Shown here: positions 1 through 64,000 of the stretch, piece after piece
Layout: each line of letters begins with the position of its first letter
Numbering within the stretch: the first letter of the stretch is position 1
NCBI RefSeq assembly: GCF_000013365.1
Contig: NC_007778.1
Coordinates: 2,418,001-2,482,000 of the forward strand
Reading direction: 5' to 3'
DNA length: 64,000 nt
Source: Rhodopseudomonas palustris HaA2
GTDB lineage: Bacteria; Pseudomonadota; Alphaproteobacteria; Rhizobiales; Xanthobacteraceae
Notes under the pieces: generated by a model
Database searches by the model: none
What the model saw: only the letters and a program-made list of their open reading frames with translations
What the model was told of the DNA's origin: nothing
Position numbers and translations under genes: made by a program

Positions 1-579
1 GTTCGCCGGCAGCCGCACCGAGCCGCCGATGTCGGTGCCGAGATGCAGCGGCCCGTAGCCCGCAGCCCCCGCTGCGCCCGCGCCGGAGGACGAGCCGCCG
101 GTGTTTTGCGTGGTGTCCCACGGATTGCGGGTGACGCCGTGGAAGCTCGACAGGCCGGACGACAGCATGCCGAAATCCGGCATCGTCGTCTTGGTCCAGA
201 GGATCGCACCGGCCTCGCGCAGCCGCGCCGCCGGTGGCGCATCGACCGACGCCGGCGTCGGCGCGGTGACCGGCACGCCGAGCGGAATCGGCACGCCCTT
301 GGTCGCGACGTTCTCCTTGATCGTCACCGGCACGCCGTCGAGCACGCCCTGCGGTTCGCCCTTGTGCCAGCGCTCGGTCGATTGCTTCGCCGCGGCGCGG
401 GCGCCGTCCGGATCGAACGCATACAGCGCGTTGAGATGCGGCTCCCAGCGCTGCGCCTGGGCGATGACGTCGTCGATCACCTCCGACGGCGAGAACTGTT
501 TGGCGTAGTAGCCGGCCAGCAGTTCGGTGGCGCTGAGGTCGTGCAGCGCGGTGGTCTTGCTCGTCAAACCGTCAGACAT
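1..579 (-). CDS. Amidase (amidase-signature family), 3' end outside the window
   Basis: Amidase-signature hydrolase that would cleave C-N bonds of amides; the physiological substrate cannot be told. The 193 N-terminal residues are visible, read leftwards and cut by the window edge. Catalytic elements seen: Lys88 in VTIKEN, the Gly/Ser-rich signature GGSSSGAGAA (161-170), and the presumed nucleophile Ser187 in DIGGS. The ATG at 577-579 overlaps the stop of the upstream M20 amidohydrolase by 8 bp, so the two are probably translationally coupled and may act on related amide substrates. The family call is firm; gatA is unlikely because no gatB or gatC lies beside it. Confidence 0.93.
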   Translation of the reverse strand, partial: MSDGLTSKTTALHDLSATELLAGYYAKQFSPSEVIDDVIAQAQRWEPHLNALYAFDPDGARAAAKQSTERWHKGEPQGVLDGVPVTIKENVATKGVPIPLGVPVTAPTPASVDAPPAARLREAGAILWTKTTMPDFGMLSSGLSSFHGVTRNPWDTTQNTGGSSSGAGAAGAAGYGPLHLGTDIGGSVRLPAN

Positions 580-1744
580 TGGCGGCCACCGGCAGACGGG
601 TTTCGATGATCCGCGCGAACATCGATGCGCCGATCGGCAGGATCTTGTCGTCGAGCACGTAGCCGGGATTGTGCACCGGCACGTCGCCGTCATGGCCGAC
701 CCAGAAGTAAGCGCCGGGGATCGCCTGCAGCATGTCGGCGAAATCCTCGCTGCCCATCTTCGGCTGCGAGCGGGTGATGACATTGGCCTCGCCGACCACG
801 CTGCGCGCGACTTCGGCGACCACCTCGCTCTGCGCCTGCTGATTCACCAGCACGCTGAAGATGTCGCGGATCTCGACCTTGATTTCGACGTCGAACGCCG
901 CCGCGATGCCGGCGGCCAGCGCCCGCATCCGCTCGCGCACCAGCTTGCGCACGTCGTCGGAGAAGGCGCGGACGGTGCCGGCGAGCCGCGCTTCGCCGGG
1001 GATGACGTTATAGGCCGAGCCGGAATGGATCTGGGTGATCGACAGCACCGCCGATTGCAACGGATCGACGTTGCGGCTGACGATGGTCTGCAGCGCTTGC
1101 CCCAGCGTCATCGCGATCACCACGGGGTCCTTGGAGCGCTCCGGCATCGCGCCGTGGGCGCCGTAGCCCGAGATGGTGATGTCGAAGAAGTCGGCTCCGG
1201 CCATTGCCGGCCCGGGCAGGATCGCGATCTCGCCATGGGCCAGGTCGGGGGCGTTGTGCAGGCCGTAGAGTTCGTCGCAGGGGAATTTCTGGAACAGCCC
1301 GTCCTTCAGCATCGCGCGCGCGCCGCCGAGGCCTTCCTCGGCCGGCTGGAAGATGAAATGCACGGTGCCGTCGAAATTGCGGGTCTCGGCGAGATACCGC
1401 GCGGTGCCGAGCAGCATGGTGGTGTGGGCGTCATGGCCGCAGCCGTGGAAGCGGCCGGGAATGGTCGAGCGCCACGCCAGATTGGTGTGCTCCTCCATCG
1501 GCAGCGCATCCATGTCGGCGCGCAGGCCGATGCGGCGGCCTGCCGAGCCTTTGCCCTTCAGCACGCCGACCACGCCGGTGCCGCCGAGCCCGCGATGCAC
1601 CTCGATGCCCCATTGGTCGAGCTTTTCGGCGACGATGTTGGAGGTGCGGACCTCCTCGAAGCCGATTTCCGGATGCATGTGGAGATCGCGGCGGATCGCG
1701 GTCAGTTCGTCGGCGAAGGCATCGATACGGTCGATGGTCGGCAT
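572..1744 (-). CDS. M20 family metallopeptidase / amidohydrolase (hippurate hydrolase-like)
   Basis: A 390-aa zinc- or manganese-dependent amidohydrolase of the M20D group (hippurate hydrolase, N-acyl-amino-acid hydrolase, IAA-amino acid hydrolase type). Metal-site motifs appear in the expected order: HMHPEIGFEE near the N-terminus, RADMDALPM, HGCGHDAHT, and FQPAEEG carrying the catalytic Glu pair. The reading frame is open further upstream, but the ATG at 1742-1744 is chosen because an AAGGTGA Shine-Dalgarno lies just before it and family homology begins there. It is cotranscribed with, and overlaps, the downstream amidase. Exact substrate unknown. Confidence 0.93.
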   Translation of the reverse strand: MPTIDRIDAFADELTAIRRDLHMHPEIGFEEVRTSNIVAEKLDQWGIEVHRGLGGTGVVGVLKGKGSAGRRIGLRADMDALPMEEHTNLAWRSTIPGRFHGCGHDAHTTMLLGTARYLAETRNFDGTVHFIFQPAEEGLGGARAMLKDGLFQKFPCDELYGLHNAPDLAHGEIAILPGPAMAGADFFDITISGYGAHGAMPERSKDPVVIAMTLGQALQTIVSRNVDPLQSAVLSITQIHSGSAYNVIPGEARLAGTVRAFSDDVRKLVRERMRALAAGIAAAFDVEIKVEIRDIFSVLVNQQAQSEVVAEVARSVVGEANVITRSQPKMGSEDFADMLQAIPGAYFWVGHDGDVPVHNPGYVLDDKILPIGASMFARIIETRLPVAANV

Positions 1745-2156
1745 GTCGGGGGTCACCTTTGGGGTCGCAGATGTGAATCGCGGGTTGCTGCGCAGCGTGC
1801 GGCCGAGAGCGGCTGCGGCCTGCATGCAAGGATCGGGCAAAGCGCCGGAGGCGTCCCGCAATCGAAGCGGGACGCCGGCCCGGCGCGGGGGACGACGGCC
1901 GGCATCTCAGCCGATAATGCGGGGCAATGTCAAAACACGAGGGCGGCGCAGCCACGGCGCCGCTGCAACCCCGCTTTGCGTTGCGCCGCGCCCTCGACTA
2001 TGAATGCGGCGCTCTGGCGCGCAAGCAGGCATCGCGGCCACCGCGCGGGGCAGGCCTTCGGCGTGATGCGCTGCGGCGTCGAACGTTCGGGACCGGCGTC
2101 ACGCCGCCCGCCGCGAACGATGTCGCCGGCGTTCCTCGCAGCCCGAACGGCCCAAA
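1745..2156. other. Intergenic stretch without a recognised gene
   Basis: About 410 bp between the M20 gene start and the tRNA. The open frames here are GC-rich shadows without recognisable protein features. It should contain the promoter of the leftward M20/amidase pair and of the rightward tRNA, but no clear -35/-10 pair is assigned. Confidence 0.5.
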
Positions 2157-2243
2157 GCGGACGTGGCGAAACTGGTAGACGCAAGGGACTTAAAATCCCT
2201 CGATGGCAACGTCGTGCGGGTTCGACCCCCGCCGTCCGCACCA
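2157..2243 (+). tRNA. tRNA-Leu (anticodon TAA)
   Basis: An 87-nt class II tRNA with CCA encoded in the gene. The 7-bp acceptor stem pairs GCGGACG (2157-2163) with CGTCCGC (2233-2239), followed by discriminator A and CCA (2241-2243). The anticodon arm is AGGGA / loop CTTAAAA / TCCCT, giving anticodon TAA for Leu codons UUA and UUG. The TpsiC arm carries GGTTCGACCCC. The long variable arm is typical of tRNA-Leu. No integrase or duplicated tRNA 3' end is seen beside it. Confidence 0.97.
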
Positions 2244-2262
2244 AAGACGTATGGCGGTGTGA

Positions 2263-3366
2263 TCAGTCCAGCTTCAGGTGATAACGGCTATAGCGCAGTT
2301 CACCCGTCCGGGTGAGGGCTTCCTTTGCAACGAGGTCTTGCAGATCACGCGTGGCGGTGGAGCGGGTCGCCTTGGTGATGGTGATATAGTTCTCGGCGCT
2401 CATGCCGCCTTTGAAGCCTTCGATCCCTTCCTCGAACATGCGCGCGATGGCCTTCTCTTGTCTGTCGTTCAATTGGCCGCGCAGGCGCTCGTAGAATCGA
2501 GTCTTGGCCAGGGAGAAATCGACCCGCTTGTTGGTGTTGTCCTGAGCTTCAAGGACCGTCTTCCCGAAATAGACCAGCCAGTCGGTGGCCTCGGTCGACT
2601 TGTTATTGTGCTCCAACGCGTCGTAGTAGGCTTTCCGCTTGCGTTGGATGGTGTAGGCGAGGGCGATGAGCGTCGGCTGGTTGAGGTTTTGGGCCAGTGA
2701 TTTTTCAGCCAAGGCACGCCCGATCCGTCCGTTGCCATCTTCAAACGGGTGAATGCTGACAAAGTAGAGGTGAGCAAGCCCGGCGCGTGTGAGCGCGGGC
2801 AGCGCTTGGGGGCCATCGGGAGCGGTTTCGTTGAACCAATCGATGAAAGCCGTCATCTCCTCCGTCACGCGCTCAGACGGCGGTGCTTCGAAGTGGACTC
2901 TACGATGCGCGATCGGTCCCGACACGACCTGCATGGGATCGGTGTGAGTCCTGTAGGCGCCAACCACCCGAATCGAGTTCGTTCCCGCCATGAGCATCTG
3001 GTGCCACCCGAACAGCGTCTCATGGGTGAGAGGCTCGGCGAATCTGCGATACAGATCGGCCATCATCTCAGCGATGCCGCGTTCGGCCGCTGGCACGTCA
3101 GGTCGATCCTTCGCGAGGCCGAACTGATAGCGAAGCGAGGACTGCACGCTATCGCGGCTCAGGATCTCCCCTTCGATCTCGGAGGTCTTGAGGGCTTCCT
3201 CGCTGATCAAGTCGATGCGGAGGTTGGTCTGTTCATCCTGGCTGACATGTTTGAAGGCTCCGATAAACTCTCCGGAGCGCAAGAGAAAATCGCTTTCAAA
3301 CTTCTCTAACCCTCTGGCTTCGTAAGAAAATACGGGCCAGTTCGGGTCCTCCCAATTCCAGGGCAT
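2263..3366 (-). CDS. Fic family protein with N-terminal DUF4172-like and C-terminal winged-helix regions
   Basis: A 367-aa Fic-domain protein. The signature HPFEDGNGRIGR is intact, including the catalytic His and the phosphate-binding Gly-Asn-Gly loop, so it should be able to transfer AMP (or a similar moiety) to a protein target. The N-terminus (MPWNWEDPNWPVF) looks like the DUF4172 extension. An inhibitory-type motif, TSEIEGE, lies before the Fic core. The C-terminal 60 residues resemble a winged helix-turn-helix (ITITKATRSTATRDLQDLV), suggesting DNA binding and autoregulation. A 9-bp-arm palindrome lies 3 bp upstream of the start codon. No separate antitoxin gene is adjacent. The family is certain; target and regulation are inferred. 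Confidence 0.95.
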   Translation of the reverse strand: MPWNWEDPNWPVFSYEARGLEKFESDFLLRSGEFIGAFKHVSQDEQTNLRIDLISEEALKTSEIEGEILSRDSVQSSLRYQFGLAKDRPDVPAAERGIAEMMADLYRRFAEPLTHETLFGWHQMLMAGTNSIRVVGAYRTHTDPMQVVSGPIAHRRVHFEAPPSERVTEEMTAFIDWFNETAPDGPQALPALTRAGLAHLYFVSIHPFEDGNGRIGRALAEKSLAQNLNQPTLIALAYTIQRKRKAYYDALEHNNKSTEATDWLVYFGKTVLEAQDNTNKRVDFSLAKTRFYERLRGQLNDRQEKAIARMFEEGIEGFKGGMSAENYITITKATRSTATRDLQDLVAKEALTRTGELRYSRYHLKLD

Positions 3367-3368
3367 GA

Positions 3369-3391
3369 GCTATAGAACTCCTTTCTATAGC
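3369..3391 (-). promoter_or_regulatory. Perfect palindrome over the Fic ribosome-binding site (putative operator or RNA hairpin)
   Basis: GCTATAGAA (3369-3377) and TTCTATAGC (3383-3391) form a perfect 9-bp inverted repeat with a 5-bp centre. On the coding strand the Shine-Dalgarno AAGGAG sits at the centre, and the ATG follows 3 bp later. A related half-site, GTTATAGC, lies at 3413-3420. Binding by the Fic protein's own winged-helix tail is an inference. Confidence 0.6.
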
Positions 3392-3465
3392 CCAGTATTG
3401 GAAGGAAAATGAGTTATAGCAAGGCATTCTATGCCTCATCCGGCGAGCGAGCGCGTTCCGGCTCG

Positions 3466-3921
3466 CTATCCGATCCCCTTCACCATATGCACCACCCTTG
3501 CCCCGTTGGCGCGGGTCTCCAGCCGCTCCCGTGCGTAGCCGAGCGACGCGTAGAGCCGGACGTTCTCGTCGAAGCGCTCGTTGGTGTAGAGCCGCAGCGT
3601 GTCGCGGCCGGCGGCGCGGGCGAGTTGTTCGGCGAGCGCCAGCAGGCGGCGGCCGTGGCCGCGCTTCTGGGCGTCGGGGGAGACCGCGACGTTGACGATC
3701 AAGAGGTCGTCGTCGCGCAGCTCGGTCTCGATCAGCGCCGCCAGCACACCGTCGGACTCCAGCAGATCGAAGCGATGCTGCGTGATTGCCACCGCATAGT
3801 CGGCGAGCATCGGCAGCGGCGCGTAGCCGATCAGTGCCTCCCATTTGGCATAGGCGCGCATGGTGAGATCGGTGATCGCCGCCACGTCATCGTCGGTGGC
3901 GCGCCGGATCAGGTCGGACAT
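3466..3921 (-). CDS. GNAT family N-acetyltransferase
   Basis: A 151-aa single-domain GNAT acetyltransferase that would move an acetyl group from acetyl-CoA to an amine. The acetyl-CoA pyrophosphate loop is seen as KRGHGRRLL, preceded by the beta-4 strand LLIVNVAVSPDA. The later segment VRLYASLGYARER is the usual C-terminal GNAT motif. Start ATG at 3919-3921. It lies 24 bp downstream of the glycosyltransferase gene on the same strand and may share its transcript. The substrate cannot be inferred. Confidence 0.9.
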   Translation of the reverse strand: MSDLIRRATDDDVAAITDLTMRAYAKWEALIGYAPLPMLADYAVAITQHRFDLLESDGVLAALIETELRDDDLLIVNVAVSPDAQKRGHGRRLLALAEQLARAAGRDTLRLYTNERFDENVRLYASLGYARERLETRANGARVVHMVKGIG

Positions 3922-3945
3922 GCGATGCCTTTCGCCGGGTGCAAC

Positions 3946-4815
3946 TCATCGTGCGGCCGGAGTCGCCGCCGAGCGCTCCGCCGTCCCGAACACCTTCTCC
4001 AGCACCGGCAGGATCGAGGTGTCTTCCTCCGCATTCATGTCTTTCTCCGCGGCGAAATGCCAGTCGCTGTCGCGCGGCACCGGCGTCGAGGCGTCGCCGC
4101 GCTGGATCTTGGTTTGCAGGTCGGACAGCGAGCGCGACCAGTAATGGTTGAGGCGCAACAGGTCGAGCACCGGGCGGTCGCCGTCGAACGGGCGGCCCTG
4201 CGTATCGATGGTTTCGCCGTGCCAGTATTTGTAGAGATGCACGTTGCGGATGGCGCGGATCCAGCGCGGATTGGCGATGGTCTTGGCGGAGATTTTCGAC
4301 AGCGGCGATCGCCGGGTGAAGGCGCGGGTGATCGGCACCGGCGGGCGCTGCTCGTGCCCGGCCGAGCCGAAATAGGGCGAGAACACGCCGACCGCCGGCG
4401 CGCCCGCGAACCGGCCGAGCACGTCGGTGACCTTGTCGGCGGCGGGCGAGAACAGAAACTCGTCGATGTCGATGAACGCCATCCACTTCGCATCCAGCCG
4501 GTGCCGCCTGATGCAATGGCGATACGCCGGCAATTGCCCGACCTCGACCGGCCAGTCCGTCAGCGTCACCAGCCCGCGCGCGATCCACGGCGCCAGCACC
4601 TCGCGGAAATCGTCGGTGCTGAAATTGTTGTAGAGATAGAAGTGGCCGACACCGACGCCCTCGTGAAACCGCAACCACTCGTCGAGGAACGGCGCTTCCT
4701 CGCGAAAGATCGCGACCACCGCCAGCGTCGGCACGTCGCGCCCGGCGACGGCACGATCGAGCGCCCGGGCGCGCCATACGAACGGCGCCCGCAACCACGT
4801 CTTGAAATCCGGCAT
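3946..4815 (-). CDS. Glycosyltransferase, family 92 / family 2-like
   Basis: A 289-aa putative glycosyltransferase. The N-terminal half shows a GT-A-like fold start (VVAIFREEAPFLDEWL), then FYLYNNFSTDD and the metal-binding DxD-type motif in AFIDIDEFLF. This pattern fits the GT92 / DUF23 group of small bacterial enzymes that decorate surface polysaccharides. There is no signal peptide or membrane segment, so it probably acts in the cytoplasm. A GGGGGA-type ribosome-binding site precedes the ATG at 4813-4815. Donor and acceptor sugars are unknown. Confidence 0.85.
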   Translation of the reverse strand: MPDFKTWLRAPFVWRARALDRAVAGRDVPTLAVVAIFREEAPFLDEWLRFHEGVGVGHFYLYNNFSTDDFREVLAPWIARGLVTLTDWPVEVGQLPAYRHCIRRHRLDAKWMAFIDIDEFLFSPAADKVTDVLGRFAGAPAVGVFSPYFGSAGHEQRPPVPITRAFTRRSPLSKISAKTIANPRWIRAIRNVHLYKYWHGETIDTQGRPFDGDRPVLDLLRLNHYWSRSLSDLQTKIQRGDASTPVPRDSDWHFAAEKDMNAEEDTSILPVLEKVFGTAERSAATPAAR

Positions 4816-5050
4816 TGGCGTCCCCCACGGGCCGGCCCATCGATATCGGCAACGCGAGTCCGAGGGCCGTTCGGCGCGTGTTTCAGATCGCCGATCTTGC
4901 CAAGTCGCGTGCGCTGCCGCAATCGTTTAACCGCGTGTGCTCGCGCGCTTCCGAATTGCGGCCATAGCGCCGCCGGGCACCGCGCCTCATTCCCGCCACC
5001 GCCGCCTGATCTTTCCGGAATCGCAACGTTGTTCTGCTATTCCGAGTGCC

Positions 5051-5476
5051 ATGATCGATCGTGAAGCTGTCGTGTCCCGTCTGCGCCTCGGCGCCGCTGC
5101 TGCGCTCGTCGTCGCGGCCGGCGGGCTGTCGGGCTGTGCCGCGATCGGCGACAGCGCGATGTCGCAGGCCTTCGTCGATCCGGCCAAATACAGTCTGTTC
5201 AATTGCGAGCAGCTCGGCACCGAGCGCAAGGAGCTCGACAAGCGACTGGACGTACTCACCGGGTTGATGCGCAAGGCCGAGACCGGCGTCGGCGGGGCGG
5301 TGGTGTCCGAGGTCGCCTATCGCAACGACTACATCAATTTAAAGGCGCAGTCGCGGCTGGCCGAGCAGACCTGGCGCGACAACAAATGCGTCGAGGCGCC
5401 GGCTGCGGCGCCCGCGCCGGCCGGCTTCGGACCCGCCCCACGCGCTCCGGCGCATCCGGGCCGCGGCGCGCGCTGA
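5051..5476 (+). CDS. Small lipoprotein of unknown function
   Basis: A 141-aa protein with a classic lipoprotein signal: charged N-terminus with Arg residues, hydrophobic core (AAAALVVAAGG) and lipobox LSGC, predicting a lipidated Cys. The mature part is helical and acid/base-rich with conserved-looking Cys residues (FNCEQL, NKCVEA), ending in a Pro/Ala-rich tail. The ATG at 5051 is chosen over in-frame upstream starts because the signal sequence begins there. No function is recognised; similar small lipoproteins are common in Bradyrhizobiaceae. Confidence 0.8.
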   Translation: MIDREAVVSRLRLGAAAALVVAAGGLSGCAAIGDSAMSQAFVDPAKYSLFNCEQLGTERKELDKRLDVLTGLMRKAETGVGGAVVSEVAYRNDYINLKAQSRLAEQTWRDNKCVEAPAAAPAPAGFGPAPRAPAHPGRGAR

Positions 5477-5501
5477 CGCGTCGTCGGAATGCGCCGCGGC
5501 T

Positions 5502-6704
5502 TCACGGCCGCCAGTCGTAGACCCAGCTTTGCCGCGCCAGCAGCCGCTGGCTGCCGAGCGCCTGCATCGCCAGATCGCGCGCCAGCGCCATCGGCCCGGT
5601 GAGGTGGTAGATCTTGCCGTTCTGCCGCGCCAGCCGCTGCACCTTCGCCACCCGCGCGCGGCGCGCCTGCGCATAGCGCTGCAGCGCCGCCGGCACGCTA
5701 CCGCCGGCGTCTGCGCGGTGGCTGTCGCCGAGGCATTGCGCCAGCACCGCGGCGTCCTCGATCGCCATGCCGGCGCCCTGGGCCGCGAACGGCAGCATGC
5801 CGTGCGACGCATCGCCGAGCAGCGCCGTCGTGCCCGCGCTCCATGCGCCGCCGTCGGGCATCGCGAACAGCGCCCAGCGCTTCCAGATATCGACCGCGCC
5901 GATCAGCTTGCGCGCCGGGGTCGCCCAGCCGGCCGCCTCGAACCGGCTCCTGATCTCGCGCGCCTCGCCAGGGGCGCTCCAGCCCTCGCGATGCCAGTCG
6001 TCGGAGACGATCGCGACCAGGTTGATCCGCCGCCCGCCGGAGATCGGATACACCACCAGATGCGCCTGCGGTCCCATCCACAGCTGCACGCCCAGGGGCG
6101 CGGCTTGCGGCAGCGCCCGGGCGTCGACCGTGCCGCGCCACGCGATCAGCCCGCTGAAGCGCGGCTGCGTCGACGGAAACATCTGCCCGCGCACCGTCGA
6201 CCAGATGCCGTCGGCGCCGATCAGCGCCAGTGCCTGTTGCTGCCGGCGCTCGCTGCGGCGGCGATAGCCGACCGTGACGCCGCCGCTGTCGCTGCTGAGA
6301 TTTTCGAATGCGGAGCCGAGTTGCAGATCGATCGAGCGGTGCGCCTTCACCTCGGCCTCGAGCGCGGATTGCAGATCGGCGCGGTGGATCACCCAATACG
6401 GTGCCCCGGCGCGCGCCGCCGCGGAGTCGCCGAGCGGCAGCCGCACCGTGGCACGGCCGCTGCGCGCGTTCATCACCGTCACGGCGTCGGGCACCACGGC
6501 GCGCTGCGCCAGCCTGGCGCCGAGGCCGAGATCGATCAGCACGCGGCTGGCATTGGGGGAGAGTTGCAATCCGGCGCCGGCTTCCTCGAGCCGTTCGGTC
6601 TTTTCCAGAACGACGACGCGGAAGCCGCGCGCCGCGAGCGCGAGCGAAGCTGTTAGTCCGCCGATGCCCGCGCCCGCGATGACGATGGTGCGCGAAGCCG
6701 GCAC
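5502..6704 (-). CDS. FAD-dependent aromatic-ring monooxygenase (salicylate / 3-hydroxybenzoate 6-hydroxylase-like)
   Basis: A 400-aa class A flavoprotein monooxygenase. The FAD-binding Rossmann motif GAGIGG lies at residues 11-16 and ends in an acidic strand (VVVLEK). The second FAD motif is LLGDASHGMLPFAAQGA, with the characteristic Gly-Asp. The expected reaction is NAD(P)H- and O2-dependent hydroxylation of an aromatic acid; the substrate is not identifiable. Start is GTG at 6702-6704, 7 bp after the stop of the zinc-finger gene, so the two probably form an operon. No ring-cleavage genes are adjacent. Confidence 0.9.
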   Translation of the reverse strand: MPASRTIVIAGAGIGGLTASLALAARGFRVVVLEKTERLEEAGAGLQLSPNASRVLIDLGLGARLAQRAVVPDAVTVMNARSGRATVRLPLGDSAAARAGAPYWVIHRADLQSALEAEVKAHRSIDLQLGSAFENLSSDSGGVTVGYRRRSERRQQQALALIGADGIWSTVRGQMFPSTQPRFSGLIAWRGTVDARALPQAAPLGVQLWMGPQAHLVVYPISGGRRINLVAIVSDDWHREGWSAPGEAREIRSRFEAAGWATPARKLIGAVDIWKRWALFAMPDGGAWSAGTTALLGDASHGMLPFAAQGAGMAIEDAAVLAQCLGDSHRADAGGSVPAALQRYAQARRARVAKVQRLARQNGKIYHLTGPMALARDLAMQALGSQRLLARQSWVYDWRP

Positions 6705-6711
6705 TGCGCGA

Positions 6712-6957
6712 TCAGGCGACCTTGTCCTTCAGCACGCATTCCGGCGGCCGCGCTTCGCCGGGACCGAGGTCCGGCGCGTAGCGATACAGCGTCGAGCAAT
6801 ACGGGCAGATGATCTCGTTGTCGTTGCCGAGATCGAGAAACACGTGCGGATGATCGAACGGCGGATTGGCGCCCACGCACATGAATTCCTTCGAGCCGAT
6901 CTCGATCATGGGAACGCCGGCTTCGTTCTGGAAATGTGGAACCACGTGGTCGGACAT
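6712..6957 (-). CDS. Zinc-finger domain-containing protein (NDUFS6/CHCC type)
   Basis: An 81-aa protein with a metal site spread over CVGANPPFDHPHVF and IICPYCSTLYRY, the C-x8-H plus C-x2-C layout of the CHCC zinc-finger family that includes the mitochondrial complex I subunit NDUFS6. In alphaproteobacteria such proteins are complex I accessory subunits; that role here is by family only. The start at 6955-6957 follows an AGGTGA ribosome-binding site. It lies directly upstream of the FAD monooxygenase gene. Confidence 0.85.
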   Translation of the reverse strand: MSDHVVPHFQNEAGVPMIEIGSKEFMCVGANPPFDHPHVFLDLGNDNEIICPYCSTLYRYAPDLGPGEARPPECVLKDKVA

Positions 6958-7114
6958 TCGGCTCACCTTAACTCGCGGCGGAGAGGGCAATCATCACGGT
7001 GCAGCGCACCATACCGGCGTCGGCTCCTGATTCCTAGAGCGCGCAGACACGCTTTGCCTGTCGAAATTCGACACAATCCCATGATGTTGGAGAAGCCCTT
7101 CTTTCGTTGCATCG

Positions 7115-7154
7115 GTTGTGTCCAAGTCATGACACCCCACATTAAGGACACAAC
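7115..7154. promoter_or_regulatory. Inverted repeat upstream of a hypothetical gene
   Basis: GTTGTGTCC (7115-7123) and GGACACAAC (7146-7154) form a perfect 9-bp inverted repeat with a 22-bp spacer, ending 15 bp before the first in-frame ATG of the next gene. The spacer may hold promoter elements. It could be an operator or an mRNA hairpin; no regulator is assigned. Confidence 0.4.
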
Positions 7155-7201
7155 AAGGGCCGCACCGAATGCGTCTGAAATTGGGCATGGCCAGGAGTTA
7201 T

Positions 7202-8359
7202 ATGGCCAGGACTAATATGGCCAAGGCGGGCATCGCACTCTGCGCGGTCGCGCTGGTGCTGATGTGGCCGCATGCCCGACAGAGCGCGGCGTTTCTCGCC
7301 GCACAGGACGATCCGGCCCGGCTGTCGGACCTGCAGATCGGGGCCGCCTTGCAGCGCGACCCGGACCTGATCACGCGCCATATCACCGATGCGCTGGACG
7401 CCCGCGATCCGGATCTCGCCGACAGCCTGGTGCAACTTGCCGCTGCACGAAATATCACGCTTCCCGTCGAACTCACCACGCGCGTCGCCGCGGCGGTGGC
7501 CGCTGAGCAATCGGCCGCCGGCATCGCCACCCGCTTCGCGACCGGCCTCGTCACCGGCGAGGCGAAGGACGGCGCCAGCCTGTCCGGCACGGTGGCGGGC
7601 GATCTGTTCGTGTTCGGCGACATCCGCGACGTGGTCCGCGAGGGCACCAATCTGGCGACGGGCGCCGACGCCGACCGGGTCGTGCTCGGGCTCGCGGCCG
7701 CCGGGATCGCCATCACCGCGGCGACCTATGTCACGCTGGGCGGCGCGGCGCCGGTGCGCGCCGGGCTGACGCTGGTCAAGGATGCGCGCAAGGTCGGCCG
7801 GCTCGGCGGGGGGCTGGCGACATGGACCAGCCGCTCGGCGCGCGAGGTGGTCGATGCGCCGGCGCTGCAGCGCGCGGTTGCGGGCTCCTCGTTCAGCCGC
7901 CCGGCAGAGACGCTGACTGCGGTCAAGGCGGCATTCCGCGCCGAGAAGGCCGGCGGGCTGATGCGGCTCGCCAAGAATGTCGGCCGCATCGGCGACAAGG
8001 CCGGCACCCGCGGCGCGCTCGATACGTTGAAGATCGCCGAAGGTCCGAAGGATGTCGCCCGCGCGGCGCGACTCGCCGAGGCCAAAGGCGGCCAGACCCG
8101 CGCCTTCCTCAAGGTCCTCGGCCGCGGCGCGCTGCTGCTCACCACCGGCGCATGGAATTTCGCCTGGTGGATCTTCGGCGCGCTGATGACGCTGTTCGGT
8201 CTCGTCACCTCGCTCAAGGCCGGCGTCGAGCGGATGACGCAAGGCTGGATCGATCGCGGCAAGGCGCGGCGCGCGAAGCGGCTGCTGGCCGAGGCGAAGC
8301 GGGCGCAACGCGCGCAAGTCAATCCGTCTCCGGTCGCAGCGGCCCTGTCGGTTTCGTAG
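7202..8359 (+). CDS. Hypothetical membrane-associated protein
   Basis: About 385 aa. It begins with a hydrophobic, probably membrane-anchoring segment (AGIALCAVALVLMWP). The middle has two further hydrophobic stretches (VVLGLAAAGIAITAATYV and, near the C-terminus, LLLTTGAWNFAWWIFGALM), and the tail is strongly basic. Ala/Arg-rich regions between them look helical. Four in-frame ATGs occur at 7169, 7187, 7202 and 7217. The last two follow AGGA elements at 5-bp spacing, so the start is uncertain. No recognised domain; this size and pattern is known mainly as conserved hypothetical proteins in the group. Confidence 0.7.
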   Translation: MARTNMAKAGIALCAVALVLMWPHARQSAAFLAAQDDPARLSDLQIGAALQRDPDLITRHITDALDARDPDLADSLVQLAAARNITLPVELTTRVAAAVAAEQSAAGIATRFATGLVTGEAKDGASLSGTVAGDLFVFGDIRDVVREGTNLATGADADRVVLGLAAAGIAITAATYVTLGGAAPVRAGLTLVKDARKVGRLGGGLATWTSRSAREVVDAPALQRAVAGSSFSRPAETLTAVKAAFRAEKAGGLMRLAKNVGRIGDKAGTRGALDTLKIAEGPKDVARAARLAEAKGGQTRAFLKVLGRGALLLTTGAWNFAWWIFGALMTLFGLVTSLKAGVERMTQGWIDRGKARRAKRLLAEAKRAQRAQVNPSPVAAALSVS

Positions 8360-8444
8360 TTGTCGGGCGACGTCGTGACTCTCTATCCTGCCGCTGTCCA
8401 CACGACGACCTCACCATCTCCTTCAACAACTCATCGGACGGTCG

Positions 8445-9197
8445 ATGCCGAGCTTTGATCACGGCGGAGTCACTATCGCGTATCTCGACGACGGCGAGGG
8501 CGATCCGATCGTGCTCGTGCACGGCTTCGCGTCGAACAAGAACGTCAACTGGGTGTATCCGTCGTGGCTGTCGGAGCTGAAGCGCGCCGGGCGTCGCGTC
8601 GTCGCGCTCGACAATCGCGGCCACGGCGAATCGTCCAAGCTGTACGATCCCGCCGATTACGGGCTGACCACGATGGCCGGCGACGTGATCGCGCTGATGG
8701 ATCATCTGGCGATCGATCGCGCCGATATCATGGGCTACTCGCTCGGCGGCCGCATCACCGCGACGCTGGCGCGGCGGCATCCCGAGCGCGTCCGCGCGGC
8801 GATCCTCGGCGGTATCGGCAGCGGCCTGGTGGTCGGCGGCGGGCCGGGCGAGACCGTGGCGCTGGCGCTCGAGGCGCCGTCGCTCGACGACGTCAGCGAT
8901 CCGGTCGGCCGCACCTTCCGCGCCTTCGCCGATCAGACCCGCTCCGATCGCAAGGCGCTGGCCGCCTGCCTGCGCGGCTCGCGGACGCTGATGAGCGAAG
9001 ACGAGGTCGCGCAGATCGCGGTGCCGGTGCTGATCGCGGTCGGCACCGTCGACGACGTCGCCGGCTCGGCGCATCAGCTCAGCGGCATGATCCCCGGCTC
9101 CGAAGTGCTCGACATCCCGCGCCGCGACCACATGCGCGCGGTCGGCGATCGCGTTTTCAAGGAAGGCGTCGTCGATTTTCTCGGGCGCCGGCCGTGA
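8445..9197 (+). CDS. Alpha/beta hydrolase
   Basis: A 250-aa alpha/beta-hydrolase. It shows the oxyanion segment VLVHGFASN, the nucleophile elbow GYSLGG with catalytic Ser, a likely acid residue in VGTVDD, and the catalytic His in RRDHM close to the C-terminus. Length fits the family's small single-domain esterases and C-C hydrolases. No signal peptide, so cytoplasmic. ATG at 8445. The substrate cannot be told from sequence or neighbours. Confidence 0.92.
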   Translation: MPSFDHGGVTIAYLDDGEGDPIVLVHGFASNKNVNWVYPSWLSELKRAGRRVVALDNRGHGESSKLYDPADYGLTTMAGDVIALMDHLAIDRADIMGYSLGGRITATLARRHPERVRAAILGGIGSGLVVGGGPGETVALALEAPSLDDVSDPVGRTFRAFADQTRSDRKALAACLRGSRTLMSEDEVAQIAVPVLIAVGTVDDVAGSAHQLSGMIPGSEVLDIPRRDHMRAVGDRVFKEGVVDFLGRRP

Positions 9198-9419
9198 CCG
9201 GCCGGGCGGTGGCTTCGCCGGCAGCTTGAACCCGGCGATGCGCTCCCCATGTCGAGTGTCGCAACACCGACAAGGGCAGCCGCCGGCCGGATGAATGTTC
9301 GTTGGTAACAATGGGTTAATGGCCGAGCCCGGGATCGCTTGCAGCCGCGCAAGGCGGCGGGACAGCATCGTCGCCGGCGTGCTATAGTGATCGCGGCAGA
9401 CCAGATCGAGAGAACCGCC

Positions 9420-10247
9420 ATGGTGATGCATCAGATCAATCCGCAATCCGCGAAACTGACGACGCTCGATCCGATCTGGGAGCGGGTACGCACCGAGGCG
9501 GAGGACGTGGTCCGCCGCGAACCGGAGCTGGCGTCGTTCATCTACGCCAGCGTGCTGCATCACGACCGGCTCGAAGACGCGGTGGTGCATCGTGTCGCCG
9601 AGCGGCTCGATCATGCGGCGCTGTCCGGCGATCTGATCCGCCAGACCTTCGAGGAAGCGCTGCGCGATACGCCGGACATCGGCAACGCGTTCCGCGCCGA
9701 CATGGTGGCGATCTTCGATCGCGATCCGGCGACCGCGCGCTTCATCGATCCGCTGCTGTACTACAAGGGCTACCACGCCATCCAGACGCATCGGCTGGCG
9801 CACTGGCTGCTGCGCCACGGCCGCAAGGATTTCGCCTACTACCTGCAGAGCCGCGCCTCGGCGGTGTTCCAGACCGACATCAATCCCGCCGCCACGATCG
9901 GCCGCGGGATTTTTCTCGACCATGCGACCGGGCTCGTCGTCGGCGAGACCGCGGTGATCGAGGACGACGTCTCGATTCTGCACGGCGTGACGCTCGGCGG
10001 CACCGGCAAGGAGCACGAGGATCGCCACCCGAAGATCCGCCACGGCGTGATGATCGGTGCCGGCGCCAAGATCCTCGGCAATATCGAGGTCGGGCATTGC
10101 GCGCGAATCGCCGCGGGCTCGGTGGTGCTGAAGTCGGTGCCGCACAACATGACGGTCGCCGGCGTGCCGGCCAAGGTGGTCGGCGAGGCCGGCTGCGCCG
10201 AGCCGTCGCGCACCATGGATCAGATGCTCAACGCCATCGGGATCTGA
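9420..10247 (+). CDS. cysE: Serine O-acetyltransferase
   Basis: A 275-aa CysE, which acetylates L-serine with acetyl-CoA to O-acetylserine, the committed step of cysteine synthesis. The N-terminal helical domain ends near YYLQSRAS. The C-terminal left-handed beta-helix has hexapeptide repeats and the active-site region FLDHATGLVVGE plus GVTLGGTGKEHEDRHPKI, both diagnostic of CysE. The tail ends in a hydrophobic Ile, as needed for docking into cysteine synthase. The ATG at 9420 is chosen over upstream frame because homology starts there. A TATAGT box about 35 bp upstream may be a -10. Confidence 0.97.
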   Translation: MVMHQINPQSAKLTTLDPIWERVRTEAEDVVRREPELASFIYASVLHHDRLEDAVVHRVAERLDHAALSGDLIRQTFEEALRDTPDIGNAFRADMVAIFDRDPATARFIDPLLYYKGYHAIQTHRLAHWLLRHGRKDFAYYLQSRASAVFQTDINPAATIGRGIFLDHATGLVVGETAVIEDDVSILHGVTLGGTGKEHEDRHPKIRHGVMIGAGAKILGNIEVGHCARIAAGSVVLKSVPHNMTVAGVPAKVVGEAGCAEPSRTMDQMLNAIGI

Positions 10248-10429
10248 TCCGCGGGCGTTCTCCCGGCGACTTTCGTCTCGCTGCGATTGCGGTTCGAATC
10301 GCGACGTCGGGGCTTGCGGGGAGCGGCCCGAGAACGTACTGACGGCGGCCTTGCTTGCCGCGATCGGCGGCGGACTGCGTGTCCGCCGCGCCCTCGCGCC
10401 TTGTTGTCTAGACTGGATTGGAGATCACC

Positions 10430-10648
10430 GTGGACGTTCAGGAAGTCAGAAAACTCGATGCCTATCTCAAGCGGGTGTTCGGCAATCCGAAAATCCGCGT
10501 GGTGCCGCGGCCGAAGAAGGACGATTCCGCCGAAGTATATATCGGCGAGGAATTCGTCGGCGTGCTGTTCGTCGACGACGAGGACGATGATCGCTCGTTC
10601 CAGTTCCAGATGGCGATCCTCGAAGAGGATCTCGCCGACCTCGGCTGA
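10430..10648 (+). CDS. DUF3126 family protein
   Basis: A 72-aa acidic protein of the alphaproteobacterial DUF3126 family, recognised by the pattern EVRKLDAYLKRVFGNPKIRVVPRP followed by the acidic segment VDDEDDDRSF and a Met/Glu-rich C-terminus. Start is GTG at 10430, preceded at 6 bp by GGAG; an in-frame TTG at 10418 is less likely. Function unknown. Confidence 0.88.
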   Translation: MDVQEVRKLDAYLKRVFGNPKIRVVPRPKKDDSAEVYIGEEFVGVLFVDDEDDDRSFQFQMAILEEDLADLG

Positions 10649-10698
10649 GATTACGGCGCGCGCTCGCGCAGTCGATTTGTCAGGAGGCCGCTCAACTC

Positions 10699-10778
10699 CG
10701 TCATTGCGAGGAGCGAAGCGACGAAGCAATCCAGGTCGGTGCTCGGCACTGGATTGCTTCGCTACGCTCGCCATGACG
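10699..10778. repeat. Palindromic intergenic repeat (CATTGCGAGGAGC type)
   Basis: An imperfect inverted repeat between convergent genes. The left arm CGTCATTGCGAGGAGCGAAG pairs with the right arm ending in CGCTCGCCATGACG, with inner arms GAAGCAATCCAG and CTGGATTGCTTC. This is a REP-like element of a type frequent in Bradyrhizobiaceae genomes. It may act as a bidirectional terminator for the flanking convergent genes. Confidence 0.75.
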
Positions 10779-10791
10779 AGCGCGGACGGTG

Positions 10792-11502
10792 CTAATTGCG
10801 CACGGCGTGGAGCTGCGCGGTGAGGCGCTCGATCGCGATGGCGACGTCGCGCCATTGCGTCAGCCATTGCCGGGGAAACCGGAAGGTGAGGTCGGCGCCG
10901 TCGATCCGCCGCTCGCTGATACACATTCCCGGGGTCTGCCGGTCGCGGGTGCAGCGCGCCGCGAGCGGCGGCTGTTCGGCGGTGACCAGATCCTCACTGC
11001 CATAGGGCGAGCCCTCGGCGAATGGACGAAGCATCAGCCCGTCGTCGGCCGGCTGCGGCGACGGCGTCAGATAGCGCGGATAGATCGTGCGCAGCCGCAT
11101 CTGCGGGTCGAGCGTGTCGCGATGCGCGGCGATCGACACGAAGATGCGGTCGATCGGATGAAACTCCTCGACGTCCTGCGGCGACGCCCGCTTCGGCCGC
11201 TCCGGCGGCGCCAGCGAGGGATACAGGAAGGCGAGATCGACGCGTTCCTGCGGTCCGGAATGGCGCTGGAACTTCACCCGGAACGCCTTGGTGGGGACGT
11301 TGAACAGCGTCTCGCCGATGCTCACCGGGGTGCGGTCGGGGTCGCCGACCGGCTGCGCGCGCCAGGTCGGCCACAACAGATACGCCACCGCGGTGATCGC
11401 GAGGAGCGAGATCGTGCTGCCGATCGCGACCGGGATGCGATGGCTGCGCCGAGCCGCGGGATAGGCGCGGCGGCGGTAGGAAGCTGACGAAACCGAACTC
11501 AT
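10792..11502 (-). CDS. Hypothetical protein with one N-terminal membrane anchor
   Basis: About 236 aa. The N-terminus is basic with many Arg/Ser, followed by a transmembrane helix (STISLLAITAVAYLLWP). The rest is a soluble, probably periplasmic domain with Pro-rich turns and two Cys (RCTRD, MCIS) that could form a disulfide. ATG chosen at 11500-11502; a longer frame starts 9 bp upstream. No domain is recognised. Confidence 0.7.
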   Translation of the reverse strand: MSSVSSASYRRRAYPAARRSHRIPVAIGSTISLLAITAVAYLLWPTWRAQPVGDPDRTPVSIGETLFNVPTKAFRVKFQRHSGPQERVDLAFLYPSLAPPERPKRASPQDVEEFHPIDRIFVSIAAHRDTLDPQMRLRTIYPRYLTPSPQPADDGLMLRPFAEGSPYGSEDLVTAEQPPLAARCTRDRQTPGMCISERRIDGADLTFRFPRQWLTQWRDVAIAIERLTAQLHAVRN

Positions 11503-11667
11503 TTCAATCAAAACCCGAACGAAATCACATTGAGAGCCATGTGGCAGCGCAGCGACGAATGCTGTCGCGGCGCGAGCGCTATCCCTCGCACGGTCGCGTT
11601 AACCCAAACTTAACGATGCGCTGGCGGCCGGGGCCGCATTTTGCGACACTTTTCCGGTGGGGTTTGC

Positions 11668-12018
11668 GTGAGTGAGACAGTGCCGATGTCGCCGGATGCG
11701 TTCAACAATCTGTTCTCGCTCTTGATCGGCTTCGCCGTCGCCGGCGCACTGAGCAGCGGCTATCAGGCGATGCTGCGGCGGCCGGCCGGTTTCGGGCTGC
11801 TGCAGCAGGGCGTGGTGGCGCAGAGTTTCGCCGCGATCCCGTTCCTGGTGTTCGCCGCGCCGTTCATCATCATGCGCAACATTCTGCTCGGCCCGCGCAC
11901 CGAGGGACGCCGCCGCGCCGAATTCGTGATGCTGGCGACCGTGCTCGCCGGCACCTGGAGCATGATGTCCGGCACGGTGCTGCTGATGGCGCTGCACGCC
12001 GTCGGCGTGATCGCCTGA
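11668..12018 (+). CDS. Small hypothetical membrane protein
   Basis: A 116-aa protein with three probable membrane helices: NLFSLLIGFAVAGALSSGY, AAIPFLVFAAPFIIM and LAGTWSMMSGTVLLMALH. It also carries a short conserved-looking RNILLGPRTEGRR loop. GTG at 11668 is chosen because it follows a GGTGGGG stretch; an upstream in-frame TTG at 11641 also exists. Function unknown. Confidence 0.7.
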   Translation: MSETVPMSPDAFNNLFSLLIGFAVAGALSSGYQAMLRRPAGFGLLQQGVVAQSFAAIPFLVFAAPFIIMRNILLGPRTEGRRRAEFVMLATVLAGTWSMMSGTVLLMALHAVGVIA

Positions 12019-12076
12019 AAGCCATTGCCCTTGCGCGCTCGCGTTGCCATGAAAGCTGCGGCAACAGGAGACCGAC

Positions 12077-12607
12077 ATGGCGATCTACGAGCTGGACGGG
12101 CAGCGCCCTGATCTTCCGCAGGACGGAAACTACTTCATCGCCGACACCGCCACGGTGATCGGCAAGGTGCGCCTGAAGCCGTCGGCCACCGTCTGGTTCG
12201 GCGCGGTGTTGCGCGGCGACAACGAGTGGATCGAGATCGGCGAGGGCTCCAACGTGCAGGACGGCTCGACCTGCCACACCGATCCCGGGTTTCCGCTGAC
12301 CGTCGGCCGCAATTGCACGATCGGCCACAATGTCATCCTGCACGGCTGCACCATCGAGGACGGCGCCCTGATCGGGATGGGCGCGATCGTGATGAACGGC
12401 GCCCGCATCGGCCGCGGCTCGATCGTCGGTGCCGGCGCGATCGTCACCGAGGGCAAGTCGTTTCCGGAGAATTCGCTGATTCTCGGCGCGCCGGCCAAGC
12501 TGGCGCGGACGCTCGATCCGGCGCAGGCGGCCGCGATGGAGCGGCCGGCGATGTTCTACGCGGCCAATGGCCCGCGTTACGCCAAGGGCCTCAAGAAGAT
12601 CGGCTGA
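12077..12607 (+). CDS. Gamma-carbonic anhydrase-like hexapeptide-repeat protein
   Basis: A 176-aa left-handed beta-helix protein of the YrdA/PaaY/CaiE gamma-carbonic anhydrase-like group. Hexapeptide repeats run from TATVIGKVRL to the GAPAKLART segment. Metal-ligand His residues appear in TCHTD and GHNVILHGC. Catalysis of CO2 hydration is possible but many members are inactive or accessory; this cannot be decided here. ATG at 12077 with an AGGAGA ribosome-binding site. It shares no obvious operon with its neighbours. Confidence 0.9.
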   Translation: MAIYELDGQRPDLPQDGNYFIADTATVIGKVRLKPSATVWFGAVLRGDNEWIEIGEGSNVQDGSTCHTDPGFPLTVGRNCTIGHNVILHGCTIEDGALIGMGAIVMNGARIGRGSIVGAGAIVTEGKSFPENSLILGAPAKLARTLDPAQAAAMERPAMFYAANGPRYAKGLKKIG

Positions 12608-12649
12608 CGCTGCGCTGCATCCGGCCGTGCGAGGTCGGATGCGGCGACG

Positions 12650-12811
12650 TCAGGTCCCCTCGGATTCGCGGGCCTGCATCGCCGTGGCGACGCGTTCGTG
12701 GCCGGCGGCCCACAGCGCATACTCCTCGCTGCCGTCGTGATACGGATTGGCTTCGGCGGGGATGTTCTGCTGCGCGGCGCGCTCGCCCTGGTCGAACGGA
12801 TCGTCTGCCAT
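12650..12811 (-). CDS. Small protein resembling ribosome modulation factor (Rmf/CrpP-like)
   Basis: A 53-aa protein: acidic N-terminus, then NIPAEANPYHDGSEEY and ALWAAGHERV. The Asn-Pro-Tyr / Gly-Ser-Glu-Glu / Ala-Leu-Trp-x2-Gly-x-Glu layout resembles Rmf/CrpP proteins that bind ribosomes in stationary phase. A strong AAGGAG ribosome-binding site precedes the ATG at 12809-12811. It lies 12 bp downstream of the next gene on the same strand. The resemblance is by eye, so treat the function as tentative. Confidence 0.65.
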   Translation of the reverse strand: MADDPFDQGERAAQQNIPAEANPYHDGSEEYALWAAGHERVATAMQARESEGT

Positions 12812-12823
12812 CTGGCTGCTCCT

Positions 12824-13018
12824 TCACTGCTTGCGTTGCGCATTCGACGCTGCCGCGCTCTTGCGCAGCGCGTCGTTCAGATCGATCGGCACGCCGTGCT
12901 TCTTCAACAGATCGGCGAACGCCTCGTCGGCGAGCTCCTGCAGCGTGCCCATCCGATCGCGGCCGAGCTGCTTGAGCTTGTCGAAGGTGTCGTCGTCGAA
13001 TTGGATCAGCTTGCGCAT
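12824..13018 (-). CDS. Small ribbon-helix-helix-like hypothetical protein
   Basis: A 64-aa protein beginning MRKLIQFDDDTFDKLKQLGR, a short beta-strand followed by helices as in ribbon-helix-helix DNA-binding proteins. The tail is basic. The ATG at 13016-13018 is the natural start; a longer in-frame extension lacks protein character. It probably forms a two-gene unit with the Rmf-like gene downstream. DNA binding is inferred only from the fold pattern. Confidence 0.7.
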   Translation of the reverse strand: MRKLIQFDDDTFDKLKQLGRDRMGTLQELADEAFADLLKKHGVPIDLNDALRKSAAASNAQRKQ

Positions 13019-13188
13019 GGCGCGATGTCTCCGCGCAGACAACCCGTCGCCGGCCCGGATCGTTCCCCCGATGCCGCGCACGCCTCAGTCGCGCAGATTT
13101 GAATCCGGCCGATCGCCGATCGCCCAACATCCTGCGACAGCCGGGCGCATGCTGCGGCCGGGGCGACTTTGTCCGGATGGAGTGAACG

Positions 13189-13584
13189 ATGTTTGGCAAG
13201 GCGATCGTTGCGTTTTCTGTTGCGGCGTTGGTGGCGCTGGCGGCGCCGACCGCGGCTTCGGCGCGCGGCGGCTTCCATGGCGGCGGTGGTTTCCACGGAG
13301 GTTGGCACGGCGGCGGTGGCTGGCATGGCGGCGGCTGGCGCGGCGGCGGCTGGCGCGGGCCGGGCTTTGGCATTGGCATTGGGGCCGTCGGCGTCGGTCT
13401 CGGACTCGGGCTGGCAGCGCCCTACGCCTGGGGCGGCTATGGCTACGGCTACCCGGCCTATTACAACGGCTACGGCTACAGCGATCCCTACGCCGTCGGC
13501 TATGACGACGACTGCTATCTGAGGACGCGGCGGGTGTGGACGCCCTATGGCTGGCGGCTGCGGCGCGTGCAGGTCTGCTACTGA
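13189..13584 (+). CDS. Secreted glycine/histidine-rich protein
   Basis: A 131-aa protein with a clear signal peptide (cut after ASA) followed by GGF/GGW/HGG repeats. A hydrophobic Gly-rich stretch (FGIGIGAVGVGLGLGLAA), a Tyr/Gly-rich region (GGYGYGYPAYYNGYGY) and a C-terminal DDCYLRTRRVWTPYGW block with paired Cys follow. Such proteins are frequent in rhizobia and Rhodopseudomonas and are probably envelope or surface proteins. The His-rich repeats could bind metal. GGAGTGA ribosome-binding site before ATG 13189. Confidence 0.85.
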   Translation: MFGKAIVAFSVAALVALAAPTAASARGGFHGGGGFHGGWHGGGGWHGGGWRGGGWRGPGFGIGIGAVGVGLGLGLAAPYAWGGYGYGYPAYYNGYGYSDPYAVGYDDDCYLRTRRVWTPYGWRLRRVQVCY

Positions 13585-13650
13585 TCGATCGCCCGCGACG
13601 GTGCGTGGTCCGTGATCGCGCGTCGCTCGATCGAGCCCTTGAAACAGGAG

Positions 13651-13678
13651 AACCTCCGGCGGGGCATCGCCGGAGGTT
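13651..13678 (-). terminator. Hairpin between convergent genes, probable porin terminator
   Basis: A perfect 11-bp inverted repeat (AACCTCCGGCG / CGCCGGAGGTT) with a 6-base loop, 34 bp past the porin stop. The downstream T-run is weak on either strand, so it may be a bidirectional or processing hairpin. Confidence 0.65.
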
Positions 13679-13711
13679 CCTGGAGGTCTACATCAACCGT
13701 TGAGTTGTGGC

Positions 13712-15199
13712 TTAGAACGTGCGCTGAACGCGAACGGCGCCCACCACAGTGTCCTGGTCCTTGAACTCATAACGCGCCGACGGCTTGGTGGCGGCCGGCG
13801 AGACGTTGCCGGCGGTCACGCCGGAGTAGTTCTGGTCGAGGTGCATCCACATCACTTCGCCCGAGAAGCTCAGGTTCTTGACCGGAGTCCACACGGTGCG
13901 GAGGCCGATCTGAGCGATGTTGAAGTTCGGGTTGCCGGTGTAGGTGGTGCCGAAGCCCGGAGCCGCTGCGTTGAGGCCCGCATTGTAGAGCGCTGCGCCG
14001 GCGCCGCCGAAATCGACCGACGAGTAGGCACCGAACAGCGAGCTCGCCCAGTTGGCGTTCCAGTTGTGGTTGAACGCGCCGCGGATGCCCCAGGCCTTGA
14101 CGGTCTGGATCTGACCGCCGGTGCCGAAGACGCCGTCCGGAGAGGACGCGAAGGCGACGCTCTGATACGCGCCGACGGCGCTGCTGCTGCCGTACATGGC
14201 GAACGCGTTCGGGCTGGTACCGCCGATCACGTAGCGGGTCGCGCCGTCAGCGTAGGTGGCATCGAGGTTGATCGAGTCACCCTTGCCGGTGGGCAGGTTC
14301 TTGAGCGACAGAGCGGCGAGGACCGCGAAGCCCCACTTGTCGTCCGGATGACCGGAGGTCTCGAGGGTCGGGACGTAGTAGCTGGCGCGGATCTGATGCG
14401 CGGCGGCCGAAACCTGGAACAGACCCCAGGCCTGATCGACGCGGATTTTGCCGACGATGTCGGGGATCTGCGTGCCGGCGTAGTTGTTCAGGCCCGAACC
14501 GTTGCCTGCGAAGTAGGTCGAGGCCGAGCCCGCGAAGATCAGCGGAGTGGCGCCGTTGACGTTGTAGAGCTGCGAAGTGCGGTAGGCGCTCTGGTCTTCG
14601 AGCGAGACCGAGCCCGACACGCCGTTGCCGAATTCGGCGGTGTAGCTGACCTGGTTGATGCCGGTCGAGGTGTCGTCGCCGCCGAGCAGGTTCGACGTGA
14701 TGTTGCCCGGACCGCCGTGCCACGGCGTCGAGAACTGCGAGACCGCCTTACCGAAGGTGAAGCCGGCGAACTGGATGAAGGCGAAGTAGACGCCGAGGCT
14801 GCCGCCGGCGACGCTGTCGCTGCCGGTGGTCCAGGTGAAGGTCGAATCGAAGAAGGTGCGCACGACGCCGTATTCGGTCGCGGTGCGGGTGTCGATGTTC
14901 ACATCGGCGCGCGAACGCATGATGGTGTTGTTCGACAGCCGGTTGCCCTGACCGGCGTTACCGGACCAGGAGGGCGTTTCGGTCATGCCGCCGGCATTGA
15001 ACGCGTACTCGGCGCGGATGTAGCCGCCGAGCTTGATGCAGGTGTCGGTGCCCGGGATGTAGTAGAAGCCCGCGCCGTAGAGCGAGCAGACCTTCACGTA
15101 TTCGACCGCCTTCGCCTTGAGCGGAAGATCGGCGGCTTGCGCCGAAGTCGCCATCAGGACGGCCGTGCTGCCCAGCATCAGGCCTTTAACGAAATTCAT
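13712..15199 (-). CDS. Porin, alphaproteobacterial family
   Basis: A 495-aa outer-membrane general porin. The signal peptide (MNFVKGLMLGSTAVLMATS) is cleaved after AQA, giving a mature start ADLPLKAKA typical of Bradyrhizobiaceae porins. The Cys pair in VKVCSLYGAGFYYIPGTDTC is a family hallmark at the start of the barrel. The rest alternates beta-strand sequence and ends in Phe (VQRTF), the C-terminal aromatic needed for BAM insertion. The ATG at 15197-15199 has a GGAGG ribosome-binding site. Its length fits the family. Expected role: passive uptake of small solutes. Confidence 0.95.
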   Translation of the reverse strand: MNFVKGLMLGSTAVLMATSAQAADLPLKAKAVEYVKVCSLYGAGFYYIPGTDTCIKLGGYIRAEYAFNAGGMTETPSWSGNAGQGNRLSNNTIMRSRADVNIDTRTATEYGVVRTFFDSTFTWTTGSDSVAGGSLGVYFAFIQFAGFTFGKAVSQFSTPWHGGPGNITSNLLGGDDTSTGINQVSYTAEFGNGVSGSVSLEDQSAYRTSQLYNVNGATPLIFAGSASTYFAGNGSGLNNYAGTQIPDIVGKIRVDQAWGLFQVSAAAHQIRASYYVPTLETSGHPDDKWGFAVLAALSLKNLPTGKGDSINLDATYADGATRYVIGGTSPNAFAMYGSSSAVGAYQSVAFASSPDGVFGTGGQIQTVKAWGIRGAFNHNWNANWASSLFGAYSSVDFGGAGAALYNAGLNAAAPGFGTTYTGNPNFNIAQIGLRTVWTPVKNLSFSGEVMWMHLDQNYSGVTAGNVSPAATKPSARYEFKDQDTVVGAVRVQRTF

Positions 15200-15723
15200 G
15201 TGAAACCTCCAAGTTTGCCGGTTGGGCAATGCCGAGGGGTTTCCAGTATCGGCCCCACGGCGCTGCCCGCGAACCACCCTGAGAGCGCCCGCTGATCCTG
15301 CGATGCCGCTCGTCGGGTAGGGACGACTTCGAGGTGCCCCCCTCCGTCGATGACTGACTCGATACATAACAAAGTTAGCTATTGGAAGGACCAAACCACG
15401 ATGTTGACCCAGCTGCGGCAAACATGTGGCCTTGTCGCAACACTACGTCATGATTCTGTCACGATGTATGATCAGGCATGGCGGACAAGATACAACTCGG
15501 TCAAAACCGAGGGACGACGGTGAATTGGCTGAACTCTGAAACAGTTATGGCCATCGCGAGGCGATAGCGCCGGGCGGCCCCTGCAAATGTCTGCAGCAGC
15601 CGGTCGACTTTAGTCGTGGTGATCCGCCGCGAATGCCTTATGAAATAACATTCTTCCCTTCGCTAAAGGCGTGGGGGCGAAACAGACGCACGGGGAAACG
15701 GCGCGCGATCGGAGGTCCATCGA
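15200..15723. other. Divergent intergenic region between porin and marR genes
   Basis: About 520 bp without a convincing gene. Relatively AT-rich patches occur at 15361-15395 and 15455-15545, so it probably holds the promoters of both divergent genes and, given its length, a long porin leader. A MarR-family operator has not been pinned down. Confidence 0.5.
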
Positions 15724-16257
15724 ATGCCGAATCGGCAAAATGCTCGAAAGCTCGCAGCGGCTGACGCGGCGCCCGCCCGGGCGACAGCGGAGAACGATCA
15801 TCGCCTGTCCTATCAGGTGATCTGGGACTTCGTGTCGATCAGCAACAATCTCGAGGACATGCGCCGCGCCTGGGCGAAGCTGTTCGGCATCAGCGGCTCG
15901 CAATGGCTGATCCTGATGGCGATCAGCGACCTCGATCAGGGCAACGGCGTTTCGGTCGGCGACGTCTCCGACAAGATCCACGCGGTCTCGACCTTCGTGA
16001 CGACGCAGACCAAGATCCTCGAGCGGCTCGGCCTGATCAACCGCGTCAGCTCGACCACCGACGCCCGCGTCGTGCTGATGTCGCTGTCGGAGACGGCGCA
16101 GACCAAAATGACCGAACTGAAGCCGCGCTGGGAGGCGCTGCACGAATACATCTTCCGCGACTTCGACGCCGAGGCGCTGCACGACGTCAAGGCCAAGCTC
16201 GACATGCTGAAGCGTCGCACCAAGGTCGCGATGCAGCGCGTCGCGGACGACAATTAG
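15724..16257 (+). CDS. MarR family transcriptional regulator
   Basis: A 177-aa MarR-type regulator with an unusually long, Ala-rich N-terminal arm (about 30 residues). The dimerisation helices follow (SYQVIWDFVSISNNLEDMRRAW). The winged helix-turn-helix spans VSVGDVSDKIHAVSTFVTTQ, ending in the wing with DARVVLMSLSE. The C-terminal helices are basic. MarR proteins usually repress adjacent genes and are released by small phenolic ligands. The divergent porin gene is a plausible target, by position only. Confidence 0.9.
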   Translation: MPNRQNARKLAAADAAPARATAENDHRLSYQVIWDFVSISNNLEDMRRAWAKLFGISGSQWLILMAISDLDQGNGVSVGDVSDKIHAVSTFVTTQTKILERLGLINRVSSTTDARVVLMSLSETAQTKMTELKPRWEALHEYIFRDFDAEALHDVKAKLDMLKRRTKVAMQRVADDN

Positions 16258-16665
16258 CTCTTCCGCTCGTTGCACCGCCGTGTCGCGTTCGCGTCACCGC
16301 GCGTGATGAGCGACCGGTCGTGACTTCCCCGAACATCTTGTGTGTGACGACGCTTGCGACCGCCGTCGAACGGGCGCGGGCGCTGCGATCCTGCACGAGT
16401 GTGCTTGCAGCGCACGCAGAGCGTCCATATTGCTCGCATCCGCAGGCGTTGCCGACGACGATCGGCTCGTCGAGGTGATGATCGTCACGTCATCCGCCCC
16501 CTATGAAAACCAGGATCGGCGCTGTTGGCCTCACCAGAACCGAACCTGCGGTCGCTTTGCGATTGACTGTTGCGTTCCGGGTACGGCCGGTTGGGCCGAA
16601 ATGAGCTAGTGTTTTCTCGAGATGGAATCACTCGACCCTTGGTTCTGATGGAGGAGGAATTGGCA
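16258..16665. other. Intergenic stretch without a recognised gene
   Basis: About 410 bp between the MarR gene and the Omp25-like gene. Nothing coding is convincing. A small palindromic GATGATCGTCACGTCATC sequence lies at 16476-16493. The promoter of the Omp gene should lie here. Confidence 0.4.
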
Positions 16666-17415
16666 TTGAAGACGTTTCTGTTCGGTACGGCGGCGGCACT
16701 CGTGATGATGAGTTCAGCCTCGGCGGCTGATCTGGCGGCCCGGCCCTACACCAAGGCGGCACCGATCGTGGCCCCGGTGTTGACCTGGAACGGCTTCTAT
16801 ATCGGCGGTCAGGGCGGCTATGGCTGGGGCTCGAGCGACGAGACCGTCTTCGCCGCCGCCAACACCCCGGCGTTCTTCGGCTCCCAGAAGTACGACACCA
16901 GCGGCGGCTTCGCCGGCGGCGTGGTCGGCTACAACTGGCAGAGCGGCGCCGTCGTGTTCGGTCTCGAAGGCGATTACCACTGGGCGGACATCAACGGCAC
17001 GTCGTCCGTGATCAATGTCGGCCCGCCGAATCTCGGCGACACCTATTCCACCAAGCTGCGCGGCTTCGGCGACATCAAGGGCCGTCTCGGCTATGCGGCC
17101 GGTCCGGCGCTGTGGTTCGTCAGCGGCGGTGCCGCGGTCGGCGACCTCCAGCACCGCTATGACGGTGGCGCTGCCAACACATTCGTGCAGAACAAGACCA
17201 AATGGGGCTACACGGTCGGTGCCGGCGTCGAATACATGTTCGCGCCGAGCTGGTCGGCCAAGCTCGAATACAACTACATCGATCTCGGCCGCAGCACGAT
17301 CCAGTACACCGCCGCGCCGACCAACCGCTCGGAGTGGAAGGACACCTTCCACACCGTCAAGGTCGGCATCAACTATCACTTCAACTGGGGTGGCCCGGTC
17401 GTCGCCAAGTACTGA
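16666..17415 (+). CDS. Omp25/RopB-like outer-membrane beta-barrel protein
   Basis: A 249-aa small outer-membrane barrel of the Omp25/Omp31 group. It has a signal peptide with cleavage after ASA and a mature N-terminus ADLAARPYTKA that is characteristic in Rhizobiales. Alternating strand segments (NGFYIGGQGGYGWG, WSAKLEYNYIDLG) follow, and it ends in VKVGINYHFNW plus a short tail. TTG at 16666 is chosen because GAGGAGG lies 8 bp upstream and the signal peptide then starts with Lys; an ATG at 16648 would add six acidic residues unsuited to a signal peptide. The last codons and stop are part of a four-copy tandem repeat. Confidence 0.9.
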   Translation: MKTFLFGTAAALVMMSSASAADLAARPYTKAAPIVAPVLTWNGFYIGGQGGYGWGSSDETVFAAANTPAFFGSQKYDTSGGFAGGVVGYNWQSGAVVFGLEGDYHWADINGTSSVINVGPPNLGDTYSTKLRGFGDIKGRLGYAAGPALWFVSGGAAVGDLQHRYDGGAANTFVQNKTKWGYTVGAGVEYMFAPSWSAKLEYNYIDLGRSTIQYTAAPTNRSEWKDTFHTVKVGINYHFNWGGPVVAKY

Positions 17416-17464
17416 GGTGACCAAGTACTGAGGTGGCCAAGTACTGAGGTCGCCAAATACTGAG
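17401..17464. repeat. 16-bp tandem repeat (4 copies) spanning the stop codon
   Basis: Four head-to-tail units of consensus GTSRCCAAGTACTGAG at 17401-17416, 17417-17432, 17433-17448 and 17449-17464. The first contains the Omp gene's last codons (Val-Ala-Lys-Tyr) and TGA stop. Each later copy repeats the stop. Two looser CATCGACTGAG copies follow at about 17471-17504. Confidence 0.93.
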
Positions 17465-17524
17465 CCAAGCCGTCATCGACTGAGCAGGTCGGTCATCGAC
17501 TGAGATTCAGCCGTTCTGTTGCAG

Positions 17525-17556
17525 AAAAGCCCCGGCAATCCGTCCGGGGCTTTTTT
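17525..17556 (+). terminator. Rho-independent terminator of the Omp25-like gene
   Basis: Stem AAAAGCCCCGG / CCGGGGCTTTT with an 8-base loop followed by a run of T (17551-17556). A strong canonical intrinsic terminator. Because A-runs and T-runs lie on both sides it could work in both directions. Confidence 0.93.
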
Positions 17557-17632
17557 GCGTTTGGTGCCTCTGAGTACAGGCGGTCTCGACATGGGCCTCG
17601 CAGAGCGAGACGACGCAGCCATTCTCGCCCCC

Positions 17633-17669
17633 AAAAAAGTTGCGGCCAGCCTTGGGGGAGGCTGGCCGC
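17633..17669 (-). terminator. Rho-independent terminator of the BTLCP gene
   Basis: Read leftwards, stem GCGGCCAGCC / GGCTGGCCGC (17660-17669 and 17642-17651) is followed by a T-run complementary to A17633-17638. It lies about 90 bp past the stop of the transglutaminase-like gene. Confidence 0.88.
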
Positions 17670-17756
17670 GCACGATCCGATCTGGGACGGGGAGGGGTGG
17701 GGATTTGACCGGATCGTGTGTCCCTGTGTTGGTGTTGCCTTGTTGCTGTCGGCGCC

Positions 17757-18377
17757 TCAGCGTTGCGAACTGGCGGTGGCGACGGCCGGGCGGGAATCGC
17801 CGAGTGCGACCCATTCATTGGCGTCGGTCTGCGACTGCCGCTTGACGAAGCGGTAGCCGGTCTCGGTCCAGGCGACGACCTCCTCGTTCTGGTTGTCGAG
17901 GACGAACTCGCCCTTGTCGGTCTTCACCGTCAGCACCGCGTGGCCTTCGTTCTTCTTGTCGCGGACCACGGTGATCAGCAGTGCCTCGCGCGGCCAGCCG
18001 GCGGCGATCAGCATCTTGCGCTTCAGCAGCACGTAGTCCTCGCAATCGCCGTAGCCGTCACTGGGCAGCGACCATTTCTCGATCACGCCCCAATGGTCCA
18101 TGTCGGTCAGCGGCTTGATGGTGTCGTTGACCCAGCTGTTGACCTTGAGCAGATCCCGCCACGCGGTCTGCGTCAGGACGATGTCGCGCGCCTGGCTGCG
18201 TCCGCTGCGGCAGTCGCCGGGATTGTCGGCGCAGAATTCGATCCAGCCGATCGGTGCGCGCGTCGTATCGCCGATGCTGGCGTAGCGAACCTTGTCTCCC
18301 GCTTGTGCCGCTGCCGTCATGGTGACGACCGCCGCGGCAATGATCAGTCCCGTCCGCAATCCCCTGCTAACAAACAT
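17757..18377 (-). CDS. Bacterial transglutaminase-like cysteine peptidase (BTLCP)
   Basis: A 206-aa exported papain-fold peptidase of the BTLCP family (LapG relatives). A signal peptide ends near AAQAG. The catalytic triad is visible: Cys in GYGDCEDYVLLK, His in NEGHAVLTV and Asp in VLDNQNEE. LapG-type members cut surface adhesins under control of a c-di-GMP receptor; no LapD or adhesin gene is adjacent here, so that role is by family only. ATG at 18375-18377. Preceded by an AT-rich control region. Confidence 0.92.
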   Translation of the reverse strand: MFVSRGLRTGLIIAAAVVTMTAAAQAGDKVRYASIGDTTRAPIGWIEFCADNPGDCRSGRSQARDIVLTQTAWRDLLKVNSWVNDTIKPLTDMDHWGVIEKWSLPSDGYGDCEDYVLLKRKMLIAAGWPREALLITVVRDKKNEGHAVLTVKTDKGEFVLDNQNEEVVAWTETGYRFVKRQSQTDANEWVALGDSRPAVATASSQR

Positions 18378-18469
18378 TGTGGCCCCCGTTTTCTTGTTGG
18401 GACCATCTTTTCCACAAACGATTTGCGGGGCCGCTAAATCAACTAAGTAAAGTCGAGGCGAATACTAAT

Positions 18470-18560
18470 CAAACTGAGGGCGTATTCGATTTATACTTGA
18501 ATCGAATTTGTATAAAATTCGACACGACTGCAATTGATTCAAATTTGAACGATTAAGCCG
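18470..18560. promoter_or_regulatory. AT-rich control region with nested inverted repeats
   Basis: A markedly AT-rich island 90-180 bp upstream of the BTLCP start. ATTCGAT (18484-18490) and ATCGAAT (18501-18507) form an inverted repeat. TATAC (18492-18496) and GTATA (18510-18514) form a second, overlapping one. This probably holds the promoter and an operator of the leftward BTLCP gene; the regulator is unknown. Confidence 0.5.
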
Positions 18561-18708
18561 GAAGTCGCCGCGGCGCCGGGGTTTTCGCGATCGGCATGGC
18601 GGCGGATTAACCATCGCGGCGCGCCGGCGTGCGCAGGCGTACGGCGGCGAAAGCCGCGTTGGGAGGCGGTGGCGGGCGATCAGGGGGCGGCCGGAGCGCC
18701 GCGGGCGT

Positions 18709-19359
18709 TCACTGCGTAGTAACGCTGTCTTCGAGCGTGTCTTCGTTCTGCTCGTGGACGAACTCCAGCGCGAAGCCGTCGTCGAGGTGGCGGACGACGC
18801 GGGCCGCGACCCGGCCGAGCAGCACCTGCGTGTCGGTCGGCGGCCGCTGCTCGGCGGCGATCGCAGCTCCCGAGCGCGACATGTCGATGATCCGGCAGGT
18901 CATGCGGCTGCCGTCTTCGAGCGTGAGCACGGAGATCGGGTTGCGCGGCACGATGCGGTCGTGGCGGCGGTCCTCCGGCAGATTGAGGATGTCGCGATTG
19001 GCGAGCCAGGTGAGCTGCGCCGCGAGCTTGTCGCGCTTGCGCGGCGTGGCGCCGACGGTCATCGCGAAGCCGTTGTCGATGATTCGCGTGATCTTGCCCT
19101 CGACGCGGCCGATATGGTCGAGATAGGCGATGACGCGATCGCCGACATTGCCGATGCCGGGCGCCAGCATCGCCAGCCCTCCCGGCGACATGTTGATCAC
19201 CTGACAGGGGAACTCACGGCGGTCCGGCAACATGTAGCGGCCCAGCAGGTGGATTTTGACGCGCTGGAATCGACGCCGCTCGGCGGTTGCCGGCTGTATG
19301 GTTTGCTTTTGCAACAACACGGGAGTCCGCTGTCCGGCCGGAAACGAAATATTCCGCAA
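18709..19359 (-). CDS. Tandem PilZ-domain protein (putative c-di-GMP receptor)
   Basis: A 216-aa protein with two PilZ-like domains. The first has RRRFQR followed about 30 residues on by NMSPGG, matching the RxxxR ... (D/N)xSxxG c-di-GMP-binding pattern. The second has RHDRIVPR and DMSRSG. Both could bind c-di-GMP. There are no output or membrane domains. The start at 19357-19359 is TTG and uncertain; a GTG at 19318-19320 would remove 13 residues without touching the PilZ core. It lies 28 bp beyond the stop side of a hybrid kinase on the opposite end, both leftward. Confidence 0.88.
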   Translation of the reverse strand: MRNISFPAGQRTPVLLQKQTIQPATAERRRFQRVKIHLLGRYMLPDRREFPCQVINMSPGGLAMLAPGIGNVGDRVIAYLDHIGRVEGKITRIIDNGFAMTVGATPRKRDKLAAQLTWLANRDILNLPEDRRHDRIVPRNPISVLTLEDGSRMTCRIIDMSRSGAAIAAEQRPPTDTQVLLGRVAARVVRHLDDGFALEFVHEQNEDTLEDSVTTQ

Positions 19360-19387
19360 CCGTAGGATGCTCAGGGTTAACGACCCG

Positions 19388-21286
19388 TTAGCATTCGCGG
19401 CAGATGGCAGCCGGCGGCGAGGATTCGACCACCTCGCGCAGCTTTCGCGCGAGGTCCGCCTTGCGGTACGGCTTGGTCAGGATCGCCAGATGCTCGCGGC
19501 CGTGGCTCCGCCCGGCGATCGTCTCGAGCGCGTAGCCGGAGGTCAGCAGCACCCTCAGATCCGGCCGTCGGCGCGACGCGGTCTCGGCGAGCTCCCAGCC
19601 GCTGATGCCGCCGGGCATCACGACATCGGTGAACAGGATGTCGAAATGGGTGTCGTCGTCGAGCGTCTGCAGCGCGCCTGCGCCGTCGGATGCGGCGATC
19701 ACGCCGTAGCCCAGGCTGCGCAGGCACATCACCGCGTAGGACCGGACGAACGGATCGTCCTCGACGATCAGCACGACTTCGCCGCGCGACGCGAGGCGCT
19801 CCACGGAGTCCGGCCGCTCCGGGCCGGTCGGCCGGCCGGCGGCGACCGCGGGGAGATACAGTCGCACCGTGGTGCCGAGCCCGGGCTCGCTGTAGAGCGA
19901 GACGTGGCCGTTCGACTGCTTGACGAAACCGTACACCATGCTGAGTCCGAGGCCGGAGCCCTTGCCGACCTCCTTGGTCGTGTAGAACGGCTCGAACACG
20001 CGATCGAGCACCTCCTTCGACATTCCCGAGCCGTTGTCGGTGATCGCGATCAGCACGTAGTCGCCGGGACGGACGTCCTGGTTGAGCGATTGATACGAGG
20101 CGTCGAGCGTGACGTTGGCGGTGGTGATGCTGAGCCGGCCGCCGCCGAGCATCGCGTCCTGCGCGTTCAGCGACAGGTTGAGGATCGCGGATTCGAGCTG
20201 CGCGGGATCGGCGAAGGCGGCGCAGAGCTCGGCCCCGAACGCGATGTCGATGACGATGTCTTCGCGCAGCGTCCGGCGCAGCAGATCGTGCATCGACGAG
20301 ACCAGCTCGTTGCAGTCGACCGCGACCGGCTTCAGCGTCTGCCGGCGGCTGAACGCGAGCAGGCGCTGCGTCAGTTCGGCGCCGCGCTGGCCGGCGCGGC
20401 TGATCTCGCAGGCCAGCCCGCGCAGATCCTGCCGCGCCTTGAGCTGGTCGGCGAGAAATTCGGCGTTGCCGACGATCACGGTCAGCAGGTTGTTGAAGTC
20501 GTGCGCGATGCCGCCGGAGAGCTGGCCGACGATCTCCATCTTCTGCGCCTGCGCCAGTCGTTCTTCGGTGTGCTTGCGGTCGGTGAGGTCTTGGATCGCG
20601 ACCACGAACACCGGCTCGCCGTCCTGCACGGTCGTGCCGGCAGACAGCTCCATCGGAAACGTCCCGCCGTCGCGGCGCAGCCCGGTCATGCCGCGGACGG
20701 TGCCGATCCGGCCGTGCTCGTCGGCCTGGTTGCCGCGGCGAAGGAGCGATTGGATCGCGTCGGCGTTCGCCGCCGGGGCCAGCATCGAGATGTGCCGGTC
20801 GATCACCTCGTCGGCCTGGTAGCCGAACAGCCTGCGGCAGGCGAGGTTGAAGGTCTTGATCCGGCCGAGCCGGTCGGTGAGGATCACGCCGTTGTCCACG
20901 GTCTGGATCAGCGTCGCGACGCGCGCGTCGGCCTCGCGGATCGCGCGTTCGGCGCGACTCTGCTCGGTGATGTCGCGTTCACGCACCGTCGCAACGATCG
21001 ACGCGGCATCGGCGGCCGAGGCGGCCGTGGCCAGCGTGACGGTCAACGTGGTGCCGTCCCGGCGCCGGGCCTGCACCTGCGACCGGAGTGCCGGCTGCTG
21101 CCGCCAGTCCGGAATCAGCGTGGCGACGTCTTCGCCGAGCGCCTCGCGGGCCGACCAGCCGAACAGCCCCTCGCAAGCGGGGTTGAACAGCGCGATGCGC
21201 TGATGGCGATCGACCAGGAAGATGCCGTCGGGGGCCGCATGAACCAGCGCCCTGAGGAGTGAAGCACTGGCATTGTCGAAGCTCAT
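19388..21286 (-). CDS. PAS-PAS hybrid sensor histidine kinase/response regulator
   Basis: A 632-aa soluble hybrid kinase. It opens with two PAS domains (starting ALVHAAPDGIFLVDR and LIQTVDNGVILTDR). The HisKA H-box is GGIAHDFNNLL. The HATPase domain shows N-box NLSLNAQDAM, DNGSGM and GKGSGLGLSM. The C-terminal receiver has acidic pocket VEDD and phospho-acceptor Asp in FTDVVMPGG. There are no transmembrane segments, so it senses a cytoplasmic cue. The ATG at 21284-21286 is used; the open frame upstream is the repeat-rich leader. The cognate output is unknown; the PilZ gene lies just downstream on the same strand. Confidence 0.93.
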   Translation of the reverse strand: MSFDNASASLLRALVHAAPDGIFLVDRHQRIALFNPACEGLFGWSAREALGEDVATLIPDWRQQPALRSQVQARRRDGTTLTVTLATAASAADAASIVATVRERDITEQSRAERAIREADARVATLIQTVDNGVILTDRLGRIKTFNLACRRLFGYQADEVIDRHISMLAPAANADAIQSLLRRGNQADEHGRIGTVRGMTGLRRDGGTFPMELSAGTTVQDGEPVFVVAIQDLTDRKHTEERLAQAQKMEIVGQLSGGIAHDFNNLLTVIVGNAEFLADQLKARQDLRGLACEISRAGQRGAELTQRLLAFSRRQTLKPVAVDCNELVSSMHDLLRRTLREDIVIDIAFGAELCAAFADPAQLESAILNLSLNAQDAMLGGGRLSITTANVTLDASYQSLNQDVRPGDYVLIAITDNGSGMSKEVLDRVFEPFYTTKEVGKGSGLGLSMVYGFVKQSNGHVSLYSEPGLGTTVRLYLPAVAAGRPTGPERPDSVERLASRGEVVLIVEDDPFVRSYAVMCLRSLGYGVIAASDGAGALQTLDDDTHFDILFTDVVMPGGISGWELAETASRRRPDLRVLLTSGYALETIAGRSHGREHLAILTKPYRKADLARKLREVVESSPPAAICREC

Positions 21287-21356
21287 CGTTTCGTCATCGC
21301 GTCTGTGCGGGTGGACTTCGCGTGTCTCGCGACATTGCGTGCTTGTCGGCGTCATG

Positions 21357-21406
21357 TGCGTATCGCGTCGTGTGTGTCGCGTCGTGTGTATGTCGCGTCG
21401 TTGTGG
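21357..21406. repeat. Degenerate 16-bp tandem repeat in a kinase leader
   Basis: Three adjacent units of roughly GTCGCGTCGTGTGTAT, about 70-120 bp upstream of the hybrid kinase start. More distant copies of GTGCGT/CGCGTGT-like words lie at 21300-21356. It could affect the kinase mRNA leader. Confidence 0.7.
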
Positions 21407-22196
21407 TGGCGCTTCGTTCAAATCGATAAAAAAATACAGCGTCGCCTGCGTGTCGACGCGGAGGGTCGGAAATATCGACCAGCAATCACGGCCGCCGCTG
21501 CGTGCACGAATCTGGTCTCGGTACAGACTTCGTCACTTGTCGAGACATGTCTGCCACAATTGCGGAATAAGCAAGCTGCTATCCCCGATTGTTATCAGAA
21601 CGGCGAATATCAGCATCGTCACGAGAGCAAGTTGATACTTGCGAGCATTGCGGATCAGACGGCGAGGATGCGTGAGGCGCGTCGGTTTGACGCTGATCGG
21701 TTCCCGCTCGTCGGAACGGTGGCCCGGCTTCGGTGATCCACGCGCAGCGGGTTGTTTGCGTTGCAGCAACGGGACCACCGGCGCGGCCGACAACCTGGCA
21801 CAACGGAACCAATCGGCGCCTGCATGTCCTGGTCGAGACCCCGGATCATCCGCTGCTGCGCCGAGGCGTGGGCAGCGACAAACTGCCGCTGACACAGGAC
21901 GGCTCGCGTCAATGTGCGGCGTGCGGCGCGGGAAACGTGGCGCCGACCGCCATCGCCGGTGCCGGGCAGGGTTGCCCGGCCCCCGCCAGGACTGTTACAA
22001 ATCTCTGATATCGAAAGACTAATCGATTGCGCGACGGCGGCGTCGCGGACCGCGGACAGCTGTGCTGGCCGCGCCCGGCCCTCGGTTCCGAAGGGCGCGA
22101 TGCCGCGTCGCCGGTTCGGATTTTTTTTCGACTTGAGCCAGATCAACGCTGCCATTGGCTCGTTCGATATTGCACACTCGAATTAGGAGAGTCCTC
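21407..22196. other. Long region without a confident gene
   Basis: About 790 bp. A leftward frame ending at 21533 has a credible hydrophobic C-terminus (QLALVTMLIFAVLITIGD), which could be a small membrane protein whose start is unclear. Rightward frames lack protein character. A T-run at 22117-22125 and a CG-rich segment at 22020-22110 give no clear terminator. The promoter of the small gene at 22197 is probably close to its 3' end. Confidence 0.4.
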
Positions 22197-22418
22197 ATGG
22201 CACACAGCGACGACAGCGGATCCTCGCGCGCCGACCTCGCCAAGCAGGTCGATGCCGAAGAAGAAATGCGCGTACTCACCGCTCTGATCGGCTGCATCAT
22301 GGTCGCCGAGGATGCCGGTGGTCGAGATGATGGCCGAACCTCGCTGCGGCATCTGACGCCGCCGATGGCGTCGCGCGGCCTCGGTTCTCCGGTCAAGCGC
22401 GCTCGCGCGGCATCGTGA
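22197..22418 (+). CDS. Small hypothetical protein
   Basis: A 73-aa acidic-then-basic protein with a central helix-like segment (EEMRVLTALIGCIMVAED). A good AGGAGAG ribosome-binding site lies 5 bp before the ATG at 22197, which supports it as a real gene. No function is recognised. It precedes a Crp-like regulator gene by about 150 bp. Confidence 0.65.
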   Translation: MAHSDDSGSSRADLAKQVDAEEEMRVLTALIGCIMVAEDAGGRDDGRTSLRHLTPPMASRGLGSPVKRARAAS

Positions 22419-22565
22419 GTAGTCGTACGAACTGGACTTTACCGCTCAACGGCTCGAAGAGTTGTCAGGCTTGCTCCCCCCGAACGGGACGGCGCGGAAC
22501 TTGGGAACTCATCGGCCGGACCGTGTGATCGAGCGCGGCGTCTCGGCCTTGCCGGGGCGGCTGTG

Positions 22566-23342
22566 ATGGTGACAAGTCTCCAATCACCGAACGATCTGCT
22601 GGCCGCGCTGCCGTCGGCGCAGTTCAATCTGCTGCGGCCGTATCTGCGCACGATGGTGCTGGATTTCGGTCAGGTGCTGATCGAGGCCGGCGCTCCGGTC
22701 AGGCAAGTGATCTTTCCTCACAGTGGCATCGTGTCGACGCTGGCCCGGCTGCAGCGCGGCGAGACCATCGAAGTCGGCGTGGTCGGGCGCGACGGCGTGG
22801 TCGGCGCAACCAGTGCGCTGTTCGGCGTGCCGTCGTCGTGCGCGGCGGTCGTGCGATTTTCCGGCGCGGCCTCGGCGATCGACGCCAGCCATTTTCGCGC
22901 CGTCGCCGAACTCAGCCCCGCATTGCGCGAGGCGTTGTTGCGCGATCAGTCGAGCCGCACGATCAAGGCCGAGCAGACCGCGGCCTGCAATGCCGCGCAC
23001 ACCGCGGAGGCGCGGTTGTGTCGGCGGCTGTTGCAGTCCCGCGAGATGGCCGGCAGCGACTGCATGCTGCTCAGTCAGGATCTGATGGCGCAGATGCTCG
23101 GCGTGAAGCGCAACACCATCTCGCTGATCGCGCATGGGCTGCAGCAGCAGGGTCTGATCCGTTACAGCCGCGGCCGGATGGCGATCCTCGATGTCGAGGG
23201 GTTGATCCGACGCTCGTGCGAATGCCGAAGCGCGGACCGGGTGCCGGTCGCGGTCCTGCCGCTCCGGAGCAGCGCGACGGTGGTGATGCAGCGGCCCGCA
23301 CCCGGGTCCGAATTCGGCCAGGCTCAGCGCAGCCCTTCATAG
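22566..23342 (+). CDS. Crp/Fnr family transcriptional regulator
   Basis: A 258-aa regulator. The N-terminal cyclic-nucleotide-binding-like beta-barrel shows IEVGVVGRDGVVGATSALFG. A long dimerisation helix precedes an HTH_Crp domain with recognition region LMAQMLGVKRNTISLIAHGL. No N-terminal Cys cluster is present, so it is not an FNR-type Fe-S sensor. The tail after the HTH is long (about 40 residues) and includes Cys-x-Cys. Start ATG 22566 (GTG 22563 possible). The 3' end overlaps the convergent PAS gene by 19 bp. Confidence 0.9.
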   Translation: MVTSLQSPNDLLAALPSAQFNLLRPYLRTMVLDFGQVLIEAGAPVRQVIFPHSGIVSTLARLQRGETIEVGVVGRDGVVGATSALFGVPSSCAAVVRFSGAASAIDASHFRAVAELSPALREALLRDQSSRTIKAEQTAACNAAHTAEARLCRRLLQSREMAGSDCMLLSQDLMAQMLGVKRNTISLIAHGLQQQGLIRYSRGRMAILDVEGLIRRSCECRSADRVPVAVLPLRSSATVVMQRPAPGSEFGQAQRSPS

Positions 23343-23884
23343 ACGATCAGCCCGCGCGCCACTTCCCATTTGCGCAGCACCCGCGGCCGCAGCCGGCGGG
23401 ACTGCCGGCCGAGCGTGCGCCAGGTGGTCAACCGCAGCGCGCCGAGTTCGCCGGCGCTCCGGGGTCCGAGCGGCGCCAGCAGCCCGGTCATGGTCAGCGG
23501 CGTGTGCAGCCGGGGCGCGAACGGCAGCAGCAGCAATTCGAGATGGGCGACCGCGCCGGTGGGCGACGACGACGTCACGCCGGCGACCAGCGCCAGCGAC
23601 TCGTCGGCGACGACCCCGAGAATGTCCTCGCAGTCGCGACGGCTGTCGACGCCGAACAGGCCGGGCAGGCTTTCGCCTTTGAGATCGCGGCCGAGCAGGG
23701 CGTTGAGCCGGGTTCCGGCGACGCGGAACGGGTAGCCGGCCGCGGCATCGCTGGACAGCACGAAGATGTCGCCGAGCAACTGGCGGACGGCGCCGGGCTC
23801 GACATCGCTGCGATCGGGCGCCGGCGCGTCGCCGCGCTGGCTGTCCCAATATGCAAAGAATGCGCGGCTCGACGGATGCTTCAT
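23324..23884 (-). CDS. PAS-domain protein of unknown function
   Basis: A 186-aa protein built on a single PAS-type domain (PAS_5-like): AFFAYWDSQRGD, DIFVLSSDAAAGYPFRVAGTRLNALLGRDLKG. A basic C-terminal helix follows. This family is common and duplicated in Rhizobiales. No output domain is present. ATG at 23882-23884; convergent overlap of 19 bp with the Crp-like gene. Confidence 0.85.
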   Translation of the reverse strand: MKHPSSRAFFAYWDSQRGDAPAPDRSDVEPGAVRQLLGDIFVLSSDAAAGYPFRVAGTRLNALLGRDLKGESLPGLFGVDSRRDCEDILGVVADESLALVAGVTSSSPTGAVAHLELLLLPFAPRLHTPLTMTGLLAPLGPRSAGELGALRLTTWRTLGRQSRRLRPRVLRKWEVARGLIVYEGLR

Positions 23885-24069
23885 GCCTGTCCCTGACCCG
23901 CGCCGGGCGCGTCCCGGGACAGGTCTGTCCCGGTGCCGCGCGTCGCGGGCCCCTGAATTGTTGTGCAGGAGGGGCAGTGCAGCGTCCATGCCGGAAGCCG
24001 GCGGCGCCGCCGTTAACCCCCGCTTTGTCGCGTTAAGGTTAAATTAACTATGCGGTTGTGGTCGGCGGC

Positions 24070-24225
24070 GGCCGGGCTAGAGTGGGAACGTTCTTGGCGC
24101 GCGGGTGTTCTCCAGGCATCCGGGCGATGAGTTACGGGGTGGCTGCCAAAACAGACCGGTCGTCGCGGGGATCACCGCCGACAGCACCGGCAGGATCGAA
24201 GGGAGGGCTTCTCGGGCCCTCCCTT
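24070..24225 (+). ncRNA. Candidate leader or small RNA ending in an intrinsic terminator
   Basis: About 150 nt without a credible gene, ending in a strong terminator and lying about 160 bp upstream of the rhomboid gene. That layout fits either a free small RNA or a leader attenuator. No known riboswitch was recognised. A TAGAGT sequence at 24079-24084 could be a -10 element. Confidence 0.3.
24199..24225 (+). terminator. Rho-independent terminator
   Basis: Stem AAGGGAGGGC (24199-24208) / GCCCTCCCTT (24216-24225) with a 7-base loop and a T-run to 24229. It ends a transcript starting upstream, between the PAS gene and the rhomboid gene. Confidence 0.85.
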
Positions 24226-24237
24226 TTTTCGTGGCGC

Positions 24238-24320
24238 TGGCTGCAAGTCCTGGCTGCCGAGTTCTGGCTGCAAGTCCCGGCTCACAAGTCCCGGCTGACA
24301 GGTCCTGGCTGACAGATCCC
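24238..24320. repeat. Degenerate 13-14-bp tandem repeat (6 copies)
   Basis: Six adjacent units of the form GGCTGMCAAGTCCY, running from just after the terminator to about 65 bp before the rhomboid ATG. Units differ by one to four bases. Confidence 0.8.
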
Positions 24321-24385
24321 GCCGGCGAGGGCCGCCGGACGGCGGCGCGGCGACGCCCGGCTTGCACCGTCTGGCCAAGCCGCTT

Positions 24386-25225
24386 ATGGGATCGCATCGC
24401 CTCCGGGCCGCGCCGCGGCCGGGCGCTCGTAGCAGGTCGTTCACGTTGGATTCGTCGCCCGAAACGCAGCCGCTGCCGCCGTCGCCGCCGGAGCCGCCGC
24501 GCGAACCGATCCTCAACCTGCCGCGCGCGCTGACCGCCTATGTGGCGCTGCTGGCGGTGATCCATCTGCGCGTGCTGCTGCCGCCGGACATCGACTACTG
24601 GACCATCGAGATGTTCGGCTTCATCCCGAAGCGCTACGACGCCACGCTGCTGTCGGCGCCGTTTCCGGGCGGCACCGGCGCCAAGATCTGGACCTTCGTC
24701 ACCTATTCGCTGCTCCACGCCAATCTCAGCCACATCTTCTTCAACGTGCTGTGGCTGCTGCCGTTCGGCAGCGCGCTGGCGCGGCGGTTCGGCGCGGCGC
24801 GGTTCTTCCTGTTCATGGCGGTCACCGCGATCGGTGGCGCGCTGGCGCATCTTCTCACTCACGCCCACGAGATCGCGCCGATGATCGGCGCCTCGGCTTC
24901 GGTGTCGGGCGCGATGGCCGCGGCGATCCGCTTCGCCTTCGCCCGCGGCAGCTTCCTGTCGTTCCGCAGCGGCGACGCCGACGCCGCGGCGCGGGTGCCG
25001 GCGCAGCCGCTGCTGCGGGCGCTGCGCGATCCGCGGGTGATCGCCTTCCTGGCGATCTGGTTCGGCATCAACATCATCTTCGGCGTCGGCTCGATCGCGG
25101 TCGGCAACGAAGGCGCCAGCGTCGCCTGGCAGGCGCATATCGGCGGCTTCTTCGCCGGCCTGCTGCTGTTCTCGCTGTTCGACCCGGTGCCGCGCCGCGC
25201 GCCGGCGGTGATCGATCCGAACTAA
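24386..25225 (+). CDS. Rhomboid family intramembrane serine protease
   Basis: A roughly 279-aa polytopic membrane protein. The catalytic Ser lies in GASASVSG and the catalytic His in AWQAHIGGF. The conserved helix-2 segment HANLSHIFFNVLWL supplies the His-x4-Asn element. The N-terminal 50 residues are Pro-rich and cytoplasmic. The start is uncertain among ATG 24386, TTG 24362 and TTG 24446. Substrates unknown. Preceded by an unusual terminator plus tandem-repeat leader. Confidence 0.93.
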   Translation: MGSHRLRAAPRPGARSRSFTLDSSPETQPLPPSPPEPPREPILNLPRALTAYVALLAVIHLRVLLPPDIDYWTIEMFGFIPKRYDATLLSAPFPGGTGAKIWTFVTYSLLHANLSHIFFNVLWLLPFGSALARRFGAARFFLFMAVTAIGGALAHLLTHAHEIAPMIGASASVSGAMAAAIRFAFARGSFLSFRSGDADAAARVPAQPLLRALRDPRVIAFLAIWFGINIIFGVGSIAVGNEGASVAWQAHIGGFFAGLLLFSLFDPVPRRAPAVIDPN

Positions 25226-25441
25226 TCGTCCATCCGCGACCCTCGACCGTTGCACTGCGGTCGCTTTGCTGCGCTGCAAGCAGCACGGCGCGGATTCGCC
25301 TCATTTGTTAGTTATGATTTGCAACTGGCTCGGGCCGGGCGCAACGTCGGCGATGCCGTCGTGATCGAACCACGCTGACTGCTGATCGAGTTACCAAACA
25401 GAGCCGCCTTCCAACAGAGGCGCGCCATTCGGGAGGCGACA

Positions 25442-25870
25442 ATGACAGTGCGAGCAATCCTGGAAGCCAAGGGCCGTTATATCTACAGCGTCGAGCCGGA
25501 CGAGCGATTGTCCGCCGCGATCAGGACGCTGGCCGAGCGGCGCGTCGGCGCAGTGCTGGTGATGCGTGGCGCCCGGCTCGACGGCATTCTGTCGGAGCGC
25601 GACATCGTCAAGGTGCTGGCCGATCGCGGCGCCGATGCGCTGGACGGTCCGGTGCACGCGGTGATGACCCGCGAGGTCGTGACCTGCGCGCAGGGCGACA
25701 CCGTCGGCGAAATCATGGAAGTGATGACGTCGCAGAAGTTCCGGCATCTGCCGGTGCTCGAGAACGAGCGCGTCGTCGGCCTGATCTCGATCGGCGACAT
25801 CGTGAAATGGCGGCTCAACGAATACGAGCACGAACAGCAGGCTCTGCACGATTACATCAAGAGCGCCTGA
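25442..25870 (+). CDS. CBS-domain protein
   Basis: A 142-aa protein consisting of a CBS pair. CBS1: YIYSVEPDERLSAAIRTLAE ... ILSERDIVKVLA. CBS2: VVTCAQGDTVGEIMEVMTSQ ... GLISIGDIVKWRL. Such stand-alone pairs bind adenosine nucleotides or NAD. ATG 25442 with a GGGAGG ribosome-binding site. Followed by an intergenic repeat array and an IS element. Confidence 0.93.
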   Translation: MTVRAILEAKGRYIYSVEPDERLSAAIRTLAERRVGAVLVMRGARLDGILSERDIVKVLADRGADALDGPVHAVMTREVVTCAQGDTVGEIMEVMTSQKFRHLPVLENERVVGLISIGDIVKWRLNEYEHEQQALHDYIKSA

Positions 25871-25880
25871 TTTTTTTCGC

Positions 25881-25970
25881 CCGTCATTCCGGGGCGCGCC
25901 TGCATCCCGGGGGGCGCCTGCAACGCTCCACGGTCATTCCGGGGCGCGCCGCAGGCGCGAACCCGGAATC
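25881..25970. repeat. Left remnant of the 171-174-bp repeat array, cut by the IS
   Basis: GTCATTCCGGGGCGCG... and GCGAACCCGGAATC blocks identical or nearly so to the units at 27171-27655. The sequence stops at GGAATC (25970), exactly where intact copies continue into CCGAGATTCAGG. Confidence 0.85.
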
Positions 25971-25984
25971 TACCGTGTCTCCTG

Positions 25985-26965
25985 TCAAGTCAGTGATGCG
26001 CCTTTCCATGGCTGTCCGGACCTCAGAACGGCATTGGCGAACACGACGAGCCGGCGGAGCACGGCGATGAGCGCAACCTTCACTGGCTTGCCGTCGGCGA
26101 TCAGGCGTTCGTAGAACGGTCGCAGGATTTTGTTGTGCCGGCTGGCGGCGACGGCCGCCATGTAGAGGATGTGTCGGACGGCCGCGCGGCCGCCGCGGAT
26201 GCGGGCCGGAGCGGTCATCGTACCGCTTTGGCGAACGAACGGCGCCACGCCGACCAGCGCTGCGGCGGCTTTGTTGTCGACCCGGCCGAGCTCGGGCACC
26301 ATGGCGATCAGGGTCGTCGCCGAGGTGACGCCGATGCCCTTGATGGTGGTGAGGAGGCGTTGGGCCGCGATCAGGTCGGCGCTCTGGCGGAGCAGGGTCT
26401 GCATCCTCTGCTGGAGCAGTTTGTCTTCGGCCCGAAGCATGTCGAGGTGCTGCTCGATCGCCTGCCGGATCTCGGCGAGCCGCGTCGTCGCCAGCCGGCA
26501 ACTCTCGGCGTGGATCATCTGTTTGAGTTGGTCACGGCGGCTGGCGCATTCATGAAGCGCCTCTCGGACTGGATTTTCCTCGAGTTCGACGTGATCGGAC
26601 TTGCGACCACGGATTTCGTCGGGACTCGCCGCATAGGCAGCGAGCAGGCGCGCGTCCGACGTATCCGATTTGGCCTTCTGACCGATCAACGTGCGATACG
26701 CCGCAAACCGCGAGGTGTGCACAATCTCGACCGGCAGACCCGCTTGGCGCAGCGCCTTGACCAGCGGCTTCTCGTAGCCGCCGGTCGGTTCGACCGCGAT
26801 CCGCGTCAACTGCGGCCCGGCGACAAGACGCTGAACCAGCTCTGCGATCGCGTCCGGGCGGTTCGCGTAATGAGCGCGACCGCCTCGATGCCATGCCACG
26901 TCGAGGCTCGCGCCGCCGACGTCGATGCCGATGAAGATGTTGTCCGATGAGGGGGAGGCTGTCAT
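25985..26965 (-). CDS. IS110-family transposase (DEDD recombinase)
   Basis: A 326-aa IS110 transposase. The N-terminal RuvC-like DEDD domain shows Asp in FIGIDVGGASLD, Glu in AVEPTGGYEKP and the Asp pair in SDTSDARLLAAY. A coiled region (about 130-200) follows. The C-terminal Transposase_20 domain has IKGIGVTSATTLI and the conserved Ser in GVAPFVRQSGTM. All catalytic residues are present and the frame is intact, so the element looks functional. The ATG at 26963-26965 is used; the in-frame extension upstream lies in the non-coding end. Confidence 0.95.
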   Translation of the reverse strand: MTASPSSDNIFIGIDVGGASLDVAWHRGGRAHYANRPDAIAELVQRLVAGPQLTRIAVEPTGGYEKPLVKALRQAGLPVEIVHTSRFAAYRTLIGQKAKSDTSDARLLAAYAASPDEIRGRKSDHVELEENPVREALHECASRRDQLKQMIHAESCRLATTRLAEIRQAIEQHLDMLRAEDKLLQQRMQTLLRQSADLIAAQRLLTTIKGIGVTSATTLIAMVPELGRVDNKAAAALVGVAPFVRQSGTMTAPARIRGGRAAVRHILYMAAVAASRHNKILRPFYERLIADGKPVKVALIAVLRRLVVFANAVLRSGQPWKGASLT

Positions 26966-27170
26966 GATGTCCCTGCCTTGTTCCACGAGGCAAGGCCGGC
27001 GCCTGGATCGTCTATCGTGCGGCCAGCACTTACTACCGTCCGGGTGTCCGGCCTTTCCGACCAAACGAGGCGGGGAACGAGATTCCGACGGTCGCCAACG
27101 ACCTTCCCGAGAACTCGTTACGCCCGCCCCAAGACCTCTTAGGCTATCCCGAGGTCACCCGAGACTTACG
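26966..27170 (-). ncRNA. Candidate IS110 bridge RNA region
   Basis: In the IS110 subgroup the non-coding end upstream of the transposase encodes a bridge RNA whose loops match target and donor. Read leftwards, this end contains CTCGGGAT (27153-27146), identical to the target side abutting the element at 27178-27171. It also contains CGGAATC (27087-27081), identical to the other target side (25964-25970 on the + strand). A GGTCG-TTGG-CGACC hairpin lies between them. Suggestive but unproven. Confidence 0.5.
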
Positions 27171-27655
27171 ATCCCGAGATTCAGGCCGCCGATTGTCGGC
27201 GATCCCCCGCGGCGAGATTCCGGGTTCGCCCGCTGCGCGAGCGCCCCGGAATGACTCGTTGTTGGCTCGGTGTCACGGGACGCCGGTCATGCGCGCCTGC
27301 AACGCTCCACGGTCATTCCGGCGCGCCGCAGGCGCGAACCCGGAATCCGAGATTCAGGCCGCCGACTGCCGACGATCCCCCGCGGCGAGATTCCGGGTTC
27401 GCCCGCTGCGCGAGCGCCCCGGAATGACTCGTTGTTGGCTCGGTGTCATGGGACGCCGGTCATGCGCGCCTGCAACGCCACGGTCATTCCGGGGCGCGCG
27501 CAGCGCGAACCCGGAATCCCGAGATTCAGGCCGCCGACTGCCGACGATCCCCCGCGGCGAGATTCCGGGTTCGCTCGCTGGTGCGAGCGCCCCGGAATGA
27601 CTCGTTGATAGTTCGGTGTCATGCACCCCGGTCATGCACGCCGGTCATGGCCGAC
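27171..27655. repeat. Array of 171-174-bp direct repeats, about 2.8 copies
   Basis: Units start at 27171, 27345 and 27516. Each reads ATCCCGAGATTCAGGCCGCC, then GATCCCCCGCGGCGAGATTC, GCGCCCCGGAATGACTCGTT, GGACGCCGGTCATGCGCGCC and GCGCGAACCCGGAA. Each unit carries an inverted pair (GATTCCGGGTTCGC / GCGAACCCGGAATC). Another part-unit lies left of the IS. Confidence 0.92.
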
Positions 27656-27680
27656 GGTTTGCGGACCGCCTGCGACGAGC

Positions 27681-27711
27681 GCCTCACGTCTCGCGAACGC
27701 CTCACGTCTCG
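27681..27711. repeat. 18-bp-period duplication spanning the patatin stop codon
   Basis: GCCTCACGTCTCG occurs at 27681-27693 and again at 27699-27711. The second copy contains the patatin gene's last codons and TGA stop (read leftwards). Confidence 0.85.
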
Positions 27712-28739
27712 ACCGGCACGTCCACCTTGGCGCCGTGCGGGGCGGCTTCCTCGATCGCTTCGCGGATCGAGTCGATGGCGCGTTCGGCGGCGCGCGCGCC
27801 GTGGGCGATCATCTCGTCGGCGCGGTGGAAGTCGAACCAGCCGATCCGACCGACCCGCGGCGAGATCAGCATGTCCGGCGGATCGCCGGCGAGCCTTGCG
27901 CGGGTGATGCGGTCCTGCATGATGTTGAAGGCGTCGACCATCACCTTGGAGATGCCGGGACGGTTGCCGCTGCCGAAGATCTCCTGCTTGATCAGCTTCT
28001 CCGGCGAGAAGAATCGTCCGAAGCCGCGTTTCGGCTCGGGCTCCGGCGCCGGCTCGATCACCTCGTCGACCGCGCCGTGCGAGAAGATCGTGGTGCCGTG
28101 GCCGAACACGTCGCTCGAGACGTTGGCGGCGATCACGATCTCGGCGCCGAGCGCGCGCGCCGCCGACACCGGCACCGGATTGACCAGCGCGCCGTCGACC
28201 AGCCAGCGGTCGCCGATCAGCACCGGCGAGAAGATGCCGGGCAGGGCATAGGAGGCCCGCACCGCGTCGACGATGCGGCCATGCGTCAGCCAGATCTCGT
28301 GGCCGGTGCGCACTTCGGTCGCCACCGAGGCGAATTTCTGCTTGAGGTCCTGGATCAGGGTCTGGCCGAGCGTGGCTTCGAGCTGGGCGGCGAGCTTGCT
28401 GCCGCCGATCAGGCCCGAGCCGTTGAGGCGGATGTCGAGATAGCCGATGATGTTGCGCGGCTGCAGTCCGCGCGCCCATTCTTCCAGCGTGTCGAGATGG
28501 CCCGCCACATAGGCGCCGCCGACCACCGCGCCGATCGAGGTGCCGACCACCACGTCCGGGGTGATGCCGTGGTCCAGCAGGGTGCGCAGGATGCCGATAT
28601 GGGCGAAGCCGCGCGCCGCGCCGCCGCCGAGCGCCAGGCCGATCACCGGCCGCCGGATGGTGTCGAGGCCGACCTTGGCTTGAAGCGGTCCTTGGTTGGG
28701 CGGGCTGCTCTGCCCGCGACCGATCAGATTTTCCAGCAT
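27702..28739 (-). CDS. Patatin-like phospholipase
   Basis: A 345-aa cytoplasmic patatin-like lipid acyl hydrolase. The oxyanion hole is GGGAARG, the nucleophile elbow GTSIG, and the catalytic Asp lies in LVDGALVNPVP. The C-terminal third is a family extension with no signal peptide. The closest named type is the RssA/NTE-like bacterial group. GAGGAGG ribosome-binding site precedes the ATG at 28737-28739. The stop codon sits in a small tandem duplication. Confidence 0.93.
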   Translation of the reverse strand: MLENLIGRGQSSPPNQGPLQAKVGLDTIRRPVIGLALGGGAARGFAHIGILRTLLDHGITPDVVVGTSIGAVVGGAYVAGHLDTLEEWARGLQPRNIIGYLDIRLNGSGLIGGSKLAAQLEATLGQTLIQDLKQKFASVATEVRTGHEIWLTHGRIVDAVRASYALPGIFSPVLIGDRWLVDGALVNPVPVSAARALGAEIVIAANVSSDVFGHGTTIFSHGAVDEVIEPAPEPEPKRGFGRFFSPEKLIKQEIFGSGNRPGISKVMVDAFNIMQDRITRARLAGDPPDMLISPRVGRIGWFDFHRADEMIAHGARAAERAIDSIREAIEEAAPHGAKVDVPVET

Positions 28740-28997
28740 GGTTGCCTCCTCGAACCGCTCCGGCCTGGCTGACGCGGCCGGTGCCTGCGCGGTGTAGCCC
28801 AGTGGCGATTGAAGCGCGATCAAACGATCTGCCCAAATCGCTTCGCAGTGCATGATTAATGTCTGCGGATGCCCCGACTAGGGGAAAATCGTGACAATGC
28901 CGCGAAAATCATCGTGATCTCGCCGCGGCCCGGCGTCGCTCCGGTCGCGCGACGCGCAGGCTTGAATTCGCCGCGTTTTCAGTGAAAACCAACAGCC

Positions 28998-30059
28998 ATG
29001 ATTTGCAGGGGTAAAACCGGCCGGGCAGGGCCACGCGGGAGGCTGACGCTCGCCTGCGCGTCGGTGTGGCTGGCCGTGGTGCTGGCGCAGCCGGCCTCGG
29101 CGCAGTTCTTCAGCGATCGGCCGCCGCCGGTACCGCCGGCCTCGGTGCCGGAGCCGCCCGCGGGCGGTGCCATCAGCCTGGCGCCGTCGACCGGCCCGGC
29201 CGCGGTGCCGACCCTGCCGGCGCCGTTGACCCAGCCGCCGGTGGCCGCCGTCACCCCGCCGGTGGTGTCGCCGCTGCCGCCGGCCGCATCGCCCGCGCCG
29301 GCCCAGGGCGTGCTGGCGCTGACCGCGCGTTACGGCAAGGACCTGCCGGCGATCAACGCCGGGCTGGTGTGGCGGGTCTATTCCGACCGGCCGGACGACA
29401 GCGGCGCGATCAAGCTGATCCGCGAGGAGCACGGCGCCACGCCGAACATCGTGTTGCCGCCCGGCAATTACGTGGTCCATGTCGCCCACGGCCTGGTCAG
29501 CGCGGTGCGCCCGGTGACGCTCAAGACCGACACCGACCGCGAGGCCTTCATCCTGCCGGCCGGCGGGTTGCGGATCGAAGGCCGCGTCGGCGGCACGCGG
29601 ATTCCGCAGAACCAGATTTCGTTCTCGATCTACAAGGGCAGCCAGTTCGAGAATTCGCAGCGCCCGCCGCTGGTGCCGAACGCCGCCGCCGGCGACGTCG
29701 CGCTGGTGCCCGAAGGCACCTACTACATCGTGTCGAATTACGGCGACGCCAATTCGGTGGTGCGCTCCGACATCCGCGTCACGGCCGGCAAGCTGACCGA
29801 CGTCACCGTCACCCACCGCGCCGCCGTGATCACGCTGAAGCTCGTCTCCGACAGAGGCGGCGAGGCGCTCGCCAACACCGCTTGGTCGGTGCTGACGCCC
29901 GGTGGCGACGTCATCAAGGAATCGATCGGCGCGTTCCCGAAAGTGGTTCTGTCCGAGGGTGAATACCGCGCCATCGCCAAGAACGAAGGCAAGGTGTTCG
30001 AGCGCGGCTTCAACGTCGTCAACGGCGTCGACGGCGAAGTCGAAGTGCTGGCGCGCTGA
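28998..30059 (+). CDS. Secreted proline-rich protein of unknown function
   Basis: A 353-aa exported protein. A signal peptide (LTLACASVWLAVVLAQPASA) is followed by a 65-residue Pro/Ala/Val linker and about 240 residues of beta-rich sequence. That part contains three similar blocks of the type WRVYSDRPDDSGAIKLI and TAWSVLTPGGDVIKES, each followed by LPPGNYVVHV or LSEGEYRAIA. This suggests repeated Ig-like or carboxypeptidase-regulatory-like domains. Known only as a conserved hypothetical in related genomes, as far as I recognise. Confidence 0.8.
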   Translation: MICRGKTGRAGPRGRLTLACASVWLAVVLAQPASAQFFSDRPPPVPPASVPEPPAGGAISLAPSTGPAAVPTLPAPLTQPPVAAVTPPVVSPLPPAASPAPAQGVLALTARYGKDLPAINAGLVWRVYSDRPDDSGAIKLIREEHGATPNIVLPPGNYVVHVAHGLVSAVRPVTLKTDTDREAFILPAGGLRIEGRVGGTRIPQNQISFSIYKGSQFENSQRPPLVPNAAAGDVALVPEGTYYIVSNYGDANSVVRSDIRVTAGKLTDVTVTHRAAVITLKLVSDRGGEALANTAWSVLTPGGDVIKESIGAFPKVVLSEGEYRAIAKNEGKVFERGFNVVNGVDGEVEVLAR

Positions 30060-30287
30060 CGGCGTCGGCGCGGCACAGCCGCCGGTGCGAGTTCCATTAT
30101 CGGAACTAATCGCTCGGTTCCATACGCGAGCCCCATGTCGTTGCGCTTTCAATCATCCCGCGATCGATTCTCAATCGACATTCGACGGTATTTGTGTGCA
30201 GTCTCGCGCATCACCTTGCTGCCATCGGCATCGACGGGTGACTGAGAGCGCGGTTTGCTCCCGCCTGGTTCCGCAGGGGAGATGCTC

Positions 30288-30464
30288 ATGCAAAATTTCA
30301 TCCGCGATGAGAACCTGAAGCTTTACCGCGCAGCCTTGGCGCAGAGCACCGACGAAGATCAGCGCAGAGTGTTGCGGGAGTTGCTCGGGCTGCTCGGCGA
30401 CAAGCCGTCCCAGGCCGGCGGCCGTCCGCAGCAAGCAGCGCTCGCCCCCGATCGAAGCGTCTGA
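30288..30464 (+). CDS. Small hypothetical protein
   Basis: A 58-aa protein starting FIRDENLKLYRAALAQS and continuing with DEDQRRVLRELLGLLG, an amphipathic helical pattern seen in many short Bradyrhizobiaceae proteins. A GGGGAG ribosome-binding site lies 6 bp before the ATG at 30288. Function unknown. Confidence 0.6.
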   Translation: MQNFIRDENLKLYRAALAQSTDEDQRRVLRELLGLLGDKPSQAGGRPQQAALAPDRSV

Positions 30465-30535
30465 TCCGTCCGCCGACGCCGCATCTTCGCGCGGTGCGGT
30501 GATATCCGGTCTCCTGCATTGGATTGGCTGCCGAC

Positions 30536-31231
30536 ATGGCGCTAGCGGACGCGATCATTGTGCCGACGGACGACTGCAGTTCGTGGCTGGAGACGCATTT
30601 CGATTTGCTGGGGAACGCCGCTGCGATTCGATCGAACACGCAGAGTTTCGCGAAAGGCGAACGAATCTACACCAGGAACGAGACGGCGCATCACGCTCAC
30701 GCTGTCCTTGAAGGTGCGGTTCGGGCCTCGCATTGTCTGCCCGATGGACGCCGTCATCTGAGTGCGTTTCATCTTCCGGGGGAAATCTTCGGGCTCGACT
30801 CCGGCGCATTGCGCAGTCACGAGACCGAAGCCCTGGTGAAGACGACCACGCTGGCGGTGCGGCTCGATGATCTCGACCGGGAGGCCGGTATCGATCCCGG
30901 CTTGGCCTGGGGGCTCTGCAACCTCGTCGCCGCCGAGTTGCGGAAGGCCCGTGAGCACATGGTGTTGCTGGGACGCAAGTCGGCGCTGGAACGGGTCGCC
31001 GCGTTCCTGCTCGAGATGGATCGCCGCCTCGCAACCACGGGCGCCATGAGCAAGGGGGGCATGAGTCTGCCGATGTGCGAGCACGACATGGCCGATTATC
31101 TCGGGCTGAGCAGCGAAACAGTCTCGCGCTGCCTGACCAAGCTTCAAGCGTCGCGCATCATCGTCATGAGCAAACGACGGACTGTGCGGTTCCTCGATCG
31201 TGCCGGCCTGCACGAGCTCGATGCGTCGTGA
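30536..31231 (+). CDS. Crp/Fnr family transcriptional regulator, FixK-like
   Basis: A 231-aa regulator whose HTH region, MCEHDMADYLGLSSETVSRC, is close to FixK/FnrN proteins and contains the E-SR recognition contacts for TTGAT-type boxes. The preceding helix LGRKSALERVAAFLLEMDRRL is also FixK-like. The Cys cluster that would hold an Fe-S centre in FNR is absent, so it is probably an oxygen- or redox-responsive regulator controlled otherwise. ATG 30536 is chosen; TTG 30524 possible. No fixLJ is adjacent. Confidence 0.88.
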   Translation: MALADAIIVPTDDCSSWLETHFDLLGNAAAIRSNTQSFAKGERIYTRNETAHHAHAVLEGAVRASHCLPDGRRHLSAFHLPGEIFGLDSGALRSHETEALVKTTTLAVRLDDLDREAGIDPGLAWGLCNLVAAELRKAREHMVLLGRKSALERVAAFLLEMDRRLATTGAMSKGGMSLPMCEHDMADYLGLSSETVSRCLTKLQASRIIVMSKRRTVRFLDRAGLHELDAS

Positions 31232-31429
31232 AGACGCCGGCCGCCACCTGGTAATTCATGCGTCCGATCCCTATCTGACACCTATCGTCGCACACGGTTG
31301 TCCCGGGCATCGGCGGCTGAGAGACGCGATCGCGCTCCCGCCCCAAAGGAGAAGCCCCGTGCGTGCCATGATCGCCCCCGTTCGCGTGTCGCGAAGCCTG
31401 TATCGTCGTCCCGCCGTCCGGGTGGGCGT

Positions 31430-31615
31430 GTGAACGATCCGCGACGCTCCAATCCGCTCGGAACCGATTCCTGTGTGTGCGGCCAGGCCGTGGTCGCGCC
31501 CAGCCGCTCCAACTATTCCGCCTCCGCGGTGGTCAACGAGTGGCATTGCACCGCCTGCGGCCGCTCCTGGAAAACATTCGCCGACAGCGCTCAACCCGAA
31601 GGACAGACGACATGA
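31430..31615 (+). CDS. Small zinc-ribbon-like protein
   Basis: A 61-aa protein with two Cys clusters, SCVCGQ and WHCTACGRSW, spaced as in a zinc ribbon. Start is GTG at 31430 after a GGTGGG stretch. Its TGA overlaps the ATG of the next small gene by 4 bp, which supports both as real and translationally coupled. Confidence 0.6.
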   Translation: MNDPRRSNPLGTDSCVCGQAVVAPSRSNYSASAVVNEWHCTACGRSWKTFADSAQPEGQTT

Positions 31616-31707
31616 ACCGAACGTTCGCCGAATGGCTGGTGCCGCCGGTTCTCGTCCCGGTGTTTCTGATGCTGATGGTCGGCGTCGCCGCATGGGTCCG
31701 GTGGTGA
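31612..31707 (+). CDS. 31-aa single-helix membrane peptide
   Basis: ATG at 31612 overlaps the previous stop (ATGA). The product begins MNRTFAEWLVPP and continues with one hydrophobic helix (VLVPVFLMLMVGVAAWV). Its size and topology resemble other bacterial small membrane proteins. Function unknown. Confidence 0.5.
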   Translation: MNRTFAEWLVPPVLVPVFLMLMVGVAAWVRW

Positions 31708-31726
31708 GATCCGGCCGCCGCGCACA

Positions 31727-31758
31727 GCGCGGCCCAGCGGGCACCTCAGGATGACGGC
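31727..31758. repeat. Partial palindromic intergenic repeat (CCTCAGGATGAC type)
   Basis: A single arm, GCGCGGCCCAGCGGGCACCT, followed by CAGGATGACGGC. The same segment is found inside the complete element at 57089-57206. Truncated copy after the small membrane gene. Confidence 0.8.
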
Positions 31759-31802
31759 GACCTCGGACAGCCAACTCCGATTCCATCAAAAGCAGAATTG
31801 TT

Positions 31803-32594
31803 CTAGTCCTGCGGCGTCGCCATCAGCGACGCCAGCGGCGCATCCAGCCGATAGGCGAAACCGGCGGTCTCGTAGCTGAGCGCCACTTTGCCGTTGAGTT
31901 GCTTGCCCAGCATTTCGATCAGACGCGTGCCGAAGCCTTGATGGTCCGGAACGCGCGCCGGCGGCCCGTTTCGTTCGCACCAGCTCAATTGCATCGCCTG
32001 CGTCGCGGGATCGAGCGTCCAGGTGATCTCGACACGCCCGTCCGCGGCCGACAGCGCCCCGTATTTCATCGCGTTGGTGCAGAGTTCGTTCAGCGTCATC
32101 GCAATCGCAATCGCAATGACGGCGCCGGAGGCCATCCTGAGATCCGGGCCCTCGATCGCGATCCGGGATGCCTGCGGATTGTCGAACGGCATGATGGCGC
32201 CGCGCACGATCTGACCGAGATCGGCGTTGCTCCAGCGCTCCTGCAGCAGCAGATCGTGCGCCTTGCCGAGCGCCATCAATCGCCCCTCGATCGCCTGGCG
32301 GGCGTGCTCCGCCTCGGTGACGCCGCGCAGGCTTTGCGAGACGATGGCGAGCACGGTCGCCAGCATGTTCTTGATGCGGTGATGTAGTTCGCCGACGATC
32401 AGCTTGTGAAGCTGGTCAGCGTCTGCGCTCGCCTTGGCATCGGCGTTGGACTGCGAATACAAGTCCCAGGCATCGAGCCTGGCCTGGGACAGCAACAGCC
32501 GGAGGCTGTCGTTCTCGGCGGACAACAGATCCTCGGGCGCCGCTCGGGCGAGCGGCCGGCGCAGGAGTTCGTGCGATCCCTCGGTCTGTGCCAT
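31803..32594 (-). CDS. HWE/HisKA_2-type sensor histidine kinase
   Basis: A 263-aa cytoplasmic kinase. Residues 1-60 are a helical coiled region. The phospho-acceptor is His in ELHHRIKNMLATVLAIVSQS, the HWE/HisKA_2 box. The HATPase domain has LNELCTNAMKYGAL (N box), a WCERNGPP element and GFGTRLIEML. No sensor domain is present, so input probably comes from a partner protein. Such kinases signal to single-domain or PhyR-type receivers in alphaproteobacteria; none is adjacent. ATG at 32592-32594. Confidence 0.9.
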   Translation of the reverse strand: MAQTEGSHELLRRPLARAAPEDLLSAENDSLRLLLSQARLDAWDLYSQSNADAKASADADQLHKLIVGELHHRIKNMLATVLAIVSQSLRGVTEAEHARQAIEGRLMALGKAHDLLLQERWSNADLGQIVRGAIMPFDNPQASRIAIEGPDLRMASGAVIAIAIAMTLNELCTNAMKYGALSAADGRVEITWTLDPATQAMQLSWCERNGPPARVPDHQGFGTRLIEMLGKQLNGKVALSYETAGFAYRLDAPLASLMATPQD

Positions 32595-32868
32595 CCGCGA
32601 GTGTATTGCCTCCGGCTCGCGAATTGCAATTGCTATCGACCGGTCCCGGATCGCTCTGCGATCAGAACTAATAAAATGCGATTCGATTTCAGGTAATGCG
32701 ACACATCCGTCAAAGCCTAACGAGAACTAACCATCAGACGACATAAAACCTTCATAATACTCGGTTTTGCGGCCAATCGGCGCGGCGTTTACATCGTCTT
32801 AATCGGGAACACGTCGAGTGCGGCCGAATGTTCGAGGCGCGGGGACGCGATACGTGACGGCCGTCAGA

Positions 32869-35325
32869 ATGAAACGGGAGAAGCTGGCCAGTCAGCTCTC
32901 CGCAGACCTCGCTGTGCTTCAGCGGAAATGGCATGCGGCGGTCCAGTCCGGGCAGGCGTTGCCGAGCTACGAGGAGGTCATGCTCGGCAGCCTCGGCCGG
33001 CTCGCCGACAACATGGCGCTGCTGGAACTCTCGGTGGCGAGGCCGGGTGTGACGCGCACCGGCCGCTACGTCCAGCAATGGCTGGGCGACGAGCGCTGGG
33101 ACATTCCGCTCGACACGCTGTCGCCGGATTGCGCGATGGCGCTGGTGCAGGTGGCGTCGAGCGCGCTGCAGAACAAGCGGCCTTATCTCAGCACGGCGCA
33201 TTTCGTGCGCGACGGCATCGTGCAGAAATACGTGCTGCTGGCGCTGCCGACCGCCTCGCGCTGGGGCAACACGCTGGTCGGCGTCTACGTCAACGAGGAC
33301 GGCCTGCGCTACAATCTGCTCGACGCGATCTTCTCGTCGACCGACGACGGCATCGTGTCGCTGACCGCGATCCGCGGCTCCGACGGCCGGCCGTTCGATT
33401 TCCAGATCGTGCATCTGAACGAAGGCGCCTCGGCGCTGCTGCAGCAGTCGGTCAATGCGCTGCAATGGAGCCTGCTGTCGGGCGGGCGGAACTTCCTGTG
33501 CGAGCCGGCGGTGATGGCGCGCCTGCTGGCGCTGGTCGACAGCGGCGGCCAGGATTCGCTGTCGATCGACACCGACAACCGCAATCTCAGCCTCGGCGTC
33601 ACCGCGTTCGGCGACATCGTCTCGTTGACGATTTCCGACATCACCTCGCTGAAGAAGCGCGAGGAATCGTTCCGCCTGCTATTCGACGGCAATCCGATGC
33701 CGATGTGGGTGTTCGACGCGGCCACCACCGAATTCCTCAACGTCAACGACGCCGCCGTGCAGCATTACGGCTACGATCGCGACGCCTTCCTGCGGATGAC
33801 GTTGCGCGAGATCTGGCCGCGCGACGAATGGGCCGCGCACAGTCTGGCCCTGCTGCAGGTCGGCGACAGCTATCAGTCCGGCGGCAATTGGCGCCACCTC
33901 AAGGCCGACGGCACCGAGATCCAGGTGATGACCTTCGGCCGCCGCGTCGTCTTCAACGATCGCGAGGGCTTTCTGGTCGCCGTCGTCGACGTCACCGAGC
34001 GGCGCAAGGCCGAGGCCAAGATCGCCCATATGGCGCATCATGACGGCCTCACCAATCTGCCCAACCGCGCGCTGTATCAGGAGCGGCTGCAGCAGGCCCT
34101 GGAGCAGGCGCGCGGCGGCGGCGGACGCGTCGCGGTGCTGTGCATCGATCTCGACCTGTTCAAGAACGTCAACGATTCGTTCGGCCATCCGATGGGCGAC
34201 CGGCTGCTGCGCTGCGTCGCCGACCGGCTGCGCGCGCAGATCGGCGGCAACGATCTGGTGGCGCGGCTCGGCGGCGACGAATTCGCCGTGGTGCTGGCGT
34301 CGGTGGCCTCGCCGAACGAGGCCAGCGATGTCGCCGCGCGCCTGATCGAGCTCGTCAGCGCGCCCTACGACATGGACGGGCTCGAAGTGGTGATCGGCGC
34401 CTCGATCGGCATCGCGCTGGCGCCGGGCGACGGCGACGATTGCGACGTGCTGATGCGCAGCGCCGACATGGCGCTGTATCGCGCCAAGGCGGCGGGCGGC
34501 GGTTGCCATCATTTCTTCGAAAAGGAGATGGACCGCCAGGCGCAGCGCCGCCGCGACATGGAGCGGGACCTGCGCCACGCCTTCGCGCGCGGCGAGTTCG
34601 ATCTGCACTATCAGCCGCTGATCGATCTCGCCGAGGACCGCGTCAGCGGCTTCGAAGCGCTGCTGCGCTGGCACCATCCCGAGCGCGGCATGGTCTCGCC
34701 GGCCGATTTCATTCCGATCGCCGAGGACATCGGCCTGATCGTCGGCCTCGGCGAATGGGTGCTGCGGCAGGCCTGCCTCGAGGCGGCGCGCTGGCCGAAC
34801 GACGTCAAGATCGCGGTCAATCTGTCGCCGGTGCAGTTCCGCAGCCGCAATCTGGTGCAGGTGGTGATCTCGGCGCTGGCGCAGTCCGGGCTGTCGCCGC
34901 GCCGGCTCGAGCTCGAGATCACCGAGTCGCTGTTCCTCGCCGACAGCGAGGCCAATCTGGCGACGCTGCATCAGCTCCGCAGCCTCGGCGTGCGGATCTC
35001 GATGGACGATTTCGGCACCGGCTATTCGTCGCTCAGTTACTTGCGCAGCTTCCCGTTCGACAAGATCAAGATCGACCGCTCCTTCGTCAAGGATCTCACC
35101 GAGCGCCCGGATTGCCTCGCCATCGTGCGCGCCATCGCCGGCCTCGGCCGCAGCCTGAACATCACCACGCTGGCCGAAGGCGTCGAAACCGTCGAGCAGC
35201 TCGACGCGCTGCGCGCCGAGGGCTGCCACGAAGTGCAGGGCTTCCTGTTCAGCCCGGCAAGGCCGGCCGCGGAGATCGCCGGCCTGCTGATGAAGTTCGG
35301 CCACGCCGCATCAAAGGCGGCGTGA
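32869..35325 (+). CDS. PAS-GGDEF-EAL protein (c-di-GMP synthesis/degradation)
   Basis: An 818-aa signalling protein. About 130 residues of unrecognised N-terminal sequence lead to a weak PAS-like region, then a clear PAS (FRLLFDGNPMPMWVFDA, residues 265-385). A GGDEF domain follows with intact GGDEF at about 468, and an EAL domain with intact EALLRW at about 596 and DDFGTGYSSL. The RxxD inhibitory site five residues before GGDEF is absent. Both active sites look functional, so net output depends on the PAS signal. No membrane segment. Start candidates: ATG 32869 (used), GTG 32854, GTG 32818. Confidence 0.93.
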   Translation: MKREKLASQLSADLAVLQRKWHAAVQSGQALPSYEEVMLGSLGRLADNMALLELSVARPGVTRTGRYVQQWLGDERWDIPLDTLSPDCAMALVQVASSALQNKRPYLSTAHFVRDGIVQKYVLLALPTASRWGNTLVGVYVNEDGLRYNLLDAIFSSTDDGIVSLTAIRGSDGRPFDFQIVHLNEGASALLQQSVNALQWSLLSGGRNFLCEPAVMARLLALVDSGGQDSLSIDTDNRNLSLGVTAFGDIVSLTISDITSLKKREESFRLLFDGNPMPMWVFDAATTEFLNVNDAAVQHYGYDRDAFLRMTLREIWPRDEWAAHSLALLQVGDSYQSGGNWRHLKADGTEIQVMTFGRRVVFNDREGFLVAVVDVTERRKAEAKIAHMAHHDGLTNLPNRALYQERLQQALEQARGGGGRVAVLCIDLDLFKNVNDSFGHPMGDRLLRCVADRLRAQIGGNDLVARLGGDEFAVVLASVASPNEASDVAARLIELVSAPYDMDGLEVVIGASIGIALAPGDGDDCDVLMRSADMALYRAKAAGGGCHHFFEKEMDRQAQRRRDMERDLRHAFARGEFDLHYQPLIDLAEDRVSGFEALLRWHHPERGMVSPADFIPIAEDIGLIVGLGEWVLRQACLEAARWPNDVKIAVNLSPVQFRSRNLVQVVISALAQSGLSPRRLELEITESLFLADSEANLATLHQLRSLGVRISMDDFGTGYSSLSYLRSFPFDKIKIDRSFVKDLTERPDCLAIVRAIAGLGRSLNITTLAEGVETVEQLDALRAEGCHEVQGFLFSPARPAAEIAGLLMKFGHAASKAA

Positions 35326-35391
35326 GCGGGCATTGGCGGCCCGGCCCTGTTCGGTCTATCGTCGCACCGGCGGTGAGGAGAGATCGCGGCG

Positions 35392-36810
35392 ATGGAACGG
35401 GCAGTGCGGCTGCTGCTGGCGCTTTTCATGATGGCGTCGTGTTCGGCGGCCTGGGCCGAGACCCGGGTTGCGCTGGTCGTCGGCAATTCTGCCTATCGTC
35501 ACGTCACCGCCCTCGACAATCCGATCAAGGACGCCGCTCTGATGGTCGAGACGTTGAGGCGTCTCGGCTTCAGGCTTGTCGGTGGCGGCGCGCAGCTCGA
35601 CGTCGACAAGGCGCGGTTCGACACGCTGGTGCAGCAGTTCGGCCGCGACGCCGCCGGCGCCGATGTCGGGCTGTTCTACTATGCGGGCCATGGCGTGCAG
35701 ATTCGTGGCGTCAATTATCTGGTGCCGGTCGGCGCCAACCCGACGCGCGAGGCCGACGTCGATTTCCAGATGCTCGATGTCGGGCTGGTGCTGCGGCAGA
35801 TGGAGAGTGCCGGCACGCGGCTCAACATCGTCCTGCTCGACGCCTGCCGCAACAACCCGTTCGGTGGTCGGGGGCTGCGCGCCGCCGGCGGCGGTTTGGC
35901 GCAGATGCAGGCGCCCGAGGGCACGCTGATTTCTTACGCGACCCAGCCCGGCAACGTCGCCCAGGACGGCGACGACGGCCACAGTCCCTATACGCGGGCC
36001 CTGGCCGAGATCATGACGCGGCCGGGGCTCGACATCTTTCAGACCTTCAACCGCGTCGGGTTGGCCGTGAAAAAGGCGACCGCCAGCGCTCAGCAGCCGT
36101 GGCTGTCGTCGTCGCCGATCCAGGGCGACTTCTATTTCTCCGGCCAGGCTGCCGCTGCGGCCGCCGCGCCGACGTCTCCTCAGACAGCCGCGGTCGCGCC
36201 GCCGGAGTCACCCGGGCTTTCACCCGCGAGGCCGGCCGAGCCGGTCACGGCGCCGAATCCGTCGCCCTCGATCTCGTCGTCGCCGCCGCCGCGCCGGGGT
36301 TTCCGCGTGCTCGATAGCGTCTCCGAAGGCATCCTCAACATGCGCTCCGGGCCCGGCACGGGTCATCCGATCGTGGTTGCGATTCCGGCTGGCAGCACGG
36401 GCGACTCCAAGGGGAACTGCCGTGCGCCGGATGATGGCGGCCGCCATCCTTGGTGCGAGGTCGAATGGCGCGGCCGCACCGGCTGGGTCTCGAGCCGATC
36501 GATCGTCGAGACACGCCGCGACGAGGCCGCACCGCCTCAAGCAAAGTCGCGTGCGCGGCCTGTGTTCCGCGTGCTCGGCAGCGTGTCGCAAGGCATCCTC
36601 TATGTGCGCGCCGGCCCGGGCACGGGTCACCCGGCCTTGTTCTCCATTCCGGCCGGTGCGTCCGGCATCCAGCTCGGGCGCTGCCGCAGCTCCGAAGACG
36701 GTGTGGGCGCGCCGTGGTGCGAGGTCGAATGGGGCGGGCGCGCCGGCTGGGCCTCGGCCTGCTGCATGGTCGATGCCGCGACCGGCGCCTTCGCAACGGT
36801 GCGGGATTGA
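35392..36810 (+). CDS. Caspase-like (peptidase C14) protein with two SH3 domains
   Basis: A 472-aa exported orthocaspase-like protein. A signal peptide ends near AAWA. The caspase fold starts ALVVGNSAY. The catalytic dyad is visible: His100 in YYAGHG and Cys152 in LLDACRNNP. A Pro/Ser-rich linker precedes two bacterial SH3 domains, FRVLDSVSEGILNMRSGPGT and FRVLGSVSQGILYVRAGPGT, that may bind cell wall. This architecture is widespread in Rhizobiales; its role is unknown. The gene starts 67 bp after the GGDEF-EAL gene. Its stop lies in an exact 18-bp tandem duplication. Confidence 0.92.
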   Translation: MERAVRLLLALFMMASCSAAWAETRVALVVGNSAYRHVTALDNPIKDAALMVETLRRLGFRLVGGGAQLDVDKARFDTLVQQFGRDAAGADVGLFYYAGHGVQIRGVNYLVPVGANPTREADVDFQMLDVGLVLRQMESAGTRLNIVLLDACRNNPFGGRGLRAAGGGLAQMQAPEGTLISYATQPGNVAQDGDDGHSPYTRALAEIMTRPGLDIFQTFNRVGLAVKKATASAQQPWLSSSPIQGDFYFSGQAAAAAAAPTSPQTAAVAPPESPGLSPARPAEPVTAPNPSPSISSSPPPRRGFRVLDSVSEGILNMRSGPGTGHPIVVAIPAGSTGDSKGNCRAPDDGGRHPWCEVEWRGRTGWVSSRSIVETRRDEAAPPQAKSRARPVFRVLGSVSQGILYVRAGPGTGHPALFSIPAGASGIQLGRCRSSEDGVGAPWCEVEWGGRAGWASACCMVDAATGAFATVRD

Positions 36811-36832
36811 TCGGCGGTGCGGGATTGATCGG
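36797..36832. repeat. 18-bp perfect tandem duplication spanning a stop codon
   Basis: CGGTGCGGGATTGATCGG occurs twice, head to tail, at 36797-36814 and 36815-36832. The first copy contains the caspase-like gene's final codons and TGA (36808-36810). Confidence 0.95.
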
Positions 36833-36912
36833 CGCGGATCGGCTGATCGCAGATCGGTCGCGCACGGACGAAGCGCGATCCGATCAATCCTGCTGCGCGC
36901 GTCGGCGAAATG

Positions 36913-37476
36913 TCAGAACCGCGTCACGATCTCCGCCAGCGCCGGCCGCGGGCGGTCTTCGTTCGCCCGGGTGCGGGTGCCGATGTGGATGAAGCCGGCG
37001 AGCTTCTCGTTGTCTTTCAATCCGAGGCCGGCGAGCACGTCGCGGTCATAGGCGATCCAGCCCGAGAGCCAGTTGGCGCCGTACCCGAGCGCGGTCGCTG
37101 CGGCGACGATGTTCATGCAGCTCGCGCCGGCGGACAGTTCCTGCTCCCAGGCCGGCACCTTGGGATGCGGCTTCGGCGCGCTCACGACCGCGATCACCAG
37201 CGGCGCTTCGCTGAGCCGGCCGCGCTCCGCCGCGATCTCCTCCGGCGTCGCGTCCGTCTTGTTGCGCGCGAACGCCTGCGCGATCACTTCGCCGGCGCGC
37301 GCCCGCGCCTCGCCTTCGAACACGATGAAGCGCCACGGCGCGATCTTGCCGTGATCCGGCACCCGGGCGCCGATGGTGAGGATGGTCTCCAGCTCCTCGG
37401 GCGAGGGGCCGGGCCCGGTCATCTCGCGCGGCTTCACGGAACGGCGGGTCTTGAGGAAGTCGATCGGGTCGGAAAT
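36913..37476 (-). CDS. Nitroreductase family protein (YdjA-like), probable ATT start
   Basis: A small FMN-dependent nitroreductase reducing nitro or quinone compounds with NAD(P)H. Motifs: PDHGKIAPWRFIVFEG for FMN and LGYGANWLSGW near the dimer site. The conserved N-terminal segment DPIDFLKTRRSVKPREM, needed for the FMN phosphate (RRS), lies upstream of the first ATG/GTG/TTG available (GTG at 37437). The only in-frame codon with a ribosome-binding site at proper distance is ATT at 37476, with GGAGAG 5 bp upstream. This gives 187 aa. If GTG is the true start, the protein loses the RRS motif. Confidence 0.85.
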   Translation of the reverse strand: MSDPIDFLKTRRSVKPREMTGPGPSPEELETILTIGARVPDHGKIAPWRFIVFEGEARARAGEVIAQAFARNKTDATPEEIAAERGRLSEAPLVIAVVSAPKPHPKVPAWEQELSAGASCMNIVAAATALGYGANWLSGWIAYDRDVLAGLGLKDNEKLAGFIHIGTRTRANEDRPRPALAEIVTRF

Positions 37477-37762
37477 GGCTGCTCTCCATCTGTTCCGGCG
37501 CCGCCCGCGGCGGCGATCCGCGGGCGCTCGCTTGGTGCCGGCAATCTATCGCATGTCGGCGCAAGGTTCGATCAGAACCATACCAATCCGGCGCGCGACC
37601 ATCGCGCTTCGCCATAGGAATAGGAAAAGCTTGCCGCCACCGGCAATTTGCGCCGCGATGCCGGCCGGGAGCGCCACGCGATCGTGTTGATCGGACAAGG
37701 CTTCTTCGTGGCGCGAAGTTTGCAATTCATTTCCAGAGCGAATCTGCGATGGGGCGCGCACC

Positions 37763-38344
37763 ATGAACAACATCACCGACCGACAGGGCCATGTGCTGAC
37801 GCCGTATGCGCATGTGACGAAGGCGGTGTCGGAGAGGTCCACCGCCAGCAGCGGCATCAGCTTCGAAGGCGACGTGTACAGCTTCGCCGATCTGATGAAG
37901 GCGCATCCGGAAGCGGTCCGGAAGGCGACGTCCGCCGAAGTCGATGACGTCGCCCGGATCTGGCTGCAGCAGCAGGAGACGGCGCCGCACGGCCGCTCCG
38001 ACAACGAGCCGGACGACGTCTACGCCACCGTCAAGGTCGGCAATCAGGTGGTGGCGAAGCTTTACAATGGCGGCATCGCCGAGATGAGCGGCGCCGCCGC
38101 ATCCGCCGTCAGCGGTCTCGAAGAGCCGTCGCTGGCCGGCCCGGCGCTGGCGCAATGGCGGGCGGAGACCTACGCCAGGCTGCTCGGCGGCAAGGTCGAG
38201 ATCGCCGACACCGCCAAGACGCAAAGCGAATGGACGCCGCGCTCCGGCGCCACGCCGCAATACACCCGCGCCGAACTCGACGCCGCCATCGCCGCGATGC
38301 AGAAGGCCGTCGCGCAATCGGCCACGGTCGACCGCAACGCTTGA
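37763..38344 (+). CDS. Hypothetical protein
   Basis: A 193-aa protein of unknown function with alternating helical segments, no signal peptide or membrane helix. Segments such as FEGDVYSFADLMKAHPEAVRK and KVGNQVVAKLYNGGIAEMSG look globular. The Ala-rich C-terminus is helical. It ends 54 bp before the thrS-tail remnant. Confidence 0.75.
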   Translation: MNNITDRQGHVLTPYAHVTKAVSERSTASSGISFEGDVYSFADLMKAHPEAVRKATSAEVDDVARIWLQQQETAPHGRSDNEPDDVYATVKVGNQVVAKLYNGGIAEMSGAAASAVSGLEEPSLAGPALAQWRAETYARLLGGKVEIADTAKTQSEWTPRSGATPQYTRAELDAAIAAMQKAVAQSATVDRNA

Positions 38345-38397
38345 AGCCGCGCGCGACTTGGGCGCAGGCGAGGCGGCCTGAGGCCGGCGCGTCGCGA

Positions 38398-38469
38398 TTA
38401 CGCCGCCTGCGCTCGCATCCGCCGCACGTCCGGCGGCGTCGCCTCGTCGACCAAAGCGGCGATCGCCTC
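38398..38469 (-). pseudogene. Duplicated 3' end of thrS (22 codons plus stop)
   Basis: 38400-38469 matches 42022-42091, the last bases of thrS, at 68 of 70 positions. It keeps the reading frame [20 protein letters not shown] and a stop (TAA here, TGA in thrS). Upstream of it there is no further thrS sequence. The copy lies 4 bp from the stop of the SCO1-like gene. Confidence 0.9.
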
Positions 38470-38473
38470 TCGA

Positions 38474-39646
38474 TCAGGTCTGCACATTTCCGTCGTTACG
38501 AAGCGCGCGACGGATTATGTCAAACAATTCGTGCTCGTTCCATTGCCTGCGTGCTATCCGCTCGACACAGCGCATGCTGCGGTCGAGTACAACGAGATCG
38601 AGCCGATGATGATTGACCGTGGTGGCGCCGTAGCCGACGCCGAGATCGAGCCATCGCCGCACCGGCTCGAAATCGCCGATGGTCCGCAGCATGCGGTTGA
38701 ACCGGTCGAAGCGCATTCCACGCGCCTCGCCATAGGTGCGCAACCGATGCGGCAGATCGAACGCGCCATCATAGCTGATCGCGGCGACGTTGACGACCTC
38801 GGGGAGGCCGGCCTCTGCGATCAGCGTCTGCAGTTGCGCAAGCTTTTGGATCGTCAGCGAGCATTTGTTGGGATTGGCGCAACGCGTGTAGAAGAACGTC
38901 AGCACGCTCGGCCGGCCGCGAAATATCTCGCCGAAGCTTGCGACCGAGCCATCTTGGTCCTGTAATGCGATGGCGGCGACATCGATGTCGGCATCAGCGG
39001 GTACGCTGTTGTCGTGCGGCAGCACGAGCGGCGCCGGCGCGCCGCAGCAAGATGGCGGCGCCGACTCCGCCGCGCTGCGGATCGCGCCGAGCGCGAGCCG
39101 GCCTTCGCGCCGCACGGTGTCTGACAGCATCGCCTGATCGTGCGACAAGAGTTCGGCGAATGGTGCCGCGACCCCCGCGGCGCGCGGACCGAGCCAGCGC
39201 AGCGTCCGGAACAGCTCGGTCAAAACGGTCACGGGCGCAGCCGCATCGGCCGGCGCGAGCGTGACGACGTCGTCGGCGCCGCGCAGCCTGCGGATTGCCG
39301 CGAGCAGCAGCGCGGGCAGTTCAGCCGGAGTCGTGGATGCGCAGCGGACCGCCCGGGCGGCGGCGGCCACGACGAACGGATCTATGCCGCTCTCCAGCTC
39401 CTCGCAGACGATGCTCATCGCCGCGTCCGGCAATCCGCAGGTCTCGAAGGCGGCGAGCACATAGCCGCGCAGCCGCGCCGCCTGGTTGCTGCTGCGGCCG
39501 GCGAACAGCGGCGACTGCTCCGCCAGCAGCGCGACCAACGCGTCGCGTCCGGACGGGTCGGCGCGGAGCCGGTCGATCGCCGCGTAGCCGGCGTCGAGCG
39601 ACCCCGCCTCGCTCGACGCGATCGGTGGCGTCGCGGCCACCGTCAT
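38474..39646 (-). CDS. SCO1/SenC-like copper protein with N-terminal helical domain
   Basis: A 390-aa protein. Residues 1-190 are Ala/Leu-rich, probably HEAT-like helices. The C-terminal half is a thioredoxin-fold SCO1/SenC domain: VLTFFYTRCANPNKCSLT and a distal His in TVNHHRLDLVVLD. The metal-site cysteines are CX5C (CANPNKC) instead of the usual CX3C. An extra CC pair lies at SCCGAP. There is no signal peptide. It overlaps the HEAT-like gene by 4 bp (ATGA). Copper delivery to the tyrosinase of the same operon is an attractive inference. Confidence 0.85.
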   Translation of the reverse strand: MTVAATPPIASSEAGSLDAGYAAIDRLRADPSGRDALVALLAEQSPLFAGRSSNQAARLRGYVLAAFETCGLPDAAMSIVCEELESGIDPFVVAAAARAVRCASTTPAELPALLLAAIRRLRGADDVVTLAPADAAAPVTVLTELFRTLRWLGPRAAGVAAPFAELLSHDQAMLSDTVRREGRLALGAIRSAAESAPPSCCGAPAPLVLPHDNSVPADADIDVAAIALQDQDGSVASFGEIFRGRPSVLTFFYTRCANPNKCSLTIQKLAQLQTLIAEAGLPEVVNVAAISYDGAFDLPHRLRTYGEARGMRFDRFNRMLRTIGDFEPVRRWLDLGVGYGATTVNHHRLDLVVLDRSMRCVERIARRQWNEHELFDIIRRALRNDGNVQT

Positions 39647-40500
39647 CGCTGCAGGAAGCGGTTGGCGGCGGCGTTGAGATTGCCGAGTTCGTTCTGCGCG
39701 CCGAGCGTCCTGATCTCGTCGACGAACGATTTGTCCTCGCGCAGCGGCTCGTGCGCGGTGTTGGCGAGCGCGCCGAGCGCCGAGGCGCGGATATCCTCGA
39801 AGTCGGAGGTATCGGTGACGAGCGTCTTGGCGACATCGGCGAACCGCGCCGGATTGAGGACGTTCAGCCCGGTCGCGCTCAACGCCCGCAGGCTGCGCGC
39901 TTGATCCTTGTCGGTCAGCACGTCCTGCAGCAGGTCCTGCGACTTGGGATCGGTCGACAGCACCCGCAGCGCGGCCTCCTTGGTGGAGAGGTCGTCGGTG
40001 TCGCGAAACACTATTTCCGCCAGCGGCGCGACGTCGGCGTGATCGTTGAGGCTGAGAATCTGCAGCGCTCGGAGCGGCGACACCAGCGCCAGCTTGTCGT
40101 CGAAAAGCCCGGCGCGCAGTTTCTCCTCGGCGCTGGCGTCGTTTTCCGCCGACAGCGTCGCCAGCGCGCTCTCGCGCAATTCCGCCGGCGTCTCCGGGCG
40201 CGCGATGTCGCGCAGGGTTTGCAGAAATTCGGCGCGATGCGCGTCGAACCCTTCGCTGGAGAACCGCGCGATCTGCAATTCGTCCAGGGCGTTCATCCGC
40301 GCCGCAGCCGGTGCCTCGGCGTTCCTCAGGATCGTGAGCTGGGCACCGAGATCCGGGCCCCGCGCCTGGGTGGTGGCGTCCACGACCGGCGCGCCAGGGA
40401 GAGCCGTCCGCAGCGAGAACAAGCGAGAATCCGCCGCGGTGTCGGCCTCGGCCGCCGCCAATCGGGCTTCGTAGTCCCTTCGATATTGTTCGACGTCCAT
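39643..40500 (-). CDS. HEAT-repeat-like hypothetical protein
   Basis: A 285-aa, almost entirely helical protein. Repeating pairs of helices are visible (ELRESALATLS, TKEAALRVLS, ARSLRALSATGL, DIRASALGALANT) with spacing of roughly 35-40 residues, as in HEAT/ARM repeats. Probably a scaffold. It lies between tyrosinase (59-bp gap) and the SCO1-like gene (4-bp overlap), so the three form an operon. Confidence 0.75.
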   Translation of the reverse strand: MDVEQYRRDYEARLAAAEADTAADSRLFSLRTALPGAPVVDATTQARGPDLGAQLTILRNAEAPAAARMNALDELQIARFSSEGFDAHRAEFLQTLRDIARPETPAELRESALATLSAENDASAEEKLRAGLFDDKLALVSPLRALQILSLNDHADVAPLAEIVFRDTDDLSTKEAALRVLSTDPKSQDLLQDVLTDKDQARSLRALSATGLNVLNPARFADVAKTLVTDTSDFEDIRASALGALANTAHEPLREDKSFVDEIRTLGAQNELGNLNAAANRFLQR

Positions 40501-40559
40501 CGCAATGGCTCCGCGTTCGAGGCGCTTCGGCTCGGCCGTCTTCGGTTCACGTAGTCAGG

Positions 40560-41810
40560 CTAGGCATGACCTGCAACCACGGTCGGCGGCAGCTGGAACG
40601 GCACGTCGTCGTAGGCGAAGCCGAGCGGATCGGGCGCCTTGAGCGCCATCGCATCGAGCATGTCGCTGACCCTTGGCGTGCGGCCCGGCGCCGGCGTGGT
40701 ACTGGTCGGAGGAAACGGTCCGCCCGGTGCAGTCGGCGGCCGCGGATTGCCGTGGATGCCATTCCACGGCCACATCGTGTCGCCGCGCTTGGTGCCGGCG
40801 CGCGTGCCGTCGCTGTAGGCGAGCCGGTCGGAGCTGTCCGTGCGGTGCTTGATCCACTGCCATTTCGTCCACAGCCGGTCGACATTGCAGTGGAGCAGGA
40901 AGAACAAAGGATCATAGACGGCGAGGGCGGGGTACCTGAGCGGGCTGGGGGCGGCAAAGCTGTTGTGCGCCTGACCGTGCGGCCCGCCCTCCATTTGCCG
41001 AAACAGGGCGAAATCGGCTGTCGCCCCGCCGAGCCTGATCGTATCGTCTTCGCTGATGACCAGCGCCGGAGCGTCGGACGCAAATCGCGGCACGCGGACG
41101 ATCCCGGGCGTATCCTTCGCCACCCAGTGCTCGAGCGAGTGCCCGGGCCGGAAAACGACGTGGCCGGATTCGTCGGATCGTCCCATGTAGTCGATGGTGA
41201 AGAGCACAGGCGCGGGCGCGTCGAACTGCCAATAGGGCAGCGTCACCACCGGGTTGATCGCCTGGAGCGCGCGCTCGAGCCCGAGCACGTAGGCGCGGTG
41301 CCACGGCAGGAAGCCTTCGTTGCGATGGATTTCGAGATCCGAATCGGCGTCGTGCATATCGCGAACGATACGATAGGGACCCTGGCCGCGCGCATTCAGG
41401 GTGCCGAGCGCGGCGAGGAAGTCGTCGCGCTCCTCCTGGCTCAACGTGACCGCATTTTTGCGGATGCGCACCATCACCGGCTTGCTGGCGAGCGGGGCGC
41501 CGCTGGCCTTGTCCTTCACGGCGATGGCGGCGTCGCCGTAACGCGAACTCGGCTTGAGGAATTCGCCCGCGACGAAGAACGTCACCGGCCGGCCGTCACC
41601 CGGCAGGCCGAGCGTCAGGCGCGAGCCGCCGTTGTGCGTTCGCGCCGTATCGAACACCAGCCCGCCGACCGCGCCGGCGCTGCTGATCTCGACGTCGACG
41701 GAGCCGGCACCTGGACCCTGCAACAACCGGGCGCTGGCCTGAACGGGCGTCCAGCCGAGAAACACGCGACCTTGGGCATCTTCACCGGGAATATCGATTT
41801 GGACCTGCAT
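40560..41810 (-). CDS. Tyrosinase family type-3 copper protein
   Basis: A 416-aa protein with the tyrosinase common central domain. CuA region: RDMHDADSDLEIHRNEGFLPWHRAYVLGLER shows three His. CuB region: HGQAHNSF and the diagnostic DPLFFLLHCNVDRLWTKWQ. The enzyme should oxidise phenols to quinones (melanin or cross-linking chemistry) if copper-loaded. About 130 residues of beta-rich sequence precede the core. No signal peptide. ATG at 41808-41810 with a GGAG ribosome-binding site. First gene of the operon with the HEAT-like and SCO1-like proteins. Confidence 0.92.
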   Translation of the reverse strand: MQVQIDIPGEDAQGRVFLGWTPVQASARLLQGPGAGSVDVEISSAGAVGGLVFDTARTHNGGSRLTLGLPGDGRPVTFFVAGEFLKPSSRYGDAAIAVKDKASGAPLASKPVMVRIRKNAVTLSQEERDDFLAALGTLNARGQGPYRIVRDMHDADSDLEIHRNEGFLPWHRAYVLGLERALQAINPVVTLPYWQFDAPAPVLFTIDYMGRSDESGHVVFRPGHSLEHWVAKDTPGIVRVPRFASDAPALVISEDDTIRLGGATADFALFRQMEGGPHGQAHNSFAAPSPLRYPALAVYDPLFFLLHCNVDRLWTKWQWIKHRTDSSDRLAYSDGTRAGTKRGDTMWPWNGIHGNPRPPTAPGGPFPPTSTTPAPGRTPRVSDMLDAMALKAPDPLGFAYDDVPFQLPPTVVAGHA

Positions 41811-41872
41811 GTCGCGGTTCTCCACGCGCAAGCGGCTGAAAATAATCGCGAGGCAATCGAACAAGGTAACAG

Positions 41873-41891
41873 GTCGCGGATTTTCCGCGAC
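41873..41891. promoter_or_regulatory. Inverted repeat in the tyrosinase-operon leader
   Basis: GTCGCGGA (41873-41880) and TCCGCGAC (41884-41891), a perfect 8-bp inverted repeat with 3-bp spacer, about 65 bp upstream of the tyrosinase start. Possible operator or leader hairpin. Confidence 0.45.
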
Positions 41892-41986
41892 GCACACATA
41901 AGCGCAGCAATTTGATCGTCAGAGTAATATCGGCAGACTACCTCATTAGAAGTCATCCTGCAATCGATCCCGATCGCCGGACGATT

Positions 41987-42012
41987 GTGGCGCGGCGGCT
42001 TCACCGCGCCAC
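41987..42012 (-). terminator. Hairpin after thrS
   Basis: GTGGCGCGG (41987-41995) / CCGCGCCAC (42004-42012), a 9-bp GC-rich stem with an 8-base loop, 7 bp past the thrS stop. It lacks a T-run, so termination may be weak. Confidence 0.55.
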
Positions 42013-42019
42013 GAACGCC

Positions 42020-44074
42020 TCACGCCGCCTGCGCTCGCATCCGCCGCACGTCCGGCGGCGTCGCTTCGTCCACCAAAGCGGCGATCGCCTCGGCGGTCGG
42101 CATCACCGTCTGGCCGTCGCTGCCGAGCCGTCGCACCGAGACCGAATGCGTCTCGGCTTCCTTCTTGCCGACGACGAGCAGCGCCGGGACCTTGGCCAGC
42201 GAATGCTCGCGCACCTTGAGGTTGATCTTCTCGTTGCGCAAATCGATGTCGACGCGTAGTCCCGCGCGCCGCGCCGCGGCGACCACCTGCTTGGCGTACT
42301 CATCGCCCTCGGAAGTAATGGTCGCGACCACCAGCTGCACCGGCGCCAGCCACAGCGGGAAATTGCCGGCGAAGTGCTCGATCAGGATGCCGATGAAGCG
42401 CTCCATCGAGCCGCAGATTGCGCGGTGCACCATCACCGGCGCCTTCTTGGCGCCGTCGGCGTCGATGTAGAACGCGCCGAAGCGTTCCGGCAGGTTGAAG
42501 TCGACCTGCGTGGTGCCGCATTGCCAGTCGCGGCCGATCGCGTCGCGCAGCACGTATTCGAATTTCGGCCCGTAGAACGCGCCTTCGCCCGGATTGATCT
42601 CGGTCTTGATCCGGTTACTACCCTGCGCCTTGATCTCGCTGAGCACGGTGGCCATCACCCGCTCGGCGTGATCCCACATCTCGTCGGTGCCGACGCGCTT
42701 GTCCGGCCGGGTCGAGAGCTTGACGGTGAGTTCGCCGTCGAAGCCGAAGTCGGAGTAGGTCGACATGATCAGGTCGTTGATCTTCATGCACTCGTCGGCG
42801 AGCTGCGCCTCGGTGCAGAACACATGGGCGTCGTCCTGGGTGAAGCCGCGCACCCGCATCAGCCCATGCATCGCGCCGGACGGCTCGTAGCGATGCACCA
42901 CGCCGAATTCGGCCATGCGCAGCGGCAGGTCGCGATAGCTCTTCAGGCCGTGCTTGAAGATCTGGACGTGGCCCGGGCAGTTCATCGGCTTCAGCGCGAA
43001 CCAGCGCTTGTCCTCGGCGTCCTCGCCGGCGGATTGCGCCGCGAACATGTTCTCGCGGTACCACTCCCAGTGCCCGGAGGTCTCCCACAGCACCTTGTCG
43101 AGGATCTGCGGCGCGTTGACCTCGTCGTAGTCGCCGGCGAGGCGGCGGCGCATATAGCCGACCAGCGACTGGAAGATGCTCCAGCCCTTGGCATGCCAGA
43201 ACACCACGCCGGGGCCTTCCTCCTGGAAGTGGAACAGGTCGAGTTCGCGGCCGAGCTTGCGGTGGTCGCGCTTCTCGGCTTCCTCGATCTGCTTCAGATA
43301 CGCGTCGAGGTCGTCCTGCTTGGCGAAGGCGGTGCCGTAGATCCGGGTCAGCATCGGGTTGTTGCTGTCGCCGCGCCAATACGCGCCGGCCACCTTCATC
43401 AGCTTGAAGGCGGTGCCGATCTTGCCGGTCGAGGTCATGTGCGGGCCGCGGCACAGGTCGAACCAGTCGCCCTGCTTGTAGATCTTGATGGTCTGGTCGG
43501 CGGGGATCGCATCCACCAGCTCGACCTTGAACATCTCGCCATTGTCGGCGAACACCTTCTTGGTCTCGTCGCGGCTCCAGATTTCCTTGGTGAAGGGTTT
43601 GTCGCGCTGGATGATCTCGCGCATCTTCTTCTCGATCGCGCCGAAATCCTCAGGCGTGAACGGCTCGTTGCGGAAGAAGTCGTAGTAGAACCCGTTCTCG
43701 ATGGTCGGGCCGATCGTCACCTGGGTGCCCGGCCACAGGCTCTGCACCGCTTCGGCCAGCACATGGGCGCAATCGTGCCGGATCAGCTCCAGCGCGCGGG
43801 CATCGTCGCGGGCGACGAAATCGATCGCGGCGTTTTCCTCGATCGGATCGGCGAGGTCGGTCAGCACGCCGTTCAGCGCCATCGCCACGGTGCGCTTGGC
43901 CAGCGACGGCGAAATTCCCTTGGCGATGTCGAGCCCGGTGGTGCCGCGCGGATAGTCGCGGGTCTTGCCGTCCGGGAAGGTCACGGTGACCTGTTCGGCG
44001 CTCACCGCCGGCTTGAGATTGGAGAGGGTGAATTGAAAGCCGGAGGCCGGCGGGGCAGGGGTCTTGTCGGTCAT
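42020..44074 (-). CDS. thrS: Threonine--tRNA ligase
   Basis: A 684-aa class II aminoacyl-tRNA synthetase that charges tRNA-Thr. Domains in order: TGS ([17 protein letters not shown]), editing domain ([18 protein letters not shown]), catalytic core with [20 protein letters not shown] and [19 protein letters not shown], and anticodon-binding domain ([16 protein letters not shown] to the end). The ATG at 44072-44074 follows AGGAGAA. Full length and intact. The last 70 bp are duplicated 3.6 kb downstream at 38400-38469. Confidence 0.98.
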
Positions 44075-44598
44075 GTCGTTCTCCTGTGGCTCACTCCTGC
44101 ACACGAGCGCAGGTAAGCGGACGAGCGATATAGCAGGCGATTCCGCCGATGCAACCAAGCCGTGGGGGTTTTTGGGGCCCCGGCTGCGGCAAATGACGGG
44201 GCGAGGGGGCCTGGTTGAATGCAAAGGCATTGAACTGGGCGGCGAGGGGCAATGCGCCGCCTGCTGCCGTCCGCCGTCAAGCTCGCGACCTCGCCGCGCC
44301 GGCAGGCTGGCCAGGGCGCAGGCGATGGCCGTGTCAGTGGGCGACGAACAGGAACGAAGTCGCGCCGGACGGGTTGTTCGATAGGTCGTCTGCCGATCGA
44401 GCCGATTGGTGCCGTTCGGGCGCAGCACATTGAAGGCGCGTGACTGATTGGCATCTCCCGATGCGAATGCGCGCCAGACTCAGTTTCCGTTCGTTTCGCA
44501 GCGGGTCGACGACGACCCGCCGTTTCCACGCGCGGTGGGCGCCCGGTTCGGAGTCATGGCTGATCGGCCCAGCCCGGTCCGGAAAGAGACGATCAGCC
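44075..44598. other. Divergent intergenic region between thrS and the phytochrome gene
   Basis: About 520 bp without a convincing gene; short frames on both strands have no protein features. It should contain both divergent promoters. No T-box-like leader is recognised upstream of thrS. Confidence 0.45.
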
Positions 44599-47037
44599 AT
44601 GGCGAGTGAAATCGTGCAATCAGATCTGGACTATTCGATTTGCGACCGCGAGCCGATCCATATCCCCGGCGCGATCCAGCCGCACGGGGCCTTTCTCGCC
44701 GCGCGGGTCGACACTTCCGTGGTCACGCATGCCAGCGCCAATCTGGACGAGATGCTCGGCATTTCCGCCGGCGCCGCGTTGGGACAAACGCTTCGGCAGT
44801 CGATCGGAGCGCTGGCCAGCGGCACCATCCTGGACGCGATTTCCCGCGACCACAGCGCGTTGTATCAGTTGTCCGGCTGGTACGGCAAAGACCTGCATCT
44901 GACTGCGTACCGGGTCGGCCCGCAGGTCTGCATCGATGTCGAACCTGTTTCGCCGAGCGTTGCGCCGATCTCGCCGGTTCACCGGGTCCGCGCCGTGCTG
45001 GACGCGTTCAGGTCCGCCGAGGGGCAGCGCGAACTCTGTGCGCTCGCGGTGCGCAGCCTGAGAGAGATCACCGGATACGACCGGGTGATGGCCTACCGCT
45101 TCGACACCGACGGCCATGGCGAAGTGATCGCCGAGGCTCGCGGTTGCGAGATGGATCCGTATCTGGGGCTTCACTATCCCGCATCGGACATTCCGCCTCA
45201 GGCCAGGCAGCTCTATCTGCGCCAGCGCGTCGGCGCGATCGTCGATTCCCGCTATCGGCCGGTGCCGTTGCTCACGGACCGGACGCTCGATCACGGGACG
45301 CCGCTCGATCTGACCTGCAGCACCTTGCGCAGCGTCTCGCCCTATCATCTGGCCTACATGCAGAACATGCAGACCGCGGCGAGCTTGACGATCGGACTGG
45401 CGGAGGGGCCGGAGCTGTGGGGCATGTTGGTGTGTCACCATCGCACGCCGCGAAATCCGGGCCCGGAGCTGCGCGCGGCCGCCGACATTCTGGGGCAGTT
45501 CGTCTCCACATTGCTGGGGCCTCTGGGTGAGGCCGAGGCCGCCAGGAAGAGGGTCGAGCGCAACGCCACCATGATGCGGCTCGCCGAGCAGTTCGCGTCC
45601 GCGCCGACGATGCTCGAGGCGTTCGCCGCGACCGAATCCGAGTTGCTTGATCTGGTCGATGCCGCGGGCGCCATCATCAGTTTCGCCGGGGTGGTTCGCT
45701 GCATCGGACGGACGCCGCCGCCCGGCCAGGCCGAGCGGGCGCTCGCGCGGCTGCGTGATGAATCCGCCGGCGAATTGCTGGCGTGCGACGACCTCGGCTT
45801 GCGCCATCCCGAACTGTCCGCGTGTAAGCGGGGCGGCAGCGGCGCGCTGCTGCTGCCGCTGGTGGGCGCGGACGACGCGATGTTGTGGTTTCGCCCGGAA
45901 CAGTCGCGCACGACGCGCTGGGGCGGCAACCCGGCCGAACCCGCCTTGGCCGATGCGGCCACCGGGCTGATATCGCCCCGCGCGTCCTTCGCCGTCTGGA
46001 TCCAGACCGTGAGCGGTCATTCCGCCCCTTGGAAGGAAGGCGATATCGCGATCGCGCACGAATTCCGGAAACTCATTGAAGGCGAGACGGCCCGGCGAAC
46101 GAAGGCCGAACTCACACAGCTCCGTCTGGCTCGTGAACAGGATCAGATCGTCCAGGCGGCAAGGCTGAAAGTCGCACTCGAGAATCTGCGCGACGGCGTC
46201 GCGATGTTCGACGCCGACAGTCGGCTGGTGATGTGCAACAATTTGTACGCCAAACTTTATCGCTTGCCGGAAGCGCTGCAACAAGTCGGCACGCATATCC
46301 GGGACATCGTTCAGTCCTGCATCGCGAACGGCGTCGTTGCGGATGATATCGGAAGTCAGGAGGAATGGCTGAAGCTGTATGTTCTTCCGACCGATACCTC
46401 CAGCCGGATCCAGCAACTGTCCGATGGGCGGCTGATCAACCTGACCCGGCAGCCTCTGCCGGAAGGCGGCTGGGTCAGCACCCACGAGGACATCACCGAG
46501 CAGCAGCGCCGCGAGGCCGAAATTCTCTTTCTCGCGCACCACGACCTGCTGACCGGACTGGCCAATCGCGCGGCGTTTGATGAAACCGTCGAGACGGCGG
46601 TGGCGCGTCTGCAGCGGAACGGCGAGCCGTTCACCTTGTTCATGCTCGATCTCGACCGGTTCAAGCAGGTCAATGACACGTTCGGGCACCCGGCGGGAGA
46701 CCAGTTGCTGCGGGAAGCTGCGCAACGGCTCAGATCCTCCGTCCGAAAGACCGACATTCTCGCTCGCCTCGGCGGCGACGAATTCGCGATCGTTCAGTTC
46801 GGCGCAGGGGACCGCTTCAAGGCCGCGAAGGGGCTGGCCGAGCGAATCGTCAGGTTGATCTCGCAACCCTTCGACCTCGGCGGGGCGCAGGTTTCGGTCG
46901 GGATCAGCATCGGGATTGCAATAGCGCCGCACGCCGCAACGGATGCGGCGGCGTTGCTCAAGATGGCCGATGTTGCGCTCTATGCGGTGAAGTCCGAGGG
47001 CCGGAATGGATTTCGATTCTTCGAGCCGGAGGCGTGA
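44599..47037 (+). CDS. Bacteriophytochrome-GGDEF protein (light-sensing diguanylate cyclase)
   Basis: An 812-aa red/far-red photoreceptor. The biliverdin-binding Cys15 is in YSICDREPIHIPGAIQPHG. PAS, GAF (DPYLGLHYPASDIPPQAR, RSVSPYHLAYMQNM) and PHY regions follow to about 510. A PAS segment (ALENLRDGVAMFDADS) precedes a GGDEF domain with intact GGDEF at about 725 and an RKTD inhibitory I-site. It thus should couple light to c-di-GMP synthesis with product feedback. No histidine-kinase domain, and no heme oxygenase gene is nearby, so biliverdin must come from elsewhere. ATG 44599. Confidence 0.95.
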   Translation: MASEIVQSDLDYSICDREPIHIPGAIQPHGAFLAARVDTSVVTHASANLDEMLGISAGAALGQTLRQSIGALASGTILDAISRDHSALYQLSGWYGKDLHLTAYRVGPQVCIDVEPVSPSVAPISPVHRVRAVLDAFRSAEGQRELCALAVRSLREITGYDRVMAYRFDTDGHGEVIAEARGCEMDPYLGLHYPASDIPPQARQLYLRQRVGAIVDSRYRPVPLLTDRTLDHGTPLDLTCSTLRSVSPYHLAYMQNMQTAASLTIGLAEGPELWGMLVCHHRTPRNPGPELRAAADILGQFVSTLLGPLGEAEAARKRVERNATMMRLAEQFASAPTMLEAFAATESELLDLVDAAGAIISFAGVVRCIGRTPPPGQAERALARLRDESAGELLACDDLGLRHPELSACKRGGSGALLLPLVGADDAMLWFRPEQSRTTRWGGNPAEPALADAATGLISPRASFAVWIQTVSGHSAPWKEGDIAIAHEFRKLIEGETARRTKAELTQLRLAREQDQIVQAARLKVALENLRDGVAMFDADSRLVMCNNLYAKLYRLPEALQQVGTHIRDIVQSCIANGVVADDIGSQEEWLKLYVLPTDTSSRIQQLSDGRLINLTRQPLPEGGWVSTHEDITEQQRREAEILFLAHHDLLTGLANRAAFDETVETAVARLQRNGEPFTLFMLDLDRFKQVNDTFGHPAGDQLLREAAQRLRSSVRKTDILARLGGDEFAIVQFGAGDRFKAAKGLAERIVRLISQPFDLGGAQVSVGISIGIAIAPHAATDAAALLKMADVALYAVKSEGRNGFRFFEPEA

Positions 47038-47162
47038 TCGCGTCGGCGGTCGGACCGGGCTGAACAGGGCGCGGCCGTTGCCGGTTTCGCGCATGGCGGC
47101 GCCGCGCGGACCGTCCGCAAATTTTAATGCACCTGCATTGAAATCCTGCTAGACCCCTCGGC

Positions 47163-48311
47163 GTGTCCCGCTCTTTCGCCCCCTCCGCCCTGATGCTCGG
47201 CAATTTCGTCACCGGAACCGCGGTTCTGGCGCCGGCCGGCATGCTCGGCGAATTGTCCCAGGGCCTCGGCGTCAGCATCCGCGACGCCGGCCTTCTGATC
47301 ACCTTCGGCGCGGTGGTGCTGTGCATCGGCTCGCCGCTGTCGGCGTGGCTGACCTCTAGGATCGACCGCCGGCTGCTGCTGACGACGACGCTCTTGGTGC
47401 TGGCGCTCGGCAATCTCGCCTCGGCCTTGGCGCCGAACTACGCCGTGTTGCTGGCCCTGCGGATCGCGATGCTCGCGGTCGGGGCGCTGTATACGCCACA
47501 GGCGGCCGGCGCGGTGGCGCTGCTGGTGGCGCCGGAGAAGCGCGGCGGCACCATGGCCTATGTGTTTCTCGGCTGGTCGCTGGCGGTGGCGCTGGGGGTG
47601 CCGATGGTCGCCTTCGTCGCCGGCCATTTCGGCTGGCGCGAGGCCTATGGCCTGCTCGGCGCGATCGGCCTGATGTCGTTCGTGCTGCTGTGGGCGCGGC
47701 TGCCGGGCGGGCTGCGCGCGACGCCGGTCGATCTGTCGACCTGGGCCGCGGTCGGGCGCAACCGCCGGGTTCTCAAGCTGCTCGGCGTGTCGTCGCTGCA
47801 GACCTCCGGGCAGTTCGTGGTGTTCACCTATTTCGGGCCGCTGCTGACCGGGCTCACCGGCGCCGGCCCCGCCGAGATCGGGCTGGTGTTCGCGCTCTAC
47901 GGCGTGTTCGGCTTCGTCGGCAGCGTGATCGCCAGCCGGATCGTCGACGGCTGGGGCTCCTACAACACTTCGGCGCTGTTCACCGCCTTCATGCTCGCCG
48001 GCATCGCCGGCTGGACGTTCGGCGCCGGCCATTTCGCCGTGATGGCGGCGTCGGTGGCGATCTGGGGGCTGGGCTTCGCGGCGGCGAATTCGATGCAGCA
48101 GGTGCGGCTGCTCACCGCCGATCCGGCGCTGGCGGGCGTCACCGTGTCGCTCAACACCTCGGTGCTGTATGTCGGCCAGGCGATCGGCTCGGCGATCGGC
48201 GGCGCGCTGTTCGCGGCCGGCCTGATGCACGTCAACGGCTACGTCTCGACCGCGGTGATGACCTGCGCGCTGCTCGCGGTGCTGTTCGCGACGCGGGAGA
48301 CCAATCGGTAA
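47163..48311 (+). CDS. MFS transporter (arabinose-efflux / drug-efflux-like)
   Basis: A 382-aa protein with about 12 hydrophobic helices. The MFS signature loop 2-3 is seen as AWLTSRIDRRLLL. The N-terminal helix pattern GTAVLAPAGMLGELSQGL fits the DHA1/AraJ-like efflux group. Start is GTG at 47163. Substrate unknown. It is the last gene before the AT-rich FtsZ-like island. Confidence 0.92.
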   Translation: MSRSFAPSALMLGNFVTGTAVLAPAGMLGELSQGLGVSIRDAGLLITFGAVVLCIGSPLSAWLTSRIDRRLLLTTTLLVLALGNLASALAPNYAVLLALRIAMLAVGALYTPQAAGAVALLVAPEKRGGTMAYVFLGWSLAVALGVPMVAFVAGHFGWREAYGLLGAIGLMSFVLLWARLPGGLRATPVDLSTWAAVGRNRRVLKLLGVSSLQTSGQFVVFTYFGPLLTGLTGAGPAEIGLVFALYGVFGFVGSVIASRIVDGWGSYNTSALFTAFMLAGIAGWTFGAGHFAVMAASVAIWGLGFAAANSMQQVRLLTADPALAGVTVSLNTSVLYVGQAIGSAIGGALFAAGLMHVNGYVSTAVMTCALLAVLFATRETNR

Positions 48312-48434
48312 TCAATAACCGTTTCGGCCCGGCATACCGTTCCAAAAATTCCTAGTTTACAGCTTTGGGTTGCTTTACTCTCTGGCTTAGTAAGCTGCGA
48401 TACGCGCGGCCGGTTCCCAAGTCGTGATGGAATC

Positions 48435-49268
48435 ATGTGGGCATTTTCGGTGGGATCGCCTCGGTTTGCTGATGAGAGACTAGCGTCGATCTCAGTCGAC
48501 TCGTCAGCAAACTTGCTGAGTGAAAACGGATTTGGAATTTTCGTCGCTTTGTGGTGCGGGCGAATCCGCGAACGAATCGAAGTGAATGGTCAGGTCCAAG
48601 GGGTTACATTTGGCTTTTTGTCTGGTGAACTGATCGTGGAACCAAGTTGCGGTCGAATTAGCAACGAGGGCCGCTTAGAAGTAGAAGCGGGCCGATTCAA
48701 GATCACTCAGAACGAATCGGACCAGACTAAAAAGGACGCGGCTGCTGGTGCTGATGTAGGTTTCGACATAGGTAAGATCTTTGGTTTGTCCAGAGTAGCA
48801 GTTGCTGCTGGAGCTCATTTAAGCAGAACGATTTCCAAGACAGAACAGAAAGATGGTGAGTACTATCAGGTATACTGGCGGGTAGCAGACGCTGGGCACA
48901 ACTTCTGGCGGGTCCACGGTATTGGACTGAATGCCGACGGCGTTCTTGAAAATCGCATAATTGGGGGAACCCCATTGTGTTTCATCGTTTCTGACAGTCA
49001 AGACCCCATCGAGATTTCGGTCAGTTATCGTTGTGATCTCAGAGATCTTTGGTTTCAGCGAGACGAATTCGCCTATTTCACCACTGACGCTCGTTTCGAG
49101 CGAGATCAGGAAGAAAGGAATCGGGCTGCTGTAGCAGGCCGCGTAGTTGCGATAGCGCTGAATCGAAGGAGCGGTCAGTCATCGTTGAATTCCATTGGTC
49201 AGATCGTGACTCTCGCTCGCCAGAAGGTGAGGGCGGAGAAGAATACTCTGGGTGCCTCTAATGGTTGA
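48435..49268 (+). CDS. Unknown protein coupled to the pentapeptide-FtsZ gene
   Basis: A 277-aa protein I do not recognise. It has no signal peptide. Residues 45-100 are beta-rich with Gly turns; 100-130 contain a Gly/Ala-rich amphipathic stretch ([20 protein letters not shown]); the C-terminal third is mixed with a basic tail. Codon use is visibly AT-richer than flanking genes (TTT, AAT, AGA and AAA codons are common), suggesting acquisition. Its stop overlaps the FtsZ-like gene start by 8 bp, so the two proteins are probably made together. ATG 48435 has only a weak ribosome-binding site. Confidence 0.75.
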
Positions 49269-50802
49269 GGAATATTCGCAATTTCTATGCGACGATGAGC
49301 GCGATCGAGTCGCCGCTGTGTTTCGATGTCGCTCGGCGTCGTTTTCGGATCTGGTAAAATCCGCAAGACTAAGTCCATCGGAAGATTTTCGTGGGGCGAA
49401 TCTTGCTGGTGTAGATTTTCGCGGCTCTGATCTCCGAGGATTTGACTTCGCAGGTGCCAACCTGGCGGAAACAAGTTGGTTAGGCGCTGTTTGGGACTCA
49501 ACTACCAATTTTGCTGGTGCCGAATTTTTGGGTGCTCGAGGTTTTCGGGCGGAGAGACTGGAGGATCGTTCCGGCGCTTTCTTAGGTCGAGTGGATCGTA
49601 ATCTGAGAGTGGTCGTGATTGGCGTCGGTGGTGCAGGTGGCAATACGATCAACTATATGATCAATTCTGGTCTTAGTGGGCCTGAATTCATTGCCGCGAA
49701 CACAGATGCGGAGGCGCTAAAGAGTTCGAAGGCGTCGATGCGGATTCAAATGGGTGTCCGGAGGACGGAAGGTCTCGGTGCCGGCTCGCAGCCTGATATT
49801 GGAGCAGATGCAGCGCGAGAGGCCATTGATGAGATCCGAGATGCTCTTAGAGATACGAGTGTGTTATTCGTAGTGGCTGGAATGGGCGGCGGTACTGGCA
49901 CCGGCGCAGCCCCGATAATCGCCGAAGCAGCGCGCGAGATGGGCATCCTCACCATCGGCGTCATCACCAAGCCTTTCCATTTTGAGGGTGCCCGCCGTAT
50001 GCGGACTGCGGAGTCCGGCATCACCGAGTTGCGCAAGGTCGTTGACACGCTTCTGATCATCCCGAACCAGAACCTGTTTCGGGTCGCGAACGAGAGGGTT
50101 ACGTTTGTCGACGCGTTCGCGATGGCCGATCAGGTGCTTTGTTCGGGCGTTGCCTGCATCACTGACCTGATGGTGAAGGAAGGCCTGATCAATCTCGATT
50201 TTGCCGACGTCCGAGCCGTGATGAGCGAAATGGGCAATGCAATGATGGGCACCGGCGAAGGATCCGGCGAGAAGCGCGCATTGATCGCCGCTGAAGCTGC
50301 GATCACAAGTCCTTTGATCGATCGCTCTTCGGTGAAGGGGGCCCGCGGCCTCCTGATTTCGATCACGGGCGGAAACGACCTGACTCTTTTCGAAGTCGAC
50401 GAGGCCGCCACCCGTATCCGGGAGGAAGTTGACCAGGATGCCAACATAATCGTCGGCGCCACCGTCCAAGTAGCCCTCGAAGACAACATCCGCGTGGCGG
50501 TTGTCGCCACCGGCATCGAGAGTCCACGCCCGCCACGTAATTCGGAAGACTCGGCCGTGTCTTTCCGCGGAACCGGACGTCTCCCTCTGAAGACAGTTCG
50601 GCGACCCATGCACGGGTCTGTTCCTAGTTCCGAACTCCCCAGTTCTGTGGAAGGGATGGAGGTCGGCACATTTGGGCCGCCTCAGTTTGGAAACACCTCT
50701 GGTACGGAGTTGCTGCAATCGGCCTCAGAAGTCACGCCGGGGTCCCGAGAGACACCGGAACCAAGGAACGAGGCGAACTCTGTTAGCCCTATAGACCGTT
50801 GA
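49261..50802 (+). CDS. Pentapeptide-repeat domain fused to an FtsZ-type tubulin GTPase
   Basis: A 513-aa fusion. Residues 41-95 are a short pentapeptide-repeat block ([30 protein letters not shown]...). From about 113 an FtsZ domain follows: [18 protein letters not shown], the tubulin signature GGGTGTGA, and the T7 synergy loop NLDFADVR, all intact. It should bind and hydrolyse GTP and polymerise. The C-terminal linker ends NSVSPIDR without the conserved FtsZ tail peptide that docks FtsA/ZipA, so it is not the main division FtsZ. It overlaps the unknown upstream gene by 8 bp. The first third is AT-rich; from about 49,880 on it resembles host DNA. Confidence 0.93.
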
Positions 50803-51187
50803 TTAAACTGCGCACCTAGATTGGGTTCGCGATTGATCAGATGTTTGATGACCAACTTGCCATTAACCCTGCGGGGGGACGTCGACTATCTGTGCGAGAG
50901 TTGAATCGGTAAGGGCGTCTGAAGACAGGTTGATGCGACGTCACTGGTGCTCGCCGAAAAGCGGTGGATGACCATGCGATTGGTGCGGCAACGCGTGGCT
51001 ATCAACTCTGGATCTTCGTCGATCCGCCGCGTTCGATGATCTGTGAGAACGCAAGTTTGATTTCCACAGCAAGCGTTTCAGCGAGCCGAGCCTCACCAGA
51101 TCCTCGTTGCGCCTGTGGCCCATGCCACTGCGGTCGCCGCCGTGCTATGCGGTCTGTCGAGACTCGTCGATGGGGCTGGGGGCCAGG
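50803..51187. other. Intergenic right edge of the AT-richer segment
   Basis: About 385 bp with no convincing gene. Composition is intermediate and returns to host-like GC by about 51,100. No integrase, tRNA or flanking direct repeat is seen. Confidence 0.45.
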
Positions 51188-51598
51188 ATGTTGCGCCTGC
51201 TGATCGGATGCACTGTCGCGGCGACGCTGGCCGGGTGCGCCGCGCTGCCGGCGCCGGCGTGTCTGCCGCCGTCGCGGCCGATGCTGAGTGCGGAACTCGC
51301 CTTCGGCCGCAACATCGGCGATCGGCCGGGCGTCAGCGACGCCGACTTCAGGCGGTTCGCCGCCGAGGAGATCACGCCGCGATTTCCGGATGGCTTCACC
51401 GTGGTCGACGGCGCCGGGCAATGGCGCGATACCGAGCGCGGCCGCGTCGTCCGGGAAAAGGCCAAGCTGGTGACGATCGTGTTCGCCGAGGATGCGGGCA
51501 AGCGCGCGGCGCTGGGCGAGATCGCCGAACTCTTCAAGCGGCGCTTCAGCCAGCAGGCGGTGATGGTGTCGGTGCGGCCGAGCTGCGTCAGCTTCTGA
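51188..51598 (+). CDS. DUF3574 family lipoprotein
   Basis: A 136-aa lipoprotein. The signal LLIGCTVAATLAGC ends in lipobox LAGC. The DUF3574 core is recognisable: AELAFGRNIGDRPGVSDADF, EEITPRFPDG and AKLVTIVF. Function unknown. ATG 51188 chosen; ATG 51170 would lengthen the N-terminus by six residues. Its 3' end overlaps the convergent small gene by 11 bp. Confidence 0.85.
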   Translation: MLRLLIGCTVAATLAGCAALPAPACLPPSRPMLSAELAFGRNIGDRPGVSDADFRRFAAEEITPRFPDGFTVVDGAGQWRDTERGRVVREKAKLVTIVFAEDAGKRAALGEIAELFKRRFSQQAVMVSVRPSCVSF

Positions 51599-51788
51599 CG
51601 GCGGCCGCCTTGCCGCGGTCGGTAATCTGATAGAACGCCGATTTGGACTCCAGCGGGGGCGAGCGCTTCAGCCAGCCCAGCACCACCAGGTCTTCGTAGC
51701 GTTGTTGGTCGCGCGGGTTGAACACCTGCTTGCGACCGCCGGCGTCGCGGATCTCGCGGATCAGTCTGAAGTCGTCGGGCACGGCCAT
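51588..51788 (-). CDS. Small winged-helix-like hypothetical protein
   Basis: A 66-aa protein: PDDFRLIREIRDAGGRKQVF, then RYEDLVVLGWLKRSP and FYQITDRGKAA. The last part looks like the recognition helix and wing of a winged helix. ATG at 51786-51788 with a TGGAG ribosome-binding site. It lies about 75 bp downstream of another small leftward gene. Confidence 0.7.
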   Translation of the reverse strand: MAVPDDFRLIREIRDAGGRKQVFNPRDQQRYEDLVVLGWLKRSPPLESKSAFYQITDRGKAAAVRS

Positions 51789-51862
51789 GGTCAACTCCAG
51801 ACGGAACGGGTTCGAACGGCGGCCGGAACGAGCGTCTCCGTTCGATCAGCTTGTCTCGGCGA

Positions 51863-52108
51863 TCAGGCTTTCTTGCGCGATTTCTTCTTCGCCGGGGGGG
51901 CATTCTCCGCGGCGGTCTGGGCGTCGCTCTCGGCCTGGGCTTCCTTGGCGAGCCGCAGCGCCCTCAGGCGCTCCATGTTCTTGCGCACATTGACCGCTTC
52001 GGTCTGGAACTGCGCCATGGTGCGCGCGCCTTCTTCGCTGGCGAGCAGCTTCTTGCGGGCACGGTCGATGCTCGCGGGGGATCGTTCGCTGTCGTTCTTG
52101 CCGACCAT
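51863..52108 (-). CDS. Small basic hypothetical protein
   Basis: An 81-aa mostly helical protein with an Arg/Glu-rich middle (RKNMERLRALRLAKEAQAE) and a Lys-rich tail (PPAKKKSRKKA), suggesting nucleic-acid or ribosome binding. ATG at 52106-52108. Function unknown. Confidence 0.7.
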   Translation of the reverse strand: MVGKNDSERSPASIDRARKKLLASEEGARTMAQFQTEAVNVRKNMERLRALRLAKEAQAESDAQTAAENAPPAKKKSRKKA

Positions 52109-52265
52109 CTCAGGATCCTCGCTCTCAACGCGGCGCCTGTCGACGCGACGCTCTTGAATGACGCGTCTGCAGCCTCTTCAGCCGGATCCGGTGAACCAGG
52201 AGATGAGCCGACTGCAGACATGGCGACGCCCGCCCAATCGCAAAGGATCGAGCGGGTCACACCTA

Positions 52266-52290
52266 CCGTTTCAGTACATCCGTGAAACGG
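52266..52290 (-). terminator. Hairpin after cspA
   Basis: CCGTTTCA (52266-52273) / TGAAACGG (52283-52290), a perfect 8-bp stem with a 9-base loop, 12 bp past the cspA stop. No T-run, so it may be a stabilising or weak terminator hairpin. Confidence 0.5.
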
Positions 52291-52301
52291 AGCGAGCTGG
52301 A

Positions 52302-52511
52302 TCAGACCAGCTCGAGATTTTCCGCGCTCGTCTTACCGCGCATCTTGTCGGTCTTGAGCTCGAAATTGACCTTCTGGCCTTCGGCGAGGCCCGAAAGCCC
52401 GGCGCGCTCAACGGCGCTGATGTGCACGAACACATCGTTGCCACCGTCGTTCGGCGCGATAAAGCCGAAGCCCTTTTGTCCATTGAACCACTTCACGGTC
52501 CCTGTCGGCAT
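52302..52511 (-). CDS. cspA: Cold-shock protein (CspA family)
   Basis: A 69-aa single-OB-fold RNA chaperone. RNP1 KGFGFI and RNP2 VFVHI are intact, with the typical start [16 protein letters not shown]. Binds single-stranded RNA/DNA. GGAGAA ribosome-binding site precedes the ATG at 52509-52511. A long untranslated region upstream is likely, as usual for the family. Which paralogue of the genome this is cannot be told. Confidence 0.95.
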
Positions 52512-52857
52512 CTTGTCTTCTCCAAAGCATATAGACGCGTGACGATCACACGCCGTCGTTCAACTAATCGATGTCTTTGGGAAGGAGCCCGCGGGCGCGT
52601 TCAGAAAGTTCAGCGGCTAATCGAATTAAAGGACCTTAACCGAAATGGCCGGCCAACACAAGCGGCGTATCTGTCGCAGCCGCGGGGCGAAGCAGCGCTC
52701 ACAATGCGTTCGCAATGTGGCGCTGCCGACGTCGGTCATCGCGATGGCGCGCGCGGGGGAGCGTAGCAGCAAACAAGGTCGGCGGCGCATCGACGGAACT
52801 CAATCTTTACCGTCGATTGCTACACAGCCGCGCGCAACGCGAACGTCTCGGTGACAC
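52512..52857. other. Intergenic region between cspA and a secreted hydrolase gene
   Basis: About 345 bp holding the divergent promoters and probably the cspA leader. No gene or clear hairpin is recognised. Confidence 0.45.
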
Positions 52858-54105
52858 ATGACGAAGATGACGACGATGACGATGACGACGAAGAAGATGA
52901 CAGCCCTGGTTCGGATCGGTGTCGTGTTGGCGGGCGCAGCGCTCGCCGCGTCTCCCGTCGCGGCGCAACAGCCGTCGCGCGAACCTGTGCAGGTCGCCTC
53001 CGGCGTCTCCTATCAATATCTCGATCGCTGGGACGTCGATCGCCTCAACAAGATCCTGACCACCGACACGCCGAAATTCGCCGGCATCAAGGTGACCTAC
53101 ACGCCCGCCACCAACGCGGTGAAACTGTATCGCGTGACCTATTCGTCGGTAGTGCCCGAGCGCGGCAACAAGCCGATCGTCGCCACCGGACTGATCGCGG
53201 TGCCCGATACCAAGACGACGTCGTTTCCGATGGTCTCCTATCAGCACGGCACGGTGTACGGAAAGCAGGAGGTGCCGTCGTTCCCGGAGCAGTCGCCCGA
53301 GACCCAGCTGATGATCGCGCAATTCGCCGGGCAGGGCTATCTCGTGATCGGCGCCGACTACTTCGGCATGGGCAGCTCGACCGAGCCGGAAGGCTACATG
53401 GTCAAGGGCAGCCATCAGCAGGCGACCTACGACATGGTCGTCGCCAGCCGCGCCGTGCTCGCCGATCTCAAGCTCGCCGACACCAAGCTGTTCCTCAGCG
53501 GCTGGTCGCAGGGCGGCTTCGTCACCCTGGCGATGCTGGAGAAGCTTGAAGCCGCCGGCATGAAGGTGAATGCGGCGGCCACCGCCAGCGCGCCGGCCGA
53601 CGCTTTCGCCGCGTTCGAGGGCTTCCTCGACTTTCCGCGCAAGATCGACGCGAGCTGGATTCCGACGATCTTCATCCTGACCGCGTTCTCGTTCGAGAAC
53701 TACTACGGCGTGCCGGGTCTCGCCCGCTCGCTGCTGACCGAGGACACGTATGAGAACGCGCGCAAGGCCTATCTGCGCGAGCCGTTCGACCAGGCCGCGA
53801 TCCCGACCGATCTGAAGAAGCTGATCCGGCCGGAATATTTCGACACGCACTACTTCGCCAATTCGGCCTATGGCCGCATCGTCGCGCAGACGCAGTCCTA
53901 TCGCTGGGTGGTGAAGACCCCGGTGCGCACCTATTACGGCCTGACCGACGAGGCGATCCGCACCGAGCTCGGGCAACTGCCGATGACCTGGCAGAAGGCG
54001 ATGGGCAACGACAAGATCGAGGCGGTGCCGACCGGCGACACCAGCCATCGCGGCACCTTCGCCACCGCCGTGCCGCAATGGAAGGCGTGGTTCGACGGCA
54101 AGTAA
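52858..54105 (+). CDS. Secreted lipase-like alpha/beta hydrolase
   Basis: A 415-aa exported hydrolase. The N-terminus is a run of Met/Thr/Lys (MTKMTTMTMTTKKM) before a signal peptide ending in PVAAQQ. Inner in-frame ATGs could be the true start. The oxyanion region is MVSYQHGTVYG, the nucleophile elbow GWSQGG, a likely acid in GLTDEA and a late His in GDTSHRG. The overall pattern resembles the secretory-lipase / LIP group. The substrate is unknown. Confidence 0.85.
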   Translation: MTKMTTMTMTTKKMTALVRIGVVLAGAALAASPVAAQQPSREPVQVASGVSYQYLDRWDVDRLNKILTTDTPKFAGIKVTYTPATNAVKLYRVTYSSVVPERGNKPIVATGLIAVPDTKTTSFPMVSYQHGTVYGKQEVPSFPEQSPETQLMIAQFAGQGYLVIGADYFGMGSSTEPEGYMVKGSHQQATYDMVVASRAVLADLKLADTKLFLSGWSQGGFVTLAMLEKLEAAGMKVNAAATASAPADAFAAFEGFLDFPRKIDASWIPTIFILTAFSFENYYGVPGLARSLLTEDTYENARKAYLREPFDQAAIPTDLKKLIRPEYFDTHYFANSAYGRIVAQTQSYRWVVKTPVRTYYGLTDEAIRTELGQLPMTWQKAMGNDKIEAVPTGDTSHRGTFATAVPQWKAWFDGK

Positions 54106-54129
54106 CCGCCGGCGCGGCGACACCGGACG

Positions 54130-55377
54130 CTACACCGCGCCGACCGCAAGCAGCGCGCCGGCGAGCGCGCTGCCCGCCACCACGACCAGCGGCGGCGCGC
54201 GCCACGCCGTCAGCAGCACGAAGCCCGTCAGCGCGATGCCGACATCGACCGGGCCGTGCACGCTGCTGGTCCACACCGGATCGTACAGCGCCGCGCCGAG
54301 CAGCCCGACCACCGCGGCGTTGACGCCGCGCATCGCCGCCTGCGCGGCCGTGAACCGCCGGAACGCATTCCAGAACGGCAGCACGCCGAGCAGGATCAGC
54401 AGGCCCGGCAGGAAGATGCCGACCAGCGCCAGCGCTGCGCCGGCCGGCCCGTGCGGCTGCGGGCCGACGATGGTCCCGAGATAGGCCGCGAAGCTGAACA
54501 GCGGGCCGGGCACGGCCTGCGCTGCGCCATAGCCGGCGAGGAAGGCGTCGTCGCTCACCCATCCGGGCGTGACGAAGGCTTCGCGCAGCAGCGGCAGCAC
54601 GACATGGCCGCCGCCGAACACCAGCGCGCCGGCGCGGTACACCGCCTCGAACAGCGCGACGCCGGCGGCGGCGGTCCAGTTCGCCAGCAGCGGCAGCCCC
54701 GCCAGCAGCACGGCGAATGCCACCAGCGCCGCCACGCCGACGCCCCGCGACACCGGGAAGACCAGCGGGGCCGACGGCGCGGCGGCGCCCTCCCGGCACA
54801 GCCACCATCCGGCCACGGCGCCGAGCGCGATCGCCGCGATCTGCATCGCCGACGAGCCGCCGAGCAGGACGACCAGGAAGGCGACCAAAGCGATCGAGGC
54901 GCGGCTGCGATCCGGGCACAGCGTCCGCGCCATGCCCCAGACCGCCTGCGCCACGATCGCCACCGCCGTCAGCTTCAGCCCGTGCAGCAGACCGGCCCCG
55001 ACCGGGCCGTCCAGCGCGGCGGCCCCATAGGCGAACAGCACCAGCAGGATCGCGGACGGCAGAGTAAAGCCGGCCCAGGCCGCCAGCGCGCCGAGCGGGC
55101 CGGCACGGATCAGGCCGATGGCGAATCCGACCTGACTGCTGGCCGGCCCCGGCAGGAACTGGCACAGCCCGACCAGCTCGGCATAAGCGTGTTCGTCGAT
55201 CCATGTTCGCCGCATCACGAACGCGTCGCGGAAATAGCCCAGATGCGCGATCGGCCCGCCGAAACTGGTCAGCCCGAGCGCGAGAAAGATCCGGAACACC
55301 TCCAGCGCCGAGCCGGTGCCGGCCCGATCGGCCGGGGCCTCGGCGTCTGACGGCGCGCTGTTGTCGGAGTTGGTCAC
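54130..55377 (-). CDS. chrA: Chromate transporter (CHR family, two-domain)
   Basis: A 415-aa membrane protein with two homologous CHR halves. The first contains GLTSFGGPIAHLGYF and CQFLPGPASSQ; the second contains GALVFGGGHVVLPLL and AQAVPGPLFSFAAYLG. About ten to twelve hydrophobic helices. ChrA exports chromate. No chrB regulator is adjacent, so it may be constitutive or serve another oxyanion. Convergent with the hydrolase gene. Confidence 0.93.
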   Translation of the reverse strand: MTNSDNSAPSDAEAPADRAGTGSALEVFRIFLALGLTSFGGPIAHLGYFRDAFVMRRTWIDEHAYAELVGLCQFLPGPASSQVGFAIGLIRAGPLGALAAWAGFTLPSAILLVLFAYGAAALDGPVGAGLLHGLKLTAVAIVAQAVWGMARTLCPDRSRASIALVAFLVVLLGGSSAMQIAAIALGAVAGWWLCREGAAAPSAPLVFPVSRGVGVAALVAFAVLLAGLPLLANWTAAAGVALFEAVYRAGALVFGGGHVVLPLLREAFVTPGWVSDDAFLAGYGAAQAVPGPLFSFAAYLGTIVGPQPHGPAGAALALVGIFLPGLLILLGVLPFWNAFRRFTAAQAAMRGVNAAVVGLLGAALYDPVWTSSVHGPVDVGIALTGFVLLTAWRAPPLVVVAGSALAGALLAVGAV

Positions 55378-55502
55378 GATCGATCCGCGTCGAACGAAGG
55401 CCGGGCTGATGCCGATAGCCGATGTCGGCCGCGCGGGCCAGCCTCGCCGCGCGCGGAGCTCGCAACCGCGCTAGCGCAGCTCTGGTTTTGATGCGATCAC
55501 CG

Positions 55503-55624
55503 CCGTCATCCTGAGGTGCCCGCTGGGCCGCGCCATGCGCGGCGCTGCGGGCCTCGAAGGATGAGCCGCAAGCGCCTTGGCCGCATCCTTCGAGGCTCGC
55601 TGCGCTCGCACCTCAGGATGACGA
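55503..55624. repeat. Palindromic intergenic repeat (GTCATCCTGAGG type)
   Basis: Arms GTCATCCTGAGGTGC and CACCTCAGGATGAC enclose a second pair (CCTCGAAGGATG / CATCCTTCGAGG). Related to the elements at 57089-57206, 63184-63240 and the fragment at 31727. Confidence 0.88.
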
Positions 55625-55672
55625 CTCCGCACGCGATAATGCCGCGTTGCTTCAATCATTCGATGAACCGCC

Positions 55673-56026
55673 TCAGCGCGACGGGAAGCGCTCGATCGTG
55701 GTCACGATCCGCTTCGGCGTCGCGGCGTCGCGCGAGGGCGGCGCGGGGAAGCTGTCGGCGCTGAGAAAGCGATCCTCGAAATCGTCCTGCGGCCCCGGGA
55801 AGCGCTGCCTGAAGCTGGCGGCCTGGGCGGCGGTCGCCACCGTCCCGCCGCGCGACGCGACCGGCGTCGCGACCGGCGTCGAGGAGGCTGGCGTCGAGGT
55901 CGGTGTCGGCGCGTCGCAATGCGCCAGCGCCAGCGGCGCGGTCAGCGCCAGCAGCCGCAGCAGCCACGCGCACAGCCCCGCGCGCGCGGCCCGGCCGTGC
56001 TGATGGTGCTGCGCTGCTTCGATCAT
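55673..56026 (-). CDS. Small lipoprotein of unknown function
   Basis: A 117-aa protein with a hydrophobic export segment and a lipobox-like LALAHC. After the Cys comes a Thr/Pro/Ser-rich linker, then a short conserved-looking FRQRFPGPQDDFEDRFLSADSFP block and RIVTTIERFPSR at the end. ATG at 56024-56026. Function unknown. Confidence 0.7.
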   Translation of the reverse strand: MIEAAQHHQHGRAARAGLCAWLLRLLALTAPLALAHCDAPTPTSTPASSTPVATPVASRGGTVATAAQAASFRQRFPGPQDDFEDRFLSADSFPAPPSRDAATPKRIVTTIERFPSR

Positions 56027-56175
56027 CCGCCCCGGTCCGACGTCCCCGCCGCCACCCCGCAGCGGGAACCCGCCGACCGTGCCGCGGTTGTCTGCGTCGC
56101 ACCAGCCTGGGGCGATGACGAGGTGGTTTGCAGTGGGTAACGGCGTCGCAGGGCCAGCCGCTGGCGGGGAGGCGC

Positions 56176-56970
56176 ATGCAACCTATATCGACCCCATCCG
56201 TTCTATCAGCTCCTCATCCCGCACAGACCCTCGTGAGACGCTTCGTGATCCTGCTGCTGCTGCTTCTGATCGTGCCGATCGCGGTGTCGGCCGGCAAATA
56301 CGCGCTGGGCGATCGCAGCGTGTCGTGGCAGGCGGCCGACCGCTCCAGCGCCGGGCTGCTGCCGCCGGCGGCGGCGCATCCCGAGCCGCTGGTGCGGGTG
56401 TTCGCGGCGCGCACGGTGCGCTGGCGCGGCATCTTCGCGGTGCATAGCTGGATCGTGGTCAAGCCGGCGAACGCGACGCGCTACACCCGCTACGACTACA
56501 CCGCCTGGGGCGACCCGGTCCGGGTCAACGGCTTCGTCGCCGACGGCCGCTGGTTCGGCGACGAGCCGCAACTGATCGCCGCGGCGGACGGCGAGGCGGC
56601 GGCCGCGATGATCCCCAAGATCGAGGCCGCGATCAAAAGCTACAAGCTCAACGCCTATGGCGATTATCGCGCCTGGCCCGGGCCGAACTCCAACACCTTC
56701 GTCGCCGCCGCGCTGGCCGCGGTGCCGGAACTGCGCACCACGCTGCCGCCGACCGCGATCGGCAAGGACTATCCGTGGGACGGCGGCTGGATCGGCTGGA
56801 CGCCGTCCGGCACCGGCATCCGCGCCACGCTCGGCGGCTATCTCGGGCTGACGCTGGGCTGGATCGAGGGCATCGAACTGAACGTCTTCGGCGCCGTGCT
56901 CGGCCTCGATTTGCGCCGCCCCGCGATCAAGCTGCCCGGCCTCGGCCGCATCGGGCTGAGCCCGATCTGA
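56176..56970 (+). CDS. DUF3750 domain-containing protein
   Basis: A 264-aa protein with an N-terminal membrane anchor (FVILLLLLLIVPIAVSAG) and a DUF3750 domain: WRGIFAVHSWIVVKP, YDYTAWGDPVRVNG, and the Cys-protease-like region YGDYRAWPGPNSNTFVAAAL. The last segment resembles an NlpC/P60-like fold in which Asn replaces the usual Cys. Function unknown. The ATG at 56176 has a GGGGAGG ribosome-binding site. Confidence 0.88.
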   Translation: MQPISTPSVLSAPHPAQTLVRRFVILLLLLLIVPIAVSAGKYALGDRSVSWQAADRSSAGLLPPAAAHPEPLVRVFAARTVRWRGIFAVHSWIVVKPANATRYTRYDYTAWGDPVRVNGFVADGRWFGDEPQLIAAADGEAAAAMIPKIEAAIKSYKLNAYGDYRAWPGPNSNTFVAAALAAVPELRTTLPPTAIGKDYPWDGGWIGWTPSGTGIRATLGGYLGLTLGWIEGIELNVFGAVLGLDLRRPAIKLPGLGRIGLSPI

Positions 56971-57088
56971 GCAAAGAAGGTAGGGTGGGCAAAGCGCAGC
57001 GTGCCCACGCGTCTCCTTGATAAGCATTGCAGCCTAGCGCGCTTCATCGCTTGATTGAAGCAACCACGGCATTCTCGCGTCCGGAGTC

Positions 57089-57206
57089 GTCATCCTGAGG
57101 TGCGAGCGCAGCGAGCCTCGAAGGATGCGGCCAAGGCACCTGCGGCTCATCCTTCGAGGCCCGCTGGGCCGCGCATGGCGCGGCCCAGCGGGCACCTCAG
57201 GATGAC
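57089..57206. repeat. Palindromic intergenic repeat (GTCATCCTGAGG type)
   Basis: Arms GTCATCCTGAGGTGCGAGCG and CACCTCAGGATGAC with an inner GCCTCGAAGGATG / CATCCTTCGAGGC pair. Same family as 55503-55624 but in the opposite inner order. Confidence 0.88.
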
Positions 57207-57274
57207 GGCGGTGATTCCATCAAAGCCAGAGCTGCTCTGGCGCATGGGCACGTCGCTTCGCGACTTTGCCCATC

Positions 57275-57640
57275 CTACTCATCATGATGTCCGCAGCCAC
57301 AGTCCGGCCCGTTGACGCCGCGCCAGCGGGCGTAGCGCCAGGGCAGGTACCAGCGCGCGCCGGGCGGCGGCGTCTCGGGGACGTTGTCGATCCCCGAGGT
57401 GCCGTAGGGATTGCAGCGAATGAGCCGCGCCAGCGTCATCCAGCCGCCGGCCCACAGTCCGAACCGGCCGATCGCCTCGTCGCCATATTGCGAGCAGGTC
57501 GGCAGATGCCGGCAGTTCGAGCCGACCAGCGCCGAGAAGCTGTGGCGATACACCCAGATCAGGCCGCGACCGGCGTTGCGCGGCAGGCGGCTGAGCGCCT
57601 GCAGCAGGTCGGCGGCATGGGTTGGAAGCCGGCTGTGCAT
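57275..57640 (-). CDS. yidD: Membrane protein insertion efficiency factor YidD
   Basis: A 121-aa YidD. The diagnostic stretch is WVYRHSFSALVGSNCRHLPT followed by CSQYGDEAI and LIRCNPYGTSGID, with the conserved Cys residues. The C-terminus is Trp/Arg-rich and ends in a Cys-x-Cys-x-His-His motif. YidD assists YidC-dependent insertion of inner-membrane proteins. ATG at 57638-57640. The usual rnpA-yidC neighbours are absent; in Rhizobiales yidD is often found apart. Confidence 0.95.
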   Translation of the reverse strand: MHSRLPTHAADLLQALSRLPRNAGRGLIWVYRHSFSALVGSNCRHLPTCSQYGDEAIGRFGLWAGGWMTLARLIRCNPYGTSGIDNVPETPPPGARWYLPWRYARWRGVNGPDCGCGHHDE

Positions 57641-57863
57641 CTTGCCTCGTATCCGGTCGCGGAACTGCCGGGTTCCTGTGCGGGGAACTGTTCTACTACT
57701 GCAAATGCGCAACAGACACGGAAATATCGCACTTTGTTGACTGCAGTGCAGCGTCGACCGGACCGATTGCGATTGATCAACGCCGGATTTTCCATGAACC
57801 TTAGATAACGTAAGCGTGACGGATTCGACGATATTCACCGGAACCTTTCGCGCATCTGCTGAC

Positions 57864-57935
57864 GGAGTTGAAGTCCGCCGAGTTGAAGTCCGCCCGAGTT
57901 GAAGCCAGCCCGGAGTTGAAGACCCGGAGTCGAAG
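57864..57935. repeat. 15-16-bp tandem repeat (4-5 copies) just upstream of a start codon
   Basis: GGAGTTGAAGTCCGCC-type units follow each other from 57864. The last, degenerate unit supplies the AAGGAG ribosome-binding site of the next gene. Confidence 0.85.
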
Positions 57936-57943
57936 GAGCCACG

Positions 57944-58864
57944 GTGAACGCCGCTGTTCTGTCCCGCTTCGCCAGATCGACGCTCACACGCGTCGCCGCG
58001 CTCGGCTTTGTGCTGCTCGGCGCCGCGGCGGGGCCGACGCCATCGGCGCAGGCCGGCGGCAGCCTCGAGCAGCGTAAGCTTCCGATGCGGTTCGACTGGG
58101 TCGCCTGCGAGCCGAACTGCACCGGCTGGATCAGCGCGGTCGGCATCGTCACCGCCGACACCCCGAAGGAGTTCGACGAATTCGCCCGCAGCCGGCCGCT
58201 CGACGGCGCGGCGCTGGTGCTGGATTCCAGCGGTGGCTCGGTCAACGACGCGATCACGCTGGGCCGGCGCTGGCGCAAGATGGGGCTGATGACCACGGTC
58301 GGCGCCAGCGTGCGGACGCAGACGCCGTCCGGCGTTCGCGCCGGCATCGCGCCGCAGGCCTATTGCGAGTCGATGTGCGTGTTCCTGCTGCTGGCCGGCA
58401 AGACCCGCTACGTGCCCGAGGGCGCCCGGGTCCGGGTCCACCAGATCTGGATGGGCGACCGCGCCGAGGACGCCCGCGCCGCCAGCTACACCGCCCAGGA
58501 CCTCACCATCATCGAGCGCGATATCGGCCGGCTCGCCAAATACACCTTCGAGATGGGCGGCACCGGCGACCTGCTGGCGCTCGCGCTCAGCGTGCCGCCC
58601 TGGGAGGATCTGCACCAGCTGTCGCCGCAGGAACTGCGCGACGCCAATCTGGTCACCGCCCAGGCTTTGGCCGAGCTGCTGCCGCCGAAGCGCGAGGGCA
58701 GCGCGACGCCGGTCGCCGCCACTCCTGTCGCCGCGGCAAGTCCCGCCACCGGCCCCAAGCCGGTGCAGGACCGCTTCGTCCAGGTGCCCACCACCCCGAC
58801 CAAAACCGCCGAAGCCGCCCTGCCGACCGGCGGCACCGCCCCGGCCGCGCCGCCTCCGCAATAA
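57944..58864 (+). CDS. ClpP-fold periplasmic protein (COG3904-like)
   Basis: A 306-aa exported protein. A signal peptide ends near SAQAG. The ClpP/crotonase-like core shows LDGAALVLDSSGGSVNDA, GLMTTVGAS and AYCESMCVFLLLAGK, where the Ser in ESMC is at the position of a ClpP-type nucleophile. An active-site-like VRVHQIWMGD follows. The C-terminus is a Pro/Ala/Thr-rich linker. Function unknown. Start is GTG 57944 with an AAGGAG ribosome-binding site made by a tandem-repeat unit. Confidence 0.85.
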   Translation: MNAAVLSRFARSTLTRVAALGFVLLGAAAGPTPSAQAGGSLEQRKLPMRFDWVACEPNCTGWISAVGIVTADTPKEFDEFARSRPLDGAALVLDSSGGSVNDAITLGRRWRKMGLMTTVGASVRTQTPSGVRAGIAPQAYCESMCVFLLLAGKTRYVPEGARVRVHQIWMGDRAEDARAASYTAQDLTIIERDIGRLAKYTFEMGGTGDLLALALSVPPWEDLHQLSPQELRDANLVTAQALAELLPPKREGSATPVAATPVAAASPATGPKPVQDRFVQVPTTPTKTAEAALPTGGTAPAAPPPQ

Positions 58865-58877
58865 GCTCCGCGCCCGA

Positions 58878-58922
58878 CCCTCGCGCCCCGGACCCGCGTA
58901 CCCCGGACCCTCGTGCCCCGGA
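58878..58922. repeat. 15-bp tandem repeat (3 copies) after a stop codon
   Basis: CCCTCGCGCCCCGGA (58878), CCCGCGTACCCCGGA (58893) and CCCTCGTGCCCCGGA (58908), beginning 13 bp after the ClpP-like gene's stop. Confidence 0.88.
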
Positions 58923-59102
58923 CGCAGTGCAGCGCGCCGCGTTTTCGCGGCGTGATGCGCTGCAGATCCGGGGCCCCGGTTTTCGGCATCAGAACCGAGC
59001 TCGGATGCGCGCCGCCAGCAACCGGGGTCCCGGATCAGCGCAGCGGCACGGCGCGCCGCATCGCGTCCGGGACACGGAAATCTGCGGCTTGAATGAAGCC
59101 GC

Positions 59103-59555
59103 TTACGCGCTGGCACCCGCCCCGGCGCGTTGCGCCTCGATCTGGCCGATCGCGTCGACCACGGCGTCGAAGGTCAGCAGCGTCGAGGCGTGGCGGGCCT
59201 TGTAGTCGCGGACCGGCTCCAGCATCGCGATGTCGGCCCATTTGCCGTCCGGTGGTGCGCCGTTTTCCTTGAGCATTTTCCGCACGCTTTCGCGCAACGC
59301 TCGCAGTTCGCCTGAAGTCGAGCCGACGACATGGCTGGCCATGATCGCCGACGACGCCTGACCCAGCGCGCAGGCCTTCACCTCGTGGGCGAAGTCGCTG
59401 ACCACATCGCCGTCCATCTTGAGGTCGACCTTGACGGTCGAGCCGCACAGTTTCGAATGCGCGGTGGCGGTGGCCTGGGCGTCGGGGAGGCGGCCGATCC
59501 GCGGGATATTGCCCGCCAGCTCGATGATCCGCTTGTTGTAGATGTCGTTCAGCAT
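59103..59555 (-). CDS. Iron-sulfur cluster assembly scaffold (IscU/SufU-like)
   Basis: A 150-aa IscU/NifU-N fold protein. Two of the three ligand Cys positions are present (KLCGSTVKV and VKACALGQAS). The third, usually RxKCAT, is here KARHAST, with His at the Cys position. Such proteins hold nascent Fe-S clusters. ATG at 59553-59555. No iscS or sufS is adjacent. The Cys-to-His change may alter cluster binding, or may be normal for this alphaproteobacterial subfamily. Confidence 0.9.
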   Translation of the reverse strand: MLNDIYNKRIIELAGNIPRIGRLPDAQATATAHSKLCGSTVKVDLKMDGDVVSDFAHEVKACALGQASSAIMASHVVGSTSGELRALRESVRKMLKENGAPPDGKWADIAMLEPVRDYKARHASTLLTFDAVVDAIGQIEAQRAGAGASA

Positions 59556-59825
59556 CGCGAAAGGGTCCGGGCCGTTCCGCCCGCCCGCCGATGGATTCGG
59601 AGGGGCTGCCTTGGCGGTTCCGGCGTATCATCTTATATAGGAGGCGAGGCGGCGAAACACAGTCCGCCGCGCGGCGCTGAAACCGCCGTCCGTATCTTGT
59701 GAACCCCCATGCGCCGAGGATGTTGCGCGGCGGGGTTCGCTGAAGGGATCAAGACGACCGGCGGCTGGCCGCCCGTCTGCCCGGTGACACATCCGGCCCG
59801 CAGGGGCCGGTCGAACGGAGAGAAG

Positions 59826-60515
59826 ATGGACGCCAAGATCAAGCCGCTCCGCGCCGGCAAGTCCGCGGACGCCCGCACCGATTTTCAACCCGCCGAGCTC
59901 GACCCGTCGGAATTCCTCGCTGCCGCGGTGCAGCCGGATCAGCCGCGGCCGTCGCGCGCCGAAGCCGAGGCGGCGGTGAAGACGCTGCTGTCCTATATCG
60001 GCGAGAACACCGAGCGGGAGGGCCTGCTCGACACCCCGCGCCGGGTGGTCGAGGCCTATGACGAACTGTTCCAGGGCTATCACCAGTGCCCGGCCGAAGT
60101 GCTCGACCGCACCTTCGGCGAGACGGCCGGCTACGACGATTTCGTGCTGGTGCGCGACATCTCCTTCACCTCGCATTGCGAACACCACGTCATGCCGTTC
60201 TACGGCAAGGCGCATATCGCCTACACGCCGGTCGAGCGCGTCGTCGGCCTGTCCAAGCTGGCGCGGCTGGTCGAGATTTTCGCCCGCCGGCTGCAGACCC
60301 AGGAGCACCTCACCGCGCAGATCGCCGCGGCGATCGACGAGGTGCTGAAGCCGCGCGGCGTCGCGGTAATGATCGAGGCCGAGCACACCTGCATGTCGGT
60401 GCGCGGCATCGGCAAGCAGGGCGCCTCGACCTTCACCAGCCGCTACACCGGCATGTTCCGCGACAATCCGGCGGAGCAGGCGCGGTTCATGTCGATGATT
60501 CGCAACCGCGGTTAA
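59826..60515 (+). CDS. folE: GTP cyclohydrolase I
   Basis: A 229-aa type I GTP cyclohydrolase, converting GTP to 7,8-dihydroneopterin triphosphate for folate. Zn ligands lie in [18 protein letters not shown] and [11 protein letters not shown]. Other hallmarks: [10 protein letters not shown] and [12 protein letters not shown]. The first 45 residues are a variable arm. GGAGAAG ribosome-binding site before ATG 59826. It lies 28 bp upstream of hisI, likely cotranscribed. Confidence 0.97.
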
Positions 60516-60543
60516 GCCGCAGGATTGCGAGAGGAAAACGCTC

Positions 60544-60990
60544 GTGTGCTCATCTGCTGCCGCATCGCCCGCGCTCGATGATATCGAGGAGGGCATCGCG
60601 CTGCGTCCGAAATTCGACGCGGCCGGCCTCGTCACCTGCGTCACCACCGACGCGGGTTCAGGCGATGTCTTGATGGTGGCGCATATGAACGCGGAAGCGC
60701 TGGAGAAAACCATCCAGAGCGGCGAGGCCTGGTACTACAGCCGCTCGCGCAAGCGTCTCTGGAAGAAGGGCGAGAGCTCCGGCCACGTCCAGCGCGTCTT
60801 GGAGATGCGCATCGATTGCGACCAGGACGCGGTCTGGATCCGGGTCGACCAGGCCGGCGGCGCCGCCTGCCACACCGGCCGCAAGTCCTGCTTCTACCGC
60901 CGCATCGACCGCGACGCCTCCGGCGAGCCGCTGCTGACCATGGTCGACGCCGAGCGGCAGTTCGACCCGGACAAGGTCTACGGCAAGTAG
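60544..60990 (+). CDS. hisI: Phosphoribosyl-AMP cyclohydrolase
   Basis: A 148-aa HisI, which opens the adenine ring of phosphoribosyl-AMP in histidine synthesis. Motifs: MVAHMNAEALEKTI, AWYYSRSRKRLWKKGESSGH, RIDCDQDAVW and CHTGRKSCFYR with the Zn-binding Cys. No fused HisE domain. Start GTG 60544 after GAGAGGAAA. Directly follows folE. Confidence 0.97.
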   Translation: MCSSAAASPALDDIEEGIALRPKFDAAGLVTCVTTDAGSGDVLMVAHMNAEALEKTIQSGEAWYYSRSRKRLWKKGESSGHVQRVLEMRIDCDQDAVWIRVDQAGGAACHTGRKSCFYRRIDRDASGEPLLTMVDAERQFDPDKVYGK

Positions 60991-61004
60991 CGCCACGCGC
61001 TTCT

Positions 61005-61122
61005 TCCCGTCATTCCGGGGCGCTCGCGCAGCGAGCGAACCCGGAATCCCGAGCTGTTCATCGCGCGGCATTCCCAACCTCGAGATTCCGGGTTCGCGCC
61101 TGACGGCGCGCCCCGGAATGAC
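61005..61122. repeat. Palindromic intergenic repeat (CATTCCGGGGCGC type)
   Basis: CCGTCATTCCGGGGCGC ... GCGAACCCGGAATCCCGAG and its inverted counterpart CTCGAGATTCCGGGTTCGC ... GCGCCCCGGAATGACGG. Same family as the array around the IS110 element, but a single uninterrupted copy. Confidence 0.9.
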
Positions 61123-61242
61123 GGTGCTTAGCGAGAGGCACTCGCCAGCCTTATTAACCCCTCATTAACCATACCGGCCGCACCGTGGCAGCCGGTGTCA
61201 CGCGCGAGTCTCACCGCAGCTCGGGGAGCAGGGTCCTCCATC

Positions 61243-62376
61243 ATGTCGGCCGAAATCGCCAGTTCCGCGGTCAGCCTCGTCGATCCGGCGCGGGCGAAGA
61301 TTGCCGGCGCGATCAAGCAGGCCTCGGGCTCGACCGGCGCCAGCTTCGAATATCTGCTCACCACCGCCAAGATGGAATCGAACTTCAATCCGCAGGCCGC
61401 GGCCTCGACCTCCTCGGCGAAGGGACTGTTCCAGTTCATCGACCAGACCTGGCTCGGCACCGTGAAAGAGGCCGGCGGCCAGCTCGGCTATGGCGACTAT
61501 GCGGATGCGATCAGCAAATCGGCGTCCGGGAGCTACTCCGTCAGCGATCCGGCGACGCGCCAGGCGATCATGGATCTGCGCAACGATCCGGTGGTGAGTT
61601 CGGCGATGGCCGGCGCGCTGACGCAGTCCAACAGCTTCAAGCTGACCGGCGCGCTCGGCCGGCGGCCGTCCGACTCCGAACTCTACATGGCGCATTTCAT
61701 GGGCGTCGGCGGCGCGTCCAAACTGATCAGCGCCGCGCAGGACACGCCCAACGCCAGCGCCGCGGCGATGTTTCCCAACGCCGCCGCCGCCAACCAGTCG
61801 ATCTTCTACGACCGCTCGGGCAACGCCCGCAGCGTGGCGCAGGTCTACGACAATCTGAACAGCCGCTACAATGCGGCGGCGAATTCGTCCGCGACGCAGA
61901 CCGCGCTGGCCTCGGCCGGCGGGACCGCCTCCGTCAGTGGTGCGGCGATGGTGCTGGCCTCCGCGCGGTCGGTCGACAACGCCGCCTATCTGTCGAGCTT
62001 CCCCGACGCCCGCACCGTCGAGGCGGTCGGCGCGGTGTCGTCGGTCGATGCGACGGCGTCGTCGACCCGACAGTCCGCCGAGCCGATGTTCCGCACGCTG
62101 TTTCTCGGCGGCGACCGCAGCGAGCCGGTGTCGCCGGCGGTGCGCGAATTGTGGAGCAACGCCACCGGCGCATCGAGCACCTCGACCGACGCCGCCTCGC
62201 GCGCGGCGACGTCGGGCGCCTCCAGCACCACGATGTCCTACGCGCCGGCCGCCGCGACCGCGCCGACCGATTTCGGCCTGGTGGATCCATCCGCCGCGCT
62301 GTCCACCACCCCCAATATCCGCCCGCCGCGCACCCTCGATTTGTTCAGCGACCGCAACGGTACCTACGCGAGCTGA
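61243..62376 (+). CDS. Lytic transglycosylase (SLT)-domain protein
   Basis: A 377-aa protein. Residues 35-170 are an SLT domain with catalytic Glu45 in TAKMESNFNPQA and the following SSAKGLFQFIDQTW. The C-terminal half is Ser/Thr/Ala-rich and low complexity. No signal peptide is visible, so export may use another route, for example flagellar-type. ATG 61243 with GGGGAG upstream. Expected action: peptidoglycan strand cleavage. Confidence 0.9.
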   Translation: MSAEIASSAVSLVDPARAKIAGAIKQASGSTGASFEYLLTTAKMESNFNPQAAASTSSAKGLFQFIDQTWLGTVKEAGGQLGYGDYADAISKSASGSYSVSDPATRQAIMDLRNDPVVSSAMAGALTQSNSFKLTGALGRRPSDSELYMAHFMGVGGASKLISAAQDTPNASAAAMFPNAAAANQSIFYDRSGNARSVAQVYDNLNSRYNAAANSSATQTALASAGGTASVSGAAMVLASARSVDNAAYLSSFPDARTVEAVGAVSSVDATASSTRQSAEPMFRTLFLGGDRSEPVSPAVRELWSNATGASSTSTDAASRAATSGASSTTMSYAPAAATAPTDFGLVDPSAALSTTPNIRPPRTLDLFSDRNGTYAS

Positions 62377-62429
62377 TCGCAGCAGCAGCGGCGCTTCATC
62401 TGAATTCATCGCCGCACGCACCGAGCGAA

Positions 62430-63120
62430 CCTCTCCCCGCGCGCGGGGAGAGGTCGGCGCGCATCGCCAGATGCGTGCCGGGTGAGGGGGCGTCCCGACG
62501 CGGCCGAGCGATCGTATCGAACCAACGACCGTCCGCGCCGCAGCCGCCGCAGCCCCTCACCCCAACCCTCTCCCCGCAAGAGCGGGGCGAGGGAGTTCGC
62601 TGTGCGCGGGGCGAGGCGTTCGTTCAGCTTCGAAGCAGGACGCCGCGTCCTGCACCTCTCCCCGCGTGCGGGGAGAGGTCGGCGCGCATCGCCAGATGCG
62701 TGCCGGGTGAGGGGGCGTCTCGACGCGGCCGAGCGCTCGCCTTGAACTAACAACTCCCGCGCCGCAGCCGCCGCAGCCCCTCACCCCAACCCTCTCCCCG
62801 CAAGAGCGGGGCGAGGGAGTTCGCTGTGCGCGGGGCGAGGCGTTCGTTCAGCTTCGAAGCAGGACGCCGCGTCCTGCACCTCTCCCCGCGCGCGGGGAGA
62901 GGTCGGCGCGCATCGCCAGATGCGTGCCGGGTGAGGGGGCGTCTCGACGCGGCCGAGCGATCGTATCGAACTAACAACTCCCGCGTCGCAACCGCCGCAG
63001 CCCCTCACCCCAACCCTCTCCCCGCAAGAGCGGGGTGAGGGAGCTCGCTGTGCGCGGGGCGAGGCGTTCGTTCAACCGCGAACTGACGAGCGCTGATCCG
63101 GGTGAGGGGGCGTCTCACCG
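62430..63120. repeat. 224-225-bp direct-repeat array, 3 copies
   Basis: Copies start at 62430, 62655 and 62879. Each holds CCTCTCCCCGCGCGCGGGGA, GATGCGTGCCGGGTGAGGGG, CCCCTCACCCCAACCCTCTC and CGCAAGAGCGGGGCGAGGGA. Within each copy the CTCTCCCCG / CGGGGAGAG and GTGAGGGG / CCCCTCAC pairs form hairpins. The third copy degenerates after 63070. This fills most of the 1-kb gap after the SLT gene. Confidence 0.92.
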
Positions 63121-63183
63121 CGGCCGGGCGCGCCAGCAACTAACAACTCGCTTCAGCTCATCGAGCGACCAACTCGCCTCATC

Positions 63184-63240
63184 GTCATCCTGAGGAGCCC
63201 GGATTCGCTCGCAGAGCGTAGCCGGGCGTCTCGAAGGATG
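63184..63240. repeat. Partial palindromic intergenic repeat (GTCATCCTGAGG type)
   Basis: GTCATCCTGAGGAGCCCGGA ... GTCTCGAAGGATG, one half of the element seen complete at 55503-55624. Confidence 0.8.
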
Positions 63241-63453
63241 GCCGCGCGCTACCGATCGTTCGACGCGCAACTCATCGTCGCAACGAACGCCCTCGATCGC
63301 CTGCCGACCGGCGTGCGCGGATGTCCGAACGTTTCCGCCGTTAACGAAACAGCAACAAACCCAACCAGTTATGGTGAACCCTTTGTTAAGCGTCATGGTT
63401 TAGAAAGTGTGACGTTGGCATCGCGTCACGATGTCGTCGTTGCGTAAGCCGGA

Positions 63454-64000
63454 ATGCCCATGATCGTTCGGCAGTTCATCAGTTGGATACGTCACGCGCC
63501 CGCGGGCGAGCGTGCCGAGGCGACCCGGGCGCTGGCGCGGGCGTTTCTGGTCTCCGATCTTTCTCCCGCCGATCGCGCCGCCGCCGAAGGCGCGCTGCTG
63601 CTGATGCTGGACGACGTCTCGGCGCTGGTGCGCCAGACCATGGCGCAGGTGTTCTGCCGCAGCGCGCAGGCGCCGGCCGCGATCATTCGCGCGCTCGCCG
63701 CCGATCAGCCGTCGGTGGCGCTGCCGGTTCTGGAATTCTCGCCGCTGTTGATCGACGCCGATCTGGTCGACATCGTCGCCACCGGCGACGATCAGGTGCA
63801 ATGCGCGGTGGCGCGCCGGGTGCGGCTGCCGGCCGCGGTGTGCGCGGCGATCGCCGAGGTCGGCACCGCCGCCGCGGCGCTGGAGCTGATCGAAAATCCG
63901 CACGCCGAGCTGGCGCCGTTCTCGTGGGACCGCATCGTCGAGCGCCACGGCCATCTCGCCGCGATCCGCGAGTCGATGCTGGTGCTGGAGGATCTGCCGG
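63454..64000 (+). CDS. DUF2336 family protein, 3' end outside the window
   Basis: The first 182 codons of a DUF2336 protein: RQFISWIRHAPAGERAEATR, SDLSPADRAAAEGALL, then HEAT-like helices (ALAADQPSVALPVLEFSPLL, DADLVDIVATGDDQVQ). The family is typical of alphaproteobacteria; function unknown. No stop is reached by the end of the window. ATG 63454 or the in-frame ATG 63460 could be the start. Confidence 0.85.
   Translation, partial: MPMIVRQFISWIRHAPAGERAEATRALARAFLVSDLSPADRAAAEGALLLMLDDVSALVRQTMAQVFCRSAQAPAAIIRALAADQPSVALPVLEFSPLLIDADLVDIVATGDDQVQCAVARRVRLPAAVCAAIAEVGTAAAALELIENPHAELAPFSWDRIVERHGHLAAIRESMLVLEDLP

What the first reader, a model, noticed from the sequence alone, without database searches (positions are those of the whole stretch)
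49261..50802. Pentapeptide-repeat domain fused to a complete FtsZ-type GTPase
The protein joins about ten pentapeptide units (residues 41-95) to an FtsZ domain whose nucleotide motif GGGTGTGA and T7 loop NLDFADVR are intact, but it lacks the conserved FtsZ C-terminal docking peptide. Seen: both modules in one frame. Known: pentapeptide-repeat proteins fold as rod-like right-handed helices, some mimicking DNA; FtsZ polymerises. Inferred: a GTP-driven filament carrying a DNA-mimic or surface module, perhaps a defence, partitioning or division-control device. I know of no characterised protein with this architecture.
Basis: partly seen in the sequence, partly recalled or inferred. Interest (0 to 1): 0.92.

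Follow-up and report, generated by a model that had tools for sequence, protein, structure and literature searches.

The report
Two-gene conflict cassette carrying FtsZ
A small mobile two-gene cassette, probably a bacterial immune system, has a docking module that elsewhere carries many different domains; here it carries a copy of the cell-division protein FtsZ, part of it close to the host's own FtsZ, perhaps as bait for phage proteins that attack cell division.

Summary
The fusion is real: one intact 513-aa frame (49261-50802) with a helix-capped pentapeptide module (residues ~5-97), a complete FtsZ GTPase (114-425) and a tail lacking the FtsZ docking peptide. The module recurs in other alphaproteobacteria ahead of unrelated C-termini (LRR, TPR, HEAT-like, FGE, STAND-type ATPase, unnamed domains). 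The upstream ORF (48435-49268), overlapping the fusion by 8 nt, is its partner: 16 of 21 module loci have such an upstream gene. The window's own partner is a distant member of that family by sequence (E 4e-4 with one profile, 0.57 with a larger one), so position carries much of the argument. The pair is a low-GC insert beside an MFS gene; the site is empty in two congeners, and in a third a TIR-domain gene is inserted on the other side of the same MFS gene. The FtsZ part is a mosaic: residues 208-401 are 85% identical in DNA to the host ftsZ, the rest 64%. I read it as a modular conflict system in which FtsZ is a swapped-in bait for phage FtsZ inhibitors, or else a division poison. Architecture is well supported, mechanism is inferred, no function was tested, and the FtsZ version was seen in this genome only.

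The parts
48435..49268 (+). Upstream partner gene ('UP', 277 aa), constant component of the two-gene cassette; no Pfam, NCBIfam or PADLOC family
   Evidence: Membership of the upstream family: blastp 4.7e-5 to L155 among 14 proteins; profile built without it E 3.7e-4 (5 rows) but only 0.57 with 7 rows, still above all 2644 decoys, best 3.1; adding it improves the scores of L151, L147, L149 and L231
49261..50802 (+). Fusion gene, 513 aa: adaptor module + FtsZ GTPase + tail
49261..49268 (+). 8-nt overlap of the two genes (ATGGTTGA), as expected for translational coupling
   Evidence: overlaps of 1 to 23 nt, counted from the longest frame, in 12 of 21 module genes and 0 of 33 control pentapeptide genes
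49273..49551 (+). N-terminal adaptor module (residues 5-97): helix '[18 protein letters not shown]' followed by pentapeptide coils
49381..49536 (+). Pentapeptide units, residues 41-92
49600..49881 (+). Diverged N-terminal part of the FtsZ GTPase domain (nt identity to host ftsZ outside the tract 0.64)
49882..50463 (+). Host-like tract of the FtsZ domain (residues 208-401, nt identity 0.85), including the synergy (T7) loop
   Evidence: log-likelihood gain 26.1; maximum of 60 shuffles 8.3; six ordinary FtsZs 4.3-11.5
50191..50214 (+). T7 / synergy loop NLDFADVR, identical to host
50536..50799 (+). 88-residue tail without the FtsZ docking peptide
48312..51020 (.). Low-GC insert between the MFS gene (47163-48311) and the small gene at 51107; alignments of nine congeners end at 48298-48307 and resume at 51020-51218
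48303..48311 (+). 9-nt AATCGGTAA at the left end (end of the MFS gene)
   Evidence: may be chance
50904..50912 (+). Second AATCGGTAA, right of the fusion gene
   Evidence: may be chance

Best explanation
The locus is a mobile two-gene conflict (probably anti-phage) cassette. SHOWN by sequence: a downstream protein whose helix-plus-pentapeptide N-terminal module is coupled to exchangeable C-terminal domains, here FtsZ, and an overlapping upstream gene (UP) in the same place as in other module loci. INFERRED: UP is the constant part and the module docks the downstream protein onto it. The occupants of the C-terminal slot that can be named (LRR, TPR, HEAT-like, FGE, STAND-type ATPase) are mostly binding or sensing folds, so I read the slot as the recognition part and UP as the signalling or executing part. 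In this cassette FtsZ is the bait: it lacks the membrane-docking peptide, so it should not serve in division, but it keeps a synergy-loop face close to the host's, the face on which known phage and host FtsZ inhibitors act. Binding of such a phage protein to the bait would release or activate UP.
For: Two-gene linkage: 16 of 21 module loci have a same-strand upstream ORF ending at the module gene: 15, plus L152, missed there through an over-long frame and seen. UP-profile hits in 397 genomes of the order: 5 genomes, all 5 directly upstream of a module gene; G552 had given no row to the profile, G621 neither, though it was found through the row of L191. An annotated Agrobacterium plasmid shows the same pair with an 8-nt overlap. 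Exchangeable slot. Mobile site; TIR_2 4.1e-12 in the congener's insert. FtsZ: GTP and T7 motifs intact; w 0.07 in residues 211-400 and 0.15 in 114-210 against the host gene; host-like tract; tail without docking peptide. Precedent: CapRel-Ebc is activated by T7 Gp0.4 bound to the synergy-loop face of host FtsZ (PMC13423816; abstract, passages and sections 8, 10, 11 read); the segments protected there, E. coli 199-206, 262-270 and 292-303, match host FtsZ at 8/8, 8/9 and 7/12 positions in the fusion.
Against: No function was tested. UP has no known fold and its model failed (pLDDT 33), so its role is a guess. The window's UP is only a distant member of the upstream family: E 0.57 with the 7-row profile. 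The partners of L190 and L084 are not recognised, and FGE loci have a partner family not shown to be related, so 'constant' holds for part of the loci only. 5 of 21 module loci (L146, L150, L188, L160, L169) show no adjoining upstream gene; in L146 and L150 a gene of the FGE-type partner family lies 420-460 nt away. The TIR-domain insert lies on the other side of the MFS gene, not at the same point. The third of the inhibitor-contact segments is changed (7/12). The FtsZ version is seen once. The host-like tract may reflect recombination without functional meaning.
Confidence: 0.4

Rival explanations
1. Same two-gene conflict system, but FtsZ is the effector. On activation it joins host FtsZ filaments through its host-like synergy-loop face and, with an altered nucleotide face and no docking peptide, caps or untethers them, so that division stops (dormancy or abortive infection).
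For: The two parts of the domain differ strongly: 58 of 96 positions equal host in the N-terminal part, 179 of 205 in the rest. Position 151 (E. coli Q47) is E; the position is conserved in at least 98% of 81 FtsZs, and Q47K is used as a monomeric FtsZ in PMC13423816 (section 10). The docking peptide is missing. Kaur 2020 lists rare FtsZ/tubulin effectors in other conflict systems (PMC7159879, passages).
Against: The other nameable C-termini are not evident killers. No toxicity data.
Confidence: 0.27
2. A non-immune regulator or scaffold: the fusion forms its own GTP-driven filament, or modulates division or partition in this strain, and UP is its loader.
For: GTPase and T7 motifs intact and under purifying selection. 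FtsZ paralogues occur on many plasmids (117 records with a match).
Against: The same module goes with LRR, TPR, FGE and STAND-type proteins; the site is a variable insert, empty in two of nine congeners.
Confidence: 0.17
3. Decaying or neutral cargo: a captured ftsZ fragment behind the module, on its way to loss.
For: Seen in one genome only; 29 of 229 near-invariant FtsZ positions are changed (median of the other FtsZs 0, largest 26).
Against: Intact frame of 513 aa, w well below 1 in both parts, motifs intact.
Confidence: 0.1
4. Sequencing or assembly join of two ordinary genes.
For: None found.
Against: Single-contig genome, no stop or shift, module known as N-terminus elsewhere, gene overlap as in other module loci.
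Confidence: 0.01

Closest known systems
EACC1 two-gene system and effector-associated domains (EADs), Kaur et al. 2020, PMC7159879
   Same: A constant 5' gene, a 3' gene with a highly variable domain slot, small non-enzymatic adaptor domains, superstructure-forming, FGS and STAND-type partners, rare FtsZ/tubulin effectors (passages and section 30)
   Different: EACC1 is built round one conserved TM helix, with a caspase frequent in its partner; the window's UP has no TM-like stretch (highest 19-residue hydropathy 1.16) and no caspase was matched in the module proteins scanned. EADs are paired homotypically; here the module is absent from the 17 upstream sequences tested (no hit better than E 0.19)
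CapRel-Ebc sensing of T7 Gp0.4 with host FtsZ, PMC13423816
   Same: FtsZ takes part in activating phage defence through its synergy-loop face
   Different: There the host's own FtsZ is used and the defence protein is a fused toxin-antitoxin; here an FtsZ copy is built into the cassette. Relation of the proteins not tested directly; the window pair has no PADLOC match
Chromosomal FtsZ (TIGR00065)
   Same: GTPase and C-terminal domains complete, up to 77.9% identity to Rhodopseudomonas FtsZ over the domain
   Different: Adaptor in front, mosaic sequence, no docking peptide, second copy beside the normal ftsZ
Pentapeptide-repeat DNA mimics (MfpA, Qnr; recalled)
   Same: Weak profile match to Qnr models
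   Different: Only about two coils, near-neutral charge; scores far below the Qnr cut-offs

Membership tests
FtsZ (domain level) | NCBIfam equivalog cut-off, GTP-binding motif, T7 catalytic loop | tested here: met
FtsZ as division protein | C-terminal docking peptide | tested here: not met
FtsZ as division protein | Polymerises with GTP and supports a Z-ring | not testable with these tools
   needs bench work
Upstream (UP) family of this report | Window ORF 48435-49268 is homologous to the partners of other module genes | tested here: inconclusive
   blastp 4.7e-5 to L155; profile E 3.7e-4 with 5 rows, 0.57 with 7 rows, above all 2644 decoys; same position and overlap
EAD (Kaur 2020) | Small, non-enzymatic, fused to varied effector or signalling domains | tested here: met
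[quoted passage not shown]
   module profile finds none in 17 upstream sequences (best E 0.19); one copy in the genome
EACC1 system (Kaur 2020) | Single TM helix in the 5' component | tested here: not met
   (hydropathy only)
EACC1 system (Kaur 2020) | Caspase domain frequent in the 3' component | tested here: not met
   no caspase match in Pfam scans of the window fusion and of the relatives scanned
Known anti-phage systems (PADLOC) | Match to a PADLOC model | tested here: not met
   10 proteins scanned; only weak HEAT and mads_8 matches to relatives (L156, L190), none to the window pair
Pentapeptide DNA mimic | Long, acidic right-handed helix | tested here: not met
   (sequence only; the structure model failed)
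Anti-phage defence | Protects against a phage | not testable with these tools
   none

The most novel reading that the evidence does not exclude
A bacterial integrated decoy: an immune sensor that carries a built-in copy of a host protein which phages attack (FtsZ), its target face kept like the host's by recombination with a host-lineage ftsZ, coupled through a new pentapeptide adaptor to a new partner protein. It would parallel the integrated decoys of plant immune receptors (recalled), within a hitherto unnamed family of two-gene cassettes with exchangeable sensors.
Probability: 0.31. Interest if true: 0.93.

Novelty: new variant of a known kind. Interest (0 to 1): 0.72.

Why it matters
If right, it adds a family of small conflict cassettes whose partner protein has no Pfam, NCBIfam or PADLOC entry, and shows a core cell-division protein taken up as an exchangeable immune part. 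It makes a concrete question testable: do bacteria display copies of phage targets as bait? The 2026 finding that host FtsZ bound by a phage inhibitor triggers immunity (PMC13423816) makes this less far-fetched.

Tried and rejected
DNA-mimic reading: rejected on coil number and charge. Frameshift join: rejected. EAD membership in the strict sense: rejected, no second copy. A prophage or phage origin: UP, two relatives of UP and the module found no relative in viral contigs, by exact-pattern scans that see close relatives only; in the 20 of 28 phage-collection rows listed for the fusion the match covers the FtsZ part only. Plasmid relatives: none for the window's own UP or for L158's partner, one for L156's, Agrobacterium. 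Structure: the fusion model (pLDDT 47, 30-row alignment) and the UP model (pLDDT 33, single sequence) are too poor to use, so no fold search was run. Solved structures: nothing for the UP profile; for the fusion, FtsZ and FtsZ-like chains plus one weak pentapeptide match. The origin of the diverged FtsZ part: not resolved, one clade with Rhodopseudomonas not rejected (AU p 0.40). The careful tree puts the host-like part with Rhodopseudomonas at 80/0 support, not firm, although FastTree gave 0.92.

The decoys held three frames that rank with the family and that I take, from their scores, to be family loci; one search repeats the test with 2644 clean decoys and a larger profile, and there the window's UP is weaker (0.57) while L147 and L149, unrecognised before, now score 1.8e-3 and 1.2e-3. 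The TIR-domain insert was at first taken for the same site; it is on the other side of the same gene.

Not in print, as far as these searches go: pentapeptide with FtsZ, pentapeptide adaptor with FGE, antiphage or STAND terms, FtsZ with anti-phage abortive infection. Only open PMC papers are held, and I read search listings, abstracts, passages or single sections, no whole text.

Full report
OBSERVATION. The frame 49261-50802 is one intact ORF of 513 aa. Pfam and NCBIfam agree on a complete FtsZ (residues 114-425) behind a weak pentapeptide match. The repeat stretch has six canonical units in register, two with Trp and two after a shift. GGGTGTGA and NLDFADVR are intact. There is no docking peptide. 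The genome carries one further FtsZ, the normal one, 74% identical over 342 aligned residues.

THE MODULE IS A FAMILY. Searching residues 1-119 in 397 genomes of the order gave matches in 83, most of them plain pentapeptide proteins; the eight best besides the window, however, include part of the helix before the repeats. In these the module opens proteins with quite different remainders. An 11-row alignment has the pattern F..L......LDP..DFR.ADL.G.DF.G.DLRG.DFTGADL. With it I found more members in 296 genomes of the family and 289 of the class; plain pentapeptide proteins again make up most hits, so I give no count of genomes with the module. Pfam identifies FGE-sulfatase (L146 1.3e-57, L152 1.4e-56), LRR (L147, L188), TPR (L149; L231 just above the cut-off), and in L190 AAA_16 (just above its cut-off), an nSTAND5 match (below it) and TPR. 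L148, L155 and L156 share a helical part that looks HEAT-like by eye (a weak PADLOC HEAT match for L156; no Pfam match for that part of L148 and L155). L154, L157 and L158 share an unnamed domain with FSGFPP; others are unnamed. The own genome has one copy only.

THE PARTNER GENE. In 11 of the 13 neighbourhoods first fetched an ORF of 226-376 aa ends on or at the start of the module gene; L146 and L150 are the exceptions. Many of these upstream proteins are related (L155-L156 3e-19, L157-L158 1e-105, L148-L156 1e-9, window-L155 5e-5). A profile of five of them, without the window's, finds the window ORF at 3.7e-4. A profile of seven with clean decoys finds L151 at 9.5e-7, L149 at 1.2e-3 and L147 at 1.8e-3, but the window ORF only at 0.57, with the best of 2644 decoys at 3.1; once the window's protein is added the scores of L151, L147, L149 and L231 all improve (2.6e-10, 9.3e-5, 1.2e-4, 0.011). 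L191 and L231 form a subfamily (34% identity) that joins the rest in a profile-profile comparison (probability 93%, E 3e-7, a single comparison). The partners of L190 and L084 are not recognised. FGE loci have a second partner family (L146, L150, L153, and L152 at 7.8e-14), not shown to be related to the first. So the window's UP is probably a distant member; its place and overlap carry much of the argument.

HOW REGULAR IS THE PAIR. Of 21 module loci in one script, 15 have a same-strand ORF of at least 180 aa ending from 200 nt inside to 60 nt before the start of the module gene; L152 makes 16 once its over-long frame is allowed for. Five lack one: L146, L150, L188, L160, L169. In the control, 43 loci of plain pentapeptide hits were given, 33 had a hit and enough upstream DNA, and 10 of the 33 also have such an ORF, mostly with gaps of 3-38 nt. 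Overlaps of 1 to 23 nt occur in 12 of 21 module loci and 0 of 33 controls (Fisher p 9e-7). One module locus (L154, 122 nt) and one control (L144, 176 nt) have larger overlaps, probably from over-long frames. The range was chosen after seeing the data, the loci are not a random sample, and related cassettes count several times.

FURTHER CHECKS. An 8-row partner profile was run over 397 genomes of the order: 5 genomes matched, each directly upstream of a module gene. G558, G762 and the window gave rows to the profile; G552 did not; G621 did not, but was found through the row of L191, which I had put in by eye (without it L231 scores 0.18). G621's neighbour is a 772-aa module protein, overlapping by 4 nt. 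Against this, of the nine order genomes whose module loci came, only three (G552, G558, G762) matched the partner profile; four are FGE-type (G044, G458, G673, G690) and two have the distant partners of L147 and L149. A relative of L156's partner on the Agrobacterium plasmid NZ_CP115845 overlaps the next gene, annotated as a pentapeptide protein, by 8 nt; profiles recognise both (1.1e-10 and 4.1e-15). The window's own partner, used as a single sequence, found no relative in 60 related genomes, in 384 others of the class, in plasmids or in viral contigs.

THE SITE. GC drops from about 0.70 to 0.50 across 48.35-49.7 kb; GC3 is 0.49 in the partner and 0.40 in the module against 0.94 in the MFS gene. 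Nine of the 15 congeners searched were read at this place. In G012 the MFS gene is followed after about 70 nt by the small gene that follows the insert here, so the site is empty; in G006 it is empty too, with the small gene also missing. In G002 a low-GC 280-aa gene lies at this point, followed by a 304-nt repeat of the MFS 3' end. Five (G003, G005, G009, G013, G015) hold about 1.75 kb of other DNA, in some with an O-methyltransferase-like or TetR-like gene by eye. In G001 a low-GC 987-aa gene with TIR_2 (4.1e-12) and a sub-threshold AAA_16 match (1.1e-4) is inserted on the 5' side of the same MFS gene, next to a partial copy of its start; that is the neighbourhood, not the same point. A 9-nt repeat flanks the insert here; it could be chance.

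THE MOSAIC. Against the host ftsZ, residues 114-210 are 61% identical and 211-400 are 90.5%; among 80 other FtsZs compared with the host gene the largest such drop is about 10 points, here it is 30. Synonymous differences differ too (pS 0.68 and 0.47, permutation p 0.004). The best two-boundary fit puts the host-like tract at residues 208-401 (49882-50463), 0.85 against 0.64 nt identity, likelihood gain 26.1 against at most 8.3 in 60 shuffles; six ordinary FtsZs give 4.3-11.5, four of them above the shuffles, so the shuffles understate natural unevenness. FastTree places this part within Rhodopseudomonas (0.92), IQ-TREE likewise but weakly (80/0). The other part sits on a long branch and cannot be placed (AU p 0.40). 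w against the host gene is 0.07 in residues 211-400 and 0.15 in 114-210, the latter with near-saturated dS. I conclude that the domain has been kept under selection, and that part of it was probably exchanged with an ftsZ of the host lineage, though not lately (dS 0.74). 29 of 229 near-invariant positions are changed; the other FtsZs have a median of 0 and a maximum of 26.

HOW IT MAY WORK. The nameable contents of the slot are mostly binding folds, so I take the slot as the recognition part. FtsZ would then be bait. Phage FtsZ inhibitors are described as common among diverse phages, and T7 Gp0.4 acts on the synergy-loop face and, bound to host FtsZ, activates CapRel-Ebc (PMC13423816; abstract, passages and sections 8, 10 and 11). 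The fusion keeps most of that face like the host's: 8/8, 8/9 and 7/12 in the three protected segments; the last is a mark against a perfect bait. The N-terminal face has changed, including the position of E. coli Q47 (E here). This leads to the rival, a capping or poison subunit. I cannot separate the two from sequence. That the cassette is a conflict system rests on architecture, slot contents and mobility, not on an assay.

COMPARISON. The logic (constant gene plus exchangeable domain through a small adaptor) is that of the EAD and EACC1 systems of Kaur et al. 2020, who also mention rare FtsZ/tubulin effectors (passages and section 30). Defining features were tested and not met: a second copy of the adaptor on the partner, a TM helix in the 5' component, and a caspase in the 3' component. 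PADLOC has no model for the window pair. I therefore file it as a new variant of a known kind, not as a member.

LIMITS. The FtsZ version was seen once. Gene calls in relatives come from a simple script. Both structure models failed.

Noticed in passing
L263 1786-4749 (congener G001): Low-GC 987-aa protein with a TIR domain and a sub-threshold AAA match, inserted on the 5' side of the same MFS gene next to a partial copy of that gene's start: the neighbourhood may be an insertion hotspot.
   Followed up: partly
L260 (congener G002): Low-GC 280-aa gene without Pfam match and a 304-nt, 97% identical repeat of the MFS 3' end, at the point where the window has its cassette.
   Followed up: partly
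L146, L150, L152, L153: A second upstream partner family goes with the FGE-type module proteins; its N-terminal part looks helix-turn-helix-like by eye, with no Pfam match for L153.
   Followed up: partly
L271: FtsZ paralogues lie on plasmids of Bradyrhizobium, Rhizobium, Aminobacter and others (117 plasmid records with a match, 61-74% identity in the 30 rows listed, matches starting at residue 128 or later); their role is unclear to me.
   Followed up: no
L073: Bradyrhizobium lablabi SZCCT0009 has a more diverged FtsZ locus (76% and 83% to the window's host FtsZ in the two parts) beside an ordinary one (L052).
   Followed up: no
L154, L157, L158: Unnamed C-terminal domain with an invariant FSGFPP motif in three module proteins; no Pfam family for it in the two that were scanned (L154, L157).
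   Followed up: partly
window 44440-47037: Large ORF that reads by eye as a bacteriophytochrome with a GGDEF domain; not tested.
   Followed up: no
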